A stretch of DNA of 64,000 nt from Streptomyces clavuligerus. Its GTDB lineage: Bacteria > Actinomycetota > Actinomycetes > Streptomycetales > Streptomycetaceae. Numbering within the stretch: the stretch's first letter is position 1; each line of letters starts with the position of its first letter. Below are positions 1-64,000 of the stretch, in pieces. Under the pieces are notes generated by a model. The model saw nothing but the letters and a program-made list of their open reading frames with translations. It had not been told where the DNA came from and searched no databases. Made by a program: the position numbers and the translations under genes. The stretch spans positions 1,116,001-1,180,000 of the forward strand of contig NZ_CP027859.1 of NCBI RefSeq assembly GCF_005519465.1, read 5' to 3'.

Positions 1-612
1 ATCGTGTCCCCCAGCAATACCCACCTCGGCCTCCCCGAGATGTACAAGGCGTCCGTGGCGGCGTCCCTGCGCCGGGCCGGGGCGGTGCGCGACGCGACGG
101 GCGGCGTGGTCGACGACCCCGTGCGCGACTCCCTCCTCGCCTGGCGCCGCGAGAACGGTGTGCTCGGCCGCCCCGTCCAGCCCGGCACCGTCGCGCCGAC
201 CGGCCCCGGTGCCCTCGTCGGCCGGGGAGTGCGCCGTATCTATCACGCGGCGGTCGCCGTGCCCCGGCCCGGTACGAGCGACTACGACGTCAATCCGCAG
301 GACGTCGTCGCGGCGGCGGGCGCGGCGCTGGCGCTGATCGACGAGGAGCGTGACACCTTCGCGCCGCCGCTGCGTTCGATCTGCTTCCCCCTGCTCGGCG
401 CGGGGCGCGGCGGACTGCCGACCCGGACGAGCGCGACCGCGCTGTGGACCGCGCTGGCGGCGGGTGCCGGACCCGGACGGGAGATCCACCTCGTCGTACG
501 GCGGGCGCGGCAGGCGGACGAGGTCGCGGAGGCCGTCGGCGGCGTGTCCGTTCCTCCGCCCTGTGGAACCGAACCACCTGAACAGATGCAGAGAGGTCAC
601 AGGTGCGGGTGA
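1..612 (+). CDS. Macro-domain-like protein, 5' end outside the window
   Basis: The frame is open from base 1 (Ile-Val-Ser-Pro-Ser-Asn-Thr), so the GTG at base 4 is probably not the real start and the gene continues to the left. SPSNTH near the visible start resembles the NPAN strand-loop of macro domains. FPLLGAGRGGLP (about residues 128-139) resembles their glycine-rich phosphate loop. Macro domains bind or hydrolyse ADP-ribose derivatives. The stop overlaps the next start by 10 bases, so the two genes are cotranscribed. A partner that handles ADP-ribose is sensible next to a RES toxin that consumes NAD+. Family call moderate, because the N-terminus is missing. Confidence 0.55.
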   Translation: MVSPSNTHLGLPEMYKASVAASLRRAGAVRDATGGVVDDPVRDSLLAWRRENGVLGRPVQPGTVAPTGPGALVGRGVRRIYHAAVAVPRPGTSDYDVNPQDVVAAAGAALALIDEERDTFAPPLRSICFPLLGAGRGGLPTRTSATALWTALAAGAGPGREIHLVVRRARQADEVAEAVGGVSVPPPCGTEPPEQMQRGHRCG

Positions 613-1313
613 ACCCCTTCGCGGTGCTCGCCGCTTTCGCGGCCGACTGGAACAGACTGGCACCCGTGCTCGACCCCGCGGCACGTCGATCGCTGCGGGG
701 GCGGCTCACCGAACTCAGATCACTGATCGCGAACGGCGCCGCCGTGTCCGACCGGGAGTCCGCGGCCGGCCGGGCGGTGGACGGAGTCCTCGGCTCCTTA
801 CCGGCGGACGAGGCCGCCCGGCTGCGTCACGAGGGCGGGACGGCGCGTTTCGCGGGCGCGTCGGCGGCCACACTTGAGCCGGGATTCCAGGGCTACAGCG
901 CCATCGATCTGTGCCTGCTGGTCCTCGACGACAACCCCATGGTCGGCCCCGACCTCGGCCCCATCCGGGACCGGCTCCTCGCAGAGCCCTCGACCCCCTG
1001 GCACCTGGCGGCCGACCCCCGTCTGATCGTCCTCTCCGACCGGAACGGCCGAAAGTCACTGCCGCTCTTCCAGTTCGAGGCGGGCGCCATGCCCCGGCAG
1101 CCCCGGCAGACCTGGCGGCCCTGGCGGCCCTGGCGGATCGTCCTGGAGGTCAACACCCTTCTGGGCGCCGACCGGGACCCCTGGGGCGCGGCCGACTGGT
1201 GGCTGTCCCGTACGACCTGGTGGGAGGGGACACCGGCCGCGCTCCTCGGCGGCGGCCGGGACACCGAACTGCGGGGCGCGGCCGAAGCGCTCGTCGCCCC
1301 GGACGGGGAGTGA
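603..1313 (+). CDS. DUF2384 (Xre/MbcA/ParS)-like antitoxin candidate
   Basis: A 236-residue protein from a GTG start; GAGAGG lies just upstream and the start overlaps the previous stop by 10 bases. No helix-turn-helix is obvious in the N-terminal half. The C-terminus (about residues 190-230) has a Trp-rich segment followed by GTPAALLGGGRDTEL. This resembles the toxin-binding end of Xre/MbcA/ParS antitoxins, where a W...G..P..LL..G pattern precedes the last helix. It is followed five bases later by a RES-domain gene, the usual partner of that family, so the inferred role is neutralising the RES protein. The similarity is short and the protein is longer than typical antitoxins, so this is a hypothesis. 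Confidence 0.45.
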   Translation: MRVNPFAVLAAFAADWNRLAPVLDPAARRSLRGRLTELRSLIANGAAVSDRESAAGRAVDGVLGSLPADEAARLRHEGGTARFAGASAATLEPGFQGYSAIDLCLLVLDDNPMVGPDLGPIRDRLLAEPSTPWHLAADPRLIVLSDRNGRKSLPLFQFEAGAMPRQPRQTWRPWRPWRIVLEVNTLLGADRDPWGAADWWLSRTTWWEGTPAALLGGGRDTELRGAAEALVAPDGE

Positions 1314-1318
1314 GGGCC

Positions 1319-2023
1319 ATGGGAAAGTGTCCGCCTCCCGACGCCCTGCCGGGCGAGCCGGCCCGTGCTGTCCTGCGCGCCGGGACCCCGGTCTACCGGG
1401 TGCACACCACTGGCCGCGAGCCGACCGCGTACAACACCCGCCTCAGCCACCCCTTCTACTACGGCGGGCGCTTCGACAGCACTCCGTATGACACATATGG
1501 CTTTGTCTATGTCGGCTTCGGTGTCGGCGCCGCCCTCTGCGAGGTGCTGCTGCGGTCCCTCCCGTTCGAGGACGACGGAAGCCACGGAAGCAGCGGGCCC
1601 CGACGGCTCCTTCCGCGCTCGGCGTTCGAGCGGCGCAGCCTCGCCTTCCTCCAACTCACCGAGGACGTGCCGGTGGTGTCCCTGATGTCCGCGGCGGAGC
1701 TGGCGGCGGTGGCACAGGACCCCTGGCTGATTCACGCCGAAGGAAGGGACTATCCGCAGACACGCGACTGGGGTCACTGGATTCGCCGCCGGACGGCGCC
1801 CTGGGCGCGGGGTTTCGTCTGGCCGTCGAAACGGGACCCCGCCGACCGGGTCGCCGTCCTCTTCGACGACCGGGGCGGCGGAACCGGGGCACTCGAAGCG
1901 GCCGGATCCGCGTCCGTGGACTTCGGTACCCCGGAGGGCGAGCAGTGGCTCAACAACGCCCTGGCGCCCTATCTGACCCGGACCGCTCCGGAGGTCGGGG
2001 GAGCCGTGTCCGGGGAACGGTGA
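1319..2023 (+). CDS. RES-domain protein, probable NAD+-degrading toxin
   Basis: A 234-residue protein. I chose the ATG at 1319, with GAGTGAGGG just upstream, five bases after the preceding stop; the frame is open further upstream but there it overlaps a real gene. The RES fold is recognisable: VYRVHT (Arg27), GGRFDS (49-54) and ALCEVLLRSL with Glu75. RES proteins are toxins that phosphorolyse or hydrolyse NAD+ and are held in check by an antitoxin with a DUF2384 domain. The gene lies between a candidate antitoxin and a CHAT protease gene in one co-directional unit. Family call good; toxicity is inferred from the family. Confidence 0.75.
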   Translation: MGKCPPPDALPGEPARAVLRAGTPVYRVHTTGREPTAYNTRLSHPFYYGGRFDSTPYDTYGFVYVGFGVGAALCEVLLRSLPFEDDGSHGSSGPRRLLPRSAFERRSLAFLQLTEDVPVVSLMSAAELAAVAQDPWLIHAEGRDYPQTRDWGHWIRRRTAPWARGFVWPSKRDPADRVAVLFDDRGGGTGALEAAGSASVDFGTPEGEQWLNNALAPYLTRTAPEVGGAVSGER

Positions 2024-2061
2024 CGTGGTGAGGACAGGGGTGAGGGCGGGGTGAGGAAGCG

Positions 2062-4935
2062 ATGAGGAAACCGTACGACCTCCAGGCCCTGATGCACGAG
2101 ATGCAGCAGTCGGCACGGCAGGGCCTGGTCTCCATCGAGGACATGCGCCGGATGACCGATCTGGTCCTCGACCGGCTCGGCTGCACGACGGGGGCCGAGG
2201 CGTTCGACAGGCTGTACGGGGACTGGCGGCAGTTGCCGCGGGGCACGGTGATGTCCGGGCTGCGCGCCGGACAGATCCTGGGCATGCTGCCGATGCTCCG
2301 CTTCGACGAGGTCGTCGGGGACCGGCAGCGGGAGGACGAACTGCGCGATGAGGCGCGGCGGTACGGCCCCGAGGGCGGAAAGTGGCAGAGCGCCGTCATC
2401 TCGATGGGCGCGTCGGCCGGGGCACAGCGGATGGCGGACCCCGGGGAGATGGAGGCGGCGATCGGCCGGATGGAGGAAGCGCTCGCCCTGGTGGAGCCGG
2501 GGAGCCGGGAGGCCGACGCCCTTGGAGTCCAGCACGCCGTCCTGCGGCTCCATCTCGCCCAGCTCACCGGGGGCGAGGACGACTTCGACTCGGCCGTCGA
2601 CGATCTGGCCCGGCTGATCGGCTCGCCGATCTGGGACGACGGCCAGCGCACCGGTATGACGGCCCAACTGGCGGTGTTCCGTTCGCACCAGGCCATCCGG
2701 CACCAGGACGAAGCCGCGCTGGCGGAGCAGATCCGCGTCCTGGAGTCGGTGCTCCCCACGCTCCCGCCCGACCACATGGACCGCGTCGGACTCCAGTCCC
2801 AGTTGGAGGCGTCCCGTTCCCATCTGGCGATCCTGCGGGCCCGCCGCACGGGGGAGTGGCCCTCCGAGGACGCGGCGGTGTCGTTCACGGCGGACGCGGT
2901 ACGGCGGGAGATCGCCGGGCTGCCGCGCGAGGCACGGATCGACCGGCTCGTCGAGACGGGCATCATCCTGGGCGGCCGTGCCCAGATGGCCAAGGACCAC
3001 GCGGGGCTGGTCGAGGCGCAGGGACTGCTCAGGGAGGCGCTGGACCACCTCCAGCCCGACGACGAGCGCTGGACACGGGCCGCCTTCACCCTGGGGCTGA
3101 GCCATATGATCCAGGCGGTGCTCTCCCTCGCGCCGCGCAGGGACCGCACTCCCCACCTCGACCAGGGCATCTCCTGGCTTCGGCATGCCCGGCGGCTGGT
3201 CCGGGGCCCCGAGCACCCCCTGTGGGGGAACATGAGCATGGGTCTCGCCGACGCCCATCGGGTCCGCGGCGATGTGGTCCACGCGGTCGACCCCCAGGCC
3301 AAGCGCCGCCACCACGCCGAGGCCCGGCGCCTCGGCCTGGAATCCCTCACGGCCTCCGTCTGGGCGGTCCTGCTCCAGACCGGTACCGCCCACGCCGCGC
3401 AGACCGCCCGTTACGCCAGCGAACGGGCTTTCCAGGTGGCCCGCTGGTGCCTGGACGACGGCGCCCCCGCCGACGCCGTACGGGCCCTGGACTCCGGACG
3501 CGGGCTCACCCTGCACGCGGCGACCGTCGCCACCACCGTGCCGGACATGCTCGACGCCCTGGGCCGGTCCGACCTCGCGGACGAGTGGCGCCGGGCCGGT
3601 CCCGCCGCCGTGCCCGAACAGGGCCCGGGGACGGCACCGAACGCCCCGGTCACCGGCCCCGGCAGCAGGCTGCGCCGCCGCGTCCTCCAGGCGCTCGCCG
3701 CCTCACCGCTGCGCCGACGGCTGCTGAACACGCCCACGCCCGAGGAGATCGGGGCCGCCCTGCGCACCCTGGGCGCGACCGCGCTGGTCTATCTCGTCCC
3801 CGCCGACGACGAGGAACGGAGCATGAAGGACCAGGTGTTCTTCGGGCTGCGGGCCCTGCCGGGGATGGCCGTCCTGGTCCGTGCCGACGGGTCGGTCCGG
3901 ACGCTGGAACTGCCCGATCTGTCGGTGTCCGCACCGGAGTTGGCGGAGTACCGGGCCCTGGGCACCCCGGGCCGCGACGCCGGGGGCCCGCCCACCGAGG
4001 CCGCCGCCGCTCCCGTCCCGCCCCGCCGCACCGGCGAGAGCCGCGCCGCCCTCGACCGGCTGTGCGACTGGGCCGGTACGGTCGCCATGCGGCCGCTGCT
4101 GCGGGAACTGGCCCGCGACGGCGGCCCGGCGCCGCGGCTCGTTCTCGTCCCCATGGCGGAGCTGGGACTCGTCCCCTGGCACGCGGCCCGGCTGCGGCGG
4201 CGCGGCACCACCGGGGTGTACGCCTGCCAGCAGGCCGACATCTCGTATCTGCCGTCGGCGCGCCTGCTCTGCGAGGTGGCCGCCCGGCCCGCCGCCGGGA
4301 TCCGGCAGCCCCTCGTCGTCGGCAACCCCACCCGCGATCTGCACCACGCGGGCGAGGAGGCCGAGGCCATCCACCGCGCCTTCCACCCGGGCGGGGACCT
4401 CCTCGGCCCCGGCACCGCGACGCCCGCCGCCGTCACCGACTGGCTGCGCGGGCAGCGCGGCGGACTGCTCCACCTCGCCTGCCACGGAGTGGTGCGCCGG
4501 GGCGAGCGCCGCAGCTCCTCCCTCGTGCTCGCGGGCGGCGACCTCGCCGCCGAGGAGCTGACCGAGGGCGGAGCACGTTGTGAACGGCTGGATCTCGTCG
4601 TGCTCGCCGCCTGCCGCACCAGCGTCTCCGGGCACGGTTACGACGAGGCGTACAGCCTGTCGACGGCCTTCCTCGTCGCGGGCGCGCGATCGGTGATCGG
4701 GTCGCTCTGGCCGGTGCCCGACGAGGCCACATCGCTGCTGATGTACATGACCCACCACTATCTGAGCCGGGAGCGCCTGACGCCGGGGCAGGCGCTGCGC
4801 AGGGCCCAGCTCTGGATGCTCGACGACCGGCGCGAGGCGCCGCCCGGGATGCCGTACCGGCTTCAGGAGCGGATACGGCGGATCACGAGCGACGACCTGA
4901 CGGCATGGGCGGGCTTCACCCACCTGGGGTGGTGA
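2062..4935 (+). CDS. TPR-CHAT caspase-like protease
   Basis: A 957-residue protein from the ATG at 2062. Residues about 100-480 are helical, with TPR-like repeats of about 40 residues. The C-terminal third is a CHAT domain with HLACHG (His808) and LAACRT (Cys851) as the likely catalytic dyad, followed by AFLVAGARSVIGSLWPVPD, the typical CHAT signature. CHAT proteins are caspase-clan peptidases, and several act in bacterial immunity by cleaving a partner after a sensor is triggered. It lies 38 bases after the RES gene on the same strand and faces a second caspase-family gene. The substrate is not evident from sequence. Confidence 0.85.
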   Translation: MRKPYDLQALMHEMQQSARQGLVSIEDMRRMTDLVLDRLGCTTGAEAFDRLYGDWRQLPRGTVMSGLRAGQILGMLPMLRFDEVVGDRQREDELRDEARRYGPEGGKWQSAVISMGASAGAQRMADPGEMEAAIGRMEEALALVEPGSREADALGVQHAVLRLHLAQLTGGEDDFDSAVDDLARLIGSPIWDDGQRTGMTAQLAVFRSHQAIRHQDEAALAEQIRVLESVLPTLPPDHMDRVGLQSQLEASRSHLAILRARRTGEWPSEDAAVSFTADAVRREIAGLPREARIDRLVETGIILGGRAQMAKDHAGLVEAQGLLREALDHLQPDDERWTRAAFTLGLSHMIQAVLSLAPRRDRTPHLDQGISWLRHARRLVRGPEHPLWGNMSMGLADAHRVRGDVVHAVDPQAKRRHHAEARRLGLESLTASVWAVLLQTGTAHAAQTARYASERAFQVARWCLDDGAPADAVRALDSGRGLTLHAATVATTVPDMLDALGRSDLADEWRRAGPAAVPEQGPGTAPNAPVTGPGSRLRRRVLQALAASPLRRRLLNTPTPEEIGAALRTLGATALVYLVPADDEERSMKDQVFFGLRALPGMAVLVRADGSVRTLELPDLSVSAPELAEYRALGTPGRDAGGPPTEAAAAPVPPRRTGESRAALDRLCDWAGTVAMRPLLRELARDGGPAPRLVLVPMAELGLVPWHAARLRRRGTTGVYACQQADISYLPSARLLCEVAARPAAGIRQPLVVGNPTRDLHHAGEEAEAIHRAFHPGGDLLGPGTATPAAVTDWLRGQRGGLLHLACHGVVRRGERRSSSLVLAGGDLAAEELTEGGARCERLDLVVLAACRTSVSGHGYDEAYSLSTAFLVAGARSVIGSLWPVPDEATSLLMYMTHHYLSRERLTPGQALRRAQLWMLDDRREAPPGMPYRLQERIRRITSDDLTAWAGFTHLGW

Positions 4936-5016
4936 GCGCCGCGCCCTGCCGCACATCGGCGGGTGACCGGGCCCGGGGTCCACGGGCTCACGCGGGCACA
5001 TCCGCACGTCGACGGG

Positions 5017-6885
5017 TTATGGCACCTCGGTGTGCAGAAGCACCTGGGCGGTGCCCCAGCGGCCGGGCTCCGGCGCCGGTCCGCCCGCGTCCCGTGCGCC
5101 GTCCGCCGGGGGCGCGGTGAGCCGGAGCAGCCCGCTGCCGCTACCGGTGCCGGGGGTGCCGTCACGGGAGGCGGAGGCGGAGTCGTACGACCACCGGGGG
5201 AGCCGGAAGGGCGCGAGATTCAGCTCGTTCTCGGCCACGACGACCTTCAGCCAGTCACGGGTGAAGGCACCGCTGACCACCGAACGCCCCGGGGGGAGGG
5301 TCAGCCACACCGGTTCACCGGCGCGCGCGAGCCCCGCGCGGCCGGGGCCGACGAAGTCACCGTCGAAGAGGTGCGGGGAGGAGCCGTAGCTGTCGGTGAG
5401 ATCGAGGAGCACGCACCACAGCTCGTGCCCCGTGTCGTTGTGAATGCTCACCCGCACCTGCGGAGGCGCGCCCTCCGGGGTGTACGAGCAGACGATCGGC
5501 CCCTCCGCCGTGTACCGCACCCGTCCCACCGGGGTCTCCCGGACCGTGACACGCACCAGCGACGACAGCCAGGGGTCGGGGTTGGCGAGATCCCGTAGGT
5601 GCTGCCAGCGCGCGACATGCGTCAGACAGTCGACGACACGGCGCGCGTCTTCGGGGGTACGGAGCGGCAGCGGGGGTATGGACCGGCCGCCGCCACCGGA
5701 GACATGGGCGTGACCGCTGTTCACGACGGTCCGGAGCGGGTCCCCGTCGCGCTCCGTTCCGCTCAATGTCAGCAGGGGCGCGTCGGCGATCATCCGTTCG
5801 AGGGGTTTGACGGCGGCCGGCTCGCCCATGAGGGAGACCGCGACGGGTGGGAAGGCGAGCGCTGAGGGCGTCACCTCGTACACCCTGTCCGTGCCGACGG
5901 CTCCGGGGCGCCGGCCGACCGGCTCCACCAGGGCGGACTCGGCGCGCAGCGTACGGACGACGACCGTTCCGGGGCCGTCGCCGCGGGCGCCCCGTACGGT
6001 GAACTCGGCACCGGTCGCGCGCAGGCCGTGGGCCCGGCCGCAGTTGACCTCCCAGCCCGCCGCGGTGTGCCGCAGCAGGAAGGGGGAGGCCATGGCGGAG
6101 TCGCCGCGCAGGAAGCGGCCGTCCTCCGGGCCGCGCAGCTCGGGGTGCTGCCAGGGCATGCGGCTGTTGACGCGTTCCTCGGTGAGCGCGTGGACCGCCC
6201 CGTAGGTCGCACCGGGGCCCAGCCGGTCGAGGGTGGCGAGCACCGCATGGCTGAAACAGCCGCGTACCTCCCCGTACACCACGTCCTCGTAGGCGCGTTC
6301 ATGAGGACGGCAGGCGGCGAGCAGGACATGCCGGGACGGCGCGGGCCCCTGGCCGCCGCCGTCGCGTGCCCCGCCGCCACCGCACGCACCCTCCGTGCGC
6401 CACCACGGCCGCCACTCCACCCCACGGGCGACGGCGCCCGGGGCGACATCGCGTGTCGCGCCGCCCGAGTGACAGCAGTCGAGCACGGCGAGGACATGGA
6501 CACCGCGCGCGGCGATCCGGTCGAGGAGGGCGCCGAGTTCGGTGTCGCGCAGCAGGGGCTGCCCGCCCGGACGGAGACTGTCATGGCAGACGAGGGACCG
6601 TGACCGGCCGGTCGACGCGCGCGGGTCGTCGGTGTCCTCCTCGCTGCCGTGCCCGCTGAACCACAGCAGCGCGGTGTCCCCGGGCCCGCCCCCGGACAGG
6701 TGCTCCTCGATACCCGCCCGCACGGCCGCCCGGGTGGCCTCGGCGTCGTACAGCCTGCGGGAGCGGACCGGCAGACCGCTGCGACGGAGCCACTCCTCGG
6801 CCGCCCGGACGTCGTTCACACAGCCCCGCAACGGCTGCTCAGGGTAGTCGTCGATGCCCACGAACAGGGCGTACACGGTGTGCAT
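5017..6885 (-). CDS. Caspase-family (peptidase C14) protease with C-terminal beta-rich region
   Basis: A 622-residue protein. I chose the ATG at 6885 because the fold begins there with MHTVYALFVGIDDY; a longer reading frame upstream has no family similarity. SGHGSE (His79) and LDCCHSG (Cys137/138) are the caspase/metacaspase His and Cys motifs. About residues 240-600 lack recognised motifs but contain Gly/Pro-rich, probably beta-structured sequence (FTRDWLKVVVAENELNLAPF near the end), as in other caspase proteins with accessory binding domains. It converges on the CHAT gene with an 81-base gap, and its start faces that of a membrane protein. Proximity suggests a shared proteolytic system. Confidence 0.8.
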   Translation of the reverse strand: MHTVYALFVGIDDYPEQPLRGCVNDVRAAEEWLRRSGLPVRSRRLYDAEATRAAVRAGIEEHLSGGGPGDTALLWFSGHGSEEDTDDPRASTGRSRSLVCHDSLRPGGQPLLRDTELGALLDRIAARGVHVLAVLDCCHSGGATRDVAPGAVARGVEWRPWWRTEGACGGGGARDGGGQGPAPSRHVLLAACRPHERAYEDVVYGEVRGCFSHAVLATLDRLGPGATYGAVHALTEERVNSRMPWQHPELRGPEDGRFLRGDSAMASPFLLRHTAAGWEVNCGRAHGLRATGAEFTVRGARGDGPGTVVVRTLRAESALVEPVGRRPGAVGTDRVYEVTPSALAFPPVAVSLMGEPAAVKPLERMIADAPLLTLSGTERDGDPLRTVVNSGHAHVSGGGGRSIPPLPLRTPEDARRVVDCLTHVARWQHLRDLANPDPWLSSLVRVTVRETPVGRVRYTAEGPIVCSYTPEGAPPQVRVSIHNDTGHELWCVLLDLTDSYGSSPHLFDGDFVGPGRAGLARAGEPVWLTLPPGRSVVSGAFTRDWLKVVVAENELNLAPFRLPRWSYDSASASRDGTPGTGSGSGLLRLTAPPADGARDAGGPAPEPGRWGTAQVLLHTEVP

Positions 6886-7059
6886 GCGGGGATTCTGGCA
6901 GGGGCGGGCGGAGGCTGCGGGGCGTCGAACGGTCGTTGTCCGGGCGGGTGTTGGGCGTGGCGCGAAAACTTCGGCGACGCGATGCCTCCGTCCGATTGAC
7001 TGGTAACCAGCCGGGCGGGACAGCCGTCCCGAGCGGAATCCCGAAACAGCAGGAAGGGC

Positions 7060-8145
7060 ATGTGTGTGAACACCGGGGGAAACCGTCCGTATCCGCCACA
7101 GGGGCAACCGGGGCCGCAGCCCGGCCCGTACGGCTCGAACAACCCGTACAGCTCGAACAGTTCAAACGGCCCGTACGGGCCGCCGCAGCCGACGCACCAG
7201 CCGTCGCATCCTTATGCGGCACACCCCAGCAGCCCCTACAGCCCCTTCGCCCCACCGGAGCCGCACCGCTCCTCCTGGCAGCGGCTGCGCGAGGACGACT
7301 GGCCACCGCTCAGACAGGTCCTGCGGGTCGGCCGACAGCGCATCCCCGTCCGGATCTGGGCTCTGGTGCTGCTGCCGTGCACCTCGTGGGGGGTCCTGCC
7401 GCCGATGATGTGCTACGCGCTCGCCCGCACGGCCCGGCGCAGGGCCCGACAGGTCTTCCCGCCGTGGCGGGAGCGGCGGGTGCAGGATCTCGACGTGCTG
7501 CGCGTCCAGCGGGTACGGGCCTGGACCGCCGCGGTGATATCGCTCCTGATCCTTGTCGTGTACGGCGAACCGGGCGACTTCCAGGAGGCGCGGGACCAGT
7601 ACTGGCAGCGGCTGCTGATCACACCGTGGCTGCTGCTGCTCAGCGCCCCCGTCGCGATCGCCGTCCTGTTCCGGATGGCCTCCCCCGCAGCCAGGGCCAC
7701 GATGCGCCCCCGGCTGCGCGCGGCCGGGAAGTCCGCGCTGATCTACTTCGGCGCGCTGATGGCGGTACCGCTGCTGGGGGTGGCGGTGGTCTGGGCCCTG
7801 GAGTGGACGGGAGGCTTCGTCACCAACCCGTTCCTTCTCCTGCCGACCTACATGGCCCTGTGGGCCCCGGTCCTGTGGGTGTTCTTCTTCGTGGCCTTCG
7901 CGTCGGCCCCGGCCGTGCGCGGAGCCTTCAACACGGCCGAGGCCCACGCGGCACTCCCCGCGCTGCTCACCGCCGTGCTGGTGTGGGAGCTCACCCTCGT
8001 CGGCCTCCTGACGGCCGGCCTCCCCCCGGGCCCACCCCTGCTCCAGGCGGCGGTCCTCGCGGGCGGCCCGCTCTCGGTGACGGCGGTCGCCTGGTGGGAG
8101 ATCCACCGCCTCCGCACCCGCCACGGAGTGGAACTGCGCGCCTGA
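7060..8145 (+). CDS. Uncharacterised membrane protein with Pro/Gly/Ser-rich N-terminal tail
   Basis: A 361-residue protein from ATG 7060 with GGAAGGG upstream; a GTG at 7066 is equally possible. The first 75 residues are rich in Pro, Gly, Gln, Asn, Ser and Tyr and look disordered. After that come about seven hydrophobic segments (around residues 105-130, 155-170, 185-210, 225-250, 255-285, 300-325 and 325-345). I do not recognise the family. It is divergent from the caspase gene and may share its promoter region (6886-7059). The disordered cytoplasmic tail would make a plausible substrate or tether for the adjacent proteases, but that is only an inference from position. Confidence 0.6.
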   Translation: MCVNTGGNRPYPPQGQPGPQPGPYGSNNPYSSNSSNGPYGPPQPTHQPSHPYAAHPSSPYSPFAPPEPHRSSWQRLREDDWPPLRQVLRVGRQRIPVRIWALVLLPCTSWGVLPPMMCYALARTARRRARQVFPPWRERRVQDLDVLRVQRVRAWTAAVISLLILVVYGEPGDFQEARDQYWQRLLITPWLLLLSAPVAIAVLFRMASPAARATMRPRLRAAGKSALIYFGALMAVPLLGVAVVWALEWTGGFVTNPFLLLPTYMALWAPVLWVFFFVAFASAPAVRGAFNTAEAHAALPALLTAVLVWELTLVGLLTAGLPPGPPLLQAAVLAGGPLSVTAVAWWEIHRLRTRHGVELRA

Positions 8146-8214
8146 GGTCCCGGCGGCCGGGGCCGAGGTGACCTCCGCGCGGTGGGCGGCGCGACCGAAC
8201 GGCGGGGACGGGTG

Positions 8215-8607
8215 TCAGGAGGCGGTGCCTCCGGGGAACGCGGTGTCACCGCCGTCGGGCCTGCGGCTCAGCTCCTGGTCCAGCTCGTCGAAGACCAGGC
8301 CCTCCCGTCCGGCGTATCCGGTGCGGTACGCCACCCGCGCCACCAGATGGGCCGCGACCGGGCCGGTCAGCAGTTGGAAGAACCCGATCAGCCCCAGGGT
8401 CCCGAGGTCGATGCCGCTGCGCAGCCGCAGTGCGACCCCGCCGAGCACCAGCAGCATGCCGAGCGACTGGGGGTTGGTGGCGGCGTGGCTGCGGGAGAGC
8501 ACATCGGGCAGCCGCAGCACACCGATCGCGCCGAGCAGGGCTACGGCCGCCCCCAGAAAGAGGAGGACGGCTCCGGCGGTGTCCGCCGTCTGCTCCCAGC
8601 CGCTCAT
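8215..8607 (-). CDS. mrpG: Mrp Na+/H+ antiporter subunit G
   Basis: A 130-residue membrane protein with three hydrophobic segments. AVALLGAIGVLRLPDVLSR (about 20-38) and the following LGMLLVLGGVAL are typical of MnhG/MrpG. It is the last gene of a six-gene minus-strand operon, and its ATG overlaps the mrpF stop by four bases. MrpG is one of the small subunits needed to assemble the Mrp complex, which exchanges cytoplasmic Na+ (in some versions K+) for protons and supports growth in alkali or salt. Length is normal for the family. Only the short C-terminal tail is charged. Confidence 0.9.
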   Translation of the reverse strand: MSGWEQTADTAGAVLLFLGAAVALLGAIGVLRLPDVLSRSHAATNPQSLGMLLVLGGVALRLRSGIDLGTLGLIGFFQLLTGPVAAHLVARVAYRTGYAGREGLVFDELDQELSRRPDGGDTAFPGGTAS

Positions 8608-8981
8608 CGCGCCCCCTCGCCGGAACCGGAACCGGAACCAGCCCTGGAACCGGAACCGGCGTCGGCCCCTGCCCCGGGTTCCGGATTCGGTTCGTCCGGG
8701 GCGCGGTCCCGCACGGCGATGAAACGGGCGATCCCCACCGACCCCGTGAAGCCGAGAAAAGCCACGACCAGCATGACCGGGAAGTACGAGGCGTCACGGG
8801 TGAACGCCGACCGCACCCCGATCCCGGCGATCATCAGCGCGGCACAGACGTCCAGGGCCATCGCCCGGTCCAGCATCGAGGGACCGCGCCCGATCCGGAT
8901 CAGGACGAGCGCCCCCGCGACGAGGATCATCACCCCCGCCGCCGTCAGCAGGACCTGGTCCACGGTCCGGGCCACGCTCAT
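8604..8981 (-). CDS. mrpF: Mrp Na+/H+ antiporter subunit F
   Basis: A 125-residue protein starting at the ATG at 8981, which overlaps the mrpE stop. Three transmembrane helices carry IRIGRGPSMLDRAMALDV, the most conserved MrpF segment, and FLGFTGSVGIARFI. The C-terminus continues into a low-complexity tail of repeated Gly-Ser-Gly-Ser and Glu-Pro-Asn (about residues 98-125) encoded by a GGAACC-type hexanucleotide repeat. Usual MrpF proteins end shortly after the third helix. The tail belongs to a set of similar expansions in this window. The functional core is intact. Confidence 0.9.
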   Translation of the reverse strand: MSVARTVDQVLLTAAGVMILVAGALVLIRIGRGPSMLDRAMALDVCAALMIAGIGVRSAFTRDASYFPVMLVVAFLGFTGSVGIARFIAVRDRAPDEPNPEPGAGADAGSGSRAGSGSGSGEGAR

Positions 8982-9649
8982 CGTCCGTCTCCGCGGGAAC
9001 CTCGGCCACCGGCCCCGGGCGGAGCTTCGCCGGGCCGCCCGGTCCCTGACCGCCGCTCCCACGGCCGGGGGTCCGCGGCGACCCGGGCGATCTCGTTCCG
9101 GTCCCCGAAGGCCCGGACGACCAGCTCCTCCATCCGCCAGACCGACCGCCGGGCACGGTCCGCCGCCTCCGGATCGTCGGCCTCCAGGATGTGCACATAC
9201 AGGGTCGCGCTGGAACGCCGCACCTCGACCACCGATCCGTCGGGGACGTTGGAGACGGCGACCGCCGTAGCCGTGAGCATCAGATCGCCCCGGCAGCGCA
9301 GGGGCACCGCGAGCACGCCCGCCCGGTACGGCCTGCTGTCGAGCATCTGGCGGGCGACCATCAGGCCGGAGGTGTACATGTCGCCCAGCAGATGGACCAC
9401 GAGCCGGACGATGCCCCAGGGACGCAGCCGCAGCCCCAGATCGACCGCGGGCAGCGGGAAGACCAGACACAGGACCACCGCGACGAGCACCCCGTTCAGG
9501 ACATTGGCCCAGCTCACATTCCCCCAGAGCAGTACCCAGACGACGGCGAGCCAGCCGATCAGCGGCAGATCCAGGACCCGGCGCCGGCGGCCCACCACCG
9601 CGAAGCTGAAGGGCGAGAGATCGGGGTCGCGGAATCTCAGGGAAATCAT
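8978..9649 (-). CDS. mrpE: Mrp Na+/H+ antiporter subunit E
   Basis: A 223-residue protein starting at ATG 9649, eight bases after mrpD. It has an N-terminal membrane region (WLAVVWVLLWGNVSWANVLNG, about 35-55), the conserved SGLMVARQMLD segment, and the C-terminal cytoplasmic domain with LTATAVAVSNVPDGSVVEV and LYVHILEADD typical of MrpE. MrpE is needed for full antiporter activity and assembly. A charged Gly/Arg-rich tail of about 30 residues follows the conserved domain. It is translationally coupled to mrpF by an ATGA overlap. Confidence 0.9.
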   Translation of the reverse strand: MISLRFRDPDLSPFSFAVVGRRRRVLDLPLIGWLAVVWVLLWGNVSWANVLNGVLVAVVLCLVFPLPAVDLGLRLRPWGIVRLVVHLLGDMYTSGLMVARQMLDSRPYRAGVLAVPLRCRGDLMLTATAVAVSNVPDGSVVEVRRSSATLYVHILEADDPEAADRARRSVWRMEELVVRAFGDRNEIARVAADPRPWERRSGTGRPGEAPPGAGGRGSRGDGR

Positions 9650-9656
9650 GGGGATG

Positions 9657-11417
9657 TCACCGGCCGAGCACCGCCTCGATGTAGGGGGAACGTTCCAGGA
9701 GTTCCGCCGCCGCCCGGTCGGTCAGCGAGGTGAGCGGGCCGCCCAGGACCGTGTACGCGAGCGAGAGCAGGACCAGGGCCGCGGCCGCCCAGGTCATGGC
9801 GGGCGGCAGCCGGTCGGTGGTGACGGTGATCGCGCGGCCTGCGAGAGTCGCGGTCACCGCCTGCCCCGCAGGGCCTCCTCCGCCCCGGCGCGCACCCTCG
9901 TCCCCCTCCCCGGCTCCATGGGTCCCCCCGTCCCCGCCCTTGTCCCCGTACCCGTATCCGTTCTCCTCGTTCTCGTTCTCGTTCCGGTTCTCGTGCCCGC
10001 GAGGGGGACCGCCCGCGTGGACGTCCCCGCTCTCGTCGCCGCAGTCGTCATGTGTGTCCCCCTGCTCCAGGACCGTGCCCCGCTCGGGCCGTCCCGGCGG
10101 CGCGGAGCGCCAGAAGGCCAGATTCCAGACCTTGGCCATGACGTACAGCGTGAGCAGACTGGTCAGTACGGCGGCGCCGACCAGGGTGTACGACCAGCCG
10201 TCGGCCTGTGCGACACCGGCGCGCAGCAGTTGCAGCTTGCCGATGAAACCCGACAGCGGGGGGATACCGGCCAGGTTCAGCGCGGGCAGCAGAAAGAGCA
10301 CGGCGAGTGCTGGAGCCGCCTGCGCCAGTCCGCCGACCCGGGTCAGTTCGGTCGTTCCGGTTCGGCGCTCGATCAGCCCGGCCACCAGGAACAGGCCCGT
10401 CTGCACGGTGATGTGGTGGACGACGTACACCATCGCGCCGCCGAGTCCCTCGCGGGAGCCGACCCCGATCCCGAAGATCATGTAGCCGATATGGCTGACC
10501 AGGACGAACGACAGCACCCGTTTGAGATCGGTCTGCGCCACCGCCCCGAGCACCCCGATCACCAGCGAGGCGAGCGCGGCGGCCAGCAGCAGATGGCTCA
10601 GCCGGTTGCCCGGGAAGAGCAGGGTCTCCGTGCGGAGCATGCAGTACACGCCGACCTTGGTGAGCAGTCCGGCGAAGACGGCGGTGACGGGCGCGGGCGT
10701 GGTGGGGTACGAGTCGGGCAGCCAGGCCGCGAACGGGAACACGGCCGCCTTGACGGTGAACACGGTCAGCAGGGCTCCCTCCAACAACGTCCGGACCCCG
10801 AGCGGAAGTTCCGTCAGCCGGACCGCGAGTTGCGCGAAGTTGACGGTGCCCGCCGCCGCGTAGGTCAGGGCGATGGCGGTGAAGAACACCATGGAGGAGA
10901 CCAGGGAGACCATGACGTAGGTGGAACCCGCCCGCAGCCGGGACTCGGTACCGCCCAGCGTCAGCAGAACGAAGCTCGCCACCAGCATGATCTCGAAACC
11001 GACATAGAGGTTGACCAGGTCCCCGGCGAGAAAGATGCAGGAGACACCGGACACCAGCACCAGATAGGCCGGGTGGTAGACGGCGAGCGGGGCGCGTTCG
11101 TCCCGGTCGGCCATGCCCTGGCCGAGGGAGTACACGAGGACGCACAGCGTCACCGCCGACGACACCGTGAGCATCAGACCGGAGAGCCGGTCCGCGACCA
11201 GCGTGATCCCGAGCGGCGGGGCGAAGCCGCCCAGATGGACGGCGAGCGGCCCCCGGGTGTCGGCGGCGATCAGCAGAACGACGGACAGGGCCAGGACGGC
11301 GGAGAGGACGACGACGCCGACCACCCGCCGACCGCGCGGGAAGCGGGTGCCGAGGGCCAGTTCGAGACCGGTCGCGAGCAGCGGCAGCAGCACCGGCAGG
11401 GGAACGAGCGCGTTCAT
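9657..11417 (-). CDS. mrpD: Mrp Na+/H+ antiporter subunit D (NuoN/L-like)
   Basis: A 586-residue polytopic membrane protein of the proton-translocating family shared with complex I NuoL/M/N. Conserved landmarks are NLYVGFEIMLVASFVLLTLG (about 118-137), FPFAAWLPDSYPTTPAPVTA (about 226-245, with the family's proline and charged residues) and LNLAGIPPLSGFIGK near residue 390. Residues about 450-520 are a hydrophilic insertion of repeated Glu-Asn, Gly-Asp and Gly-Gly before the last helices, encoded by a short-period repeat at 9855-10080. This is unusual for MrpD. It lies 166 bases after mrpC; that gap has 9-bp CCGGTTGCG repeats at 11430-11460. Confidence 0.92.
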   Translation of the reverse strand: MNALVPLPVLLPLLATGLELALGTRFPRGRRVVGVVVLSAVLALSVVLLIAADTRGPLAVHLGGFAPPLGITLVADRLSGLMLTVSSAVTLCVLVYSLGQGMADRDERAPLAVYHPAYLVLVSGVSCIFLAGDLVNLYVGFEIMLVASFVLLTLGGTESRLRAGSTYVMVSLVSSMVFFTAIALTYAAAGTVNFAQLAVRLTELPLGVRTLLEGALLTVFTVKAAVFPFAAWLPDSYPTTPAPVTAVFAGLLTKVGVYCMLRTETLLFPGNRLSHLLLAAALASLVIGVLGAVAQTDLKRVLSFVLVSHIGYMIFGIGVGSREGLGGAMVYVVHHITVQTGLFLVAGLIERRTGTTELTRVGGLAQAAPALAVLFLLPALNLAGIPPLSGFIGKLQLLRAGVAQADGWSYTLVGAAVLTSLLTLYVMAKVWNLAFWRSAPPGRPERGTVLEQGDTHDDCGDESGDVHAGGPPRGHENRNENENEENGYGYGDKGGDGGTHGAGEGDEGARRGGGGPAGQAVTATLAGRAITVTTDRLPPAMTWAAAALVLLSLAYTVLGGPLTSLTDRAAAELLERSPYIEAVLGR

Positions 11418-11583
11418 CCGTCACTCACCTTTCTCCGGTTGCGCCGGTTGCGCCGGTTTCTCCGGGCCGTCGTGTGCGGCAGGTCGTCCTGTCCGCCGTC
11501 CGGAACGTCATGACTGACGTCCCCCGGCCGGGTCCTCGCCGTCATGAGCGCTGTCCGGGACGCCGTCGTCGCGCGTGTCGTCG

Positions 11584-12159
11584 TCATGTCCTGCCGTCCA
11601 GGACGTCGTCCGGGTCCTCGCCCAGAATGTCGTTCCAGAGGTCCCCCGACGCGTCCCGTGCTCGCGCCTGGAGGGCCCGGTCCTCCCGCAGAACCGTGCG
11701 CAACCGCCGTCGTTCCGAGCGGTACGCGGCCCGGCTCCCCTCCGGGCGGTGGCCCCGGGGCGCGCGCCGCTCCTTCAGCGCGGCCCGCTCCTCCTGCACC
11801 TGGGCGCGGAGCGCGATCCTCCGGTCCTCGACGTCGTCCTGGACCTCGTCCGTTCCGGTCACCCGCAGGGTGCGGTACGCCATCGCCAGCAGGAACGCCG
11901 TGGTGGCGAGGGTGATGACGATGGCGGTGAGCGCGATGGCCTGGGGCAGCGGGTCGGTCACCCGCGTGAGGTCGACGCCCGGGTACAGCAGCGGCGCCGT
12001 TCCGGCGGCCCCACCCGCGGCCAGCATCAGCAGATTGATGCCATTACCGAGGATCACCGCGCCGATCAGAATGCGGCTGAGAGCCCGCATCAGAATCAGA
12101 ACGCCTCCTACGGCGCACAGCACTCCGGCGGTCACGAGGAGGGTGAGACTGACACTCAT
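11584..12159 (-). CDS. mrpC: Mrp Na+/H+ antiporter subunit C (NuoK-like)
   Basis: A 191-residue protein starting at ATG 12159, overlapping the mrpA stop by four bases. The first 110 residues are the NuoK-like three-helix core with ILIGAVILGNGINLLMLAAG and DPLPQAIALTAIVI, the signature of MrpC. The last 80 residues are a strongly charged Arg/Glu-rich, coiled-coil-like cytoplasmic extension (LRAQVQEERAALKERRA), which is absent from minimal MrpC proteins but common in actinobacterial ones. It works with MrpA and MrpD in the ion-translocating core. Confidence 0.92.
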   Translation of the reverse strand: MSVSLTLLVTAGVLCAVGGVLILMRALSRILIGAVILGNGINLLMLAAGGAAGTAPLLYPGVDLTRVTDPLPQAIALTAIVITLATTAFLLAMAYRTLRVTGTDEVQDDVEDRRIALRAQVQEERAALKERRAPRGHRPEGSRAAYRSERRRLRTVLREDRALQARARDASGDLWNDILGEDPDDVLDGRT

Positions 12160-15107
12160 GAGTCCGCCTCCGCTCCGGCGGCGTCGGGTCCCGCGGACCT
12201 CCGCGGCGGCGGGCCCTGCGCCGCGGCCTCCCGCGCCGCGGCCTCCCGTTCGATCTGCCGGTCCACGCGGGCGCCGAGCGACCGCACCACATCCAGGACC
12301 ACACCGAGCACCAGCAGATACACCCCGGCGTCGAAGAGGACCGGCGTTCCGATGTGGATGTCGCCGAGCAGCGGCAGCCGCCCGTGGTGGGTGAGCACGT
12401 CCAGAACGGTGCCTCCGGTGAGTCCGAACAGTGCGACGCCGGTGGAGAGGACGAGGCCGCAGCCCGTGAGGAACCCGGGGTGCCAGGGGGCGGCCTCCCC
12501 GAGTTCGAACCGGCCGCCCGCCAGATAGCGCACCGTCACCGCGGTGCCCGCGACCAGTCCGCCCACGAAACCTCCGCCCGGCAGGTTCTCCGCGCAGAAC
12601 AGCAGATAGACGGAGAGCACGAGGATGGGGTGGAAGACCAGCCGGGCCACCACCTCGAAGACCACCGAGCGGTGCTCGGGGGCGAGGGTGCGGCCCGCGG
12701 CGAGCCAGGTGCGCTCGGGCGCGTTGTCGTCCGGCGCGAAGACGGGGGCGCGCGCCCGCGAGCCGAACGACCACGCGGTACGGCCGCCCGGCGCGGCACC
12801 GACCGCAGATCCGTTCTCGCCCTCGGGCCCCGTTCTGCGATGGAAGTAGATCAGACTGGTCACTCCCACGGCGGCGACGGCCAGAACTGCGGATTCGCCA
12901 AGGGTGTCCCAAGCGCGGTACTCGACCAGAATCGTCGCCACGACATTCTTCACCCCGTGCCGCGCGGTGTCGTACACCAACTCCCGGCCCGCCGGATCCG
13001 CCCGCCGGGCCGCGGCCACCACCCACAGGGTGAACGCGACCGCCGCCGACAGCGCCAGCGCCAGCGGCACCCTGACCCGCAGCCGCCACGGGCTGATCGT
13101 CTCCTGGAAGTACACCGGCATCCGCCGCATGACCAGTACGAGCACCAGCAACGAGACCGTCTCCACGGCGAACTGGGTGAGCGCCAGATCGGGCGCGCCC
13201 TGCACCACGAAGAGCAGCGCTGTGCCGTACCCGGTGAGACCCGCCATGACCACGGCCTTCATCCGCCGCTTCACCTGGAGGCACATCAGCGCCGCGGCCC
13301 AGGTCAGCACGGCGATCGCGCCTTGGGCGGGCGAATCCCACAGCCGTGGCGGGACGGCGCCGTGCCACGGCCGGTCCACGGCCAGTACCGCGAGCAGCCC
13401 GCCGAGCATCACCAGGAGCACGGTGGACAGGTAGACCGGGAGCGAACCGCGCTGGAAGAAGCCCGTGACCTGGAGGGCCAGCCGTTCGAGCCCCAGCAGC
13501 CCCAGTCCGTAGACCCGGTCGGCCGTCGGCCACGCCACCCGCCGGGACAGCCGGACCACCCGCTCCCGGGCCAGGAACAGCACCAGGCCCACCGCCCAGG
13601 CGGCCCCCGACAGCAGCAGCGCGGTGCCGAGCCCGTGCCAGAGGGAGAGCCGGTAGGGGTGGGCGGGCGCCGGGAAGGCACCGGCGTACGCCCCCAGCAG
13701 GCCGTTCAGCCAGACGACGCCGGGCCCGAGGACCACACAGCCCGCCGCGAGCAGCGCGGGCGGCCCCAGGAACAGCCCGTCCACCCGGTGGACGGGGGTG
13801 TCCGCGAGCCCCGGTTTGCGGGCGAACGCCCCCCAGAGGAAACGGAGGGTGTACGCGGTGGTCAGCGCCGATCCGACGGTGACGACGGCCAGGGTCCAGC
13901 GGTCGGCCGTCCCGCCGTGGCCCAGCGCCGTGAACGCCGCCTCCTTGGCGGCGAAGCCGAGCAGCGGCGGCAGCCCCGCCATCGAGGCGCCCGCGAGGGT
14001 CGCGACGACGGCGACCCGGGGGAGCGCCCGCCCCACCCCGGAGAGCGCGCGCAGATCCCGGGTGCCCGCCGCGTGGTCGACGATCCCCGTCACGAGGAAC
14101 AGCGGTGCCTTGAAGAGCGCGTGCGCCAGAATCATCGCGGTGGCGGCCAACGCGGTGTCCCGGTCCCCGGCACCGGCCAGGACGGTGAGAAAACCGAGCT
14201 GGCTGACCGTTCCATACGCGAGCACCAGTTTGAGGTCCCCGAGCCGCAGCGCCCGCCAGCCGCCCAGCAGCATGGTCAGCGCCCCGAGCACCAGCAGCAC
14301 GGGCCGCCACGGGGGCGCGTCCGCGAACGCGGGTGCCAGCCGGGCGATGAGATAGATCCCGGCCTTGACCATCGCGGCGGCGTGCAGATAGGCGCTGACG
14401 GGCGTCGGCGCGGCCATGGCGTTCGGCAGCCAGACGCTGAACGGCCAGATCGCCGACTTCGACAGCGCGCCGACAAGGACGAGCAGCACGGCGACCGACA
14501 CGGTCGTGGACGGCGCGGGCGGGTCGGCCACCAGGGCGGAGATCCGGTAGGTGCCCGCCGCGTGCCCCAGCATCAGAAAGCCGACGAGCATGACGAGACC
14601 GCCGAAAGCGGTGACGGTCAGCGCCTGGAGTGCCGAACGTCTGCTCTGTTTGCGCTCGCTGCCGTGCCCGATCAGCAGATAGGAGAAGACGGTGGTCAGC
14701 TCCCAGAACACATACAGCAGAATGAGATCGTCGGCGAGGACCAGGCCGAGCATGGCCCCGGCGAACGCCAGCAGATGCCCTGCGAACCGCCCCAGCAGCG
14801 GGGTGCCGTCGGAGAAGTACCGTACGCAGTAGACGAGCACCAGCGCGCCCACCCCGGCGGCCAGCACCACCATGAGCAGCGACAGCGCGTCCAGGCGCAG
14901 CGCGATCCAGACGTCGTACGCGGGCAGCCAGGCGATCTTCCAGTTGACCGTCCGTCCGGCGGCGGCCCCCGACCAGTGCGCGGCGGCCCACGCCGTGGCG
15001 GCGAGGGGCGGCAGCGCCAGCACCAGGAAGGCCCGTACGCCGAGTCGGCCCACCAGCGGGCCCGCGCAGGCCGCGAGGAGGAAATGGCCGAGGATCAGCG
15101 CTGCCAT
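12156..15107 (-). CDS. mrpA: Mrp Na+/H+ antiporter subunit A with fused MrpB-type domain
   Basis: A 983-residue membrane protein. I chose the ATG at 15107 because it opens the first helix (MAALILGHFLLAACAGPLVG); the longer frame upstream is repeat-encoded Arg/Ala sequence. The NuoL-like core has ADDLILLYVFWELTTVFSYL, LPNAMAAPTPVSAYLHAAAM and VKAGIYLIARLAP. The C-terminal region (about 800-960) contains GGGFVGGLVAGTAVTVRYL, characteristic of the MrpB module, which explains the lack of a separate mrpB. It is the first gene of the mrp operon. A 36-bp direct repeat lies upstream at 15141-15240. Confidence 0.93.
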   Translation of the reverse strand: MAALILGHFLLAACAGPLVGRLGVRAFLVLALPPLAATAWAAAHWSGAAAGRTVNWKIAWLPAYDVWIALRLDALSLLMVVLAAGVGALVLVYCVRYFSDGTPLLGRFAGHLLAFAGAMLGLVLADDLILLYVFWELTTVFSYLLIGHGSERKQSRRSALQALTVTAFGGLVMLVGFLMLGHAAGTYRISALVADPPAPSTTVSVAVLLVLVGALSKSAIWPFSVWLPNAMAAPTPVSAYLHAAAMVKAGIYLIARLAPAFADAPPWRPVLLVLGALTMLLGGWRALRLGDLKLVLAYGTVSQLGFLTVLAGAGDRDTALAATAMILAHALFKAPLFLVTGIVDHAAGTRDLRALSGVGRALPRVAVVATLAGASMAGLPPLLGFAAKEAAFTALGHGGTADRWTLAVVTVGSALTTAYTLRFLWGAFARKPGLADTPVHRVDGLFLGPPALLAAGCVVLGPGVVWLNGLLGAYAGAFPAPAHPYRLSLWHGLGTALLLSGAAWAVGLVLFLARERVVRLSRRVAWPTADRVYGLGLLGLERLALQVTGFFQRGSLPVYLSTVLLVMLGGLLAVLAVDRPWHGAVPPRLWDSPAQGAIAVLTWAAALMCLQVKRRMKAVVMAGLTGYGTALLFVVQGAPDLALTQFAVETVSLLVLVLVMRRMPVYFQETISPWRLRVRVPLALALSAAVAFTLWVVAAARRADPAGRELVYDTARHGVKNVVATILVEYRAWDTLGESAVLAVAAVGVTSLIYFHRRTGPEGENGSAVGAAPGGRTAWSFGSRARAPVFAPDDNAPERTWLAAGRTLAPEHRSVVFEVVARLVFHPILVLSVYLLFCAENLPGGGFVGGLVAGTAVTVRYLAGGRFELGEAAPWHPGFLTGCGLVLSTGVALFGLTGGTVLDVLTHHGRLPLLGDIHIGTPVLFDAGVYLLVLGVVLDVVRSLGARVDRQIEREAAAREAAAQGPPPRRSAGPDAAGAEADS

Positions 15108-15140
15108 AGGGCCCCGGACCTGGACCGGGGCGCCGGCCCG

Positions 15141-15240
15141 GGGACGGACCCGCGCTCGGAGGCGGGCCCGGGCCCTGGGACGGAGCCGCGCTCGGAGGCG
15201 GACCTCCGCTCGGGGACGGAGCCGCGCTCGGAGGTGGACC
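15141..15240. repeat. 36-bp direct repeat, three copies, upstream of mrpA
   Basis: Three copies of a unit beginning GGGACGGASCCGCGCTCGG start at 15141, 15177 and 15213, exactly 36 bases apart, with a fourth partial copy at 15261. The array fills most of the gap between mrpA (start 15107) and the lipoprotein gene (end 15491). The rest of that gap (15280-15490) shows no gene and no clear promoter. Because 36 is a multiple of three, the array is open in the mrpA frame and produces a spurious Arg-rich extension. Confidence 0.8.
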
Positions 15241-15490
15241 CGGAGGCGGACCCGGGCCCTGGGACGGTCCCGGGCCCGGACACCGATCCGCGAAGACCGC
15301 GGGTCACCTTCTTTCGGACAGGAGGCACCCGGTATTGCTATAGGGGTTCGGCCCGTCATACGCACCGGCACGCCGAAGAACCTCCGACTGAGCCCCGACT
15401 GAGCCCCGACCGGAGCCGGGGCGGCTCCCCGCCGACCCGGCGTCGCCCCGGTGTGCTCCCCGCGCGGCCCCTCGCCGTTCGGCCCCGCGG

Positions 15491-16252
15491 TCAGCCCCCG
15501 CGCGGCACGGTGTAGTAGCCGTACGCGGTGGAGCCTGATCCGCCGAGTTCGAGGACCATGACGGTGCCGTACCGGGCGCGGGCGGCGGCGACGGTCCCCG
15601 GGGACGGCGGGGTGGTCTCGCAGCGCTGGTAGGGATGGGCCCCCTTGGCGGGACACGGCGTCGGCTCCTCGGCCAGGTACCGCAGGGGCAGGTCCGGCCG
15701 GTCCCAGTCGAGCCGCAGCCCCGGGGCGGTGAGTGTCGGCGCGGGCAGGAGGCCGCCGTCCCGGTCGCGTCCACGGCCGCGGTGGTAGTCGAGGGCGTAC
15801 GTCACCGTTCCGGCCGCGTGCGGCATGTCACCCCCCGACCCGTCCCGCACGCCCCAGTCCGCGATCCCGGCGGCCTTGATCCGCGGCAGCACCGCGGTCA
15901 CATCTCCCCGGACACCGACATACGTGAACGTCCGTATCTCGCAGTGGAGGGCGTCCGAGGGCCGCTGCGGGTCGAAGAGCGACCCGTCGGAGGGCATTCC
16001 GCAGGTGTCGGTGAGACGTGTGAGCACATGTTCCACCCCCTCGACCGCCGTCAGCCGCTCGACCAGGCCGCGCGCCTTCCGCTCCTCCGCGTCCCTCCGG
16101 GATTCGGCGGCGGACGACGTCGCCTGCTGCCGCAGTTCCTCCCGCGACGGTGACGGCTCGGACGAACAGGCCGTCACCAGCCCCACCAGAGTGCCCACCA
16201 GGAGCAGCCGACCCGCCCGGCCCCACCGCCACCGCGCCACGCTGTTCTTCAT
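15491..16252 (-). CDS. Putative lipoprotein of unknown function
   Basis: A 253-residue protein from ATG 16252. The N-terminus has twin-arginine-like basic residues (RWRWGRAGR), a hydrophobic stretch and the lipobox LVTAC, so it should be exported and lipid-anchored at Cys29. A short Glu/Arg/Gln-rich helix follows, then a domain with two probable disulfide pairs (CGMPSDG...HCEI and PCPAKG...RCETT). It resembles the small actinobacterial lipoproteins of unknown function that are common in Streptomyces. I do not recognise a catalytic motif. It is upstream of mrpA on the same strand but separated by the 36-bp repeat array. Confidence 0.65.
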   Translation of the reverse strand: MKNSVARWRWGRAGRLLLVGTLVGLVTACSSEPSPSREELRQQATSSAAESRRDAEERKARGLVERLTAVEGVEHVLTRLTDTCGMPSDGSLFDPQRPSDALHCEIRTFTYVGVRGDVTAVLPRIKAAGIADWGVRDGSGGDMPHAAGTVTYALDYHRGRGRDRDGGLLPAPTLTAPGLRLDWDRPDLPLRYLAEEPTPCPAKGAHPYQRCETTPPSPGTVAAARARYGTVMVLELGGSGSTAYGYYTVPRGG

Positions 16253-16605
16253 CCGCGCACCTCCGGTGCCCCACTCTTCGCCAGGGTGATCATGGACAGC
16301 ATGAGTACACCTACTCAGATCCCGCTGTCGACAACGCTGTCGGACCGGCCCGCCGCGCGATCCGGAGATCCGGCGCGCCGAACGGGTGAAGCTCTCGAAC
16401 CCGCATGATTCCTCCCTTCTCTCTCTGCTGTTGGTTGGCCGAAAGCCGACTCATCACCGCCTCCACCCCACGCCATAATTGCGTCCACTTCTGGAGGCTT
16501 TGCTCAGGCGTAACACCTGCGCGGCAACAGGGGCTCTTGCGTACGCGGACCTGAAGGGAGCCCGGTCCTTCCGCACCTGAGCGGTTGTTCAGCGGGGGGC
16601 TGACA
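16253..16605. other. Intergenic region upstream of the HerA/ADP-ribosyltransferase operon
   Basis: About 350 bases between the divergent lipoprotein and TraD/HerA-like genes. It is less GC-rich than its surroundings, especially at 16400-16520, and should carry both promoters. I see no convincing paired -35/-10 hexamers and no operator-like palindrome. No gene-like frame is present. Confidence 0.4.
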
Positions 16606-18444
16606 GTGGACCGAGGCGGAACTCAGGAGTTGGCGGCACGCCTTTTCGTGCCTTCTGAGCAGTGGGGCTGGGAGTACACCCCGCCCGCGCCTCTCGCCCC
16701 CAGCCCGGAAGCGGAACAGGCACCCGTGTGGCAGGAGCCCGTACCCCCGGACCTGAACGAGCTGGAACAGCGGCTGGAACGCGGCAGGCGCCGATTACCG
16801 TTCCGCGTCCTCCTCACCGTGATCGCCGCCGGAGGAACCGCCTCCATGGTGTCGGCGCTCGCCGGAGCCTTCGCCGTCGTCCTCGGCGGCATGCTGTCCT
16901 ATGTCCTTCCCGTGACCCTCCCGTCCCACCAGATCAAAGCGGCCACACGGCACGCGGCAGCGGACCGCGACGCCCGGTACGAGCAATTCCAGCGCGTACG
17001 CCGACTGTGGCGGGACCGCGTCGAAGCCCACGACCGACAACAACGGGCCGAGCGGTACGAGAGCCTCCTGTGGCACCCCGTCCGGCTTCCGCAGGGCCCC
17101 AGCAGGGTCGATGTCTTCGGCGGCACCAGCGATGGATGGGCCAGCCTCCTGGCGACCTGGGGAGCCTCCGTCATCCAGTCCGGCTCCCGTCTGGTCGTCT
17201 TCGACCTCACCGAACAGGACGTCGTGGGCGGCCTGGAAAGCCTCTTCCACAGCCGGGGCAGGACCGCGCGCCTCGACCTGCCCGCCGGAGCCGGACGCTT
17301 CAACGTACTGGGCGGACTGGACGCGGACGAGGCCGCCGACCTGCTCGCCCAGGCCGTTCACACCCTGCGCCCGACGGAAGGCCAGGGCGACCTCCGTACG
17401 ATCCACGCCGACCTCCTGGAGACCGCGATCCGGGAACTGGGCGGAATCCTCACCTTCCAGCGCGTCACCGCCGCCCTGGATGTGCTGCGCCGCACGTATG
17501 ACGCCGCCACCGACGGCCCCCTCAGCCTCGACGAGCTCACCCGGCTGACCGCCGGAGTGGACCGTATCGGCCAGGGCGAACGCGTCCAGAACGAGCTGCA
17601 CTTCCTGATCAGCACCCTGAGCCTGCTCGCCCGCGACGAGGACACCGCCCCGCCCCCGCCCTCCCCGCCCAAGGGCACCAACTCCCTTCTGTGGCCACCG
17701 ACCTGCCTGGCCGTCATCTCCACCGCCCACCGCCGCCACCGCTGCAAGGACTTCCTCGACCGCGTGGTCCTCCAACGGCTCCTGCACGACCTCCGCAGCC
17801 AACCCGTCACCGGCCACGACAGCATCCTGGTCATCGCGGGCTGCGACCACCTCGGACTGGAGGGCCTCGAAGCCCTCGCCCGGCACTGCCGCCGCGCGGA
17901 GATCCGCCTCATACTCCTCATGGAACGTCTCCGCGGCGAACTGCGTGAACTCCTCGGCAGCTCCGACAGCGCCGCCGTCCTGATGCGCCTGGGCAACGCC
18001 CAGGACGCCACCGCTGCCGCCGAGTTCATCGGCCGCGGTCACCGACTCGTCCTCAGCCAGCTCACCGCCCAGATCGGCAAGAGCTTCACCACCGGCACCG
18101 GCCACTCCGAGGGCACCAACGACAGCACCGGATGGAACACGGGCACCGCCACCAGCCGCAGCGGAAAGGACTGCTCCCACTCCACGAACCGGTCCCTCAC
18201 CGAGTCCCGTGCGCAGTCCTGGCAGGAGACCGTCAACCACTCCTCATCCGACTCCACCGGCCACAGCGCGACCCAGGCCCGGGTGTACGAGTTCACCGTG
18301 GAGCCGACCACGCTTCAGGCCCTGCCCACCACCGCGTTCGTCATGGTCGACAGCAGCGCCCCGGGACGCCGTGTCACCCTCGGCGACTGCAACCCCGGCA
18401 TCGTCCTCCTCAACCGTGTCGCCCGACCGCACCGGACCGGCTGA
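16606..18444 (+). CDS. Membrane-anchored TraD/VirD4-like protein without a canonical Walker A
   Basis: A 612-residue protein. I chose the GTG at 16606, preceded by GGGGGG; an in-frame TTG at 16585 lacks a ribosome site. Residues about 66-104 form two adjacent transmembrane helices. Beyond them is a RecA-like region: DVFGGTSDGWASLLATWG occupies the place of a P-loop but lacks GK(S/T), and VVFDLTEQDV follows. Residues about 500-560 are Ser/Thr/Gly/His-rich. The end, TTLQALPTTAFVMVDSSAPG, resembles the tail of VirD4/TraG-type coupling proteins. It probably anchors the downstream HerA-like ATPase at the membrane. The stop precedes that gene by 10 bases. Confidence 0.6.
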   Translation: MDRGGTQELAARLFVPSEQWGWEYTPPAPLAPSPEAEQAPVWQEPVPPDLNELEQRLERGRRRLPFRVLLTVIAAGGTASMVSALAGAFAVVLGGMLSYVLPVTLPSHQIKAATRHAAADRDARYEQFQRVRRLWRDRVEAHDRQQRAERYESLLWHPVRLPQGPSRVDVFGGTSDGWASLLATWGASVIQSGSRLVVFDLTEQDVVGGLESLFHSRGRTARLDLPAGAGRFNVLGGLDADEAADLLAQAVHTLRPTEGQGDLRTIHADLLETAIRELGGILTFQRVTAALDVLRRTYDAATDGPLSLDELTRLTAGVDRIGQGERVQNELHFLISTLSLLARDEDTAPPPPSPPKGTNSLLWPPTCLAVISTAHRRHRCKDFLDRVVLQRLLHDLRSQPVTGHDSILVIAGCDHLGLEGLEALARHCRRAEIRLILLMERLRGELRELLGSSDSAAVLMRLGNAQDATAAAEFIGRGHRLVLSQLTAQIGKSFTTGTGHSEGTNDSTGWNTGTATSRSGKDCSHSTNRSLTESRAQSWQETVNHSSSDSTGHSATQARVYEFTVEPTTLQALPTTAFVMVDSSAPGRRVTLGDCNPGIVLLNRVARPHRTG

Positions 18445-18454
18445 GGAGGCGACC

Positions 18455-21313
18455 GTGACCCTCCTCGACGGCTTCGCCTTCTACCAGTTCCACTCCGTTC
18501 CCCGGCCCCCGGACGACCCGGCCCGGCCGGACCCTCTGCCCGAGCAGCTCTTCGCGGCCCTGACCGCCGCCCACACCGAACTCCTCCACCACGGGGCTCC
18601 CGCACCCGCGGTCGCCGTGCTGTGGCACCGTCCACCGGGGGAGCACCGGCTCCGCTTCCTGGTCGGAGGCCGTCCCCTCTTCCCTCCGGTCACCCCCGCC
18701 GGTGCCGCGCACCCCGGTACCCCCGGTGCGCCGCTGGGCATCCTCTACCCTCCAGGCAGTGAGGGCGTCGCACTTCCCGACGGCGAGGCCCAGCGGACCC
18801 TTCAGACTCTCCCCGCCTGGCTCCGCTGCTCAGGACACTCCGATCCGCTGTGGACGGCCGACGACCAGGAAACCACCCGACGTGGCGGTTTCGACGACTA
18901 CACCGCACAGCTCGTCCACCCCTTCAGCTGGCTCGTCCTCGCCGAGCCCCTTTCCGCCCAGCACATCGACCGCGAACTACTCACCCTCGCCACCGCCATC
19001 CCCCGTCTGCGCCGGAGCGAGAACTCCGAGGCCGACCGCGTCGCCCTCACCCGCGCCCAGGACCGTTACCGCGAACTCAGCCGCGCCCGTACCGCAGGCA
19101 TGTGGAACATCCACATCCTGGTCGGCGGAGCCGACGCCACAGCCGCCCGCCGAGCCGCCGCACTGCTGTGCGCGTCCAGCGACCTCAGCCGGCTGCCCTA
19201 CACCCTCCAACCCGACAGCACCGTTCTCCCCCTGCACGACGCCGCCCGGCACCGCGTCGGAACCCCCGACGCACCGCAGTCCCCCTTCACCGCGAGCACC
19301 GCCCTCCTCGCCGCCATCGCCCGTCCTCCCCGCCGGGAACTCCCCGGTATCCGTCTCACCGAATCCGCGGTCTTCGACACCACCCCCGAACGCGAAGGCC
19401 CGATACACCTCGGCACCATCCTCGACCAGCACCACACCCCCGCCGGCCCGTTCGGCGTCGACACCGCGACTCTCAACCGCCATGCGTTCGTCGCCGGAGC
19501 CACCGGCGGCGGAAAGTCGCAGACCGTGCGCCACCTGCTGGAACAGCTCCACCACCACGGCATCCCCTGGCTGGTCGTCGAACCCGCCAAAGCCGAGTAC
19601 GCGGCCATGGCCGGACGCATCGGTTCCGACCAGCTCACCGTCATCCGTCCCGGAGACCCCGATGCCCCCGCCGTCGGGCTCAACCCCCTCGAACCCGAGC
19701 CCGGTTTCCCCCTCCAGACCCATATCGACCTCGTCCGTGCCCTCTTCCTCGCCGCGTTCGAAGCCACCGAGCCCTTCCCTCAGGTCCTGAGCCAGGCCCT
19801 CACCCGCTGCTACACCGATCTCGGCTGGGACCTCACCCTCAGCGAGTCCCGCCTCCCCGGCGTCACCCCGCGCTACCCCACGCTCACCGATCTCCAGCGC
19901 ACCGCCCTCGACGTCGTCGAGCACATCGGCTACGGCAAGGAGATCACCGACAACATCCGCGGCTTCATCGATGTCCGCCTCGGCTCCCTCCGGCTGGGCA
20001 CCCCCGGCCGCTTCTTCGAGGACGGCCATCCCCTCGATGTCACCGACCTCCTCGGCCGCAACACCGTTCTGGAGATCGAGGACGTCGGCAACGACCAGGA
20101 CAAAGCCTTCTTCATCGGTGCTGTCCTCATCCGTCTCCACCAGCATCTCCGAGGCCGCCGCGCCGACCGGACCGGAACCCCCGCCCTCCGCCATGTCACC
20201 GTCGTCGAAGAGGCCCACCGGCTTCTGAAACGTGTGGACCCCGGCTCACCCGCGGCCCACTCCGTCGAACTCTTCGCCGCGCTCCTCGCCGAGATCCGTG
20301 CCTATGGCGAAGGCATCGTCATCGCCGAACAGATCCCCGCGAAGATCGCTCCTGACGTCATCAAGAACACCGCGCTCAAGATCATCCACAGACTGCCCTC
20401 CGCTGACGACCGCGCCGCCGTCGGTGCCACCATGAACCTGGACGAGGCCCAGTCCCGCCATATCGTCTCGCTTCCGCCGGGCCGGGCCGTCGTCTTCACC
20501 GACGGCATGGACCGCCCCCTCCGTATCGAGGTCCCGTACGGAGAGGGCCGGGAGAAGCACCACCCCGGCGCCCCCGCCGCCATCCGCGCCCCCCGGAGTG
20601 TCGCCTGCGGACCCCTCTGCCAGGGCCGTCCGTGCGTCCTGCGGGAGATGAACCATGCCGCCCGTCTCGCCGACGACCCCCGCCTCACCCTCTGGATCGA
20701 ACTCCTCACCATCAGCCATCTCGTGGGCCAGCCCGCTCCCCGGCCCGACCGCGACTGGCTCACCGGTCTCACCGGACGCGGTGACCGCCGCACCCTGGAA
20801 TGCGCCCTTGCCCATCGCGTCGACTCCGCCGTCGACACCCGCTATATCGGTCTTGAGCCCCACTACCAGCCCGAGCGCCTGGCAGAGCATCTGACGGACT
20901 CGGCCCTGGCGACCCTCGACGGCCGCCCCGCCCCGTGCGACGGCGCCGAATACCAGTGGCAGGCAGGCCGCTACCGGTGGGCCGACGTCTTCCACGCCCT
21001 CAAGACAACGGACAGCGCCACGGGCCCGCACCCCGGCACCGAGGCGTGGGCAGCACGCGGACTGGTACTGAGCGCTGCCACCACGGCTGACCAACTCACA
21101 GAACTCCGCGCCCACCCGGACTCCTGGCTCTTTGACGACACCGTCATCACCGGCCGCGACCGCTGCCCCTCCTATCTGCGGGCACTGGCCCGTCTTGACC
21201 GATCGCCCAACGCGAAAAAGCAATTTCTCAACGCAACGAGATTTCTCCGCCTCGGTACGACCTGGCCTCTCCTCGTTCTCCGGATCACCGACTCGTCTGA
21301 GAGCAGCGTATGA
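18455..21313 (+). CDS. HerA/DUF87-family ATPase
   Basis: A 952-residue protein. I chose the GTG at 18455, with GAGGAGG overlapping the previous stop; the frame is open further upstream but there it overlaps a real gene. Walker A is GATGGGKSQT (about 348-357). Walker B is VTVVEEAHRL (about 581-590). EQIPAKIAPDVIKNTALKII and HRLPSADDRAAVG are the HerA-type sensor and arginine motifs. HerA proteins are hexameric translocases acting in DNA processing, conjugation-like transport and phage defence. The C-terminal 250 residues after a small Cys cluster (ACGPLCQGRPC) are not recognised. The stop overlaps the ADP-ribosyltransferase start (ATGA), so expression is coupled to the toxin-like gene. Confidence 0.82.
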   Translation: MTLLDGFAFYQFHSVPRPPDDPARPDPLPEQLFAALTAAHTELLHHGAPAPAVAVLWHRPPGEHRLRFLVGGRPLFPPVTPAGAAHPGTPGAPLGILYPPGSEGVALPDGEAQRTLQTLPAWLRCSGHSDPLWTADDQETTRRGGFDDYTAQLVHPFSWLVLAEPLSAQHIDRELLTLATAIPRLRRSENSEADRVALTRAQDRYRELSRARTAGMWNIHILVGGADATAARRAAALLCASSDLSRLPYTLQPDSTVLPLHDAARHRVGTPDAPQSPFTASTALLAAIARPPRRELPGIRLTESAVFDTTPEREGPIHLGTILDQHHTPAGPFGVDTATLNRHAFVAGATGGGKSQTVRHLLEQLHHHGIPWLVVEPAKAEYAAMAGRIGSDQLTVIRPGDPDAPAVGLNPLEPEPGFPLQTHIDLVRALFLAAFEATEPFPQVLSQALTRCYTDLGWDLTLSESRLPGVTPRYPTLTDLQRTALDVVEHIGYGKEITDNIRGFIDVRLGSLRLGTPGRFFEDGHPLDVTDLLGRNTVLEIEDVGNDQDKAFFIGAVLIRLHQHLRGRRADRTGTPALRHVTVVEEAHRLLKRVDPGSPAAHSVELFAALLAEIRAYGEGIVIAEQIPAKIAPDVIKNTALKIIHRLPSADDRAAVGATMNLDEAQSRHIVSLPPGRAVVFTDGMDRPLRIEVPYGEGREKHHPGAPAAIRAPRSVACGPLCQGRPCVLREMNHAARLADDPRLTLWIELLTISHLVGQPAPRPDRDWLTGLTGRGDRRTLECALAHRVDSAVDTRYIGLEPHYQPERLAEHLTDSALATLDGRPAPCDGAEYQWQAGRYRWADVFHALKTTDSATGPHPGTEAWAARGLVLSAATTADQLTELRAHPDSWLFDDTVITGRDRCPSYLRALARLDRSPNAKKQFLNATRFLRLGTTWPLLVLRITDSSESSV

Positions 21314-22308
21314 GCACCGATCGGGAAACCATTTCTCCTCCGCCGGAAAGCACTGCCCTGTCCGAGGTGCCGCACCAGCCGGGCGATTCCGACTGGCAGG
21401 GCGGCGGCCCGGACAGCCTTGCCGAGGTGCTGCCGCTGGATTCGGACGACAACCCCGGCAGCGATCCACCGGGCGAGTCCCACGAGGACGGCCCGGACGG
21501 CCTGGCGGCTGCGGTGCCCCTGGAGGAGCGCGACGGAGAGAGCGAGGGTGAGGGTGTAGCGGGCGAGGGGGAGGGAAGAGAAGAGGTCGACGACAGCGGC
21601 CTCCCCCTCAGACCGGAGGAGGAACAGGATCGATTACCCCTCACCGAGCAGCGGAAGATCGCGCTTTCCGGGATCTCTCGCGGCACGGTTGCGTTCGGCA
21701 GCGACCAAGAAGCTGTCGAGTATGCCCAGGATCACTGGAACCCTTATGTGGAGAGCTTGCCGGTGCGGCAGAAGGAAGCGCTGCGTGAGTACACGAGCGA
21801 GCATGTGTCGTCCGACTCCCCGCCGACTGCGGACGGGCGGGCCACATACGTGGAGATCAACGGAACCCTCCGAGGCGATGCATCGCAATCGAACCCCCGT
21901 GTCCAGGAGAACATCCGCGAACTCGATGCGGTTGTGAACGTACGGCCCACCGCGGAACCCATGATTGTCACCCGTGGCACCGGACTCGGCCACTTGAACA
22001 TGGATATGGATGAACTTGTCGGGGAAGTCATCGAAGAGCGTGGCTATATGTCCACCTCCGTGGGAAGCAGCCCGCCCGAATCCTTTTCGGGCAGAGAAGC
22101 AATTACTCATCTAAGAGTACCGGAGGGGACGCCTGCCGTCTGGGTCGAAAAGGTGGGTGAATTTGGTTCGGATGAGCGAGAGTTGCTGCTGGCGCGCGGT
22201 CTGAAATACCAGGTCGAGAGTGTTGTCATGGATCAGGGTTCGCAGGGGCCTCGGTATTTCATATACGCTGAAATCGTAAATCCAGTTGTGAAGGGTGAGG
22301 GAGAATAG
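21310..22308 (+). CDS. Arginine-type mono-ADP-ribosyltransferase with acidic N-terminal tail
   Basis: A 332-residue protein whose ATG overlaps the HerA stop. Residues 1-110 are strongly acidic and low in complexity. From about 125 onward is an ADP-ribosyltransferase exoenzyme fold with the three R-S-E elements: TRG with Arg222, STS at 248-250 and the ExE pair Glu289/Glu291 in SDERELLL. The ExE form implies transfer of ADP-ribose from NAD+ to arginine of a target protein. There is no signal peptide. Base composition from 21640 onward is more AT-rich than its neighbours, hinting at separate acquisition of the catalytic part. The next gene overlaps its stop and may encode immunity. Confidence 0.82.
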   Translation: MSTDRETISPPPESTALSEVPHQPGDSDWQGGGPDSLAEVLPLDSDDNPGSDPPGESHEDGPDGLAAAVPLEERDGESEGEGVAGEGEGREEVDDSGLPLRPEEEQDRLPLTEQRKIALSGISRGTVAFGSDQEAVEYAQDHWNPYVESLPVRQKEALREYTSEHVSSDSPPTADGRATYVEINGTLRGDASQSNPRVQENIRELDAVVNVRPTAEPMIVTRGTGLGHLNMDMDELVGEVIEERGYMSTSVGSSPPESFSGREAITHLRVPEGTPAVWVEKVGEFGSDERELLLARGLKYQVESVVMDQGSQGPRYFIYAEIVNPVVKGEGE

Positions 22309-22712
22309 TGTCCGAAGGAAGCGAGCGTCGTACCTCTCCTCGGTTTGCTGAGGATCTCGAATTCAGGTCGGTCTCTGGTCCTCTGCGTTACACCAACAGC
22401 ACGGACAAAACGGTGAAATACCTTACGGTGGCCGACGCGGACGGAGAGACCATCGGCTACATCTGGGGCAACGATGAAGACGATGCCGCAGGCTGGTGCC
22501 GCCGACTCTCAGGCGGAGGGCATGCGTTCAATCTGGGGCAGAGGTGGGTCGCCGCGCTCCGCGACGCGAGGAGCCGGGGCGTCGCGCCGACAGAAGCCCT
22601 GGCCGAACTGCTCAGGAACTCCGACCCCCGCCTGCCGAGTCATATCGCCTCGACCGCCGTCGAGGAAGCCCCGACCCTCCAGACCGTGAAAGACCTGGCA
22701 GCCCATGGCTGA
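22308..22712 (+). CDS. Small protein, candidate immunity partner of the ADP-ribosyltransferase
   Basis: A 134-residue cytoplasmic protein. The GTG start shares one base with the preceding TAG stop, a tight coupling typical of toxin-immunity pairs. The central part contains TVKYLTVADADGETIGYIWG, a short beta-rich segment, followed by helices; no catalytic or membrane motif is visible and I do not recognise the family. Its base composition matches the catalytic part of the upstream gene. Immunity function is inferred only from gene order and size. Confidence 0.5.
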   Translation: MSEGSERRTSPRFAEDLEFRSVSGPLRYTNSTDKTVKYLTVADADGETIGYIWGNDEDDAAGWCRRLSGGGHAFNLGQRWVAALRDARSRGVAPTEALAELLRNSDPRLPSHIASTAVEEAPTLQTVKDLAAHG

Positions 22713-23004
22713 CGGCTGATATCTGATCCCGGCCCCGGGCAGGGCCTCGACCCGACGGGCAGCGGGCCACCGCTCACGGGCACCACGCGGCCGCACCGGC
22801 CCGCCGTCACGCCGCCGTCGAGGTCGACCGCGGCAGTCTCTCGATCGACAACGGCGCTCTGATCACCTCGGCGGGCGCCGTCGCCGCGCTGCGCCTCCCG
22901 GCCCGCCCTGCGCCGGTCAAAGGCCCATCTGCGGCAGGGGCCACTGGAGGCGACGACGATCCCAGTGGAGCGGATCGAGCCCAGAGCCGACAGTTCATTT
23001 TTCC
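22713..23004. other. Intergenic region with a possible gene remnant
   Basis: No complete gene is visible. On the plus strand, 22807-22900 reads SLSIDNGALITSAGAVAALRL in one frame. This resembles the TSAG region of GlxA/AraC-type regulators, but it has no start and runs into unrelated sequence. It may be a decayed fragment or chance. No terminator hairpin is evident directly after the immunity candidate. Confidence 0.25.
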
Positions 23005-23033
23005 TTGACAAATTTTTTTGTCCGACCCATGCT
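23005..23033 (+). promoter_or_regulatory. Promoter with palindromic operator for a leaderless ArsR gene
   Basis: TTGACA at 23005-23010 and CATGCT at 23028-23033 are 17 bases apart, close to the sigma-70 consensus. The predicted start of transcription, about seven bases after the -10, falls on the GTG at 23040. GACAAA (23007-23012) and TTTGTC (23017-23022) form a perfect inverted repeat with a TTTT centre, overlapping the -35. This fits autoregulation by the encoded ArsR protein. The A/T run stands out against the GC-rich surroundings. Confidence 0.6.
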
Positions 23034-23039
23034 GGAGGT

Positions 23040-23744
23040 GTGCTGGACGTAGCTGTGATCGAAGAACCCGCCGCGGCCGAGGCTTCGCTGGACCCGATAC
23101 GGTCCCGGATCCTCGCCGCCCTGGCCGAGCCCGGCTCGGCTGCCATGCTGGCCACGCGTCTGGGGCTGGCGAGACAGAAGGTCAACTACCACCTGAAGGA
23201 GCTGGAGCGGCACGGTCTGGTCGAGCTGGTCGAGGAGCGGCGCAAGGGCAATGTCACCGAGCGGGTGTACGGGGCGACCGCCGCCTCCTATGTGATCTCG
23301 CCGAGCGCCCTGGCCGCTGTCAGCCCGGACCCCTCGCGCTCCCCGGACCAGCTCTCGGCCCGCTGGCTGCTGGCGCTGGGGGCCCGGCTGGTGCAGGAGG
23401 TCGGTTCGTTGCTGACCGGAGCGGCCCGGGTCCGGCGGCGGGTCGCCACGTTCGGTATCGACGCCGAGGTGCGGTTCGCCTCCGCGGCGGACCGGGCGGC
23501 CTTCGCGGACGAGCTGACCCGGACGGTGACAGCGCTCGTCAGCCGCTATCACGACGAGTCCGCGCCGGCGGGGCGGAGCCACCGGGTGATCGTCGGGCTC
23601 CATCAGATCCCCGCGGCCCGGCCCGGCACGGAAGAAGACGCGCCGGTCTCGCGGCAGCAGCCCGAGGGGACCCGGGCGACCACGGCACCCGTGGCATCAA
23701 CGACATCCGAAGCCCCCGACGCACGACAGGAACACCGGCCATGA
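23040..23744 (+). CDS. ArsR-family transcriptional regulator
   Basis: A 234-residue protein. I favour the GTG at 23040 as a leaderless start because it coincides with the predicted transcription start; GTG 23055 is an alternative. Residues about 15-80 are a winged helix: DPIRSRILAALAEPGSAAML, then the recognition helix in TRLGLARQKVNYHLKELERH and the wing VEERRKGNVTERVYGA. The C-terminal half has no metal-binding cysteines and ends in a Thr/Ala/Pro-rich tail. Regulators of this type commonly sit in front of an SRPBCC protein, as here, where the stop overlaps the next start (ATGA). It probably represses its own operon. Confidence 0.85.
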   Translation: MLDVAVIEEPAAAEASLDPIRSRILAALAEPGSAAMLATRLGLARQKVNYHLKELERHGLVELVEERRKGNVTERVYGATAASYVISPSALAAVSPDPSRSPDQLSARWLLALGARLVQEVGSLLTGAARVRRRVATFGIDAEVRFASAADRAAFADELTRTVTALVSRYHDESAPAGRSHRVIVGLHQIPAARPGTEEDAPVSRQQPEGTRATTAPVASTTSEAPDARQEHRP

Positions 23745-24574
23745 CGCACCCGTTCGAGATCACCCTGGAGACGACCCTGCCGGCGAGCCCGGAAGAGGTC
23801 TGGGAGGCGATCGCCACCGGACCGGGGATCGACTCCTGGTTCATGGGGCGCAACGAGGTCGAGGCGCGCGAGGGCGGAGTCGCCGCCATGGAGACGGGCG
23901 GTCACCGCGAGGAGGCGGTGATCACCGCCTATGAGCCCGGCAGCCGCTTCGCCACCCGCACGGCCACCGCCGCCGACGGCCGGTTCATGGCCTTCGAGTA
24001 TCTGATCGAAGGACGCGACCGGGGCAGTACGGTGCTCCGCGTCGTCCACAGCGGCATGCTCGGCGAGGACTGGCAGGACGAATACGACGCGCTGCGCCGT
24101 GGCTGGCCCTTCCACCTGCACACGCTCCGCGAGTATCTGACGCACTTCGCGGGCCGTACCGGTGTCCCCGTCTTCGCCATGGCGCCGTCGGGCGGGCGCC
24201 CGGTGCGGGAGATCCGGGCGGCGCTCACCCGTGGACTGTCCCTGGCCGAGCCGGTCGCCGTGGGCGCGCGGGCGCATGCCGAGCCCGCCGGGCTGCCTCG
24301 GTTCGACGGTGAGGTGGTCTGGGCGGACGACGAGCGCTTCGAGGTCCGCACCGCCGACGGGATCTACACCTTTCACCACTCCGCCGCCGTCGTACTCATG
24401 TTCCACCACCTCTTCGTGACGGGCACGGGCACGGGTACGGACACGGACGGGGGCACGGACGGGGACGGGACCGGGTCCGGGGGCGCGACCGGTGACGGGG
24501 TCGGGGACACGACCGTGGCCGGGGATCGGGCCGAGGCCGCCTGGCGGGAGTGGCTGACCGGGCTTCTTGCCTGA
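23741..24574 (+). CDS. SRPBCC (AHSA1/START-like) domain protein
   Basis: A 277-residue protein from ATG 23741, coupled to the ArsR gene. Residues 1-135 form the AHSA1-type helix-grip fold: ITLETTLPASPEEVWEAIAT, the conserved WF after GPGID, and GWPFHLHTLREYLTHF. Such proteins bind hydrophobic ligands, and their genes often pair with an ArsR regulator. A second region (about 150-230) includes VVWADDERFEVRTADGIY. A low-complexity Gly/Thr/Asp stretch follows (about 229-262, encoded at 24420-24520), then AEAAWREWLTGLLA. The insertion matches the repeat expansions elsewhere in the window. The ligand is unknown. Confidence 0.8.
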   Translation: MTHPFEITLETTLPASPEEVWEAIATGPGIDSWFMGRNEVEAREGGVAAMETGGHREEAVITAYEPGSRFATRTATAADGRFMAFEYLIEGRDRGSTVLRVVHSGMLGEDWQDEYDALRRGWPFHLHTLREYLTHFAGRTGVPVFAMAPSGGRPVREIRAALTRGLSLAEPVAVGARAHAEPAGLPRFDGEVVWADDERFEVRTADGIYTFHHSAAVVLMFHHLFVTGTGTGTDTDGGTDGDGTGSGGATGDGVGDTTVAGDRAEAAWREWLTGLLA

Positions 24575-24583
24575 CATTCCCTC

Positions 24584-24618
24584 GCATACGCCATACGCCA
24601 TACGTCATACGCCATACG
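24584..24618. repeat. 7-bp tandem array (CCATACG), five copies
   Basis: Five consecutive 7-base units (GCATACG, CCATACG, CCATACG, TCATACG, CCATACG) followed by a partial sixth copy lie between the SRPBCC stop and the next gene. The unit is unlike the adjacent coding sequence. No promoter hexamers are obvious within it. Confidence 0.85.
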
Positions 24619-24674
24619 TCACGTTGTGGCGGCGAAAATTCATCATGAGCAGAGAGACTTCACGGAGACCCACC

Positions 24675-25247
24675 ATGCGCACCCTGATCAGCACCGCCTT
24701 CATCTCGCTCGACGGCGTCGTCGAGGCCCCCGGCGGCGAGCCCGGCTATCGGAACTCCGGGTGGACCTTCAAGGAGGTCGAGTTCGTCCCCGAGGCGTTC
24801 GAGATCAAGGGCGCAGAGCAGCAGGAGGCCACCGCGGTTCTGCTGGGGCGGGTCAGCTATGAGGCGTTCAGCCCTGTCTGGCCGGACATGGAGGAGTTCG
24901 CCCGTTACCGGGAGATGCCCAAGTACGTCGTCTCCAGCACCCTCACCGACGCGGACCTGGTGTCGAACTGGGGCGAGACCACCATTCTGCGCTCGCTCGA
25001 CGAGGTCACCGCCCTGAAGGAGACCGAGGGAGGCCCGATCATCCTTCACGGCAGCGCCTCCCTGAACCGTGCCCTCTCGGACGCCGGTCTGATCGACCGC
25101 TACCACCTGCTTGTCCACCCGCTGCTGCTCGGCGCCGGAAAGCGCCTCTTCAGCACCTCGGACAGGGACGCTCAGAAGCTGGAGCTGGTCGAGCACGAGG
25201 TCTACGCGAACGGTGTGCAGAAGCAGATTTTCGACGTCGTCCGCTGA
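24675..25247 (+). CDS. RibD C-terminal-domain (dihydrofolate-reductase-like) protein
   Basis: A 190-residue protein. ATG 24675 begins the fold (MRTLISTAFISLDGVVEAPG) with ACGGAGA upstream; an ATG at 24645 is in frame but adds unrelated residues. TAVLLGRVSYEAFSPVWPDM, KYVVSSTLTDADL, GGPIILHGSASLNRALSDAG and HPLLLGAGKRLF are the standard landmarks of the RibD_C/YwjB-type reductase fold, which binds NADPH. These single-domain proteins are widespread in Streptomyces and their substrates are mostly unknown. It follows the ArsR/SRPBCC pair on the same strand and could be cotranscribed. Confidence 0.88.
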   Translation: MRTLISTAFISLDGVVEAPGGEPGYRNSGWTFKEVEFVPEAFEIKGAEQQEATAVLLGRVSYEAFSPVWPDMEEFARYREMPKYVVSSTLTDADLVSNWGETTILRSLDEVTALKETEGGPIILHGSASLNRALSDAGLIDRYHLLVHPLLLGAGKRLFSTSDRDAQKLELVEHEVYANGVQKQIFDVVR

Positions 25248-25371
25248 GTGGGACGTGGGACTCCTCGTCCTCGTCCACCGTGAACGGCATGCCGAGCCCG
25301 CGTCCGCTGGGGTCGCCCGGGTTGCGGAGCAGCATGCCCCGGCGCCGGTCGGGGTCGCCCGCCGCGCGGTC

Positions 25372-26442
25372 TCACACCCTCGCGGGGGCGTTCGGCGTCC
25401 GGGCGCGAGCGCCGGTCCCGGTCCCGGTCCCGGTCCTGATCCCGGTGCCGATACCGGTATCGGTACCAGCGGCGGTGCCTGAGCCTGTGGCTGTGTCCGT
25501 GCCGGCGTCGGGGGAGGGGCACCCGGCGGCCCGTCCGGCGTCGGCCGAGCGGGCGAACTCCTCCGCCAGCAGCCGCGCCAACGTGGTGAGCTGCCAGGAC
25601 GTGCGGTCCTCGCGCCAGATCAGACCGAGCTGGGACGGTTCGTCGAGCCCGTCGACCGGCAGGAAACGGACGTCGTCGCGGACGGCGCGATCGGCCAGCG
25701 GACGGCAGACCAGCAGACCCTGGTCACCCGTCGCGACGAGTGCCAGGCCCTCCTGGACGGTGGTGATCCCGGCGGTGGAGCGGATCGGCACACCCCCCGG
25801 TGTGGCGGGCGGCACCCGGGCCGCGCGCCAGTACTCCGGCGCGTCCCCCAGCGGATGGAGGATGTCGAGCGTCGCCAGCTCCTCGATGTGCACCCGGTCG
25901 CCACCGGCCAGGGGATGCCGGGTGGCCACGGCCAGCAGCCGCTCCTGCGGAGGGAAACGGAACCCGGTGGTCAGCGTGGGCTCGTTCACCGGCAGCTCCA
26001 CCACGACGGCGTCCACCCGGCCCTCCAGCACGGCCGTGAACGGTGAACCGAGCGGGATCTCGCTCGGCACCAGCGCGACGCGGTGATGGGCGCGAAGACG
26101 GCGGAACGCCTCCGTCACCTCCTCGTAGACGCTGCCGTGGAAACCGATCCGCAACTGGCCCAGCGTGCCGCTGCGCGCGCGGTCCCGCGCCTGGGTGATC
26201 ACCGTGTTCAGCGCCTCGTACGCCGGGCGCACCTCCTCGACGAACTGGGTGCCGAAGCGGCTGAGGGCCACGCTCCGGCTGGTGCGGTCGACGAGCCGGA
26301 CCCCGATCCGCCGCTCCAGTCCGGCGACGAGCTGGCTGACCCGGCTCTGCGAGCACCCCAGCCGTTCGGCCGTCCGACCGAAGTGCAACTCCTCGGCGAG
26401 CACCAGCAGACATTCGATCTCCTGGACATGGACCTGGTTCAC
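25372..26442 (-). CDS. LysR-family transcriptional regulator
   Basis: A 356-residue protein from the GTG at 26442, with GGGAG upstream. The N-terminal winged HTH is clear: ECLLVLAEELHFGRTAERLG, then CSQSRVSQLVAGLERRIGVR (about 29-48) and the LysR co-inducer domain after residue 90. The C-terminal 45 residues are a low-complexity Gly-Thr/Ala-Thr tail encoded by a GGTACC-type repeat at 25405-25480, beyond the normal end of the family. It is divergent from an MFS gene, the classic arrangement for a LysR protein controlling an exporter. The 161-base gap carries five 13-bp repeats, which I take as its likely operator. Confidence 0.9.
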   Translation of the reverse strand: MNQVHVQEIECLLVLAEELHFGRTAERLGCSQSRVSQLVAGLERRIGVRLVDRTSRSVALSRFGTQFVEEVRPAYEALNTVITQARDRARSGTLGQLRIGFHGSVYEEVTEAFRRLRAHHRVALVPSEIPLGSPFTAVLEGRVDAVVVELPVNEPTLTTGFRFPPQERLLAVATRHPLAGGDRVHIEELATLDILHPLGDAPEYWRAARVPPATPGGVPIRSTAGITTVQEGLALVATGDQGLLVCRPLADRAVRDDVRFLPVDGLDEPSQLGLIWREDRTSWQLTTLARLLAEEFARSADAGRAAGCPSPDAGTDTATGSGTAAGTDTGIGTGIRTGTGTGTGARARTPNAPARV

Positions 26443-26471
26443 CGCGTCTCCCTTCGTCGGACGGAGGTCCC

Positions 26472-26536
26472 GTGGACTGCTCCCGTGGACCGGCCTCATG
26501 GACCGCTCCTGTGGACCGGCCTCGTGGATCGATGAC
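26472..26536. promoter_or_regulatory. Five 13-bp tandem repeats between the LysR and MFS genes
   Basis: Units of 13 bases start at 26472, 26485, 26498, 26511 and 26524. All begin RTGGA and the second and fourth are identical (GTGGACCGGCCTC); a degenerate copy may precede them at 26459. They lie between the divergent starts at 26442 and 26604. A fixed period close to one helical turn and a quarter is compatible with an array of regulator binding sites. LysR sites are usually T-N11-A palindromes, so another protein, or simple slippage, is also possible. Confidence 0.65.
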
Positions 26537-26603
26537 CCACACTGATCAATCGTTGAGGAGATCGCCGTTGTTCCGGCACCGGGGCGTTGATTGGTTTGTT
26601 GTC

Positions 26604-27854
26604 ATGGTTTCGCAGACGCCGGTAGCACACACCGGGCCCCCATCGATACGTACGACCTCTTGGCAGTGGCTGTCGGTCCTTGTGCTCTCGCTGAGCACAT
26701 TCGTGGTCGTGACCTCGGAGATGCTGCCCGTCGGGGTGCTCACGCCGATGGCCGACGGGCTGCGGGTCACCCCGGGCACCGCAGGGTTCAGCCTGACCGT
26801 CACCGGTCTCGTGACCGCCGTCACCGCGCCCGCGGTTCCCCGTCTGCTGGGGGCGCGCGACCGGCGCGCGGTGCTCGCCGCCGCGATGGTGGTCCTGGCC
26901 CTGGGCAATGTCCTCACCGCGCTGGCGCACGGCTTCGGCCTGCTCGTCGTCTCCCGGATCGTCCTCGGTATCGGCATGGGCGCGGTGTGGGGGCTGGCCG
27001 CCGCCGTGGCGCCACGGCTCGTCGCGCCCCGTGACATCGCGCTCGCGGTCTCCGTCACCGTCGGTGGCGTCGCGGCGGCGTCCGTCGTCGGTGTGCCGCT
27101 GGGCACCCTCGTCAGCAACGCCTTCGGCTGGCGCGCCGCGTTCGCGACGCTCGCCGGGGGCGCCGTGCTCCTCGCCGCCGGGCTGCTGCTGGCGCTGCCC
27201 CGGCTGCCGCGCCCCGAGAACCCGGCGGGCACCGGCGACAGGACGGCCGACCCGTCTGGGGAGACCCGCGGCGGTGATGTGTCGCTGCCGCGCGGCCGCC
27301 CCGTGCTCGGCGGGCTGCTGCTCGTCCTGCTCCTTGTCACCGCGCACTTCGCCGCGTACACCTATGTGCGCCCCGTCCTGGAGGAGCGCACCGGGCTGGA
27401 CCCCGGCGCCGTCGCCCTCGTCCTGCTGGTCTACGGCCTCTTCGGCCTGGCCGGAAACTTCGCCGCCGGTTCCCTGGCGGTCCGGCGCGCCCGCGGCACG
27501 GTCCTCGGGCTGACGGCGGGCATCGCCCTGTCGATCGCGCTGCTGGCCCTCTTCGGTGCCACCGCGGGCGCGGCCGGTGTCGCTGTCGCGCTGTGGGGGC
27601 TGACATACGGCGGCCTGTCGGTGGCCGGACAGATCTGGATGACGCGGGCCGCACCCCACCGTGTCGAGCAGGTGACCGGCGTCTATGTGGGTGTCTTCAC
27701 CGGCGCCATCGCCCTGGGTGCCTTCCTCGGCGGGACCGTCGTGGAGGCCGCCGGAATCACCACGCTGTTGTGGAGTGCCACGGCCCTGGCGGTGGTGGCG
27801 TTCGGTGTCGGTCTGACCGGCGGCCGTCCGGCGGCTGTGAAACGGCACCCGTGA
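26604..27854 (+). CDS. Major facilitator superfamily exporter (DHA1-type)
   Basis: A 416-residue protein from ATG 26604 with 12 hydrophobic segments. Early landmarks are SEMLPVGVLTPMADGLRVTP (about 38-57) and RIVLGIGMGAVWGLAAAVAP, as in drug and sugar efflux transporters of the YdhP/SotB/AraJ group. A hydrophilic loop between helices 6 and 7 (about 210-235) is Gly/Thr/Asp-rich. It probably exports a small molecule using the proton gradient. Divergence from a LysR gene suggests induction by the substrate or a metabolite. Confidence 0.88.
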   Translation: MVSQTPVAHTGPPSIRTTSWQWLSVLVLSLSTFVVVTSEMLPVGVLTPMADGLRVTPGTAGFSLTVTGLVTAVTAPAVPRLLGARDRRAVLAAAMVVLALGNVLTALAHGFGLLVVSRIVLGIGMGAVWGLAAAVAPRLVAPRDIALAVSVTVGGVAAASVVGVPLGTLVSNAFGWRAAFATLAGGAVLLAAGLLLALPRLPRPENPAGTGDRTADPSGETRGGDVSLPRGRPVLGGLLLVLLLVTAHFAAYTYVRPVLEERTGLDPGAVALVLLVYGLFGLAGNFAAGSLAVRRARGTVLGLTAGIALSIALLALFGATAGAAGVAVALWGLTYGGLSVAGQIWMTRAAPHRVEQVTGVYVGVFTGAIALGAFLGGTVVEAAGITTLLWSATALAVVAFGVGLTGGRPAAVKRHP

Positions 27855-27869
27855 GAGCGGCACCCGCGC

Positions 27870-27961
27870 GTACGGCGTCCGCGGGTAAGTCTTCGACGGG
27901 TAAGGCGTCCGCGGGTAAGGCGTCCGTGCGTACGGCACCCCGCGGGTACGGCTTCCGCCGC
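27870..27961. repeat. 15-bp tandem array, five to six copies, after the MFS gene
   Basis: Units start at 27870, 27885, 27900, 27915 and 27930 (GTAMGGCGTCCGCGG-like), with a sixth degenerate copy at 27946. The array fills the space between convergent genes. At 27972-28003 it is followed by a GC-rich partly self-complementary block (GAGCC... to ...GGCTC) that may act as a terminator for both. Confidence 0.75.
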
Positions 27962-28017
27962 ACGGCGGGGCTGAGCCCCGGGCCCGGGCCCGGGCCCCGG
28001 CTCGGGAGTCCGCCGGT

Positions 28018-29112
28018 CTACGCGGGGCGGCGCCGGGTCGTTCCGCCGCCGGCTCCGACACGGCGGAGCGCCTCCAGCGGATAGGGGGTCGTCCTGCTCT
28101 CCTCCTGGAACCGGCGGTAGAAGTCGCCCATCACGTCGGCGACCGGCGCGTCACGGAGCAGGGCCGCCGCGACCGCCGCCGGAACGCCCCGCGGAGGCAC
28201 CCCCTGGGCGCAGGCGCGGATGAACGCCGCGCGCTCCTCCCGTCCATATCCGTGGAGCGCGACGGTCAGCCAGTTCACCAGATGTGTGGCGGTGTAGGAG
28301 CGGTCGTAGGAGCGGTGCCCGTCGAAGAAGTCGGCCTCGTCCCGGGCGAGTTCGAAACGGGAGGAGAGCGCCAGGCCGTAGTCGGTGAAGAAGAGCCGTC
28401 GGCCGTCGGTCAGGATGTTCTGGAAGTGGGCGTCGAAGTGCAGCAGCCCGCGCGTGTTCATGAACGAGACACCTTCGGTGAGCCGGCTCTCCACCAGGGC
28501 ACAGGCCCGTTCGGCGGCCTCGGCACCGGCCTTGAACCGGGCGCCCAGCCAGTCGTGCAGATTCTGCGGGATGTACTCCAGGAAGAGCGTGAGGCTTGCC
28601 GAGGACTCCTGGAGTGCCTCGATCCGGTGGCGTATCCCCGGTCCGCCTCCCCAGTGGGCGACGGCCCGTTCCACATCGGCGAGTTCCTCCGGAAGCGGCC
28701 GGTCCGGGGCGGGCAGCACCCGCCAGTGGTGCATCAGCGGGAAGCCCTCGTGGTGTCCGGCGATCACCCAGTCCGTCGTCATGGTGTGCGCGGCCAGCTC
28801 CCGCCAGGCCCCGAACCCCGGGCCGCCGATACGGCCGACACCGTAATGGCAGAAGAGCGGCAGCCCGAACAGATTCGCCGTGGAGCGGACGTTCTCCGGT
28901 CGGCGCTCCAGATCGGTCAGACGTATCCGCTTGACGAAGACAGGGGTCCCGCCCACCTCCAGCAGGACCGTTTCCCCGCCGATGCCGGAACCCGCCGGAG
29001 TGCCCGCGTCCACGAGTTCGCCCAGCCTGCGGTCGTCGTAGAGCGCCAGGGCGGTGGAAACGGCGCCGTGGGTGGCCAGCCGGGCGCCACGGGACATGTC
29101 AGGACTCTTCAC
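28018..29112 (-). CDS. Protein-kinase-like (aminoglycoside-phosphotransferase fold) protein
   Basis: A 364-residue protein. I favour GTG 29112, which has GGAGG five bases upstream; ATG 29124 and ATG 29097 are alternatives. Lys61 in VFVKRI fits the ATP-binding lysine. LLHFDAHFQNIL gives the catalytic Asp227 and metal-binding Asn232, and DYG (244-246) replaces DFG. No membrane segment or sensor domain is attached. The fold is shared by Ser/Thr kinases and by small-molecule kinases, and nothing here identifies the substrate. It is convergent with the MFS gene and stands alone. Confidence 0.7.
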   Translation of the reverse strand: MKSPDMSRGARLATHGAVSTALALYDDRRLGELVDAGTPAGSGIGGETVLLEVGGTPVFVKRIRLTDLERRPENVRSTANLFGLPLFCHYGVGRIGGPGFGAWRELAAHTMTTDWVIAGHHEGFPLMHHWRVLPAPDRPLPEELADVERAVAHWGGGPGIRHRIEALQESSASLTLFLEYIPQNLHDWLGARFKAGAEAAERACALVESRLTEGVSFMNTRGLLHFDAHFQNILTDGRRLFFTDYGLALSSRFELARDEADFFDGHRSYDRSYTATHLVNWLTVALHGYGREERAAFIRACAQGVPPRGVPAAVAAALLRDAPVADVMGDFYRRFQEESRTTPYPLEALRRVGAGGGTTRRRPA

Positions 29113-29344
29113 CTGTGCCTCCATCGTCGGGCCACCCGCCTCTCGTGCGACCACGTCAACGGACACCCGGGCAGAAGCCGTTGCCAGCCTCTCATGCCGG
29201 GAACGGTGACCCCCGTGCCGTGCGCGCCCCCGCCTCTCCGCCCGCTTGACGTGGCTCCGTCGCCGCCGCCAAGGCCGCTTCAAGCGGGTGACAAGGCGGG
29301 CTCGGCAGACTCGCCGGGATTTCGCGTCGACGAGAGGGCGGGTC

Positions 29345-30106
29345 ATGCCGGGGGAGCAGCGAAGGCGACGGGGCGGCGGAGTGCCGCCGAAGCCGGGCGG
29401 GCCGGGGCGGGGGGAGGCCCCGGGGCCGGACGGGGCGGAGGTGGCGCGGCAGATCGTCGCCATCGGTCTGGGGGTGGTGGCGATAGGGGTGTCCTTCGGC
29501 GCGGTCGCGGTGACGTCCGGGGTTCCCGGGTGGATGGCGGTGGCGCTGTCCGTCTTCGTCTTCGCGGGCGGCGCGCAGTTCATGGCGGTGTCCCTGGCCA
29601 CGGCGGGCAACCCGGTCGCGGCGGTCGTCGCGGGGCTGCTGCTCAACGCGCGGCATCTGCCTTTCGGCCTCGCCCTGGGGGACATGTTCCGCCCGGGGCG
29701 GGGCCGGATGCTCCTCGGTGCCCATCTGCTGAGCGACGAGAGTGCGGCGCTCGCGCTGTCTTTACCACCCGGCCCGGCACGGCGCCGTGCGTACTGGCGG
29801 CTCGCCTGGGTGCTCGTGTTCGCGTGGAACGGGGGGACCGTCCTCGGTGTGATCCTCGTCGACGCGGTCGGCGACCCGGCGGCGCTCGGCCTGGACGCGG
29901 CGAACCCGGCGAGTCTGCTGGCGCTCACCCTGCCTGCGCTGCGCCACCGGGAGATGCGGGGCCCCGTGCTGACCGGCGCTCTCGTCTGTGTACTGACCAC
30001 TCCCTTCCTGCCCGCCGGGCTGCCTGTGCTCCTGGCGTCGGCGGGGCTGCTGCTCCTCGTGCCCTCGCCGTTCCGTTTCCGTTTCCGTCCCGGAGGGCGG
30101 CCGTGA
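29345..30106 (+). CDS. azlC: AzlC-family branched-chain amino acid exporter, large subunit
   Basis: A 253-residue protein from ATG 29345. After a basic Gly/Arg/Pro-rich N-terminus of about 38 residues come about six hydrophobic segments with FGAVAVTSGVPGWMAVALSV, GGAQFMAVSLATAG and LLLNARHLPFGLALGDMF, the signature stretches of AzlC. AzlC and AzlD form a two-component exporter of branched-chain amino acids. The last residues (PFRFRFRPGGRP) are encoded by TTCCGT repeats. The stop overlaps azlD (GTGA). Whether this exporter serves the neighbouring clavam cluster is unknown. Confidence 0.88.
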   Translation: MPGEQRRRRGGGVPPKPGGPGRGEAPGPDGAEVARQIVAIGLGVVAIGVSFGAVAVTSGVPGWMAVALSVFVFAGGAQFMAVSLATAGNPVAAVVAGLLLNARHLPFGLALGDMFRPGRGRMLLGAHLLSDESAALALSLPPGPARRRAYWRLAWVLVFAWNGGTVLGVILVDAVGDPAALGLDAANPASLLALTLPALRHREMRGPVLTGALVCVLTTPFLPAGLPVLLASAGLLLLVPSPFRFRFRPGGRP

Positions 30107-30411
30107 CACTGACCGTGCTGGTGGTCCTCGCCCTGGGGACGTTCGCCTTCCGGCTCGCCGGGGTCGTGCTCAACGACCGGCTCGTCCTGACGGAGCCGGT
30201 GCGGCGGGCCGTGTCCGTCTCGGCCATCGCCCTGATCTTCGCGCTGGCGGTCCAGTCGGCGGTGGCGGAGGGGACGGCCTTCGCCGGGTACGCGCGCCTG
30301 GGCGGTGTGGTCGTGGGCGCGGTGCTCGTATGGCGCCGGGCCTCGTTCCTGACCGTGGTGGTCGCCGCCGTCGCGACGACCGCGCTGCTCCGCTTCCTGG
30401 GGGTGGCCTGA
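30103..30411 (+). CDS. azlD: AzlD-family branched-chain amino acid exporter, small subunit
   Basis: A 102-residue protein from a GTG that overlaps the azlC stop. It has four hydrophobic segments with LALGTFAFRLAGVVL at the start and LGGVVVGAVLVWRRASFLTV near the end, typical of AzlD. Length is normal. It is followed by a hairpin (30420-30473) and a 9-bp tandem array before the convergent orfD. Confidence 0.88.
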   Translation: MTLTVLVVLALGTFAFRLAGVVLNDRLVLTEPVRRAVSVSAIALIFALAVQSAVAEGTAFAGYARLGGVVVGAVLVWRRASFLTVVVAAVATTALLRFLGVA

Positions 30412-30419
30412 GTCTTCGG

Positions 30420-30473
30420 CCCGGCAGGACAGGGCGCCGCCGTGCCGCCGCGCCGGTACGCCGTCCTGCCGGG
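30420..30473. terminator. Inverted repeat after azlD
   Basis: CCCGGCAGGAC (30420-30430) is perfectly complementary to GTCCTGCCGGG (30463-30473); the 32-base interval is itself GC-rich and partly self-complementary. It begins nine bases after the azlD stop and lies between convergent genes, so it probably ends both transcripts. No U-run follows, as is usual in Streptomyces. Confidence 0.55.
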
Positions 30474-30474
30474 T

Positions 30475-30527
30475 CGTTCGCGCCGTTCGCGCCGTTCGCG
30501 CCGTTCGCGCCGCTCGTGCCGTTCGGG
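30475..30527. repeat. 9-bp tandem array (CGTTCGCGC), five copies plus a partial
   Basis: Four perfect copies of CGTTCGCGC begin at 30475, 30484, 30493 and 30502, followed by one variant at 30511 and a partial copy. The array abuts the hairpin after azlD and ends at the last bases of orfD (stop at 30529). Confidence 0.85.
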
Positions 30528-30528
30528 C

Positions 30529-31584
30529 TCAGGGCACGGCGTTCGCTGAGGAGGCCGCGTCCCCCAGCGCCCCGAGCGAGGTGTTCCCGCCGGTGGCGAT
30601 CAGTACCACGGTCGCGCACTCCGGCAGCCCGATCCGCCCGGACCGCAGCGCCGCGACCGTCACGGCCGCGGACGGTTCGACGAGGAGCCGGGTCTCGGCC
30701 GCCATCAGGGGCCAGGCCCGGCGGATGTCCTCCTCACCGACGGTGACCAGCTCGACCGCGTGCTGCCGTACATGGGCGAGCGGCAGCGCCCCGGTGCGCG
30801 GCGCGTTGAGTCCGTCCGCCGCCGAACGGGGCGGGACGGGCAGCGGCTCGGGCGTCCCCCGCCGCAGCGCGTGGCCGACGGTCGGCGCCGTCTCGGGCTC
30901 GACGCCGATGACGCGCGTACCGTCCGACAGCGCGGCCGTCACCGCCGCCACGCCGCTGATCAGCCCGCCACCGCCGACGGGGACGAGGATCACGTCGGGG
31001 TGCGGCACCTCCTCGAAGATCTCCAGGGCGGTGGTGCCCTGCCCGGCGATGACGGCCGGGTCGTCGAAGGGATGCAGCACCGGGCAGCCGCGCTCGGCGG
31101 CCAGGGCGGCGGCCGAGCCGATCAGGTCGTCCGTGAAGACGATCTCACCGCCGTAGCGGCGCACGGCCCCGACCTTGGCGGCGACGGCGCCGGGCGGCAT
31201 ACACACCGTGACCGTCACCCCCAGGGCGCGGCCCACCAGGGCGACCGCCGCGCCGTGGTTCCCGGCCGAGAAGGTGACCACGGAGCGTGGCCGCGGGTCG
31301 AGCGACAGCAGGGCGTTGGCCGCTCCCCGCACCTTGAAACTGCCGGTGCTCTGGAGGTTCTCGGCCTTCACGAACACCCGGTGGCCGCCGTGGAGCCCGT
31401 CGCACCGCAGCAGCGGGGTGCGCCGGGCCACCTCGGTCACCCGGCGGGCGGCGGCCCGTACCTCGTCGAGCGTGACCAGGTCCGGTTTCCTCGTGACGGC
31501 TGCCCCGGCCGGACCGGTCGGGTCGTTCGGGTCAGCCGTACCAGCGGTGTCGGCCGTGGCGGTCAGGTCTTTCGGCTCGGTCAT
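30529..31584 (-). CDS. orfD: Threonine/serine dehydratase-like PLP enzyme (OrfD, alanylclavam)
   Basis: A 351-residue protein. ATG 31584 overlaps the orfC stop (ATGA); a GTG at 31590 is possible. It is a fold-type II PLP enzyme: STGSFKVRGAANAL holds the PLP lysine, SAGNHG binds the substrate carboxylate and GGGGLISG binds the phosphate. A 30-residue Thr/Ala-rich N-terminal extension precedes the fold. From published S. clavuligerus genetics as I recall them, orfA-D mutants lose alanylclavam but keep the other clavams, and orfC or orfD mutants accumulate a compound assigned as 8-hydroxy-alanylclavam. A dehydratase acting on a beta-hydroxy amino acid side chain fits that. Confidence 0.85.
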   Translation of the reverse strand: MTEPKDLTATADTAGTADPNDPTGPAGAAVTRKPDLVTLDEVRAAARRVTEVARRTPLLRCDGLHGGHRVFVKAENLQSTGSFKVRGAANALLSLDPRPRSVVTFSAGNHGAAVALVGRALGVTVTVCMPPGAVAAKVGAVRRYGGEIVFTDDLIGSAAALAAERGCPVLHPFDDPAVIAGQGTTALEIFEEVPHPDVILVPVGGGGLISGVAAVTAALSDGTRVIGVEPETAPTVGHALRRGTPEPLPVPPRSAADGLNAPRTGALPLAHVRQHAVELVTVGEEDIRRAWPLMAAETRLLVEPSAAVTVAALRSGRIGLPECATVVLIATGGNTSLGALGDAASSANAVP

Positions 31585-32762
31585 GCCCACACCCCTCCGT
31601 CCGGTTCCGCGAGGAAGGACTCCATCGCGTCCAGCGCCTTCGTGAGCGTCGCGAGGTCCTTGACGAAGGTCGTGCGAATCCAGCGCTGTCCCTCGCCGGT
31701 GTCCGCGAAGAACGGGGTCGCGGGCGCCACGAGTACCCCCGCGCGGACGAGCAACCCCTCGGCGAGCGCGTCGGAACGCAGACCGAGCCGCCGGGTCCCG
31801 GCGAGCAGGAACCAGCCCCCCTCGGGGGTCGTCACCTCGAAGCCCATGGCGGCCAGACGGCGCACCATCTCGTCCCGCCCGTTCCGGAACTGCTCGGGCC
31901 CCGAGCCGGCGCGCGCGAGGACCGCGGCGCCGTGCTGGAGCGGGACGGCCGCGCCGAACGTGGTCCGCTCATGGACATGCCGCAGCGCCGTGGTCAGCGC
32001 GGGGTCGGCGACGCAGTAGCCGAGCCGCCACCCCGACATCTCGTCCGCCTTGGACAGACTGCCGACCACGACGACGCGGGGCCGGTGGCGGGGAAATCCC
32101 AGCGCCGAGACATGCGGCCCGCCGTCGAAGACGAAGTCGGCGTACACCTCGTCGACGACACAGGTCACACCCCGCCGCTCGCACAGGTCGAGCAGCCCGC
32201 CCAGCTCCTCGGCGGTGAACACCCGCCCGGTCGGGTTGTGGGGGGTGTTGACGATCAGTGCCGCCGTCCGCGGGGTCAGGACCGAGGCGATCCGCTCGGG
32301 GTCCAGCCGCCAGCCGGACGGGTCCAGCGGGGCCGGGACGCGGGTGCAGCCGGCGAGTTCGACGGCGCCCCGGTACAGCTCGAAGGCGGGCTCCACCACG
32401 ACCACCTCGTCACCGGGGTCGGTGACGGTCAGCAGCGCGACGAGCAGCCCCTCGGTGGCCCCGGCGGTGATGGTGATCTCCGTCTCGGGGTCCACGCCGA
32501 CACCGCTCGACGCCAGGAGCCGCCCCGCCACTGCCGCCCGCAGCTCGGGCACCCCGGCGGGGTCGGCGTACTGGTTGCGGCCCGCGAGCATCGCGTCCGC
32601 CGCGGCGGTGACCGCGGCGCGCGGCGGCTGGCCCGGCGGGGTGCCGATGGCGATGTCCAGCGCGCCGGACGCGCGCGCCCGCGCGGCGAGCCCGGCGAGC
32701 GCCAGCGGGCCCAGCAGGCCCGCCCTCGTGCCGACCGTGTTCCGTGCCGTGCCCAATGTCAT
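31581..32762 (-). CDS. orfC: Class I/II PLP aminotransferase (OrfC, alanylclavam)
   Basis: A 393-residue protein from ATG 32762; a TTG one codon upstream is in frame. Fold-type I motifs are ITAGATEGLLVALLTV, NTPHNPTGRVF (substrate and PLP ring), DEVYADFVF and GSLSKADEMSGWRLGY, where the lysine forms the PLP aldimine. It resembles aspartate/kynurenine-type aminotransferases. With OrfD it forms a two-gene minus-strand operon needed for alanylclavam, inferred to process the hydroxylated alanyl side chain to the final amino acid. It is divergent from orfB across a 368-base region holding 16-bp repeats. Confidence 0.88.
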   Translation of the reverse strand: MTLGTARNTVGTRAGLLGPLALAGLAARARASGALDIAIGTPPGQPPRAAVTAAADAMLAGRNQYADPAGVPELRAAVAGRLLASSGVGVDPETEITITAGATEGLLVALLTVTDPGDEVVVVEPAFELYRGAVELAGCTRVPAPLDPSGWRLDPERIASVLTPRTAALIVNTPHNPTGRVFTAEELGGLLDLCERRGVTCVVDEVYADFVFDGGPHVSALGFPRHRPRVVVVGSLSKADEMSGWRLGYCVADPALTTALRHVHERTTFGAAVPLQHGAAVLARAGSGPEQFRNGRDEMVRRLAAMGFEVTTPEGGWFLLAGTRRLGLRSDALAEGLLVRAGVLVAPATPFFADTGEGQRWIRTTFVKDLATLTKALDAMESFLAEPDGGVWA

Positions 32763-33027
32763 CAACTCCGTCGTCCGCCGTGGATTGCGGCACCGCGGTC
32801 CCCCGCGGCCTGCCGTCCGTCAGCGTCGTGCCGTCTTCTTGCACCCGGCTTGGCGCCGGGCCGTACGCCTTGGCGCCGGGCCGCGTTCCGCCTGAACGCT
32901 CCGTCCAACGCGCTCCAAGCGCGACGGCGCACCATCGGATCGCCGAACGGCAGCCGCCGCGCACCTCCCGGCACCACGCGACCTCCGGGCGCGCCACGCC
33001 CCCGGGTGCCACGCGGGCCGTTTCCCC

Positions 33028-33091
33028 GGAGCCGCCGGTCCCTGGAGCCGCCGGTTCCTGAAGGGGCCGGTCCCTGAAGCGGCCGGTCCAC
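33028..33091. promoter_or_regulatory. Four 16-bp tandem repeats upstream of orfB
   Basis: Units of 16 bases start at 33028, 33044, 33060 and 33076, with consensus GRAGCSGCCGGTCCCT. The array lies between the divergent orfC and orfB starts, 40 bases before orfB. It could be a binding region for a cluster regulator, although the period does not match the 11- or 22-base spacing of usual SARP sites. The rest of the gap (32763-33027) shows no other motif I can support. Confidence 0.65.
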
Positions 33092-33130
33092 AAGAAGAGA
33101 TACAGAGAAAGAGAACGAGGAAGGAACCTC

Positions 33131-33511
33131 ATGACGACGACGGTGTACGAGACCAAGTCGGCCCCCCAGCCGGTCGGACCCTATTCCCAGGCGGTCCGGC
33201 GCGGGAACATTCTGTCGCTGTCCGGTCAGGTGGCGCTCGACCCGGCCACGGGAAAGGTGGTCGAGGGAGGTATCGCCGAGCAGACCCGGCAGGTGATGAA
33301 CAACCTGCGGAACGTTCTGGAGAGTGCCGGTGCTTCGTTCTCCGACGTCGTCACCGTGCGGATCTATCTGACCGAGGCCGCGGATTTCCCCGGGATGAAC
33401 TCCGTGTACGCGGAATTCCTGGCGGAGCCCTTCCCCTGCCGTACGACGGTCTTCGTGGGGCTGCCCCCGGGAATGCTGATCGAGATCGATGTCCTGGCGG
33501 TCGTCGAATAA
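33131..33511 (+). CDS. orfB: RidA/YjgF-family protein (OrfB, alanylclavam)
   Basis: A 126-residue protein from ATG 33131 with GAGGAAGGA upstream. KSAPQPVGPYSQAVRRGNIL, FLSGQ-like LSLSGQVALDP and the end motif GMLIEIDVLAVVE are the RidA family landmarks, including the conserved Arg of the active site within YLTEAADFPGMN...CRTTVFVG. RidA proteins hydrolyse reactive enamines and imines released by PLP dehydratases. This makes direct sense beside OrfD (dehydratase) and OrfC. Published orfB mutants, as I recall, cannot make alanylclavam. Its transcript ends at the hairpin at 33601. Confidence 0.92.
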   Translation: MTTTVYETKSAPQPVGPYSQAVRRGNILSLSGQVALDPATGKVVEGGIAEQTRQVMNNLRNVLESAGASFSDVVTVRIYLTEAADFPGMNSVYAEFLAEPFPCRTTVFVGLPPGMLIEIDVLAVVE

Positions 33512-33600
33512 GCCGAACAGACGGCTGAGCCGAACAGATCGCTGAGCCGAACGGGCCGCGAGGAACGGGCCCGTTGTCAACGGCCCGTCCCATGAGAAAA

Positions 33601-33641
33601 CGAGCGAGGGAATCCCGTCCGGTACGGGATTCCCTCGCTCG
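33601..33641. terminator. Strong bidirectional terminator between orfB and orfA
   Basis: An 18-base arm (33601-33618, CGAGCGAGGGAATCCCGT) is perfectly complementary to 33624-33641, with a five-base loop. It sits in the gap between the convergent orfB and orfA genes. A weaker hairpin (ACGGGCC...GGCCCGT) precedes it at 33564-33588. It should terminate both transcripts. Confidence 0.85.
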
Positions 33642-33705
33642 TCATGTCCGGGCGTCATGTCCGGGCGTCATGTCCGGGCGTCATGTCCGGGCGTCATGTC
33701 CGGGC
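33641..33705. repeat. Five perfect 13-bp tandem repeats (GTCATGTCCGGGC)
   Basis: Identical copies of GTCATGTCCGGGC begin at 33641, 33654, 33667, 33680 and 33693, directly after the terminator hairpin and 20 bases before the orfA stop. Perfect identity implies recent expansion. No function is evident. Confidence 0.95.
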
Positions 33706-33724
33706 GTGTGCCCGGGCCGCCGCG

Positions 33725-36841
<3,117 letters not shown>

Positions 36842-36864
36842 CCACCGTGGAGGACGAGTTCACC

Positions 36865-38448
36865 ATGCCCGGCCCCGACCTCGTGTACGGATTCCGGGTG
36901 CGCATCGGCACCGAGGGCCGCCCCGGCGGCGGCCCCGGCGGTCACTCCGAACCCGGCAGCGCACCCCGCTTCGCCGTCCGCGGGACCCATGTCCCCGTGC
37001 ACGACGGCACCGCGTACCCGCTCTGGAGCGGAACGGCCGTGACCCTGGGCCGTCCGCCCGTCCTGGTCGCCGACGGCCAGGTCCGGCTGCTCCTGGCGGG
37101 CGAGCTGTACAACCGCGCCGAGCTGACCGGAGCGCTCGGCGGCTCCTCTGCCGCCCTCGGCGACGCCGAACTGCTGCTGGCCGCCTGGCGGCGCTGGGGC
37201 CCCGGGGCCTTCCGGCTCCTGAACGGACGGTTCGCCGCACTGCTCACCGACGCCTCCACCGGCGCGACCGTCGCGGCCACCGACCACGCCGGTTCGGTAC
37301 CGCTGTGGCTGCGCGCCGACGTGACGGGGCTGAGCGCCGCCACCGAGGCGAAGACCCTGGCGCACGAGCCGGGCCGGCCGCTGGGCCTGTCCGGCACCCA
37401 CACCGCGCCGGGGGCGGCGGGCGTCTGCCGGGTCCCCGCCGGGACCGCCCTCCTGCTGCACGGAGTCGGCGGCTCCGACATCACCGCCAGGGCGGTCCGC
37501 ACCTGGACACCCCCGCTCTCCCGGGCGCTGCCCGGCGAACGGGAGGCGGTGGACCTGGTCGGCGAACGCCTCGCCACGGCGGTCCGCACCCGGCTGCGCG
37601 GCGGGGAGGCGGCCCCCACCGTCGTCCTGTCCGGCGGCATCGACTCCGGGGGAGTCGCCGCCCACACGGCGGCCCTGGCACCCGGGACACGGTCCGTGTC
37701 GATGGGCACCGAGGTGTCCGACGAGTTCGACGCGGCCCGCTCGGTCGCCGTCCACCTGGGCACCGCGCACAGCGAGATCCGGCTCCACTCGGCCGAACTC
37801 GTCAGGGAACTGCCCTGGGCGGTCGCCGCCGCGGAGATCACCGACCCCACGGTCCTGGAGTACCTGCTGCCGCTCGTCGCCCTCTACCGGCGGCTCGACA
37901 CCGGGCCGCTCCGCATCCTCACCGGGTACGGCGCCGACATCCCGCTCGGCGGTATGCACCGGCGCACGGCCTCGCTCTGGTCCCTCGACGACGAGATCGC
38001 GGGCGACATGGCGGGCTTCGACGGCCTCAACGAGATGTCCCCCGTCCTCGCGGGCATCGCCGGGAAGTGGACCACCCACCCGTACTGGGACCGCGCGGTC
38101 CTGGACGCGCTGGTCTCCCTCGAACCCGGGCTCAAACGCCGGCGGGGCACCGACAAGTGGGTGTTGCGGCAGGCCCTCTCCGGCCTGCTGCCCGCCGAGA
38201 CCGTGGCCCGCCCCAAGCTGGGCATCCACGAGGGGTCCGGCACCACCAGCGCGTGGACCGGACTGCTCCTCGCCGAAGGGATCCGGCGCGACGAGGTGAC
38301 GGCCGTCAAGGGCGCCATGGCACGGCGCCTGTACGACGCGGTGGTCATCGACACGGTGCCGCCGGAGGACGTGGACTTCGGCGAGACGGTGCGGCGCTCC
38401 GTCGACGCGGTGCGCAGGCTCAGGCTCCAGGGCCGGGTGGTCGTATGA
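36865..38448 (+). CDS. bls1: Beta-lactam synthetase 1
   Basis: A 527-residue protein; I use ATG 36865, with GTG 36847 as a possible alternative. It closes the beta-lactam ring of carboxyethylarginine using ATP, giving deoxyguanidinoproclavaminic acid. It is related to class B asparagine synthetase: the N-terminal domain lacks the glutaminase cysteine at position 2, and the C-terminal domain has the PP-loop LSGGIDSGG (about 255-263), a tyrosine in GYGADIPLGG and the catalytic lysine in RPKLGIHEGSG. The stop overlaps the pah1 start (ATGA), so the two are translationally coupled. Confidence 0.95.
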   Translation: MPGPDLVYGFRVRIGTEGRPGGGPGGHSEPGSAPRFAVRGTHVPVHDGTAYPLWSGTAVTLGRPPVLVADGQVRLLLAGELYNRAELTGALGGSSAALGDAELLLAAWRRWGPGAFRLLNGRFAALLTDASTGATVAATDHAGSVPLWLRADVTGLSAATEAKTLAHEPGRPLGLSGTHTAPGAAGVCRVPAGTALLLHGVGGSDITARAVRTWTPPLSRALPGEREAVDLVGERLATAVRTRLRGGEAAPTVVLSGGIDSGGVAAHTAALAPGTRSVSMGTEVSDEFDAARSVAVHLGTAHSEIRLHSAELVRELPWAVAAAEITDPTVLEYLLPLVALYRRLDTGPLRILTGYGADIPLGGMHRRTASLWSLDDEIAGDMAGFDGLNEMSPVLAGIAGKWTTHPYWDRAVLDALVSLEPGLKRRRGTDKWVLRQALSGLLPAETVARPKLGIHEGSGTTSAWTGLLLAEGIRRDEVTAVKGAMARRLYDAVVIDTVPPEDVDFGETVRRSVDAVRRLRLQGRVVV

Positions 38449-39818
38449 GCGGCCAGAACGGCACCGGTGGCCAGAACGGCACCGGCGGCGGCAACGGCAC
38501 CGGCGGCGGCGCGGACGGTGCAGCGGGCGTGGGCGCGGGCACCGGCCCGCAGAGCGGCAACGGCCGCAGGAACGGCAGGAGCGGTCTCGGAGGGAGGGGC
38601 AGCCGCGGCCCGGACGGCGCCGCGGGCGCGGGAACGGGATTCCACGCGGGAACGGGAGCCCGTTCGGGAACGGGGGTCGGCACGGGAACGGGAGCCCGCA
38701 CGGGGTGGCCGGGCGTCGGTACGGGAACGGGAGCAGGGCCGGGTGCGCGGGGAACGGCCAGGGTGTCCACCGCCGTCTCCCCGCGCTACGCCCAACCGGC
38801 GACCTTCATGCGGCTGCGCCACCGGCCCGACCCGATCGGCCATGACGTGGTGGTCGTCGGCGCCCCGTACGACGGAGGCACCAGCTACCGGCCCGGCGCG
38901 CGGTTCGCGCCGCGCGCCATCCGGCACGAGTCCAGCCTGATCCACGGCGTCGGCATCGACCGGGGCCCAGGGGTCTTCGACCGGATCGACGTGGTCGACG
39001 GGGGCGACATCGACCTCAGCCCCTTCTCGATGGACCTGGCGATGGACACCGCGACGGTCGCCCTGACCCGGCTCCTGGAACGCAACGACGCGTTCCTGAT
39101 GCTGGGCGGGGACCACTCGCTCTCCCTGGCCGCCCTGCGCGCCGTGCACGCCCGCCACGGCCGGGTCGCCGTCCTGCACCTGGACGCGCACAGCGACACC
39201 AACCCACCCGTCTACGGCGGCACCTACCACCACGGCACCCCCTTCCGCTGGGCCATCGAAGAGGGCCTGGTGGACCCGGAGCGCCTGGTCCAGGTCGGCA
39301 TCCGCGGCCACAATCCGCGGCCCGACTCCCTGGACTACGCGCGCGGGCACGGCGTCAGCATCGTCACCGCCGCCGACTTCACCCGGCGCTCACCGCGCGG
39401 CATCGCCGAGCAGATCCGGCGCACCGTCGGCGGCCTGCCGCTGTACGTCTCCGTCGACATCGACGTCGTCGACCCGGCGTACGCCCCGGGCACCGGCACA
39501 CCGGCCCCCGGCGGGCTGTCCTCGCGCGAGGTGCTGACCCTGCTCGACGTGGTCGGGCAGCTCAGGCCCGTCGGCTTCGACGTGGTCGAGGTGTCCCCGG
39601 CGTACGACCCGTCGGGGATCACCTCCCTGCTGGCGGCGGAGATCGGGGCCGAACTGCTCTACCAGTACGCCCGCGCCACCACGTCGCCCGCGTCGGCACC
39701 GGTGGACTCTCCCCTGCCACCGGGGGCGGCGGCGGACGACGCCGAGAACGCCGAGAACGCGGTGGACGCGGTGGACGCCGAGAGCGCCGTGGACTTCGCC
39801 GGGCAGCGGTGGGGGTAG
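38445..39818 (+). CDS. pah1: Proclavaminate amidinohydrolase 1, with long low-complexity N-terminus
   Basis: It removes the guanidino group of guanidinoproclavaminic acid as urea. The arginase-fold core starts near SPRYAQPATFMRL and carries the Mn2+ ligands in GGDHSL, LDAHSDTN and SVDIDVVDPA. Read from the ATGA-coupled ATG 38445 the protein is 457 residues, but the first about 105 are Gly/Thr/Asn/Arg repeats encoded by GGAACG-type hexanucleotides, and about 45 extra residues follow the core. The clavulanic-acid paralogue is, from memory, about 313 residues. A GTG at 38764 would give a normal N-terminus. Coupling favours the long form; conservation favours the short. Confidence 0.92.
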   Translation: MSGQNGTGGQNGTGGGNGTGGGADGAAGVGAGTGPQSGNGRRNGRSGLGGRGSRGPDGAAGAGTGFHAGTGARSGTGVGTGTGARTGWPGVGTGTGAGPGARGTARVSTAVSPRYAQPATFMRLRHRPDPIGHDVVVVGAPYDGGTSYRPGARFAPRAIRHESSLIHGVGIDRGPGVFDRIDVVDGGDIDLSPFSMDLAMDTATVALTRLLERNDAFLMLGGDHSLSLAALRAVHARHGRVAVLHLDAHSDTNPPVYGGTYHHGTPFRWAIEEGLVDPERLVQVGIRGHNPRPDSLDYARGHGVSIVTAADFTRRSPRGIAEQIRRTVGGLPLYVSVDIDVVDPAYAPGTGTPAPGGLSSREVLTLLDVVGQLRPVGFDVVEVSPAYDPSGITSLLAAEIGAELLYQYARATTSPASAPVDSPLPPGAAADDAENAENAVDAVDAESAVDFAGQRWG

Positions 39819-39844
39819 GGCGGCCGGGGACAGCGGACGGAACG

Positions 39845-39890
39845 ACGGGAGCGGGCCCGGTGGCCGATCGACCACCGGGCCCGCTCCCGT
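39845..39890. terminator. Bidirectional terminator between pah1 and oat1
   Basis: A perfect 19-base stem: ACGGGAGCGGGCCCGGTGG (39845-39863) pairs with 39872-39890 around an eight-base loop. It lies between the convergent pah1 (stop 39818) and oat1 (stop 39943) and should end both transcripts. Confidence 0.9.
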
Positions 39891-39942
39891 GTTCCCTGCG
39901 CTCCCGCGCCCTCGCGGTCGCCGTCCGCCCGGGAGCGCCCGT

Positions 39943-41118
39943 TCAGACGGCCCGGCCGGCGCCGAGGCGCGGGTACCCCGCCAGGAGGTCGCAGCCGTGG
40001 ACCGTGAACGCGCCGGGCGCCCGGCCCGGGACACCGAGGTCGATATGGACGGTCACCTCGCCGCCGTGCGGATACGCGGTGACGGCGTCCGGGCGGGCCC
40101 GGTCGCGGGGGGCGGGGAAGACCTCCCGGCCGCCGACCCGGATCGTGATCCGCCCGGGAGACCGGCCGGGGCCTTCGTCCCCGTGTCCACCCGCCACGGC
40201 GGCGACCGGCGCCCAGTCGGGTGCCGGGCCGTGCACCGCGGCCCTCAGCGACGGCGCGTCGACCACCGCCCGGCCCACGCGCCCGGCCTGCTCGGTGTCG
40301 TGGGCCCCGGTGACCCGCACCGTGACCAGGGCGCCGCCGCAGCCGCTGTCCCGGACGACGTCCCTGACCAGGTCCAGCGCCAGCGCGCCCAGGACCTGTT
40401 CGAACGCGACGAGGTCCACCCGGCCCGCGAGCCCGTTGGCGAGAACGGCCGCCGTGTCGCCGGTGGAGGCGTCGGCGCCGAAGCCCAGCCCGTGGAAGGC
40501 GCGGTCCGCGACCCGGCGGAAGATGTCGTCGAGGACGACGGGGCTCACCTGGGCGTCCGTGCAGAAGAACGCCAGCGTCGACCGGTCGTCCTGCTCCGCC
40601 GGGCCCGTACCCGGGCCCTTGGCGACACCGATCAGCGTCGCGTCGCCGCACCGCGCCCGCCGGATCGTGGGACGGGCGCCCGCGGTGCCCAGCACGGCCG
40701 CCGCCGCGCCGTCGAAGTCGGCACCCGGTAAGGGCCCGCGCACCGCCCGCAGATGGGCCCGGACACGGGACATCGGATACCGCTCGCCGACGGGTCCCGT
40801 GGAGGCGATCAGCACATCCCTCTCGTCGCAGTCGACGATCCCGGCCACCAGATGGCGCACCTCCGCGGCGTCCTCGTACCCCCGCGGGCCCGTCCCGGCG
40901 TTGGCGTTGCCGGACAGCACCACCACGCCCCGGGCGATCCCGTCGGCGACCGCGTCCCGGCTGAGCAGCACACTCGGCGCGGCGAACCGCGAACGGGTGA
41001 ACACCGCGCCGACCGCCGCGGGAACGTCGGAGGCGATGACGGCGAGGTCCGCGTGGGACCCCCTGATCCCGGCGTGACCGTGGTGCACGCGGAACCCTCT
41101 GGGCGAAGAGGCACGCAT
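39943..41118 (-). CDS. oat1: Ornithine acetyltransferase 1 (ArgJ-like)
   Basis: A 391-residue protein from ATG 41118. The ArgJ family transfers acetyl between N-acetylornithine and glutamate, here thought to adjust arginine supply. Landmarks are the oxyanion region SGNANAGTGPRGYEDAAEV, DVLIASTGPVGERYPM, LIGVAKGPGTG and FFCTDAQVSP. These enzymes self-cleave before a threonine that becomes the nucleophile, usually within ATML. Here the site reads RSTLAFF, with Ser before the Thr. The threonine is kept, so cleavage is plausible but the context is altered. It is a separate minus-strand unit between two terminators. Confidence 0.92.
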   Translation of the reverse strand: MRASSPRGFRVHHGHAGIRGSHADLAVIASDVPAAVGAVFTRSRFAAPSVLLSRDAVADGIARGVVVLSGNANAGTGPRGYEDAAEVRHLVAGIVDCDERDVLIASTGPVGERYPMSRVRAHLRAVRGPLPGADFDGAAAAVLGTAGARPTIRRARCGDATLIGVAKGPGTGPAEQDDRSTLAFFCTDAQVSPVVLDDIFRRVADRAFHGLGFGADASTGDTAAVLANGLAGRVDLVAFEQVLGALALDLVRDVVRDSGCGGALVTVRVTGAHDTEQAGRVGRAVVDAPSLRAAVHGPAPDWAPVAAVAGGHGDEGPGRSPGRITIRVGGREVFPAPRDRARPDAVTAYPHGGEVTVHIDLGVPGRAPGAFTVHGCDLLAGYPRLGAGRAV

Positions 41119-41326
41119 CGGACGGGACTTCCCTTCGGCTTGCCGGGCTCCGCGCGCCCCGTCGGGCGGCGGTCTCCCACCGTGGCACGGGGCGCTTGGC
41201 GGCGGCTCGACAGCGCGCTGGAACGGGAACGGCGCCACAGCGGAGGGAGGAGCGCCCGAGCAGGGGCAGGGGCAGGGGCCACGGGAACGGCGCCGGGGCA
41301 CGGAAAAGGCGCCGGGAAACGGGGAA

Positions 41327-41360
41327 GGCGCCGGGTCGGCCGCTGTGCCGACCCGGCGCC
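41327..41360. terminator. Terminator downstream of cvm6P
   Basis: GGCGCCGGGTCGGC (41327-41340) pairs perfectly with GCCGACCCGGCGCC (41347-41360) around a six-base loop. It begins 28 bases beyond the cvm6P stop in the direction of transcription (minus). Upstream of oat1 the same gap carries several GGCGCCGGG repeats. Confidence 0.8.
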
Positions 41361-41387
41361 CCCCGCGGGTGGCGGCCCGCGGTCTCG

Positions 41388-42869
41388 TCACCCCCGCCGG
41401 GGGGCCGCGCCGATCCGCCCGTCGGGTGCCAGCCGCCGCAGCACCGAGTCCAGCCCGTCCGCCACCTCGTCCGCCGTGGCCCGGTCCATCACGAGCGCCG
41501 GATTGAGGACCAGGGAGCGCGGCGTGGCCCGGACGATGACGCCCGCGTCCTCGCGCAGCGCGTCCACGACCCCGAGGGTGCCGCCCGGCAGCGGGGTGCG
41601 GGCCGTCTTGTCCGACACCAGCTCGACGGCGAGCATCATGCCCAGTTGCCGGACGTCCCCCACGGCGGGCAGCCCGCGCAGGGCCGCCAGCCGCCCGGCG
41701 AGGTGGTCGCCCACCTTCACCGCGTTCTCCAGCAGCCCTTCCCGTTCGATGATGTCGAGATTGGCGAGCGCGACGGCGCACGCCGTGGGGTGACCGGTAT
41801 AGGTGAAGCCGATCGGGAACCCCGTCTCCCCGTTCACGGCGTCCGCGACCTCCTCGGTCAGGAGCACCGCCCCGTGCGGGACATACCCGGAGGTGATGCC
41901 CTTCGCGGTCACCAGCAGATCGGGGGTCACCCCGAAGTGCTCGGCCGCGAACCAGGTCCCCGTGCGGCCGAACGCGGTGACGACCTCGTCCAGGATCAGC
42001 AGGATGCCGTGGGAGCGCAGCAGCGCGGCGACGCGCGGCCAGTAGTCCGGCGGCGGGACGACGGCGCCGCCCGCGCCCATGACCGGCTCCCCGATCATCG
42101 CGGCGATCCGCCCGGGGCCGATCTCGTCGATGGTGCGGGCGAGTTCGCGCAGGCAGTACTCCGTGACGTCCTCGCCGTCGTACAGCTCGGCGTGGTACGG
42201 GTCGGGCGGCGTGAGGTGGTGCACATGGGGCAGCACCGGGCCGAACCCGTCCTGGTAGGCGGGCGAGCCCGACACCGTACCGCTGCCGTAGCCGATGCCG
42301 TGGTAGGCGGTGCGGCGCGACAAGATCCAGGTGCGCTCCGGGCTGCCGGTGCGGTGGTGGAAGTAACGGGCCATGCGCAGGGCGATCTCGACGCCCTCGC
42401 CGCCGCCGCTGGTGAAGTAGACGCGCTGGAGACCCTGGGGCGCCAGGTCGGTGAGGCGCGCGGCCAGTCGGATGGCCTTGTCGTTGCTGATGGTGCCCCA
42501 GGTGTGGAAGTGACCGAGTGTCCGCATCTGCTCGGCGGCGGCCTGCGCGATCTCCTCACGTCCATGGCCGATCTGGGTCAGTCCGAGCACCGACGAGGCG
42601 TCGAGATAGGTGCGCCCTTCGGTGTCCCGTACGGTGCAGCCGCGGCCGGAGACCAGAACGGTGCGGTCCTCGCGGCCCCGGGGCAGGACCGGGTGGAACA
42701 TATGGGCGCGGTCCGCCGCGAGCAGCCACGCGGCCTCGGCGCCCGGGTCCGGGCGCGGCTCGGAACGGGTGCCGGGACGGGTCCCGGGACGCGCGTGGGG
42801 AGGTGCGTCGGGACGCGGCTCGGGGTGGGTGCCGGACCGCGGGTACGTATCCGCTGCGTACGTGTCCAA
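41388..42869 (-). CDS. cvm6P: Class III aminotransferase of the clavam cluster
   Basis: A 493-residue protein if it starts at TTG 42869, which has GAGGAG six bases upstream; a GTG at 42911 would add 14 residues. Motifs are those of omega-type transaminases: FTSGGGEGVEIALRMARYF (PLP phosphate), ILDEVVTAFGRTG and VTAKGITSGYVPHGAV with the PLP lysine. The N-terminal 45 residues are Pro/Arg/Thr repeats. In S. clavuligerus the gene is known as c6p/cvm6P and is needed for non-clavulanate clavams. A role in removing the amino group of clavaminic acid is commonly proposed and fits the fold. Confidence 0.88.
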   Translation of the reverse strand: MDTYAADTYPRSGTHPEPRPDAPPHARPGTRPGTRSEPRPDPGAEAAWLLAADRAHMFHPVLPRGREDRTVLVSGRGCTVRDTEGRTYLDASSVLGLTQIGHGREEIAQAAAEQMRTLGHFHTWGTISNDKAIRLAARLTDLAPQGLQRVYFTSGGGEGVEIALRMARYFHHRTGSPERTWILSRRTAYHGIGYGSGTVSGSPAYQDGFGPVLPHVHHLTPPDPYHAELYDGEDVTEYCLRELARTIDEIGPGRIAAMIGEPVMGAGGAVVPPPDYWPRVAALLRSHGILLILDEVVTAFGRTGTWFAAEHFGVTPDLLVTAKGITSGYVPHGAVLLTEEVADAVNGETGFPIGFTYTGHPTACAVALANLDIIEREGLLENAVKVGDHLAGRLAALRGLPAVGDVRQLGMMLAVELVSDKTARTPLPGGTLGVVDALREDAGVIVRATPRSLVLNPALVMDRATADEVADGLDSVLRRLAPDGRIGAAPRRG

Positions 42870-43041
42870 TGGGGGCTCCTCGGTGGGCCGTGGGGGGCGG
42901 CGACCGGCCACGGCCGCCGCCCGCCCAGTGTCGGCACCGCCCCTTGCACCCGGCTGCGCGTCCGGCTGCCCCGGGGGATCAAGCCCGGCGTCGGGGAGCG
43001 CGCAAGCGCCGCCCGCCGCCGAGGACCCCGGGGCCCGGGAC

Positions 43042-45624
43042 TCAGACCGTGGCCAGCGCCCCGAGCGCGGAGGAACGGGACACGGGCCGACGGGTGTTCT
43101 CCAGGTCGTCCCAGACGGCCTCCCGGACCAGCGGATGCACGAACCTCAGCCGCCCGGGGTCGTCGGGGTCTTCCTCCAGCAGACCGCCGCGGACCGCCGT
43201 ACGGACGTTCTCCAGCGGGATTCCCTCATGGCGCAGCACGGTCTCGATCACACGCCGTTCGCAACTGCGCTCCACGACCGCGCAGATGTCGAGCACCCGG
43301 CGCACGGCGGGCGGCACGCTCGACAGCCGTTGCAGCACGACCCCGGCCAGCTCGTCCGGGATCTCCGTCTCCCAGGCGGCGGCGAGCCCCTGCCGGAGCG
43401 AGCGGAGGAGCTGGACGAGGAAGTACGGGTTCCCGGCGGAGCGCTCGTGCAGGGCCCGTACGAGGAGGGTGTCCGGGGCCTTGCCCAGCATCCCTCCGGC
43501 GAGTTCCCCGGTGGCCCGTGCGTCCAGGGCGTTCAGCAGGACCCGGCGCGCGCCGGTCGACTGGAGGATCACGGCGGCGGCCCGTCGCAGCTCGGCGTCG
43601 TGCGCGAGCCGGAAGGTGCGCGTGGTGACCACGAGCAGCAGGGGGACGGTGCGCAGTTGCTCCACCAGGAGGCGCAGCAGGGCGAGCGAGGGGGCGTCGG
43701 CCCGCTCCATGTCCTCCAGCATGATCACCACGGGTTCGCGGACCGTGCGCAGAAGCGCCTGGCACACGGCGTCGTGCAGGGTGAAACGAGCCTCTCTGGA
43801 GCGCGGGGGCGCGAGAGCGGGCGCGAGCGTGAGGGTGTGCGCCGGGGTGCTGTCCCCGTCGCCCGCACCGTCCCCGTTGCCGCTGTTCTCCTCGCCCCCG
43901 TCGGGGGAGTGCGGCCCCTGTGGCTCCGGGCCCACCTCGGGAAGCAGTTCCGCGAGTGCGCGCCGCAGCCAACCGGGGAATCCGTGCATACGTTCCGGCC
44001 ACATCGCGTACAGATGCCGCAGCACGGTCGTCCACGGCCAGTAGTCGGGCCGGTCCTCACTCTCCGAACAGGACGCCCAGACGGTGCGCACACTGTCCGG
44101 AACCGAGCGCTCCAACTCGGAGAGGAGCCGGGTCTTGCCGCTGCCCGCCTCGCCGACGACGAACGCCACCCGCCCCGAGGTGTGGAACGCGGACGTCGCG
44201 GACTCCAGCAGACCGCGCAGCTCGTCGCCGCGCCCGACGAACGGCGGCAGCGTGGGGAACACCTGCCCGGTGCGCATCCCCTGCGCGCCCCCGTGGACCG
44301 GCTCGCCCCGGAGGGTCTGCGGCCGGTGGAGCGCCACGGACCCGAAAGCGGACCCGGGCCCGGAGACATGGCCGGAAACGGGCGCGGCTACGGACGCGGC
44401 AACGGACGCCGAGCCAGAAACGGAGCCGGGAAAGAAGGTGGGAACCGACGCAGGAGCGGAGCCGGAGCCGGAGCCGGAGCCGGAAACGGACGCGGAAACG
44501 GAGCCGGAGGCGGACGCGGGGGCCGCCCCCGCGCCCGCCGCCACCGTCATCGCCCCCGGGACCCGCGCCCGCCCCGCCACCGGCCGCGTCAACGGCCTCG
44601 ACCGCTGTGCCGGGACCGACACCGTCACGGCCCCCCGCCCGACCCCCGCCGACGGCGGCGCGGACGCCGGGACGACGCGGTCCAGACCGTTGTCCTGACG
44701 CAGGATCGCCGCGTGCAGCGCCGCCAGCTCCTTGCCCGGATCGGTCCCCAGCTCCTCGGCCAGGGCCCGCCGCGTCGCCTCGTACGTCCTGAGCGCGTCC
44801 GCCTGGCACCCCAGCCGGTACTGCGCCTGCATGAGCTGCCCGATCAGCCGCTCCCGCAGCGGATTGCGCTGCACCTCCGGCTTGAGCTGGTCCATCACCT
44901 CCTCGTCCCGCCCCAGCCGCAGACAGCAGTGCGCCCATGTCTCCACGGCGCCCAGCCGGAGCTGCTCCAGCCGATTGGCCTCCTGGACGGCGAAGTCGTA
45001 CGCGCTCAGCTCCTCGTACGGTGTCCCGCCCCAGCTCAGCAGGGCCTGGCAGAGCACGGCCCGCGCCTCCTGGTGCTGCTCCTCGCGCGAGAGCCGGCGC
45101 CCTGTCCTGATGGCCTGCTCAAAACGGTTCGCGTCGATGTGCTCGGTGCCGAGCGCGAGGGTGTAGCCCGGCGGCTGGTGCAGCAGTTCGGGTGTCGAAC
45201 CGTCCGGGAGCACACACTCGGCCAGGAGTTTCCGCAGCCGGGACACATAGGACTGGAGCGTCGCGGTGACCGCGCCCGGTGGTGAGTTGCCCCAGATACG
45301 GAAGACGATCGAGTCGACCGGCACCACACTGCCCGCGTTGATGAGCAGCAGGGCGAAAACGGCCCGCTGACGCGGAGGGCCCAGCTCCAGTTTCCGGCCG
45401 TCGGCGCGTACGCCCAGACAGCCCAGGACGGTGATGGACGGTGACGGACCCGGCAGGCCGGGGACGTCGTGACGAACCTCATCGCTGCACTCGTACACTG
45501 CGTATCCGATCTTCTCTGCGTGGCTGACGGCGCCGACGGCGCTGATGACAGAGCGCGGTGGGGACGTTGCCGCGCGGGTCCGGACACCGGGCGAACTCTT
45601 CTCGGATGCGAAGACGTCCGACAC
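43042..45624 (-). CDS. cvm7P: SARP-type regulator with ATPase domain, activator of alanylclavam genes
   Basis: An 860-residue protein. I chose GTG 45624 (GAAGGAG upstream); the frame stays open further upstream without similarity. Residues about 63-155 are the OmpR-type winged helix (LGPPRQRAVFALLLINAGSV), 160-310 the BTAD domain, 340-430 an Ala/Ser/Gly/Val low-complexity linker encoded by short repeats, and about 489 onward an AAA_16-type ATPase with VGEAGSGKTRLL. It ends without a LuxR-type HTH. Known as the pathway activator of this cluster in S. clavuligerus. It is divergent from snk, which suggests control by the two-component set. Confidence 0.9.
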   Translation of the reverse strand: MSDVFASEKSSPGVRTRAATSPPRSVISAVGAVSHAEKIGYAVYECSDEVRHDVPGLPGPSPSITVLGCLGVRADGRKLELGPPRQRAVFALLLINAGSVVPVDSIVFRIWGNSPPGAVTATLQSYVSRLRKLLAECVLPDGSTPELLHQPPGYTLALGTEHIDANRFEQAIRTGRRLSREEQHQEARAVLCQALLSWGGTPYEELSAYDFAVQEANRLEQLRLGAVETWAHCCLRLGRDEEVMDQLKPEVQRNPLRERLIGQLMQAQYRLGCQADALRTYEATRRALAEELGTDPGKELAALHAAILRQDNGLDRVVPASAPPSAGVGRGAVTVSVPAQRSRPLTRPVAGRARVPGAMTVAAGAGAAPASASGSVSASVSGSGSGSGSAPASVPTFFPGSVSGSASVAASVAAPVSGHVSGPGSAFGSVALHRPQTLRGEPVHGGAQGMRTGQVFPTLPPFVGRGDELRGLLESATSAFHTSGRVAFVVGEAGSGKTRLLSELERSVPDSVRTVWASCSESEDRPDYWPWTTVLRHLYAMWPERMHGFPGWLRRALAELLPEVGPEPQGPHSPDGGEENSGNGDGAGDGDSTPAHTLTLAPALAPPRSREARFTLHDAVCQALLRTVREPVVIMLEDMERADAPSLALLRLLVEQLRTVPLLLVVTTRTFRLAHDAELRRAAAVILQSTGARRVLLNALDARATGELAGGMLGKAPDTLLVRALHERSAGNPYFLVQLLRSLRQGLAAAWETEIPDELAGVVLQRLSSVPPAVRRVLDICAVVERSCERRVIETVLRHEGIPLENVRTAVRGGLLEEDPDDPGRLRFVHPLVREAVWDDLENTRRPVSRSSALGALATV

Positions 45625-46029
45625 GGCAGCTCCTTCGCCGGTTCGCGGATCTCTCCCCCGTGGAGAACCCGCAGCGTCGTCGCGGCCCACTCGGGGAAGC
45701 GGACCGACTCTCCGCGACGCACTTCCCAGAAGTACTGGGAACGATCGGCTTCCGCATCGCCGCCAGCGGCCAACATCCCTTCCCACCAACCCGAACCGCT
45801 GATTCCAGCTAGCTGCAAACTCCCGAGGTCAGGGCGGATTCCGCCGCGGCGCAGTGCCCCGCGCCGGACGGAGGAAGACGGTCCCGCCGTTCCGGGGGCT
45901 GATTCCGGACGCGTGTTCCCGACTCCGGCGGGCCACGTTGACGGGCGTTCACGGCGGACGTCATGCTGATGTGCCGTGATACCCGGTATGCGGGCGTCAT
46001 CGGGCGGGTAGGGGGGCCTGGCAGCGGTC
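45625..46029. promoter_or_regulatory. Divergent control region between cvm7P and snk
   Basis: A 405-base gap without genes. For snk a plausible promoter is TTGACG (45938-45943) and CATGCT (45962-45967) with an 18-base spacer, giving a leader of about 55 bases. Its -10 is the same hexamer as in the leaderless ArsR promoter at 23028. I see no clear promoter hexamers for cvm7P. Binding sites of Res1/Res2 are expected here but cannot be read from sequence. Confidence 0.4.
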
Positions 46030-47694
46030 GTGTCGTGCGAACAGATCGTCGAGGAGCGGGCGGCACTCCGACGGGTGGCGACCCTGGTGGCCAGGGCCAC
46101 CCCACCGGAACAGATGTTCGCGACGGTCGCCGCCGAAGTCGGAGAACTGCTCGGCAACGATGTGACCGGAATCATCAGGCTCGATCCGGACGGCATGGCG
46201 AGCGCCGTCGGCGGCTGGTCCAGAAGTCTGCACGGCCCGCTCTTCCCCATCGGCACCCGGGTGGACCCCGACGGCCGGAACGTGGTGACGCTGGTGTCCG
46301 AGACGGGGCGGCCGGCCCGGATCGACGACGCCGCCGAGTCGTCCGGGGCACCCGCCGACTTCGCCAGGGCGCGCGGCTTCGGTTCGGTCGTCGGCGTGCC
46401 GATCAACGTCGAGGGACGGCTGTGGGGCGTGATGATGGCGATCTCGCTGACCGCGGAACCGCTGCCGCCCGACACCGAGGACCGGCTGGCCGGTTTCACC
46501 GACCTCGTGGCCACCGCCATCGCGAACACCCAGGCACGTGTGGAGCTGCGGGGGGCCGCCGAGGAGCAGGCGGCGCTGCGGCGCGTGGCGACCCTGGTCG
46601 CGCGGGCGGCACCGCCGAAGGAGGTGTTCGCCGCGGTCGCCGCCGAGGCCGGACAGCTCCTCTCGGCCGACTTCGCGGTCCTCGGCCGTTACGAGCCCAA
46701 CGGAACCGCCCTGTATGTCGCCGCCTGGACCAGGACCGGCCGTGATTTTCCCGCCGGTATCCAGGTACCGCCCGGCGGCCGGAATGTGCACACCCTGGTG
46801 TTCGAGTCGGGCTGCCCGGCGCGGATCGACGACTACGCGGCCGTGTCCTCGGGCCCGGCCTCCGTCGTCGGCAAGGAGTGGGGATTCCGCGCCACGGTGT
46901 GCATGCCGATCAACGTCGACGGACAACTGTGGGGCGCGCTCAGCGTGGCGTCGATGAACGACAAGCCGATGCCGTCGGACACCGAGGACCGGCTGGCCGG
47001 CTTCACCGAACTGGTGGCCACCGCCATCGCCAACGCGGAGACGCAGGCGGCCCTCACCGCGTCACGGGCCCGGATCGTCGCCGCCGCCGACACCGCCCGC
47101 CGCCGTATCGAACGCGACCTGCACGACGGCCCCCAACAGCGCCTGGTCTCCCTGGCGCTGCGGGTGCGCACCGTGCAACTGTCGGTGCCGCTCGACGCCG
47201 ACGAGCTGATCCGGCAGCTCGACGAGGTGACCGACGGGCTGGCCGCCGCCGTCGACGAACTCCGGGAGGTCGCCCGGGGCATCCACCCGGCGGTACTCGC
47301 CGAGGGCGGACTCCGCCCGGCGCTCAAGGCCCTGGCCCGGCGCTCCGCCATCCCGGTCCGGCTCGACATCCAGACCGGGGAACGCCACCCCGAACCGGTC
47401 GAGACCGCCGCGTACTACGCCGTCTCCGAGGCCCTGACCAACGCCGCCAAGCACTCCGGTGCCACCGTCGTCGACGTCCATGTGGCCACCCGGGACGGAC
47501 GGCTCCACGTCGGCATCCGCGACGACGGCCGCGGTGGCGCCGCCCCCTGCCGGGGCTCGGGCCTCGTCGGCCTCACCGACCGGGTGGAGGCACTCGGCGG
47601 CCAACTGCGGCTGCACAGCCCGCCCGGCGCGGGAACCACCATCCGCCTGACACTGCCCCTCACCCAGCAGGCACCGTCGGAGCACACCGACTAG
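46030..47694 (+). CDS. snk: Sensor histidine kinase with two GAF domains
   Basis: A 554-residue cytoplasmic protein from GTG 46030. Two GAF domains (about 20-170 and 195-340) share the phrases LRRVATLVARA and DTEDRLAGFT and evidently arose by duplication. Next is a HisKA_3 dimerisation domain, RRIERDLHDGPQQRL, with phospho-accepting His365, and a HATPase domain with EALTNAAKHSGA and DDGRGG. There are no membrane segments, so the signal is intracellular. In S. clavuligerus this kinase with Res1 and Res2 forms an atypical two-component system needed for clavams other than clavulanic acid. Confidence 0.9.
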   Translation: MSCEQIVEERAALRRVATLVARATPPEQMFATVAAEVGELLGNDVTGIIRLDPDGMASAVGGWSRSLHGPLFPIGTRVDPDGRNVVTLVSETGRPARIDDAAESSGAPADFARARGFGSVVGVPINVEGRLWGVMMAISLTAEPLPPDTEDRLAGFTDLVATAIANTQARVELRGAAEEQAALRRVATLVARAAPPKEVFAAVAAEAGQLLSADFAVLGRYEPNGTALYVAAWTRTGRDFPAGIQVPPGGRNVHTLVFESGCPARIDDYAAVSSGPASVVGKEWGFRATVCMPINVDGQLWGALSVASMNDKPMPSDTEDRLAGFTELVATAIANAETQAALTASRARIVAAADTARRRIERDLHDGPQQRLVSLALRVRTVQLSVPLDADELIRQLDEVTDGLAAAVDELREVARGIHPAVLAEGGLRPALKALARRSAIPVRLDIQTGERHPEPVETAAYYAVSEALTNAAKHSGATVVDVHVATRDGRLHVGIRDDGRGGAAPCRGSGLVGLTDRVEALGGQLRLHSPPGAGTTIRLTLPLTQQAPSEHTD

Positions 47695-47797
47695 ATCCGG
47701 CCGCCGCACCCGGGACCGCCCCGGCGGTCGGCACCCGGCAGGGGGACTACCAGCTAGCGGCATGGCGGCCGGGGAGGCGCACTGCGATGCTGCTCCC

Positions 47798-48169
47798 ATG
47801 GTGCGTTGCCTGATCGTCGACGACAGTCCGGTCTTCCTGGCCGCCGCCAGCGGGTTACTGCGGCATCAGGGCATCGTCGTCGTCTGTGTCGCGGCCAATG
47901 GCGCGGAGGCGCTGCGGGGGGCCGAGCGGGAGCGGCCGGACGTGGCGCTGGTGGACCTCGACCTCGGGGGCGAGAGCGGGCTGGATCTGGCCGAGCGGCT
48001 GTACCGCCGATCCGTCCCGACGATTCTGATGTCCACCCATGCCGAGCAGGACTACCGGGACCTGATCACCGCCAGTCCTGCCATCGGTTTCCTGCCCAAG
48101 ATGTCGCTGTCGGGGTGTGTCATCGTCCGCCTGCTCGACGGCGCCGCTACTGGGCCTCCAGAAAGGTGA
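47798..48169 (+). CDS. res1: Stand-alone receiver protein (response regulator without output domain)
   Basis: A 123-residue protein from ATG 47798, which starts the fold (MVRCLIVDDSP); ATG 47762 is in frame and would add 12 residues, and neither has a good ribosome site. It is a complete CheY-like receiver: the acidic pair DD (8-9), phospho-acceptor Asp53 in VDLDLGG, the Ser/Thr in MSTHAE and the Lys in FLPKMS. There is no DNA-binding domain, so it probably works as a phosphate relay or sink with Snk and Res2. It overlaps the end of the convergent res2 by 23 bases. Confidence 0.88.
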   Translation: MVRCLIVDDSPVFLAAASGLLRHQGIVVVCVAANGAEALRGAERERPDVALVDLDLGGESGLDLAERLYRRSVPTILMSTHAEQDYRDLITASPAIGFLPKMSLSGCVIVRLLDGAATGPPER

Positions 48170-48800
48170 TCACGGCGAGTACCCGCCGGTGGTCGTCCGC
48201 CGCCTCCGGCAGACCCAGCTTGGCCAGGAGGCTGCGGACGTGTTTCTCCACGGTGCCCTCGGTGATCCGCAGTCTGCGGGCGATCCCGGCGTTGGAACGG
48301 CCCTCGGCCATCAGTGCCAGCACCTCCCGCTCCCGTACGCTCAGCGCCTCCAGCGGGTCCTGACGGCGCCGCACCGACACCAGTTCCTGCACTAACGCCG
48401 GGTCGACCACCGAGCCGCCCCGGGCCACCCGCTCCAGGGTGTCGAGGAACTCCGCCACGTCGGCCACCCGGCTCTTCAGCAGGTATCCGATGCCCTGCCC
48501 GCTGGCCAGCAGTTCCATCGCGTGCTCCACCTCGGCGTGGGCCGAGAGCACCAGGATGCCGATCCCGGGCAGCTCCTGCCGGATCACCCGGGCCGCCGCC
48601 AGCCCCTCCGTGGTGTGCGTCGGCGGCATCCGGATGTCCACGATCACCAGGTCGGGCCGGTGCCGCCGCACCAGGGGCAGCAGCCCCGTCGCGTCCCCGG
48701 CCTGTCCCACCACCCTATGTCCGCACCGTTCAAGCAGGCTGGCCAACCCCTCGCGCAGCAGAACGTCGTCCTCGGCCAGTACTACCCTCACTCCTGCCAT
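48147..48800 (-). CDS. res2: NarL/FixJ-family response regulator
   Basis: A 217-residue protein from ATG 48800. It has an N-terminal receiver (VVLAEDDVLLREGLAS, phospho-acceptor Asp55 in VIVDIRMPP, Ser in LVLSAHAE, Lys in YLLKSRV) and a C-terminal LuxR-type HTH (LSVREREVLALMAEGRSNAG, then ITEGTVEKHV). It is convergent with res1 and forms the DNA-binding partner of the Snk system. The frame is open far upstream, but no family similarity exists there and the SDR gene occupies the opposite strand. Confidence 0.92.
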   Translation of the reverse strand: MAGVRVVLAEDDVLLREGLASLLERCGHRVVGQAGDATGLLPLVRRHRPDLVIVDIRMPPTHTTEGLAAARVIRQELPGIGILVLSAHAEVEHAMELLASGQGIGYLLKSRVADVAEFLDTLERVARGGSVVDPALVQELVSVRRRQDPLEALSVREREVLALMAEGRSNAGIARRLRITEGTVEKHVRSLLAKLGLPEAADDHRRVLAVITFLEAQ

Positions 48801-49028
48801 GACGACATTATCGACTACGCAACGGACTTGTTCGGCTACGGTTTGCGCGTCTCCTTGTCCTGGACACACATCTCCGTACGAAGACCTCATCCCGGTGCGG
48901 CGTCCGCCCCGTGGCTGCGTGATGACCATCTGTTCGAACCGTGATCGGTAGCATGCGGACTTGATCACTTCGGTCAACTCGCGTGTCACAGCGCGTACTT
49001 GGCGCACCATCGACGACAGGGGTGCAGT

Positions 49029-49775
49029 ATGGAACGTTTCCGCGGCAGGACCGTCCTCATCACCGGCGGCACCAGCGGCATCGGTCTGGCGACCGGGCAC
49101 CGCCTGGTCGCCGAGGGTGCTCAGGTCATCGTCACGGGCCGTACCGGTGAACGCGTCGACGCCGCCGTCGGGGAACTCGGCCCCCAGGCCGGAGGTGTTG
49201 TCGCGGACACCGGTGACCTCGGTGCCGTCGAGGCGCTGATGGAGACCGTCCGTGAGCGGCACGGCCGTCTGGACAGCCTCTTCGTGAACGCGGGCACGGG
49301 CACGATCGTCCCGTTCGAGGACATCACGGAGGTGGATTTCGACCATGCCGTGAACGTCAACCTCAAGGGCGTCTTCTTCACCGTCCAAAGAGCCCTGCCG
49401 CTGCTGACGAACGGCGGCTCGATCGTCATCAACGCGTCCTGGACGATCCACCGGGGCAACAGCGCCCTGACGCTCTACTCGGCGACCAAGGCCGCCGCGC
49501 ACAATCTGGCCCGTACCCTGGCGGCGTCCCTGGCCCCCCGGGGCATCCGGGTGAACTCCGTCAGCCCCGGGTACATCGACACCCCGATGTACCCGGAGGC
49601 CGCTCTGACCCCGGCGGAGGCCGAGACCCTCACCGGCCGTGTCGTCGCGGGCCGCTTCGGCCGTCCGGAGGAGATCGCGGCGGCCGTCGCCTTCCTCGCC
49701 TCGTCCGACGCGTCCTACGTCAACGGCCAGGACCTGGTGGTCGACGGCGGTCTGATCGGCGCGATCCCCGGCTGA
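49029..49775 (+). CDS. Short-chain dehydrogenase/reductase
   Basis: A 248-residue protein from ATG 49029. Classical SDR motifs are all present: the cofactor loop TGGTSGIG (about 13-20), NAG at 91-93 and VINAS with the catalytic Ser. YSATKAAA has Tyr and Lys in the YxxxK arrangement, and the family phrase RVNSVSPGYIDTP follows. A basic residue after the first strand (VTGRTGER) suggests NADP(H). The substrate is unknown. It lies just beyond res2 and is divergent from it; whether it belongs to clavam metabolism cannot be told from sequence. Confidence 0.92.
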   Translation: MERFRGRTVLITGGTSGIGLATGHRLVAEGAQVIVTGRTGERVDAAVGELGPQAGGVVADTGDLGAVEALMETVRERHGRLDSLFVNAGTGTIVPFEDITEVDFDHAVNVNLKGVFFTVQRALPLLTNGGSIVINASWTIHRGNSALTLYSATKAAAHNLARTLAASLAPRGIRVNSVSPGYIDTPMYPEAALTPAEAETLTGRVVAGRFGRPEEIAAAVAFLASSDASYVNGQDLVVDGGLIGAIPG

Positions 49776-49823
49776 CCCGGCCCCGGGCGAACGGCCGTGT
49801 GCCGGCTCCGGCTCCGCGTGCGG

Positions 49824-49829
49824 TAGAGT
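49824..49829 (+). promoter_or_regulatory. Possible -10 element for the tRNA-like gene
   Basis: TAGAGT matches the Streptomyces -10 pattern TAGRRT. It lies 47 bases before the first base of the predicted tRNA. No good -35 hexamer is found 16-19 bases upstream, so the promoter assignment is tentative. Confidence 0.35.
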
Positions 49830-49870
49830 GATCATGTGCTCGCGACCGGGACAGCCGGTACGGGAGGCGC

Positions 49871-49943
49871 GCGTTGGTGGTCCAAGGAAAGACACCCCAC
49901 TTCCCGTGGGGGGATGCAGGTGCAAGGCCTGCCCAGCGCTCCA
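49871..49943 (+). tRNA. Divergent tRNA-Gly(UCC)-like gene with encoded CCA
   Basis: The 73 bases fold into a cloverleaf by hand. The acceptor stem GCGTTGG (49871-49877) pairs with CCAGCGC (49933-49939) with one G-U, then discriminator T and CCA. The D stem is three base pairs, GTC/GAC, with loop CAAGGAAA. The anticodon stem CCCCA/TGGGG has the seven-base loop CTTCCCG, T33 and anticodon TCC (glycine). The variable loop has four bases. The T stem GCAGG/CCTGC has loop TGCAAGG, where TTCRANN is canonical. Discriminator U fits bacterial tRNA-Gly. The altered T loop and short D stem suggest reduced elongation-factor binding. A perfect terminator follows. Confidence 0.75.
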
Positions 49944-49946
49944 GAC

Positions 49947-49985
49947 GAAGGCCCTGATCTCCGGACGACGGAGATCAGGGCCTTC
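49947..49985. terminator. Terminator directly after the tRNA-like gene
   Basis: GAAGGCCCTGATCTCC (49947-49962) pairs perfectly with 49970-49985 around a seven-base loop. It starts three bases after the encoded CCA and lies before the convergent Rpf-like gene, so it can end both transcripts. Its position supports an independent tRNA transcription unit. Confidence 0.88.
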
Positions 49986-50042
49986 CTCGTGCCGCTCACA
50001 CCCGCGGGGCCGGTCCGCCGGAGCGACCGGAGCCGCTGGCTG

Positions 50043-54079
<4,037 letters not shown>

Positions 54080-54425
54080 GGAGGTACTCCTGGTGAGAGA
54101 CATGGAGGTGCCCTGAGGAGAGGACGCCGAGGAGGTGCGGCAGGGCGTGGAGCCCAAGGCTGGTGCGCGGCGGCGGTCGCGGTGTTGTCCGCCGCCGCCC
54201 TCGTGCCATCAGCTTGCGTCCGCTCGATGGCCTGCGGGAAGGAGTACCGGGTGTCTCGAAGGTGCCTGACAGCTTCGTGCCAGGGAGCCGGCGGGCACAA
54301 CGCGCCGCACCCCGGCGGCGCCCTGCGATGTCGTCCCGGGGAGGGACGGCAGGGCACCGCCGGGGTGCGGGCGGCGGAGCGGTGGTGGGTCGGTGGCGGA
54401 CCGGGCGGGGCCGGTCCGTCCCGGG
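54080..54425. other. Intergenic region upstream of the CHAP gene
   Basis: About 350 bases between the CHAP gene and the secreted-protein pair. No gene-like frame is supported. The sequence shows several GC-rich self-complementary stretches (around 54155-54205 and 54290-54330), but none matches a riboswitch pattern I know, including the c-di-AMP type often found before rpf genes. Confidence 0.3.
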
Positions 54426-55028
54426 TCAGGACTGGAGGGGCGAGCCATTCAGCTCCCAGGTGACGGGGCCCTGGGTGTCGCCTTCGAGGTCGTAGACGAC
54501 CGTCGCGTCGGTGGACCACCACAGGATGGTGTCCACCGGGTTGTCCACCGGGATGGCGTGGCAGTTCAGGGTGGTGGCGTGACCCCAGTGCGCGTTGAGG
54601 TTGGCGGTGAAGTCGCAGGTCCTGGAGGACCGCACGGTGTCCGCGCCGGTCTGGCCGGGACGGCTCTCCAGCCGGGTGGTGACCTTGAAGGAGGTGAAGC
54701 GCTTGCTCCGGTCGATGACCTGGTCCACCAGGATCATCCAGTTGATCCCGGTCCGGCCGGAGACCCAGGCCGGTCCCGTCGCCGGGGCGTGCAGCTGCCC
54801 GCAGTTCTCGATGTACACGTGCGTGTCGGGCTTGTCCCCGGGCAGGTCCAGATCGCGGCCGTTGGCGCCACTCGACGTGCTGCACTTCTCCGGGCCCGCC
54901 GCGGCCACGGCGGGCGTACCGGTGGTGGTCGCGGAGGCCGGGGCGGCGAACGCGGTCCCACTGGTCAGAAGGGCCAGCGTGGCGGCGGCCGTGGAGAGCT
55001 TGAGGGACGTGGTGCGGGAACGGCGCAT
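54426..55028 (-). CDS. Small secreted protein of unknown function, copy 1
   Basis: A 200-residue protein from ATG 55028 with AGGAGAT upstream. The signal peptide (MRRSRTTSLKLSTAAATLAL...) is cleaved near APASA. The mature part has cysteines in EKCSTSS, ENCGQL, RTCDFT and LNCHAI, suggesting two disulfides, and a beta-rich end with ILWWSTDATVVYDLEGDTQG. I do not recognise the family. It is followed upstream by a close paralogue with an identical signal peptide and an identical leader before the start codon, so the pair is a tandem duplication. Confidence 0.75.
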   Translation of the reverse strand: MRRSRTTSLKLSTAAATLALLTSGTAFAAPASATTTGTPAVAAAGPEKCSTSSGANGRDLDLPGDKPDTHVYIENCGQLHAPATGPAWVSGRTGINWMILVDQVIDRSKRFTSFKVTTRLESRPGQTGADTVRSSRTCDFTANLNAHWGHATTLNCHAIPVDNPVDTILWWSTDATVVYDLEGDTQGPVTWELNGSPLQS

Positions 55029-55206
55029 GGAATCTCCTGAGAAATGTGGTGCGTTTGTCGGATGTTTTCCGGTGAGCGACCGGTATTCCGGAAGGACCCC
55101 ACCGGCGGTGAGCCGGGCGGCCGGGGAGGTACGGGCGCTGTCGTGGGGTGTGCCGCGGTTTCCGTGGGGTGCGCCGCGCTTTCCGCGGCGTTCGGTCCGC
55201 CCCGGG

Positions 55207-55803
55207 TCAGACCTGCTGCGGCGAGCCTTCCAGCTCCCAGGTGATGGGCCCCTGGGTGTCGCCTTCGAGGTCGTAGACGATCGTCGCGTCGGTGGACCAC
55301 CAGAGGATGGTGTCCACCGGGTTGTCCACCGGCAGGGCGTAGCAGTACAGGTTCATGCCGCTGAAGTCGGCGTTGAGGTTGGCGGTGAAGTCGCAGGTCC
55401 TGGAGGACTGCACGGTGTCCGTGCCGGTCTGGCTGGGGCGGCTCTCCAGCCGGGTGGTGACCTTGAAGGAGGTGAAGCGCTTGCTCCGGTCGGTGATCGG
55501 CTCCTCCATCGTGTCCCAGTCGATGGCAGTCCGGCCCGAGACCCAGGCCGGGGCCTGCGGCTGGTGCAACTGCACGCAGTTCTTGCCGGTTATCCATGTG
55601 GTGGGTCTGGTCCCGGGCAGGTCCACCTGCCGGCTGTTGACGCCGTCCGACTTGCACTGCTCCGGCCATGCCCTGGCAGGGGCGGGCGTAGCGGTGGCGG
55701 TGGTCGCGGAGGCCGGGGCCGCGAATGCGATTCCACTGGTCAGAAGGGCCAGCGTGGCGGCGGCCGTGGAGAGCTTGAGGGACGTGGTGCGGGAACGGCG
55801 CAT
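55207..55803 (-). CDS. Small secreted protein of unknown function, copy 2
   Basis: A 198-residue protein from ATG 55803. Signal peptide and leader match copy 1 almost base for base. The mature N-terminus is diverged, while the central RSKRFTSFKVTTRLESRP and the end NPVDTILWWSTDAT are nearly identical. Cysteines are conserved (EQCKSD, KNCVQL, RTCDFT, LYCYAL). Selection has apparently changed the N-terminal third and one cysteine-flanking loop most. A possible promoter lies upstream (see 55901). Confidence 0.75.
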   Translation of the reverse strand: MRRSRTTSLKLSTAAATLALLTSGIAFAAPASATTATATPAPARAWPEQCKSDGVNSRQVDLPGTRPTTWITGKNCVQLHQPQAPAWVSGRTAIDWDTMEEPITDRSKRFTSFKVTTRLESRPSQTGTDTVQSSRTCDFTANLNADFSGMNLYCYALPVDNPVDTILWWSTDATIVYDLEGDTQGPITWELEGSPQQV

Positions 55804-56347
55804 GGAATCTCCTGAGAAATGTGGTGCGGTGTCCGATGTTTCTCTTCCGGTGAGCGACCGGATTCCCGGGACAGTCCCGTCCGCTCCTTCAGCGATCATG
55901 AGTAGACACTCAGGGCTGCCCCCGTATCAAGCGCGCGACCAGGGGATATACGTGATTGCCGGGTCTGTCGGGGCGGCCGTCCGATGGAGCGATCACTACG
56001 CGATAACGTGCCCGTAATCCGCATGAGTGGTCATTCGAGGGGATCGTTGCCACCCATTTGGGGTGCGTTCTCCCTTTCCCTCCTGGCCCATCCGGTCAAG
56101 GTTCAGAAAAGTACGCGGTATTTCTCGCCGGAAAGGTTTGGAAATCCTGGGCGCGCCGCGCCTGACCGCCGTGCCCGAGGATGGGGCCGGTGGTGCGGAC
56201 GGGAAGGAGTGGCACCGCCGCTTTCCGGCCGGTTGAGGGCGGAGGTCCGATGTCTGTGCCCTGTGCCGCTTCCGATGCGAGCGGATCGGCTGCACCATGC
56301 GGGGTGGCACAGCAGGAACGTTCCTCACCGACCGTAAGGAGCGACCG
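55804..56347. other. Intergenic region between the secreted pair and the fucosidase
   Basis: A 544-base gap with divergent promoters and no supported gene. On the minus strand TTGATA (complement of 55925-55930) and TCTACT (complement of 55901-55906) are 18 bases apart and could drive the secreted pair with a leader of about 90 bases. The stretch 56030-56150 is relatively AT-rich. No clear promoter for the fucosidase is seen. Confidence 0.35.
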
Positions 56348-58192
56348 ATGCACAGCCGTACCGCACTCTCCCTGCTCCTGGGGGCCGCGCTGCTCATCGT
56401 CGGCTGCCCCTCGGCGCAGGCCGACCCCGCGCCCCCGCCTCCGCCGCCCCCGGTGTCCGCGTCCGCGCCGGGGTCGGGGCAGGGCACCAACTACGCGGTG
56501 GACGACCCGTTCACCTCCGCGCGCACCGCCTGGTGGCGGCAGGACCGCTTCGGGATGTTCATCCACTTCGGCGCGTACTCGCAGCTTGAGGGCGAGTACA
56601 CCCGGCCCGACGGCACCGTCTGCCGGGACGCCGAGTGGATCAAGCGCAGTTGCGCCGTCCCGATGCCCGAGTACGAGAGGATCGCCCGGGACTTCAATCC
56701 GTCCGCCTTCGATGCCGAGGCCGTCGTCAAAGCCGCCAAGGACGCCGGGCAGCGCTATATCGTCATCACCTCCAAGCACCACGACGGCTACGCGATGTGG
56801 CCCACCCGGCAGAACACGTGGAACCTGCGCGACCACTCCTCCTTCGACTCCCGCCGCGACATCCTCGCCGAGCTGAAGCGGGCCGCCGACGCCGCGGGCG
56901 TCAAACTCGGCTTCTACTACTCGATCTGGGACTGGCACGACCCCGACTTCCCCGACCCCGCCACCTTCCCCCGCTATAAGCAGCGGATGTACGCGCAGCT
57001 CAAGGAGTTGATCGACAACTACGACCCGGCGCTCCTGTGGTTCGACGGCCAGTGGGACGCCGTCAACCCGGTCAACCGCTGGTCCCCGCAGGACGGCGCC
57101 GAACTCCAGAAGTATCTGCGCGGACTCGACCCCGGCCTGATCATCAACAACAGGGTCGGCAAGAAGCGCGTGGTCGACGGCGACTACGGCACCCCGGAGC
57201 AGACGATTCCCGCCGCGCCCGTCGAGGGCCAGCCGTGGGAGAGCTGTATGACCCTCAACGGCCACTGGGGATACGCCAAGTACGACACCGCCTGGAAGCC
57301 GACCGGCACCCTGGTGCGCAACCTCCTCGACATCGCCGGTCGCGGCGGCGACTATCTGCTGAACGTGGGACCGGACCGGCTCGGCCGGATACCCGGGCCG
57401 TCCGTGGACCGGCTGCGCGAGATGGGCGACTGGCTCTCGGGCCACGGCCGGGGCCGGGCCGTGCACGGAGCCGGTCACACCGGGCTCGTCGCCGACCCGG
57501 ACTGGGGCGCGGTCTCGCGGCGCGGGAACAGCCTGTACGCCTCCGTCACCTCCTGGCCGTCCACCGGCACCCCGCTGCACCTGCGGGTCCTGGCCCCCTT
57601 CCAGGTGAAATCGGCGACAGTGCTGGGCAGTACGCAGTCCGTCGCGGTGCGCCGGGCGGGCGACGGCCTGGATCTGACGCCCTCCGGCGGACCCGTCGGC
57701 ACGGTGGCGACCGTCATCAAGCTGGACATCGCACCGCCCGCGCCCGCGCCCGTGGTCGGCACCGGCCGCGGGCTGAAGGCCGAGATCTGGGCGAACGAGA
57801 ACTTCGCGGGGCCGCCCGTGCTGGCGCGCGTCGACCCCACCGTCAACGAGTCCTACCGCTTCGACGGCTCACCCGCGCCGCAGATCCCCGCCGACAACTT
57901 CGCCACCCGCTGGACCGGCTATCTCCAGCCCCGGCACAGCGGGCCCCACACCCTCACCACGGTCTCCGACGACTCCGTACGGGTGTGGATCGACGGACAG
58001 CTCCTGATCGACGACTCTGTCCCACACGATCCGAGGACCGGCCGGGCGACCGTCACCCTGACGGCGGGGCACCGGCACGCCATCACCGTCGAGCACACCG
58101 AACGCACCGGTGAGGCCCATATGAAGCTCCTGTGGTCGAGCCCCTACGAGTCCCAGCGGGTCATTCCCGCCACTCAGCTCCACACGCCGTGA
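56348..58192 (+). CDS. Secreted GH29 alpha-L-fucosidase with C-terminal PA14 domain
   Basis: A 614-residue protein from ATG 56348 with TAAGGAG upstream. The N-terminus is a signal sequence with a possible lipobox (LLIVGC, Cys19), then a Pro-rich linker. The GH29 domain has RFGMFIHFGAYS, the YIVITSKHHDGYAMW motif, FYYSIWDWHDPDFP and LLWFDGQWD, whose Asp (about 232) is the likely nucleophile. Residues about 470-610 are a PA14 carbohydrate-binding domain (TRWTGYLQPRHSGPHTLTTV, then DDSVRVWIDGQLLIDD). It should release fucose from plant or host glycans outside the cell. A strong hairpin follows. Confidence 0.93.
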   Translation: MHSRTALSLLLGAALLIVGCPSAQADPAPPPPPPPVSASAPGSGQGTNYAVDDPFTSARTAWWRQDRFGMFIHFGAYSQLEGEYTRPDGTVCRDAEWIKRSCAVPMPEYERIARDFNPSAFDAEAVVKAAKDAGQRYIVITSKHHDGYAMWPTRQNTWNLRDHSSFDSRRDILAELKRAADAAGVKLGFYYSIWDWHDPDFPDPATFPRYKQRMYAQLKELIDNYDPALLWFDGQWDAVNPVNRWSPQDGAELQKYLRGLDPGLIINNRVGKKRVVDGDYGTPEQTIPAAPVEGQPWESCMTLNGHWGYAKYDTAWKPTGTLVRNLLDIAGRGGDYLLNVGPDRLGRIPGPSVDRLREMGDWLSGHGRGRAVHGAGHTGLVADPDWGAVSRRGNSLYASVTSWPSTGTPLHLRVLAPFQVKSATVLGSTQSVAVRRAGDGLDLTPSGGPVGTVATVIKLDIAPPAPAPVVGTGRGLKAEIWANENFAGPPVLARVDPTVNESYRFDGSPAPQIPADNFATRWTGYLQPRHSGPHTLTTVSDDSVRVWIDGQLLIDDSVPHDPRTGRATVTLTAGHRHAITVEHTERTGEAHMKLLWSSPYESQRVIPATQLHTP

Positions 58193-58213
58193 ACCGTCGG
58201 CGGCCGGTCTGAA

Positions 58214-58268
58214 CGGGGCGGTGCCCGCCCTGCGCGCCACCCGGTGCGCGGGGTGGGCAACCGCCCCG
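58214..58268. terminator. Terminator after the fucosidase gene
   Basis: CGGGGCGGT at 58214 pairs with ACCGCCCCG ending at 58268. The inner arms (GCCCGCCCTGCGC against GCGCGGGGTGGGC) continue the stem with two mismatches and one bulged base. It starts 22 bases after the stop. Confidence 0.75.
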
Positions 58269-58357
58269 TGCCCGTACCGGTGCCCCGGTCCTGTCCGAGG
58301 CCGGTGCTATGGATGGAGGCACACGGCAGAAGTGATCGGAACTGATCGGAACAAGTC

Positions 58358-58852
58358 ATGAGTGAGCTGGTTGAGCGGGTGGACGAACAGGATCGGGTCC
58401 TGGGCGTCGTGGACCGGGCCGAGGCCATCCGCAGGAAGTGGCCGCACCGTGTGGCCACTGTGCTGTGCCGCGACCCCCGGGGCCGGGTCCTGGTGCACCG
58501 GCGGCCGGAGAACGCCGCGCGCTTTCCCGGCCAGTACCACTGGCTGCTCGGCGGGGCCGTCGGCGTCGGCGAGTCCTACGCGGCCGCCGCCGGGCGGGAA
58601 CTGGAGGAGGAACTCGGCGTCCGCGCGCCCGTGCGGTTCCTCCTCACGTTCCTCTGCGACGGAGTGATCAGCCCCTACTGGCTCGGGCTGTACGAGACCG
58701 TGATCGACCCGGACGTGACACCGGACCCGGCGGAGGTCGCCTGGCACGCGTGGATACCCGAATCCGGGCTGGGGGAGGCCCTGGAGCGCTGGTGCGCCGT
58801 CCCCGACGGCCTGGAGGTCTACCGCCGGTACAGCGCCCTGCCCGCGCGGTGA
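58358..58852 (+). CDS. Nudix hydrolase (Idi/MutT-like)
   Basis: A 164-residue protein from ATG 58358. The Nudix box is complete, from GGAVGVGESYAA to AGRELEEELGV (about 68-91), matching GX5EX7REUXEEXGU. The N-terminus VDEQDRVLGVVDRAEAIRRK and WPHRVATVLCRD resemble Nudix proteins of the isopentenyl-diphosphate isomerase/YfcD branch, which often hydrolyse nucleoside or sugar diphosphates. The substrate cannot be assigned. It is a single-gene unit. Confidence 0.9.
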   Translation: MSELVERVDEQDRVLGVVDRAEAIRRKWPHRVATVLCRDPRGRVLVHRRPENAARFPGQYHWLLGGAVGVGESYAAAAGRELEEELGVRAPVRFLLTFLCDGVISPYWLGLYETVIDPDVTPDPAEVAWHAWIPESGLGEALERWCAVPDGLEVYRRYSALPAR

Positions 58853-59209
58853 CATACCGCCGCCCCCGGGGCCGGAGCCCACAGGGTGAGCCAACCGTAA
58901 ACGGGCCGCCGGGCCGCCGGGCCGCACGGCGGCCTCGGCCGGGTGCCCGGCTGCCCCGTGGGCCGAACTCGCCGCCACCACGGCCGCGTTCCTCCGCGTG
59001 AGACCGCCGCCTTCCGCCGTGCATGCCGTCCGCTTTCCGGAACGCGCCAACAGCCTCCCGTCCGCCCTGGTCACACCGCCGCTCATGCCGTTGGCGGAAC
59101 CGTTGGCGGAACGTTGGGGCCCCGTTGGCGGTGTGCCGCACTGTCGTTCCACGGGGTCGCACGAACACACCGGAACACCGGGCCCCACCGGACCGACGGG
59201 AGCGGAACC
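58853..59209. other. Intergenic region upstream of the sigma factor
   Basis: About 357 bases without a supported gene. CCGTTGGCGGAA occurs twice in tandem at 59088 and 59100, followed by two partial copies (near 59112 and 59131). No ECF-type -35 AAC motif with a matching -10 is clear. Confidence 0.35.
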
Positions 59210-59746
59210 ATGGCGTACGCCACGGACGAGACCATCAGGGAGCTGTACCGTCTGCACAGCGGTTATCTGCTGCGCACACTGCTCAAGGTCACCAAGGGGG
59301 ACCGGGGCCGCGCCGAGGACATCCTCCAGGAGACGATGACCCGCGCCTGGCGGCACCCGGAGAGTTTCGCGGCGAGCGGCGTGGCGAGATGCCGCCCCTG
59401 GCTCTGCACGGTGGCCCGGCGCATCGCCATCGACAAGCACCGTTGGACCACCGCCCGCCCGCGCGAGGTCCCCCAGGAGGAGCGGTCCCGCGAACCGGCC
59501 GCACCGGGGAACGCCTTCGACGACACCGTCTGCTTCATCGACACCGAACGCCTCCTCACCCGGCTCGCGCCGCACCACCGTGAGGTGCTGGTCCAGCTCC
59601 ATCTGTACGGCCGCTCCATGGCGCAGACCGCCGAAGCCCTCGGCATCCCCGTCGGCACGGTCAAGTCCCGCAGCTTCACCGCCGTACGGGCCCTGCGCCC
59701 CATCCTGGCGGCCGAGCGTCGTCAGCCGACCGTCACATCGAACTGA
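59210..59746 (+). CDS. ECF-family RNA polymerase sigma factor
   Basis: A 178-residue protein from ATG 59210. Region 2 is LYRLHSGYLLRTLLKV and AEDILQETMTRAWRHP (about 12-56, core binding and -10 recognition). Region 4 is LAPHHREVLVQLHLYGRSMA and GIPVGTVKSRSFTAVRALR (about 118-165, -35 recognition helix). It resembles the SigM/SigE-like actinobacterial ECF group. No anti-sigma gene is adjacent. Its end overlaps the convergent kinase gene by 25 bases. Confidence 0.9.
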   Translation: MAYATDETIRELYRLHSGYLLRTLLKVTKGDRGRAEDILQETMTRAWRHPESFAASGVARCRPWLCTVARRIAIDKHRWTTARPREVPQEERSREPAAPGNAFDDTVCFIDTERLLTRLAPHHREVLVQLHLYGRSMAQTAEALGIPVGTVKSRSFTAVRALRPILAAERRQPTVTSN

Positions 59747-60732
59747 GCGCACAGCCGCCGGTATGTCTCCCGCGGCGCGCCGATCGCGTCCAGACCCAGC
59801 AGCGCCGAGCCCAGCACCGGCGGCGCCGCCACCACGACGGGCCGCGCCAGCGGGGCCCGTTCCGCGAGCAGTTCGGTCACCCGGTCGTTCAGCAGGAGCT
59901 GCCGGGCGGCCAGCACCCCGCCGCCGAGGATCACCGGCACCGGCTCCTGGAGCAGCCCCAGCCGGGAGAGTGCCACCACGGCCAGCGAGACGATCTTTTC
60001 CGCCTGCCGGTGCACCAGACCCCGTGCGATCCGGTCACCACTCCCGGCCACCGCGAACAGCACCGGCACCAGCTCATGGCGGCGCGTGTCCGGGATGCCG
60101 CCCCGGTGCAACTCGGTGATCAGCTCGTACATCGTGTCCAGGGCGAAGTGGCGCGGCAGCGCCCGCGCGAGCGCCGTCGGGTCGCCCCGGCCGTCCGCCG
60201 CCCGGGCCGCGTACCAGATCGCCTCGTCCGCGAGCTGGCCGCCACCGCCCCAGTCGCCCGACAGGGTGCCGACGGCGGGCAGCCGGGCCGTGCGGCCGTC
60301 CCCCGAGATGCCGACGCAGTTGATGCCCGCCCCGCACACCACGGCCACGCCCCGGGGACTGTCCGCGGGCAGCCCGGCCCGCAGCAGCGCGAACGTGTCG
60401 TTGTGGACCTCGACAGTACGGCCCCAGCCGCGCTCCGCGACGGCGAGGGTCAGCTCCTCCTCCTCGACGGGGAGATCCACGTTCGAGAGACAGGCCGACA
60501 CATGGCGTACGGGCGGCGCACCGGGGCGCCGCCCGTACATGGTGGCGGCGGTTCTGGCCGCTGCCTCCAGGACCTCGTCCACGAGCCGCCCGAGCATGTC
60601 GACGGCGGCGGTGACCCCGCTCGCCGGGGCGTTGAAGCCGCCACCGCGGCTGGTGGACAGAATCCGGCCGGAGGTGTCGACGAGTGCGACATCGGTCTTG
60701 CTGTTCCCCGCGTCCACGGCGATCAAGAGCAT
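59722..60732 (-). CDS. N-acetylglucosamine-kinase-like BadF/BadG-family ATPase
   Basis: A 336-residue protein from ATG 60732, where the fold begins (MLLIAVDAGNSKTDVALVD, phosphate-1 motif). VAVVCGAGINCVGI is the phosphate-2 motif, and GTLSGDWGGGGQLADEA is the glycine-rich segment typical of eukaryotic-type GlcNAc kinases and their actinobacterial relatives. It likely phosphorylates an amino sugar, which would fit with nearby cell-wall hydrolases and a glycosidase, though those are not in one operon with it. The gene stands alone on the minus strand. Confidence 0.85.
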   Translation of the reverse strand: MLLIAVDAGNSKTDVALVDTSGRILSTSRGGGFNAPASGVTAAVDMLGRLVDEVLEAAARTAATMYGRRPGAPPVRHVSACLSNVDLPVEEEELTLAVAERGWGRTVEVHNDTFALLRAGLPADSPRGVAVVCGAGINCVGISGDGRTARLPAVGTLSGDWGGGGQLADEAIWYAARAADGRGDPTALARALPRHFALDTMYELITELHRGGIPDTRRHELVPVLFAVAGSGDRIARGLVHRQAEKIVSLAVVALSRLGLLQEPVPVILGGGVLAARQLLLNDRVTELLAERAPLARPVVVAAPPVLGSALLGLDAIGAPRETYRRLCAQFDVTVG

Positions 60733-60949
60733 CAGGTTCGGCTCGCCTTCGCGTTGTCGGTGCCGTCGGTCAGGGGCAGCCGCCGCCCGGGAGCTTGTAC
60801 GTGTGCCCGCGGTCACGGGGGTTCACCCGAGTGACCGGGCCGCGCACCGGTGTGCGGCGCGCCGTGCCTGCTGACGGGCCGGGGAGGGGCGGCGGACAGC
60901 CCACCATGGACAGGGGAACGGCCCCCGTCACCGATGCGGTTCAGGCCGA

Positions 60950-61073
60950 TGAACGACGGACACCGGCCGCCGAACGACCCCGGGGACACCCCCTGAACGA
61001 CCTCTGAACGTCCGCTGACGGGCCACTGGGTGTCGGCTGAACGACTACTGAACGACTGTGACTGCTGAACGAC
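60950..61073. repeat. Dispersed TGAACGAC repeats beyond the SARP pseudogene
   Basis: The octamer TGAACGAC occurs at 60950, 60994, 61038, 61049 and 61066, with close variants at 60971 (CGAACGAC) and 61005 (TGAACGTC). Spacing is irregular (11 to 44 bases, three intervals at 21-23 or 44). The rest of 60733-61202 shows no gene. The sequence is open in the SARP reading frame after its frameshift, so it has been read as coding there, but the peptide has no family character. Confidence 0.6.
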
Positions 61074-61202
61074 TGTGGACGGGCCGTCGGCGGACCGCCG
61101 CCCGTCCGCTGACCGCCCACCGATCGGCCGCCGACGGATACCGGGCCTTTGCCGACCGGCCGACGGCGGATACCGTGCCGGCGGTGCGCGCGGGGGCGGA
61201 TG

Positions 61203-61807
61203 TCACCGGTCCGGCGCGCCGCCCGTCCGCCCGGACGCGGCCATCCGTTCGCGCAGCGCCGTCGCGAGACAGCGGTACTCCTCCGCGGCACCGCGACCGT
61301 CCCCTGCCCCGTTCGCAACAGCCGCTCCGCCAGCAGTTCCAGCGCGCACAGCCGGGTCTGCTCCAACCGGGCCCCCGCGCCCGTGCGCAGCGCCTCCGAG
61401 CGGCAGTCCTCCAGCGCCGGGCCGCGCCACAGCGCCAGCGCGGATTCGAGGAGTCGGATGCTCCTGTGGTCGGTCGCGTCGCGCGAGGCGGCCACGAGGC
61501 CGCGCATCCGGTGCACGTCGACCGCGTGCTGATCCGCGAGCAGCGCGTACCCGGGCGGCCGGGTCACAAGCTGCAACGAGCCGTCGAACCGGTTCCGCAG
61601 ACTGGCCACATGGCCTTGGAGCGCCGCTTTCGCGCTCGGCGGCGGGGCCTCGTCCCACACCAGGTCGAGCAGTCGCTCCACCGGCACCACACGGTTGAGG
61701 CTGAGCGCCAGCGCCGCGAGCACGGCCTTGCGCCGTGCCCCGCCGAGGGAGACGGCGGCGCCGTCGTCGCCACGCAGCTCGGAGGGGCCCAGGAGCAGCA
61801 GTCTCAT
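61203..61807 (-). pseudogene. Frameshifted SARP (OmpR-type HTH plus BTAD) regulator
   Basis: From ATG 61807 the frame encodes a winged helix (RKAVLAALALSLNRVVPVER, then LLDLVWDEAPPPSAKAALQG) and most of a BTAD domain (about residues 95-175) down to LERLLRTGQGTVAV. There similarity stops, but the adjacent frame continues with AAEEYRCLATALRERMA and ends at 61203. A one-base deletion near 61285-61300 explains this. Even when restored the product is about 200 residues, shorter than usual SARPs of 250-280. It is a decayed regulator or a sequencing error; no biosynthetic cluster adjoins it. Confidence 0.7.
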
Positions 61808-62221
61808 GCCCGGCCCCCGGCCGGACGCCGGGGGTGTGCCGGGGCCGGGCGGGCGCCGCCCGAGGGGCACGGGGAGCCCGTGCGCGGAGGGTGTGCCCGT
61901 TCGGGTATCCGCTCGTGCGTCCGTTCGCGGGGTCGGGGGCAGGACCCCGGCGCCGCTGTCGGCCGGTGGTCCGGTGCGGATCGGCGCGAGGTGCCGCCGC
62001 ACAGACGGGACGCGCGAGACATGGGCACACTCTCCCTCACGCGGGGAGCGCCTCACCCGTTCGAAGGCTTTCGGTCAACCACCGGCGGACGATGAGTCCT
62101 TGCGGTCGTCGTCGGTGGTCTCCGCCGCTCCGTCCTCCCCGCCCCGGCGGTCTGCCGACGCTGGGGCGACCAGGGCTGACGCTCTGTCATATCACCATGC
62201 GATACGGCAAATAGCGCGACA
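61808..62221. other. Intergenic region between the SARP remnant and the ALF-repeat gene
   Basis: About 410 bases of divergent spacer. Frames are open on both strands because of high GC, but none has a ribosome site or similarity. Sequence becomes markedly more AT-rich after 62185. Confidence 0.35.
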
Positions 62222-62266
62222 GACAACTTTTCTCTTTGTATTGTTGTTCCTTGCAAGTAAGTTGTC
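62222..62266 (+). promoter_or_regulatory. Promoter region with an 8-bp inverted repeat
   Basis: GACAACTT (62222-62229) and AAGTTGTC (62259-62266) are a perfect inverted repeat 29 bases apart. Between and across them lie a possible -35 TTGTAT (62236-62241) and -10 TAAGTT (62258-62263), 16 bases apart, so the second arm covers the -10. This looks like a regulated promoter for the following gene. Local AT content is far above its surroundings. Confidence 0.45.
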
Positions 62267-62285
62267 CTTGACGCAAGGTGGTCCT

Positions 62286-62984
62286 TTGAAGCTCATCCGT
62301 GTCTCCACCGCCGTCGCCTCGGCCGTCATCGCGCCGACGCTGGCCCTCACCGCGCTCTCCGCCCCGGCCTCGGCCGCGCCTGCGGCGACCCCCGTTTCCA
62401 CCTCGGCGGTCAGCTCCGCCCCGGACCCCGTCGACGAGGAGAACCGGATCGCCATTCTGCGTATCCTGGCCGACCCGGCGTCCGGCCCCGGGGTGCGGCG
62501 GGAGGCGAACAAGGCCCTCGACGGCACCCCCGAGGACCGCCGTCACTTCCTCGACGTCGGCCACCAGAAGGCGCAGTTCGAGGACGACCGGGTGCGGGTC
62601 TTCCGTATCCTCGGCGACCCGGCGTCCGGGCCCGGCGTCAAGCGGGAGGCGACGAAGGCCCTCGACGCCGGGACCCACGCGGCCCTCGTCGAGTTCCTCA
62701 AGGTCGGGCACCAGAAGGCCCAGTTCGAGGACGACCGGGTCCGGGTCTTCCGGATCATGCACCTCGGAGGTCCGCAGGTGAAGGCGGCAGCCGCCGCCGC
62801 CCTTGACGCCGGGACCCATGCCGCGCTGATCCACTTCCTTGAGGTCGGCCAGCACGAGGCCCGCGCCAAGGACGAGGCCGCCAAGCCGAAGCCGCAGGCC
62901 AAGCCCCCGATCAAGGTTCAGTCCAAGGCCCCTGCCAAGCCGCAGGCCAAGCCTCCGGTCAAGGCCCCGGCCAAGCGCGGCTGA
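62286..62984 (+). CDS. Secreted ALF-repeat protein
   Basis: A 232-residue protein from TTG 62286 with AAGGTGG upstream; no ATG or GTG fits the signal peptide. Signal peptide MKLIRVSTAVASAVIAPTLA is cleaved near ASAAPA. Three helical repeats of about 40 residues follow, each with ILADPASGPGVRREA, ALDAGTH or HFLxVGHQKAQFEDDRVRVF, matching the ALF repeats found in many Streptomyces secreted proteins of unknown role. The last 40 residues are Lys/Pro/Ala repeats (KPQAKPP) that may bind the cell wall. It overlaps the convergent SGNH gene by 26 bases. Confidence 0.8.
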   Translation: MKLIRVSTAVASAVIAPTLALTALSAPASAAPAATPVSTSAVSSAPDPVDEENRIAILRILADPASGPGVRREANKALDGTPEDRRHFLDVGHQKAQFEDDRVRVFRILGDPASGPGVKREATKALDAGTHAALVEFLKVGHQKAQFEDDRVRVFRIMHLGGPQVKAAAAAALDAGTHAALIHFLEVGQHEARAKDEAAKPKPQAKPPIKVQSKAPAKPQAKPPVKAPAKRG

Positions 62985-64000
62985 CCGTCCCCGCGCCGCC
63001 CCGCTCCGCGAACGCGCCACCGCGACCGCTGTCACCGCCGCCCGCGCCGAAGACCAGCGCGGCGAAGCGTTCCCCGATGAGCCGGTGGGTGGCCGCGTCC
63101 GGGTGCAGCCCGTCGGGCAGGGGCAGCGCGGCGGTGTCGGCCTCGCCGTACAGCTCGCGGCCGTCGAGGTGGTGCAGATACGGGTCGTCGGCCGCGCGCT
63201 GCGCCACGATCCGGGAGAGGGTGTCCCGGACCGTGCGGAGGGTCAGCTTCCCGCTCGCGACCTCGTCCGGGCTGCCCGCCGCCCGGAAGTTCAGCCGCCC
63301 CTCGGCCAGGGCGCCGGGATCGAAGGCGCTCGGGCCGGGGGTGTCCTCGTGCATCGGGCACAGGACGGGCGAGACCACCAGCAGGGGAGTGGTGGGATGG
63401 CCTTCGCGGACGGTGTCCAGGAAGCCGTGCACGGCGGGCCCGAAGGCACGCAGCCGCATCAGATCGGTGCCGACCACATTGATCCCGATCTTCACGCTGA
63501 TGAGATCGGCGGGGGTGTCCCGCAGGGCCCGGGCGGTGAACGGGTCGAGCAGCGCGCCCCCGCCGAACCCCAGATTGACGAGTTCGACCCCGCCGTGCGC
63601 GGCGGCGAGGGCGGGCCAGGTGGTGGTGGGGCTCGCGGCGTCCGACCCCTGGCTGATCGAACTGCCGTGGTGCAGCCACACCCTGCGCCCCGACGCGGCG
63701 GCGGGCTCGACGGGCGCGTCGGTGCGCAGGGCCACGAGTTCGGTGATCTCGTTGTGGGGGAGCCAGATCTCCACGTCCTTGACGCCGTCGCGCAGACCCT
63801 CGAAACGGAGGGTGCCCACGGGGCCCTCCCGGTGCTCGGCCGCCCAGGTGGCCAGGTCGATGGTGACGGTGTTGCCGCCGGACACACTGCCCTGCCCGGC
63901 CGGGCGGCCGTCGACCCGCAGATCGTAGACCCCGTCGGGGCGCGGCGGAGCCCCCGTGTAGACGCGCTTGGTGGGCACCGTGTCCAGCTCGATCGCGGTG
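62959..64000 (-). CDS. SGNH/GDSL-family hydrolase, 5' end outside the window
   Basis: The frame remains open at base 64000, so the start lies to the right; 347 codons are visible. An N-terminal beta-rich domain with VYDLRVDGRPAG and EIWLPHNEITELVAL precedes the hydrolase core. Motifs are VWLHHGSSISQGSDA (the GDS-like block with the catalytic Ser), LVNLGFGGGALLDPF, IGINVVG (the GxN block) and the end motif LPDGLHPDAATHRLIGER with the catalytic Asp and His. Such enzymes are esterases or lipases, many acting on acylated sugars. Upstream context is not visible. Confidence 0.85.
   Translation of the reverse strand, partial: TAIELDTVPTKRVYTGAPPRPDGVYDLRVDGRPAGQGSVSGGNTVTIDLATWAAEHREGPVGTLRFEGLRDGVKDVEIWLPHNEITELVALRTDAPVEPAAASGRRVWLHHGSSISQGSDAASPTTTWPALAAAHGGVELVNLGFGGGALLDPFTARALRDTPADLISVKIGINVVGTDLMRLRAFGPAVHGFLDTVREGHPTTPLLVVSPVLCPMHEDTPGPSAFDPGALAEGRLNFRAAGSPDEVASGKLTLRTVRDTLSRIVAQRAADDPYLHHLDGRELYGEADTAALPLPDGLHPDAATHRLIGERFAALVFGAGGGDSGRGGAFAERGGAGTVSRAWPGP

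Follow-up and report, generated by a model that had tools for sequence, protein, structure and literature searches.

The window analysed here is a stretch of 64,000 nucleotides from C2, the megaplasmid contig of Streptomyces clavuligerus, and the sole tRNA called in it by ARAGORN is a tRNA-Gly(tcc) at 49871-49943 on the + strand. The gene and its flanks comprise the following features.

49824..49829, + strand: -10-like box TAGAGT, 47 nt 5' of tRNA position 1 (predicted, by reading the sequence)
49836..49870, + strand: 5' leader hairpin, which ends at the tRNA 5' end (fold of 49835-49870, z -2.74)
49871..49943, + strand: tRNA-Gly(UCC)-like cloverleaf with an encoded CCA (ARAGORN, fold and our own covariance model)
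49900..49906, + strand: anticodon-position loop CTTCCCG, in which C35 and C36 are kept while C37 and C32-G38 are unusual
49921..49927, + strand: T loop TGCAAGG, with G55 in place of T55 (sequence and family comparison)
49947-49963 / 49969-49985, + strand: intrinsic terminator with a perfect 17-bp stem and a 5-nt loop (fold z -7.67 against shuffles)

The minimum-energy fold of 49871-49943 is a cloverleaf with a D stem of 3 bp, and fold and ARAGORN agree on the four paired stems, the short D stem and the T loop that an earlier sequence-only reading of this DNA had described. The perfect terminator, which starts three bases past the CCA, was likewise confirmed. The -10-like box and the leader hairpin had been overlooked in that reading. 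By itself, the cloverleaf is only slightly more stable than shuffled sequence (z -1.41, with 10 of 200 shuffles equally stable), and the case for the gene is carried by conservation and covariation. The Rfam tRNA model RF00005 gave no match at E<=10 in 48500-51500. The same reading had taken the anticodon loop as canonical, which does not hold, because C32 pairs with G38 in the fold and position 37 is C, whereas all 24 other ARAGORN-called tRNAs of this genome, taken from sampled chromosomal stretches, carry A or G at position 37. The T arm is GTTCRA in all 24 of these comparison tRNAs, which include one odd gene, L043:86-162 (near 5580087 of the chromosome, C1). This gene is a weak tRNA match (40 bits), is called tRNA-Val(gac) by ARAGORN and has an unusual anticodon arm, with no other tRNA within the 251 bases fetched.

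The 221 bases round the gene are found at 100% identity in 15 plasmid records of S. clavuligerus, including pSCL4. The genome possesses four copies of the gene, all on the + strand of C2, with the further ones at C2:1301464, 1308634 and 1340637, and the description of the gene as free-standing therefore fails in the sense of a solitary gene. The first 72 nt are identical across the four copies, their leaders and terminators mostly differ, and the other three end in CCG, not CCA. Beyond these copies, the best match within the genome is 19 nt. RF00005 yielded 68 matches at E<=1 over the whole genome, all on C1 and none on C2. Canonical tRNA-Gly genes with GCC, UCC and CCC anticodons are present on C1, so decoding should not need the tRNA-like gene. 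Elsewhere in the window, two adjacent secreted-protein genes (54426-55028 and 55207-55803, - strand) have nearly identical N-termini (MRRSRTTSLKLSTAAATLALLTSG...) and are likely a tandem duplication.

Distribution and conservation of the family

The gene at 49871-49943 is real and is a member of a widespread Streptomyces tRNA-like family. A gapped pattern with <=2 mismatches found the family in 145 of 295 Streptomyces genomes, at 1 to 9 copies per positive genome, while the reversed-pattern control gave 0 among the matches listed. In a blastn survey of the same 295 genomes, in which at most two candidates were scored per genome, 165 matched at E<=0.001. A covariance model built from 20 bodies of all three subfamilies (see below) detected the family in 51 of 101 Streptomyces genomes, and a model from 19 bodies did so in 110 of the 197 genomes searched across the order; every positive genome belongs to a single one of the six genera covered. 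Named GTDB contigs contained at least 120 matching stretches, and among the 80 listed, 79 belong to Streptomyces and one to Actinacidiphila. As well, 67 of 72,556 plasmid records match (Streptomyces 65, Streptantibioticus 2), which fits the earlier suggestion of a mobile-replicon tRNA, but many family copies are chromosomal, so the suggestion covers only part of the family. A phage origin was rejected, because no match to the exact pattern of the gene was present in viral_contigs, and the 106 matches in phage records at E<=10 were weak, none spanning 80% of the query, with the 20 listed ones touching the terminator region only.

The commonest form of the family is missed by RF00005, which gave no match in loci L001, L007 and L019 (type I) or L205 (type II), with positive controls in L045 at 70.1 and 51.1 bits; a type III copy, L214, passes the cut-off at 35.7 bits. 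In the open-licence literature searched (titles and abstract openings), no description of the family was found, and the term 'tRNA-like' is absent from the main text of a small-RNA catalogue of S. clavuligerus (PMC11678152).

We collected 249 distinct copies with 63 bodies, 219 of them with 71-nt bodies (type I) and 30 with rebuilt anticodon loops (types II and III). To be collected, a copy had to start with GCG, to carry GTGCAAG in its T arm and to have a D loop with AAGG-like letters; moreover, the patterns used for the GTDB contigs and the 295 genomes favoured CTTCC, so all of these features are selected in part. No such requirement applied to U73, to the 3' end, to pair 51-63 or, in types II and III, to the CC.

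Family copies are typically self-contained, each with a -10 box, a hairpin leader, a cloverleaf of ~71 nt and a terminator, while the gene neighbourhoods change. A TA...T box lies 40-60 nt 5' of the body in 245 of 248 leaders, compared with a mean of 31 and a maximum of 43 in 50 mononucleotide shuffles, and the commonest box-to-body spacing is 47, as in the 49871 gene (70 of 193 leaders). The 242 distinct leaders fold with a median z of -1.95 against mononucleotide shuffles, and 65% of them are under -1.5. In line with a terminator hairpin, the fold energy of the 40-nt 3' flank is no higher than -15 kcal/mol for 245 of 248 copies. The encoded CCA end pointed out earlier stands for 49871-49943 and is no trait of the family, for only 75 of 248 copies encode it. 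In 213 locus-copies (not de-duplicated), the tRNA-like body was free of genes predicted by our own simple gene caller. Recurrent ORFs overlap the body among relatives, and a conserved small peptide was considered and rejected; nearly all positions are fixed regardless of codon position and the stems covary, so conservation of the RNA explains the overlapping ORFs.

Among 48 distinct 71-nt bodies, 99.6% of the pair cells are paired in the named cloverleaf, and sliding the stem partners cuts pairing to 36-50%. The covariation score is 0.136, compared with 0.103 for shuffled bodies, and none of 500 shuffles reaches 0.136. Both-side changes occur in three of 20 pairs, a number that 99 of 500 shuffles also reach. 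The covariation is thus real but modest, because the tRNA-like body is so conserved. A covariance score had been proposed as a check on the gene; RF00005 does not match, whereas the family's own covariation beats 500 shuffles, and for this reason the RF00005 miss was not counted against the gene. The tertiary pairs A15-U48, U8-A14 and G19-C56 are present in 48/48 bodies, positions 26/44 are G-A in 34, A-G in 8 and A-A in 6, and 18/55 is G-G in all 48. As judged from these bases, the tertiary positions appear consistent with those of a tRNA.

Other odd tRNA-Gly-like genes were also observed. One, L045:141-212 (C1:3111640-3111711 of S. clavuligerus), is tRNA-Gly(UCC)-like and lies directly 5' of a tRNA-Gly(GCC). 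Similar to the family, it has a CTTCC loop, U73, a T loop starting TGCAA and a short odd D loop (by eye); unlike the family, it scores 51.1 bits with RF00005, has another acceptor stem, A37 and a D loop without GG, and stands in tandem with a canonical tRNA-Gly. Genes of this type also occur in L221, L222, L341 and L342, and ARAGORN is silent on the S. clavuligerus copy. A further tRNA-Gly-like type, with a GCGCCGG acceptor and loop CTTCCGG, was found in three other genomes (L220:1501-1572, L338 and L343), preceded by a common upstream string, GTGTGTGTATCATCCCTCTCCGC; the D loop lacks GG in L220 and L338.

Anticodon arm, glycine determinants and elbow

The anticodon-position loop is CTTCCTG or CTTCCCG in 218 of 249 copies and CTTCCGG in 1, while in the other 30 it is rebuilt to 4 or 6 nt, giving two subfamilies. 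In type II, AGCC, AACC or TGCC closes a 6-bp anticodon stem, and the loop of type III is the 6-nt CTCCAA; the acceptor, D arm and T arm are much alike among types I, II and III. A search with the type I model in 19 genomes, chosen for weak matches, returned 33 matches, which comprise 29 70-nt bodies of the two new kinds, a type I relative (L204) and other tRNA-Gly-like genes (L220-L222). Hence, 29 of the 30 rebuilt-loop copies were found via a model built solely from members with 7-nt loops. Type I retains U33 and the UCC triplet, and a pyrimidine occupies position 37 in 218 of its 219 copies, so the combination expected for canonical decoding, a 7-nt loop with U33 and a purine at 37, is almost entirely lacking in the family.

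According to previous studies, the glycine identity of bacterial tRNAs lies in G1-C72, C2-G71, G3-C70, U73, C35 and C36, to which C50-G64, G10 and U16 are added as determinants of the Thermus glycyl-tRNA synthetase (GlyRS) (PMC9976931, PMC3990555). G1C2G3/C70G71C72/U73 and the loop CC are present in 249/249 copies, the 30 rebuilt loops included, although the GCG start was required by the filter, and G10 is also found in 249/249. As read from sequence, the core determinant set and G10 match the published bacterial glycine identity. C50-G64 occurs in 217 of 219 type I copies and U50-G64 in 15 of the 30 type II and III copies, while for U16 the family's short D loop offers no obvious equivalent.

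The T loop is TGCAAGG in 247 of 249 copies, GTGCAAG being required by the filter, and TGC at 54-56, found in 249/249 under the same requirement, also occurs in L204 and L344, a divergent pair of type I relatives that the filter left out. Canonical T54-T55-C56 is thus absent from all of these. These two relatives have shortened D loops without GG, and their T loops are TGCAAGC and TGCAATC. In 248 of 249 copies, the D loop is CAAGGAAA or TAAGGAAA, which keeps G18-G19, AAGG having been favoured by the filter. The T stem has G49-C65 in 249/249 and A51-U63 in 244 of 249 copies, compared with G49-U65 and G51-C63, read from sequence, in the canonical tRNA-Gly(UCC) and (CCC) of S. clavuligerus.

According to a review, strong EF-Tu pairs give way to A49-U65 and A51-U63 in the non-proteinogenic tRNA-Gly of staphylococci (PMC4052509). 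The Streptomyces family resembles the tRNA-Gly of the S. aureus pentaglycine bridge in its bacterial glycine determinants, in the weak EF-Tu pair A51-U63 and in having ordinary isoacceptors alongside (PMC4052509). Unlike these, it keeps G18-G19, which are UU or CU in staphylococci, has G55 as its elbow change and G-C instead of A-U at 49-65, and includes subfamilies that rebuild the anticodon arm; its genes are dispersed single-gene units, missing in about half of the genomes, with no Fem link found in 101 genomes.

Neighbours and genomic spread

The 406 proteins encoded next to family copies fall into 244 clusters, and 120 of 240 cluster representatives match 136 Pfam families. No neighbouring enzyme or transferase is shared among the 120 of 240 representatives scanned, the commonest Pfam family being MFS transporters with 5 members. 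Recurrent neighbours are tsaD (14 loci) and an Amdase-family gene (20), which look like orthologous sites rather than partners. The clavam genes, OrfA and the murein hydrolase genes, to which the gene at 49871 had been tied, are not common to family copies among the 120 representatives scanned, and a clavam or murein-hydrolase partner was rejected since copies elsewhere have unrelated neighbours.

FemAB proteins (PF02388) are present in 101/101 Streptomyces genomes. PF02388 matches, often two matched stretches per gene, average 4.04 in genomes with the RNA and 3.28 in those without (p 0.05), but this association is gone after removal of genome size (p 0.83, 101 genomes). FemX was rejected as the consumer in view of this universal presence without a size-independent association across the 101 genomes. 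On the megaplasmid of S. clavuligerus, no biosynthetic cluster is evident by eye round a FemAB-like gene. Because about half of the genomes do not carry the family, Streptomyces cannot in general depend on it for the glycine bridge of its peptidoglycan. Presence of the RNA tracks genome size (9.18 vs 7.94 Mb, p 8.6e-7, 101 genomes), with 8 of 33 genomes positive below 8 Mb and 15 of 16 at 10 Mb or more.

In seven chosen multi-copy genomes, chromosomal positions were listed for 30 copies, and 24 of these fall in the outer 10% of the chromosome, compared with 1 of 6 in six single-copy genomes. Copies are mirrored near both chromosome ends in genomes G091 (C1:37152/10229429; 49198/10217383) and G068 (C1:31053/12093687), which would fit a location in terminal inverted repeats. 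By inspection of 84 rows (82 distinct copies, 21 genomes), the similarity between paralogues of one genome often starts near the -10 box, runs through the terminator and largely ends there, as for the four copies of G371 and two of S. clavuligerus. In the type II copies of G374 (L210/L227) and of G333 (L223/L231/L284/L285), the similarity extends 5' of the -10 box, which most of the inspected type I paralogues do not show and which might reflect a conserved -35 or operator. The within-genome pattern is compatible with movement of a cassette and also with gene conversion. A search for orthologous sites revealed no close filled/empty pair. In the other genomes, the matches listed were confined to the Amdase end of the query, with the RNA elsewhere or absent.

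A possible role outside translation

The best reading of these sequences, which we hold with about as much belief as doubt, is a glycylated tRNA that is kept out of decoding and serves as a reserved glycine donor. The simplest model for the loss of decoding features in a gene that keeps its GlyRS determinants would be a tRNA that is glycylated yet not passed on to translation. Each gene would form its own transcription unit, consisting of a -10 box, a short hairpin leader, the cloverleaf and a terminator, and RNase P, 3' processing and CCA addition would give a tRNA of ~73 nt. The housekeeping GlyRS is predicted to charge this RNA with glycine, because the recognition bases are present. The resulting glycyl-tRNA would be poorly used by EF-Tu and the ribosome, given A51-U63, G55 and an anticodon arm unsuited to ordinary decoding, which for the anticodon arm of two subfamilies is apparently impossible. 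The reserved pool of Gly-tRNA might then supply non-ribosomal glycine transfer by enzymes encoded elsewhere. The glycyl donor outside translation proposed earlier for the 49871 gene is thus strengthened, through the kept determinants, the lost decoding features and A51-U63, while its local tie to clavam or murein genes is not supported. More tentatively, the family might be a genus-wide one of glycyl-tRNA freed from decoding, with fixed synthetase determinants and an anticodon arm redesigned as far as a 4-nt loop, an accessory multi-copy donor of glycine to tRNA-dependent chemistry, spreading as a cassette via chromosome arms and plasmids.

In Bacillus cereus, a pseudo-tRNA (tRNA-Other), which is an aberrant free-standing tRNA proposed to act outside decoding, is similar to the family by description only. 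Within Streptomyces, BD-12 Orf11 is reportedly a natural-product enzyme that uses glycyl-tRNA, and work by Daniels in 2022 is said to describe glycyl-tRNA as a nitrogen donor. Such enzymes are possible consumers of Gly-tRNA in the same genus, and none was found beside family copies among the neighbours scanned.

A regulatory tRNA mimic, that is, a pseudo-tRNA not charged or not usefully charged, which occupies GlyRS or another tRNA-binding protein in trans, is a doubtful alternative. Free-standing multi-copy units with their own -10 box and terminator, the rebuilt anticodon arms and the poor fit of the commonest form to RF00005 would suit this role, but the GlyRS determinants, including U73 and the loop CC, survive the redesign of the loop, which is beyond the needs of mere shape mimicry. 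An auxiliary tRNA-Gly, decoding GGA or GGG to supplement the translation of accessory genes, could be read from the U33 and UCC triplet of type I, the ARAGORN call and the 35.7 bits of type III; it is unlikely, in view of pyrimidine 37 in 218/219 seven-nt loops, the C32-G38 pairing, the subfamilies with 4-nt or 6-nt loops, G55 in place of T55 and the three canonical isoacceptors already in the S. clavuligerus genome. It is quite improbable that the family is simply a tRNA-derived element, selfish or dispersing, that propagates as a cassette of ~150 bp. The likeness of paralogues from about the -10 box through the terminator, seen by inspection, points that way, yet gene conversion limited to the homologous unit gives the same pattern, some pairs (G374, G333) are alike upstream too, and neither a target duplication nor an empty site emerged from the orthologous-site search, in which close filled/empty pairs did not turn up.

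For TacT, a toxin that acetylates Gly-tRNA, the determinants are given as U73 and G71 (PMC9976931), and they are invariant in the collected copies, so the family might be a decoy that shields real tRNA-Gly from a toxin targeting tRNA or glycyl-tRNA; this is very improbable, because no toxin family recurs among the neighbours scanned (120 of 240 representatives). The chance that the gene is a decaying copy of a tRNA-Gly or the remnant of an attachment site, which the earlier reading had named as an outcome against it, is negligible. The location of the copy on a plasmid, the D stem of three pairs and the z of -1.41 for the fold alone would agree with decay, but the four copies with 72 identical nt, the near-invariant bodies within differing flanks, the covariation with its compensatory changes and a best match of 19 nt in the genome outside the four copies contradict it.

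If the reading as a reserved glycine donor is true, about half of the sampled Streptomyces species would hold glycine tRNAs possibly reserved for non-ribosomal chemistry, and the separation of aminoacyl-tRNA pools between translation and other uses would be directly testable in them. Moreover, the family would offer a handle for unknown tRNA-dependent glycyl transferases in antibiotic producers, as well as natural test cases for how much of the anticodon arm GlyRS needs.
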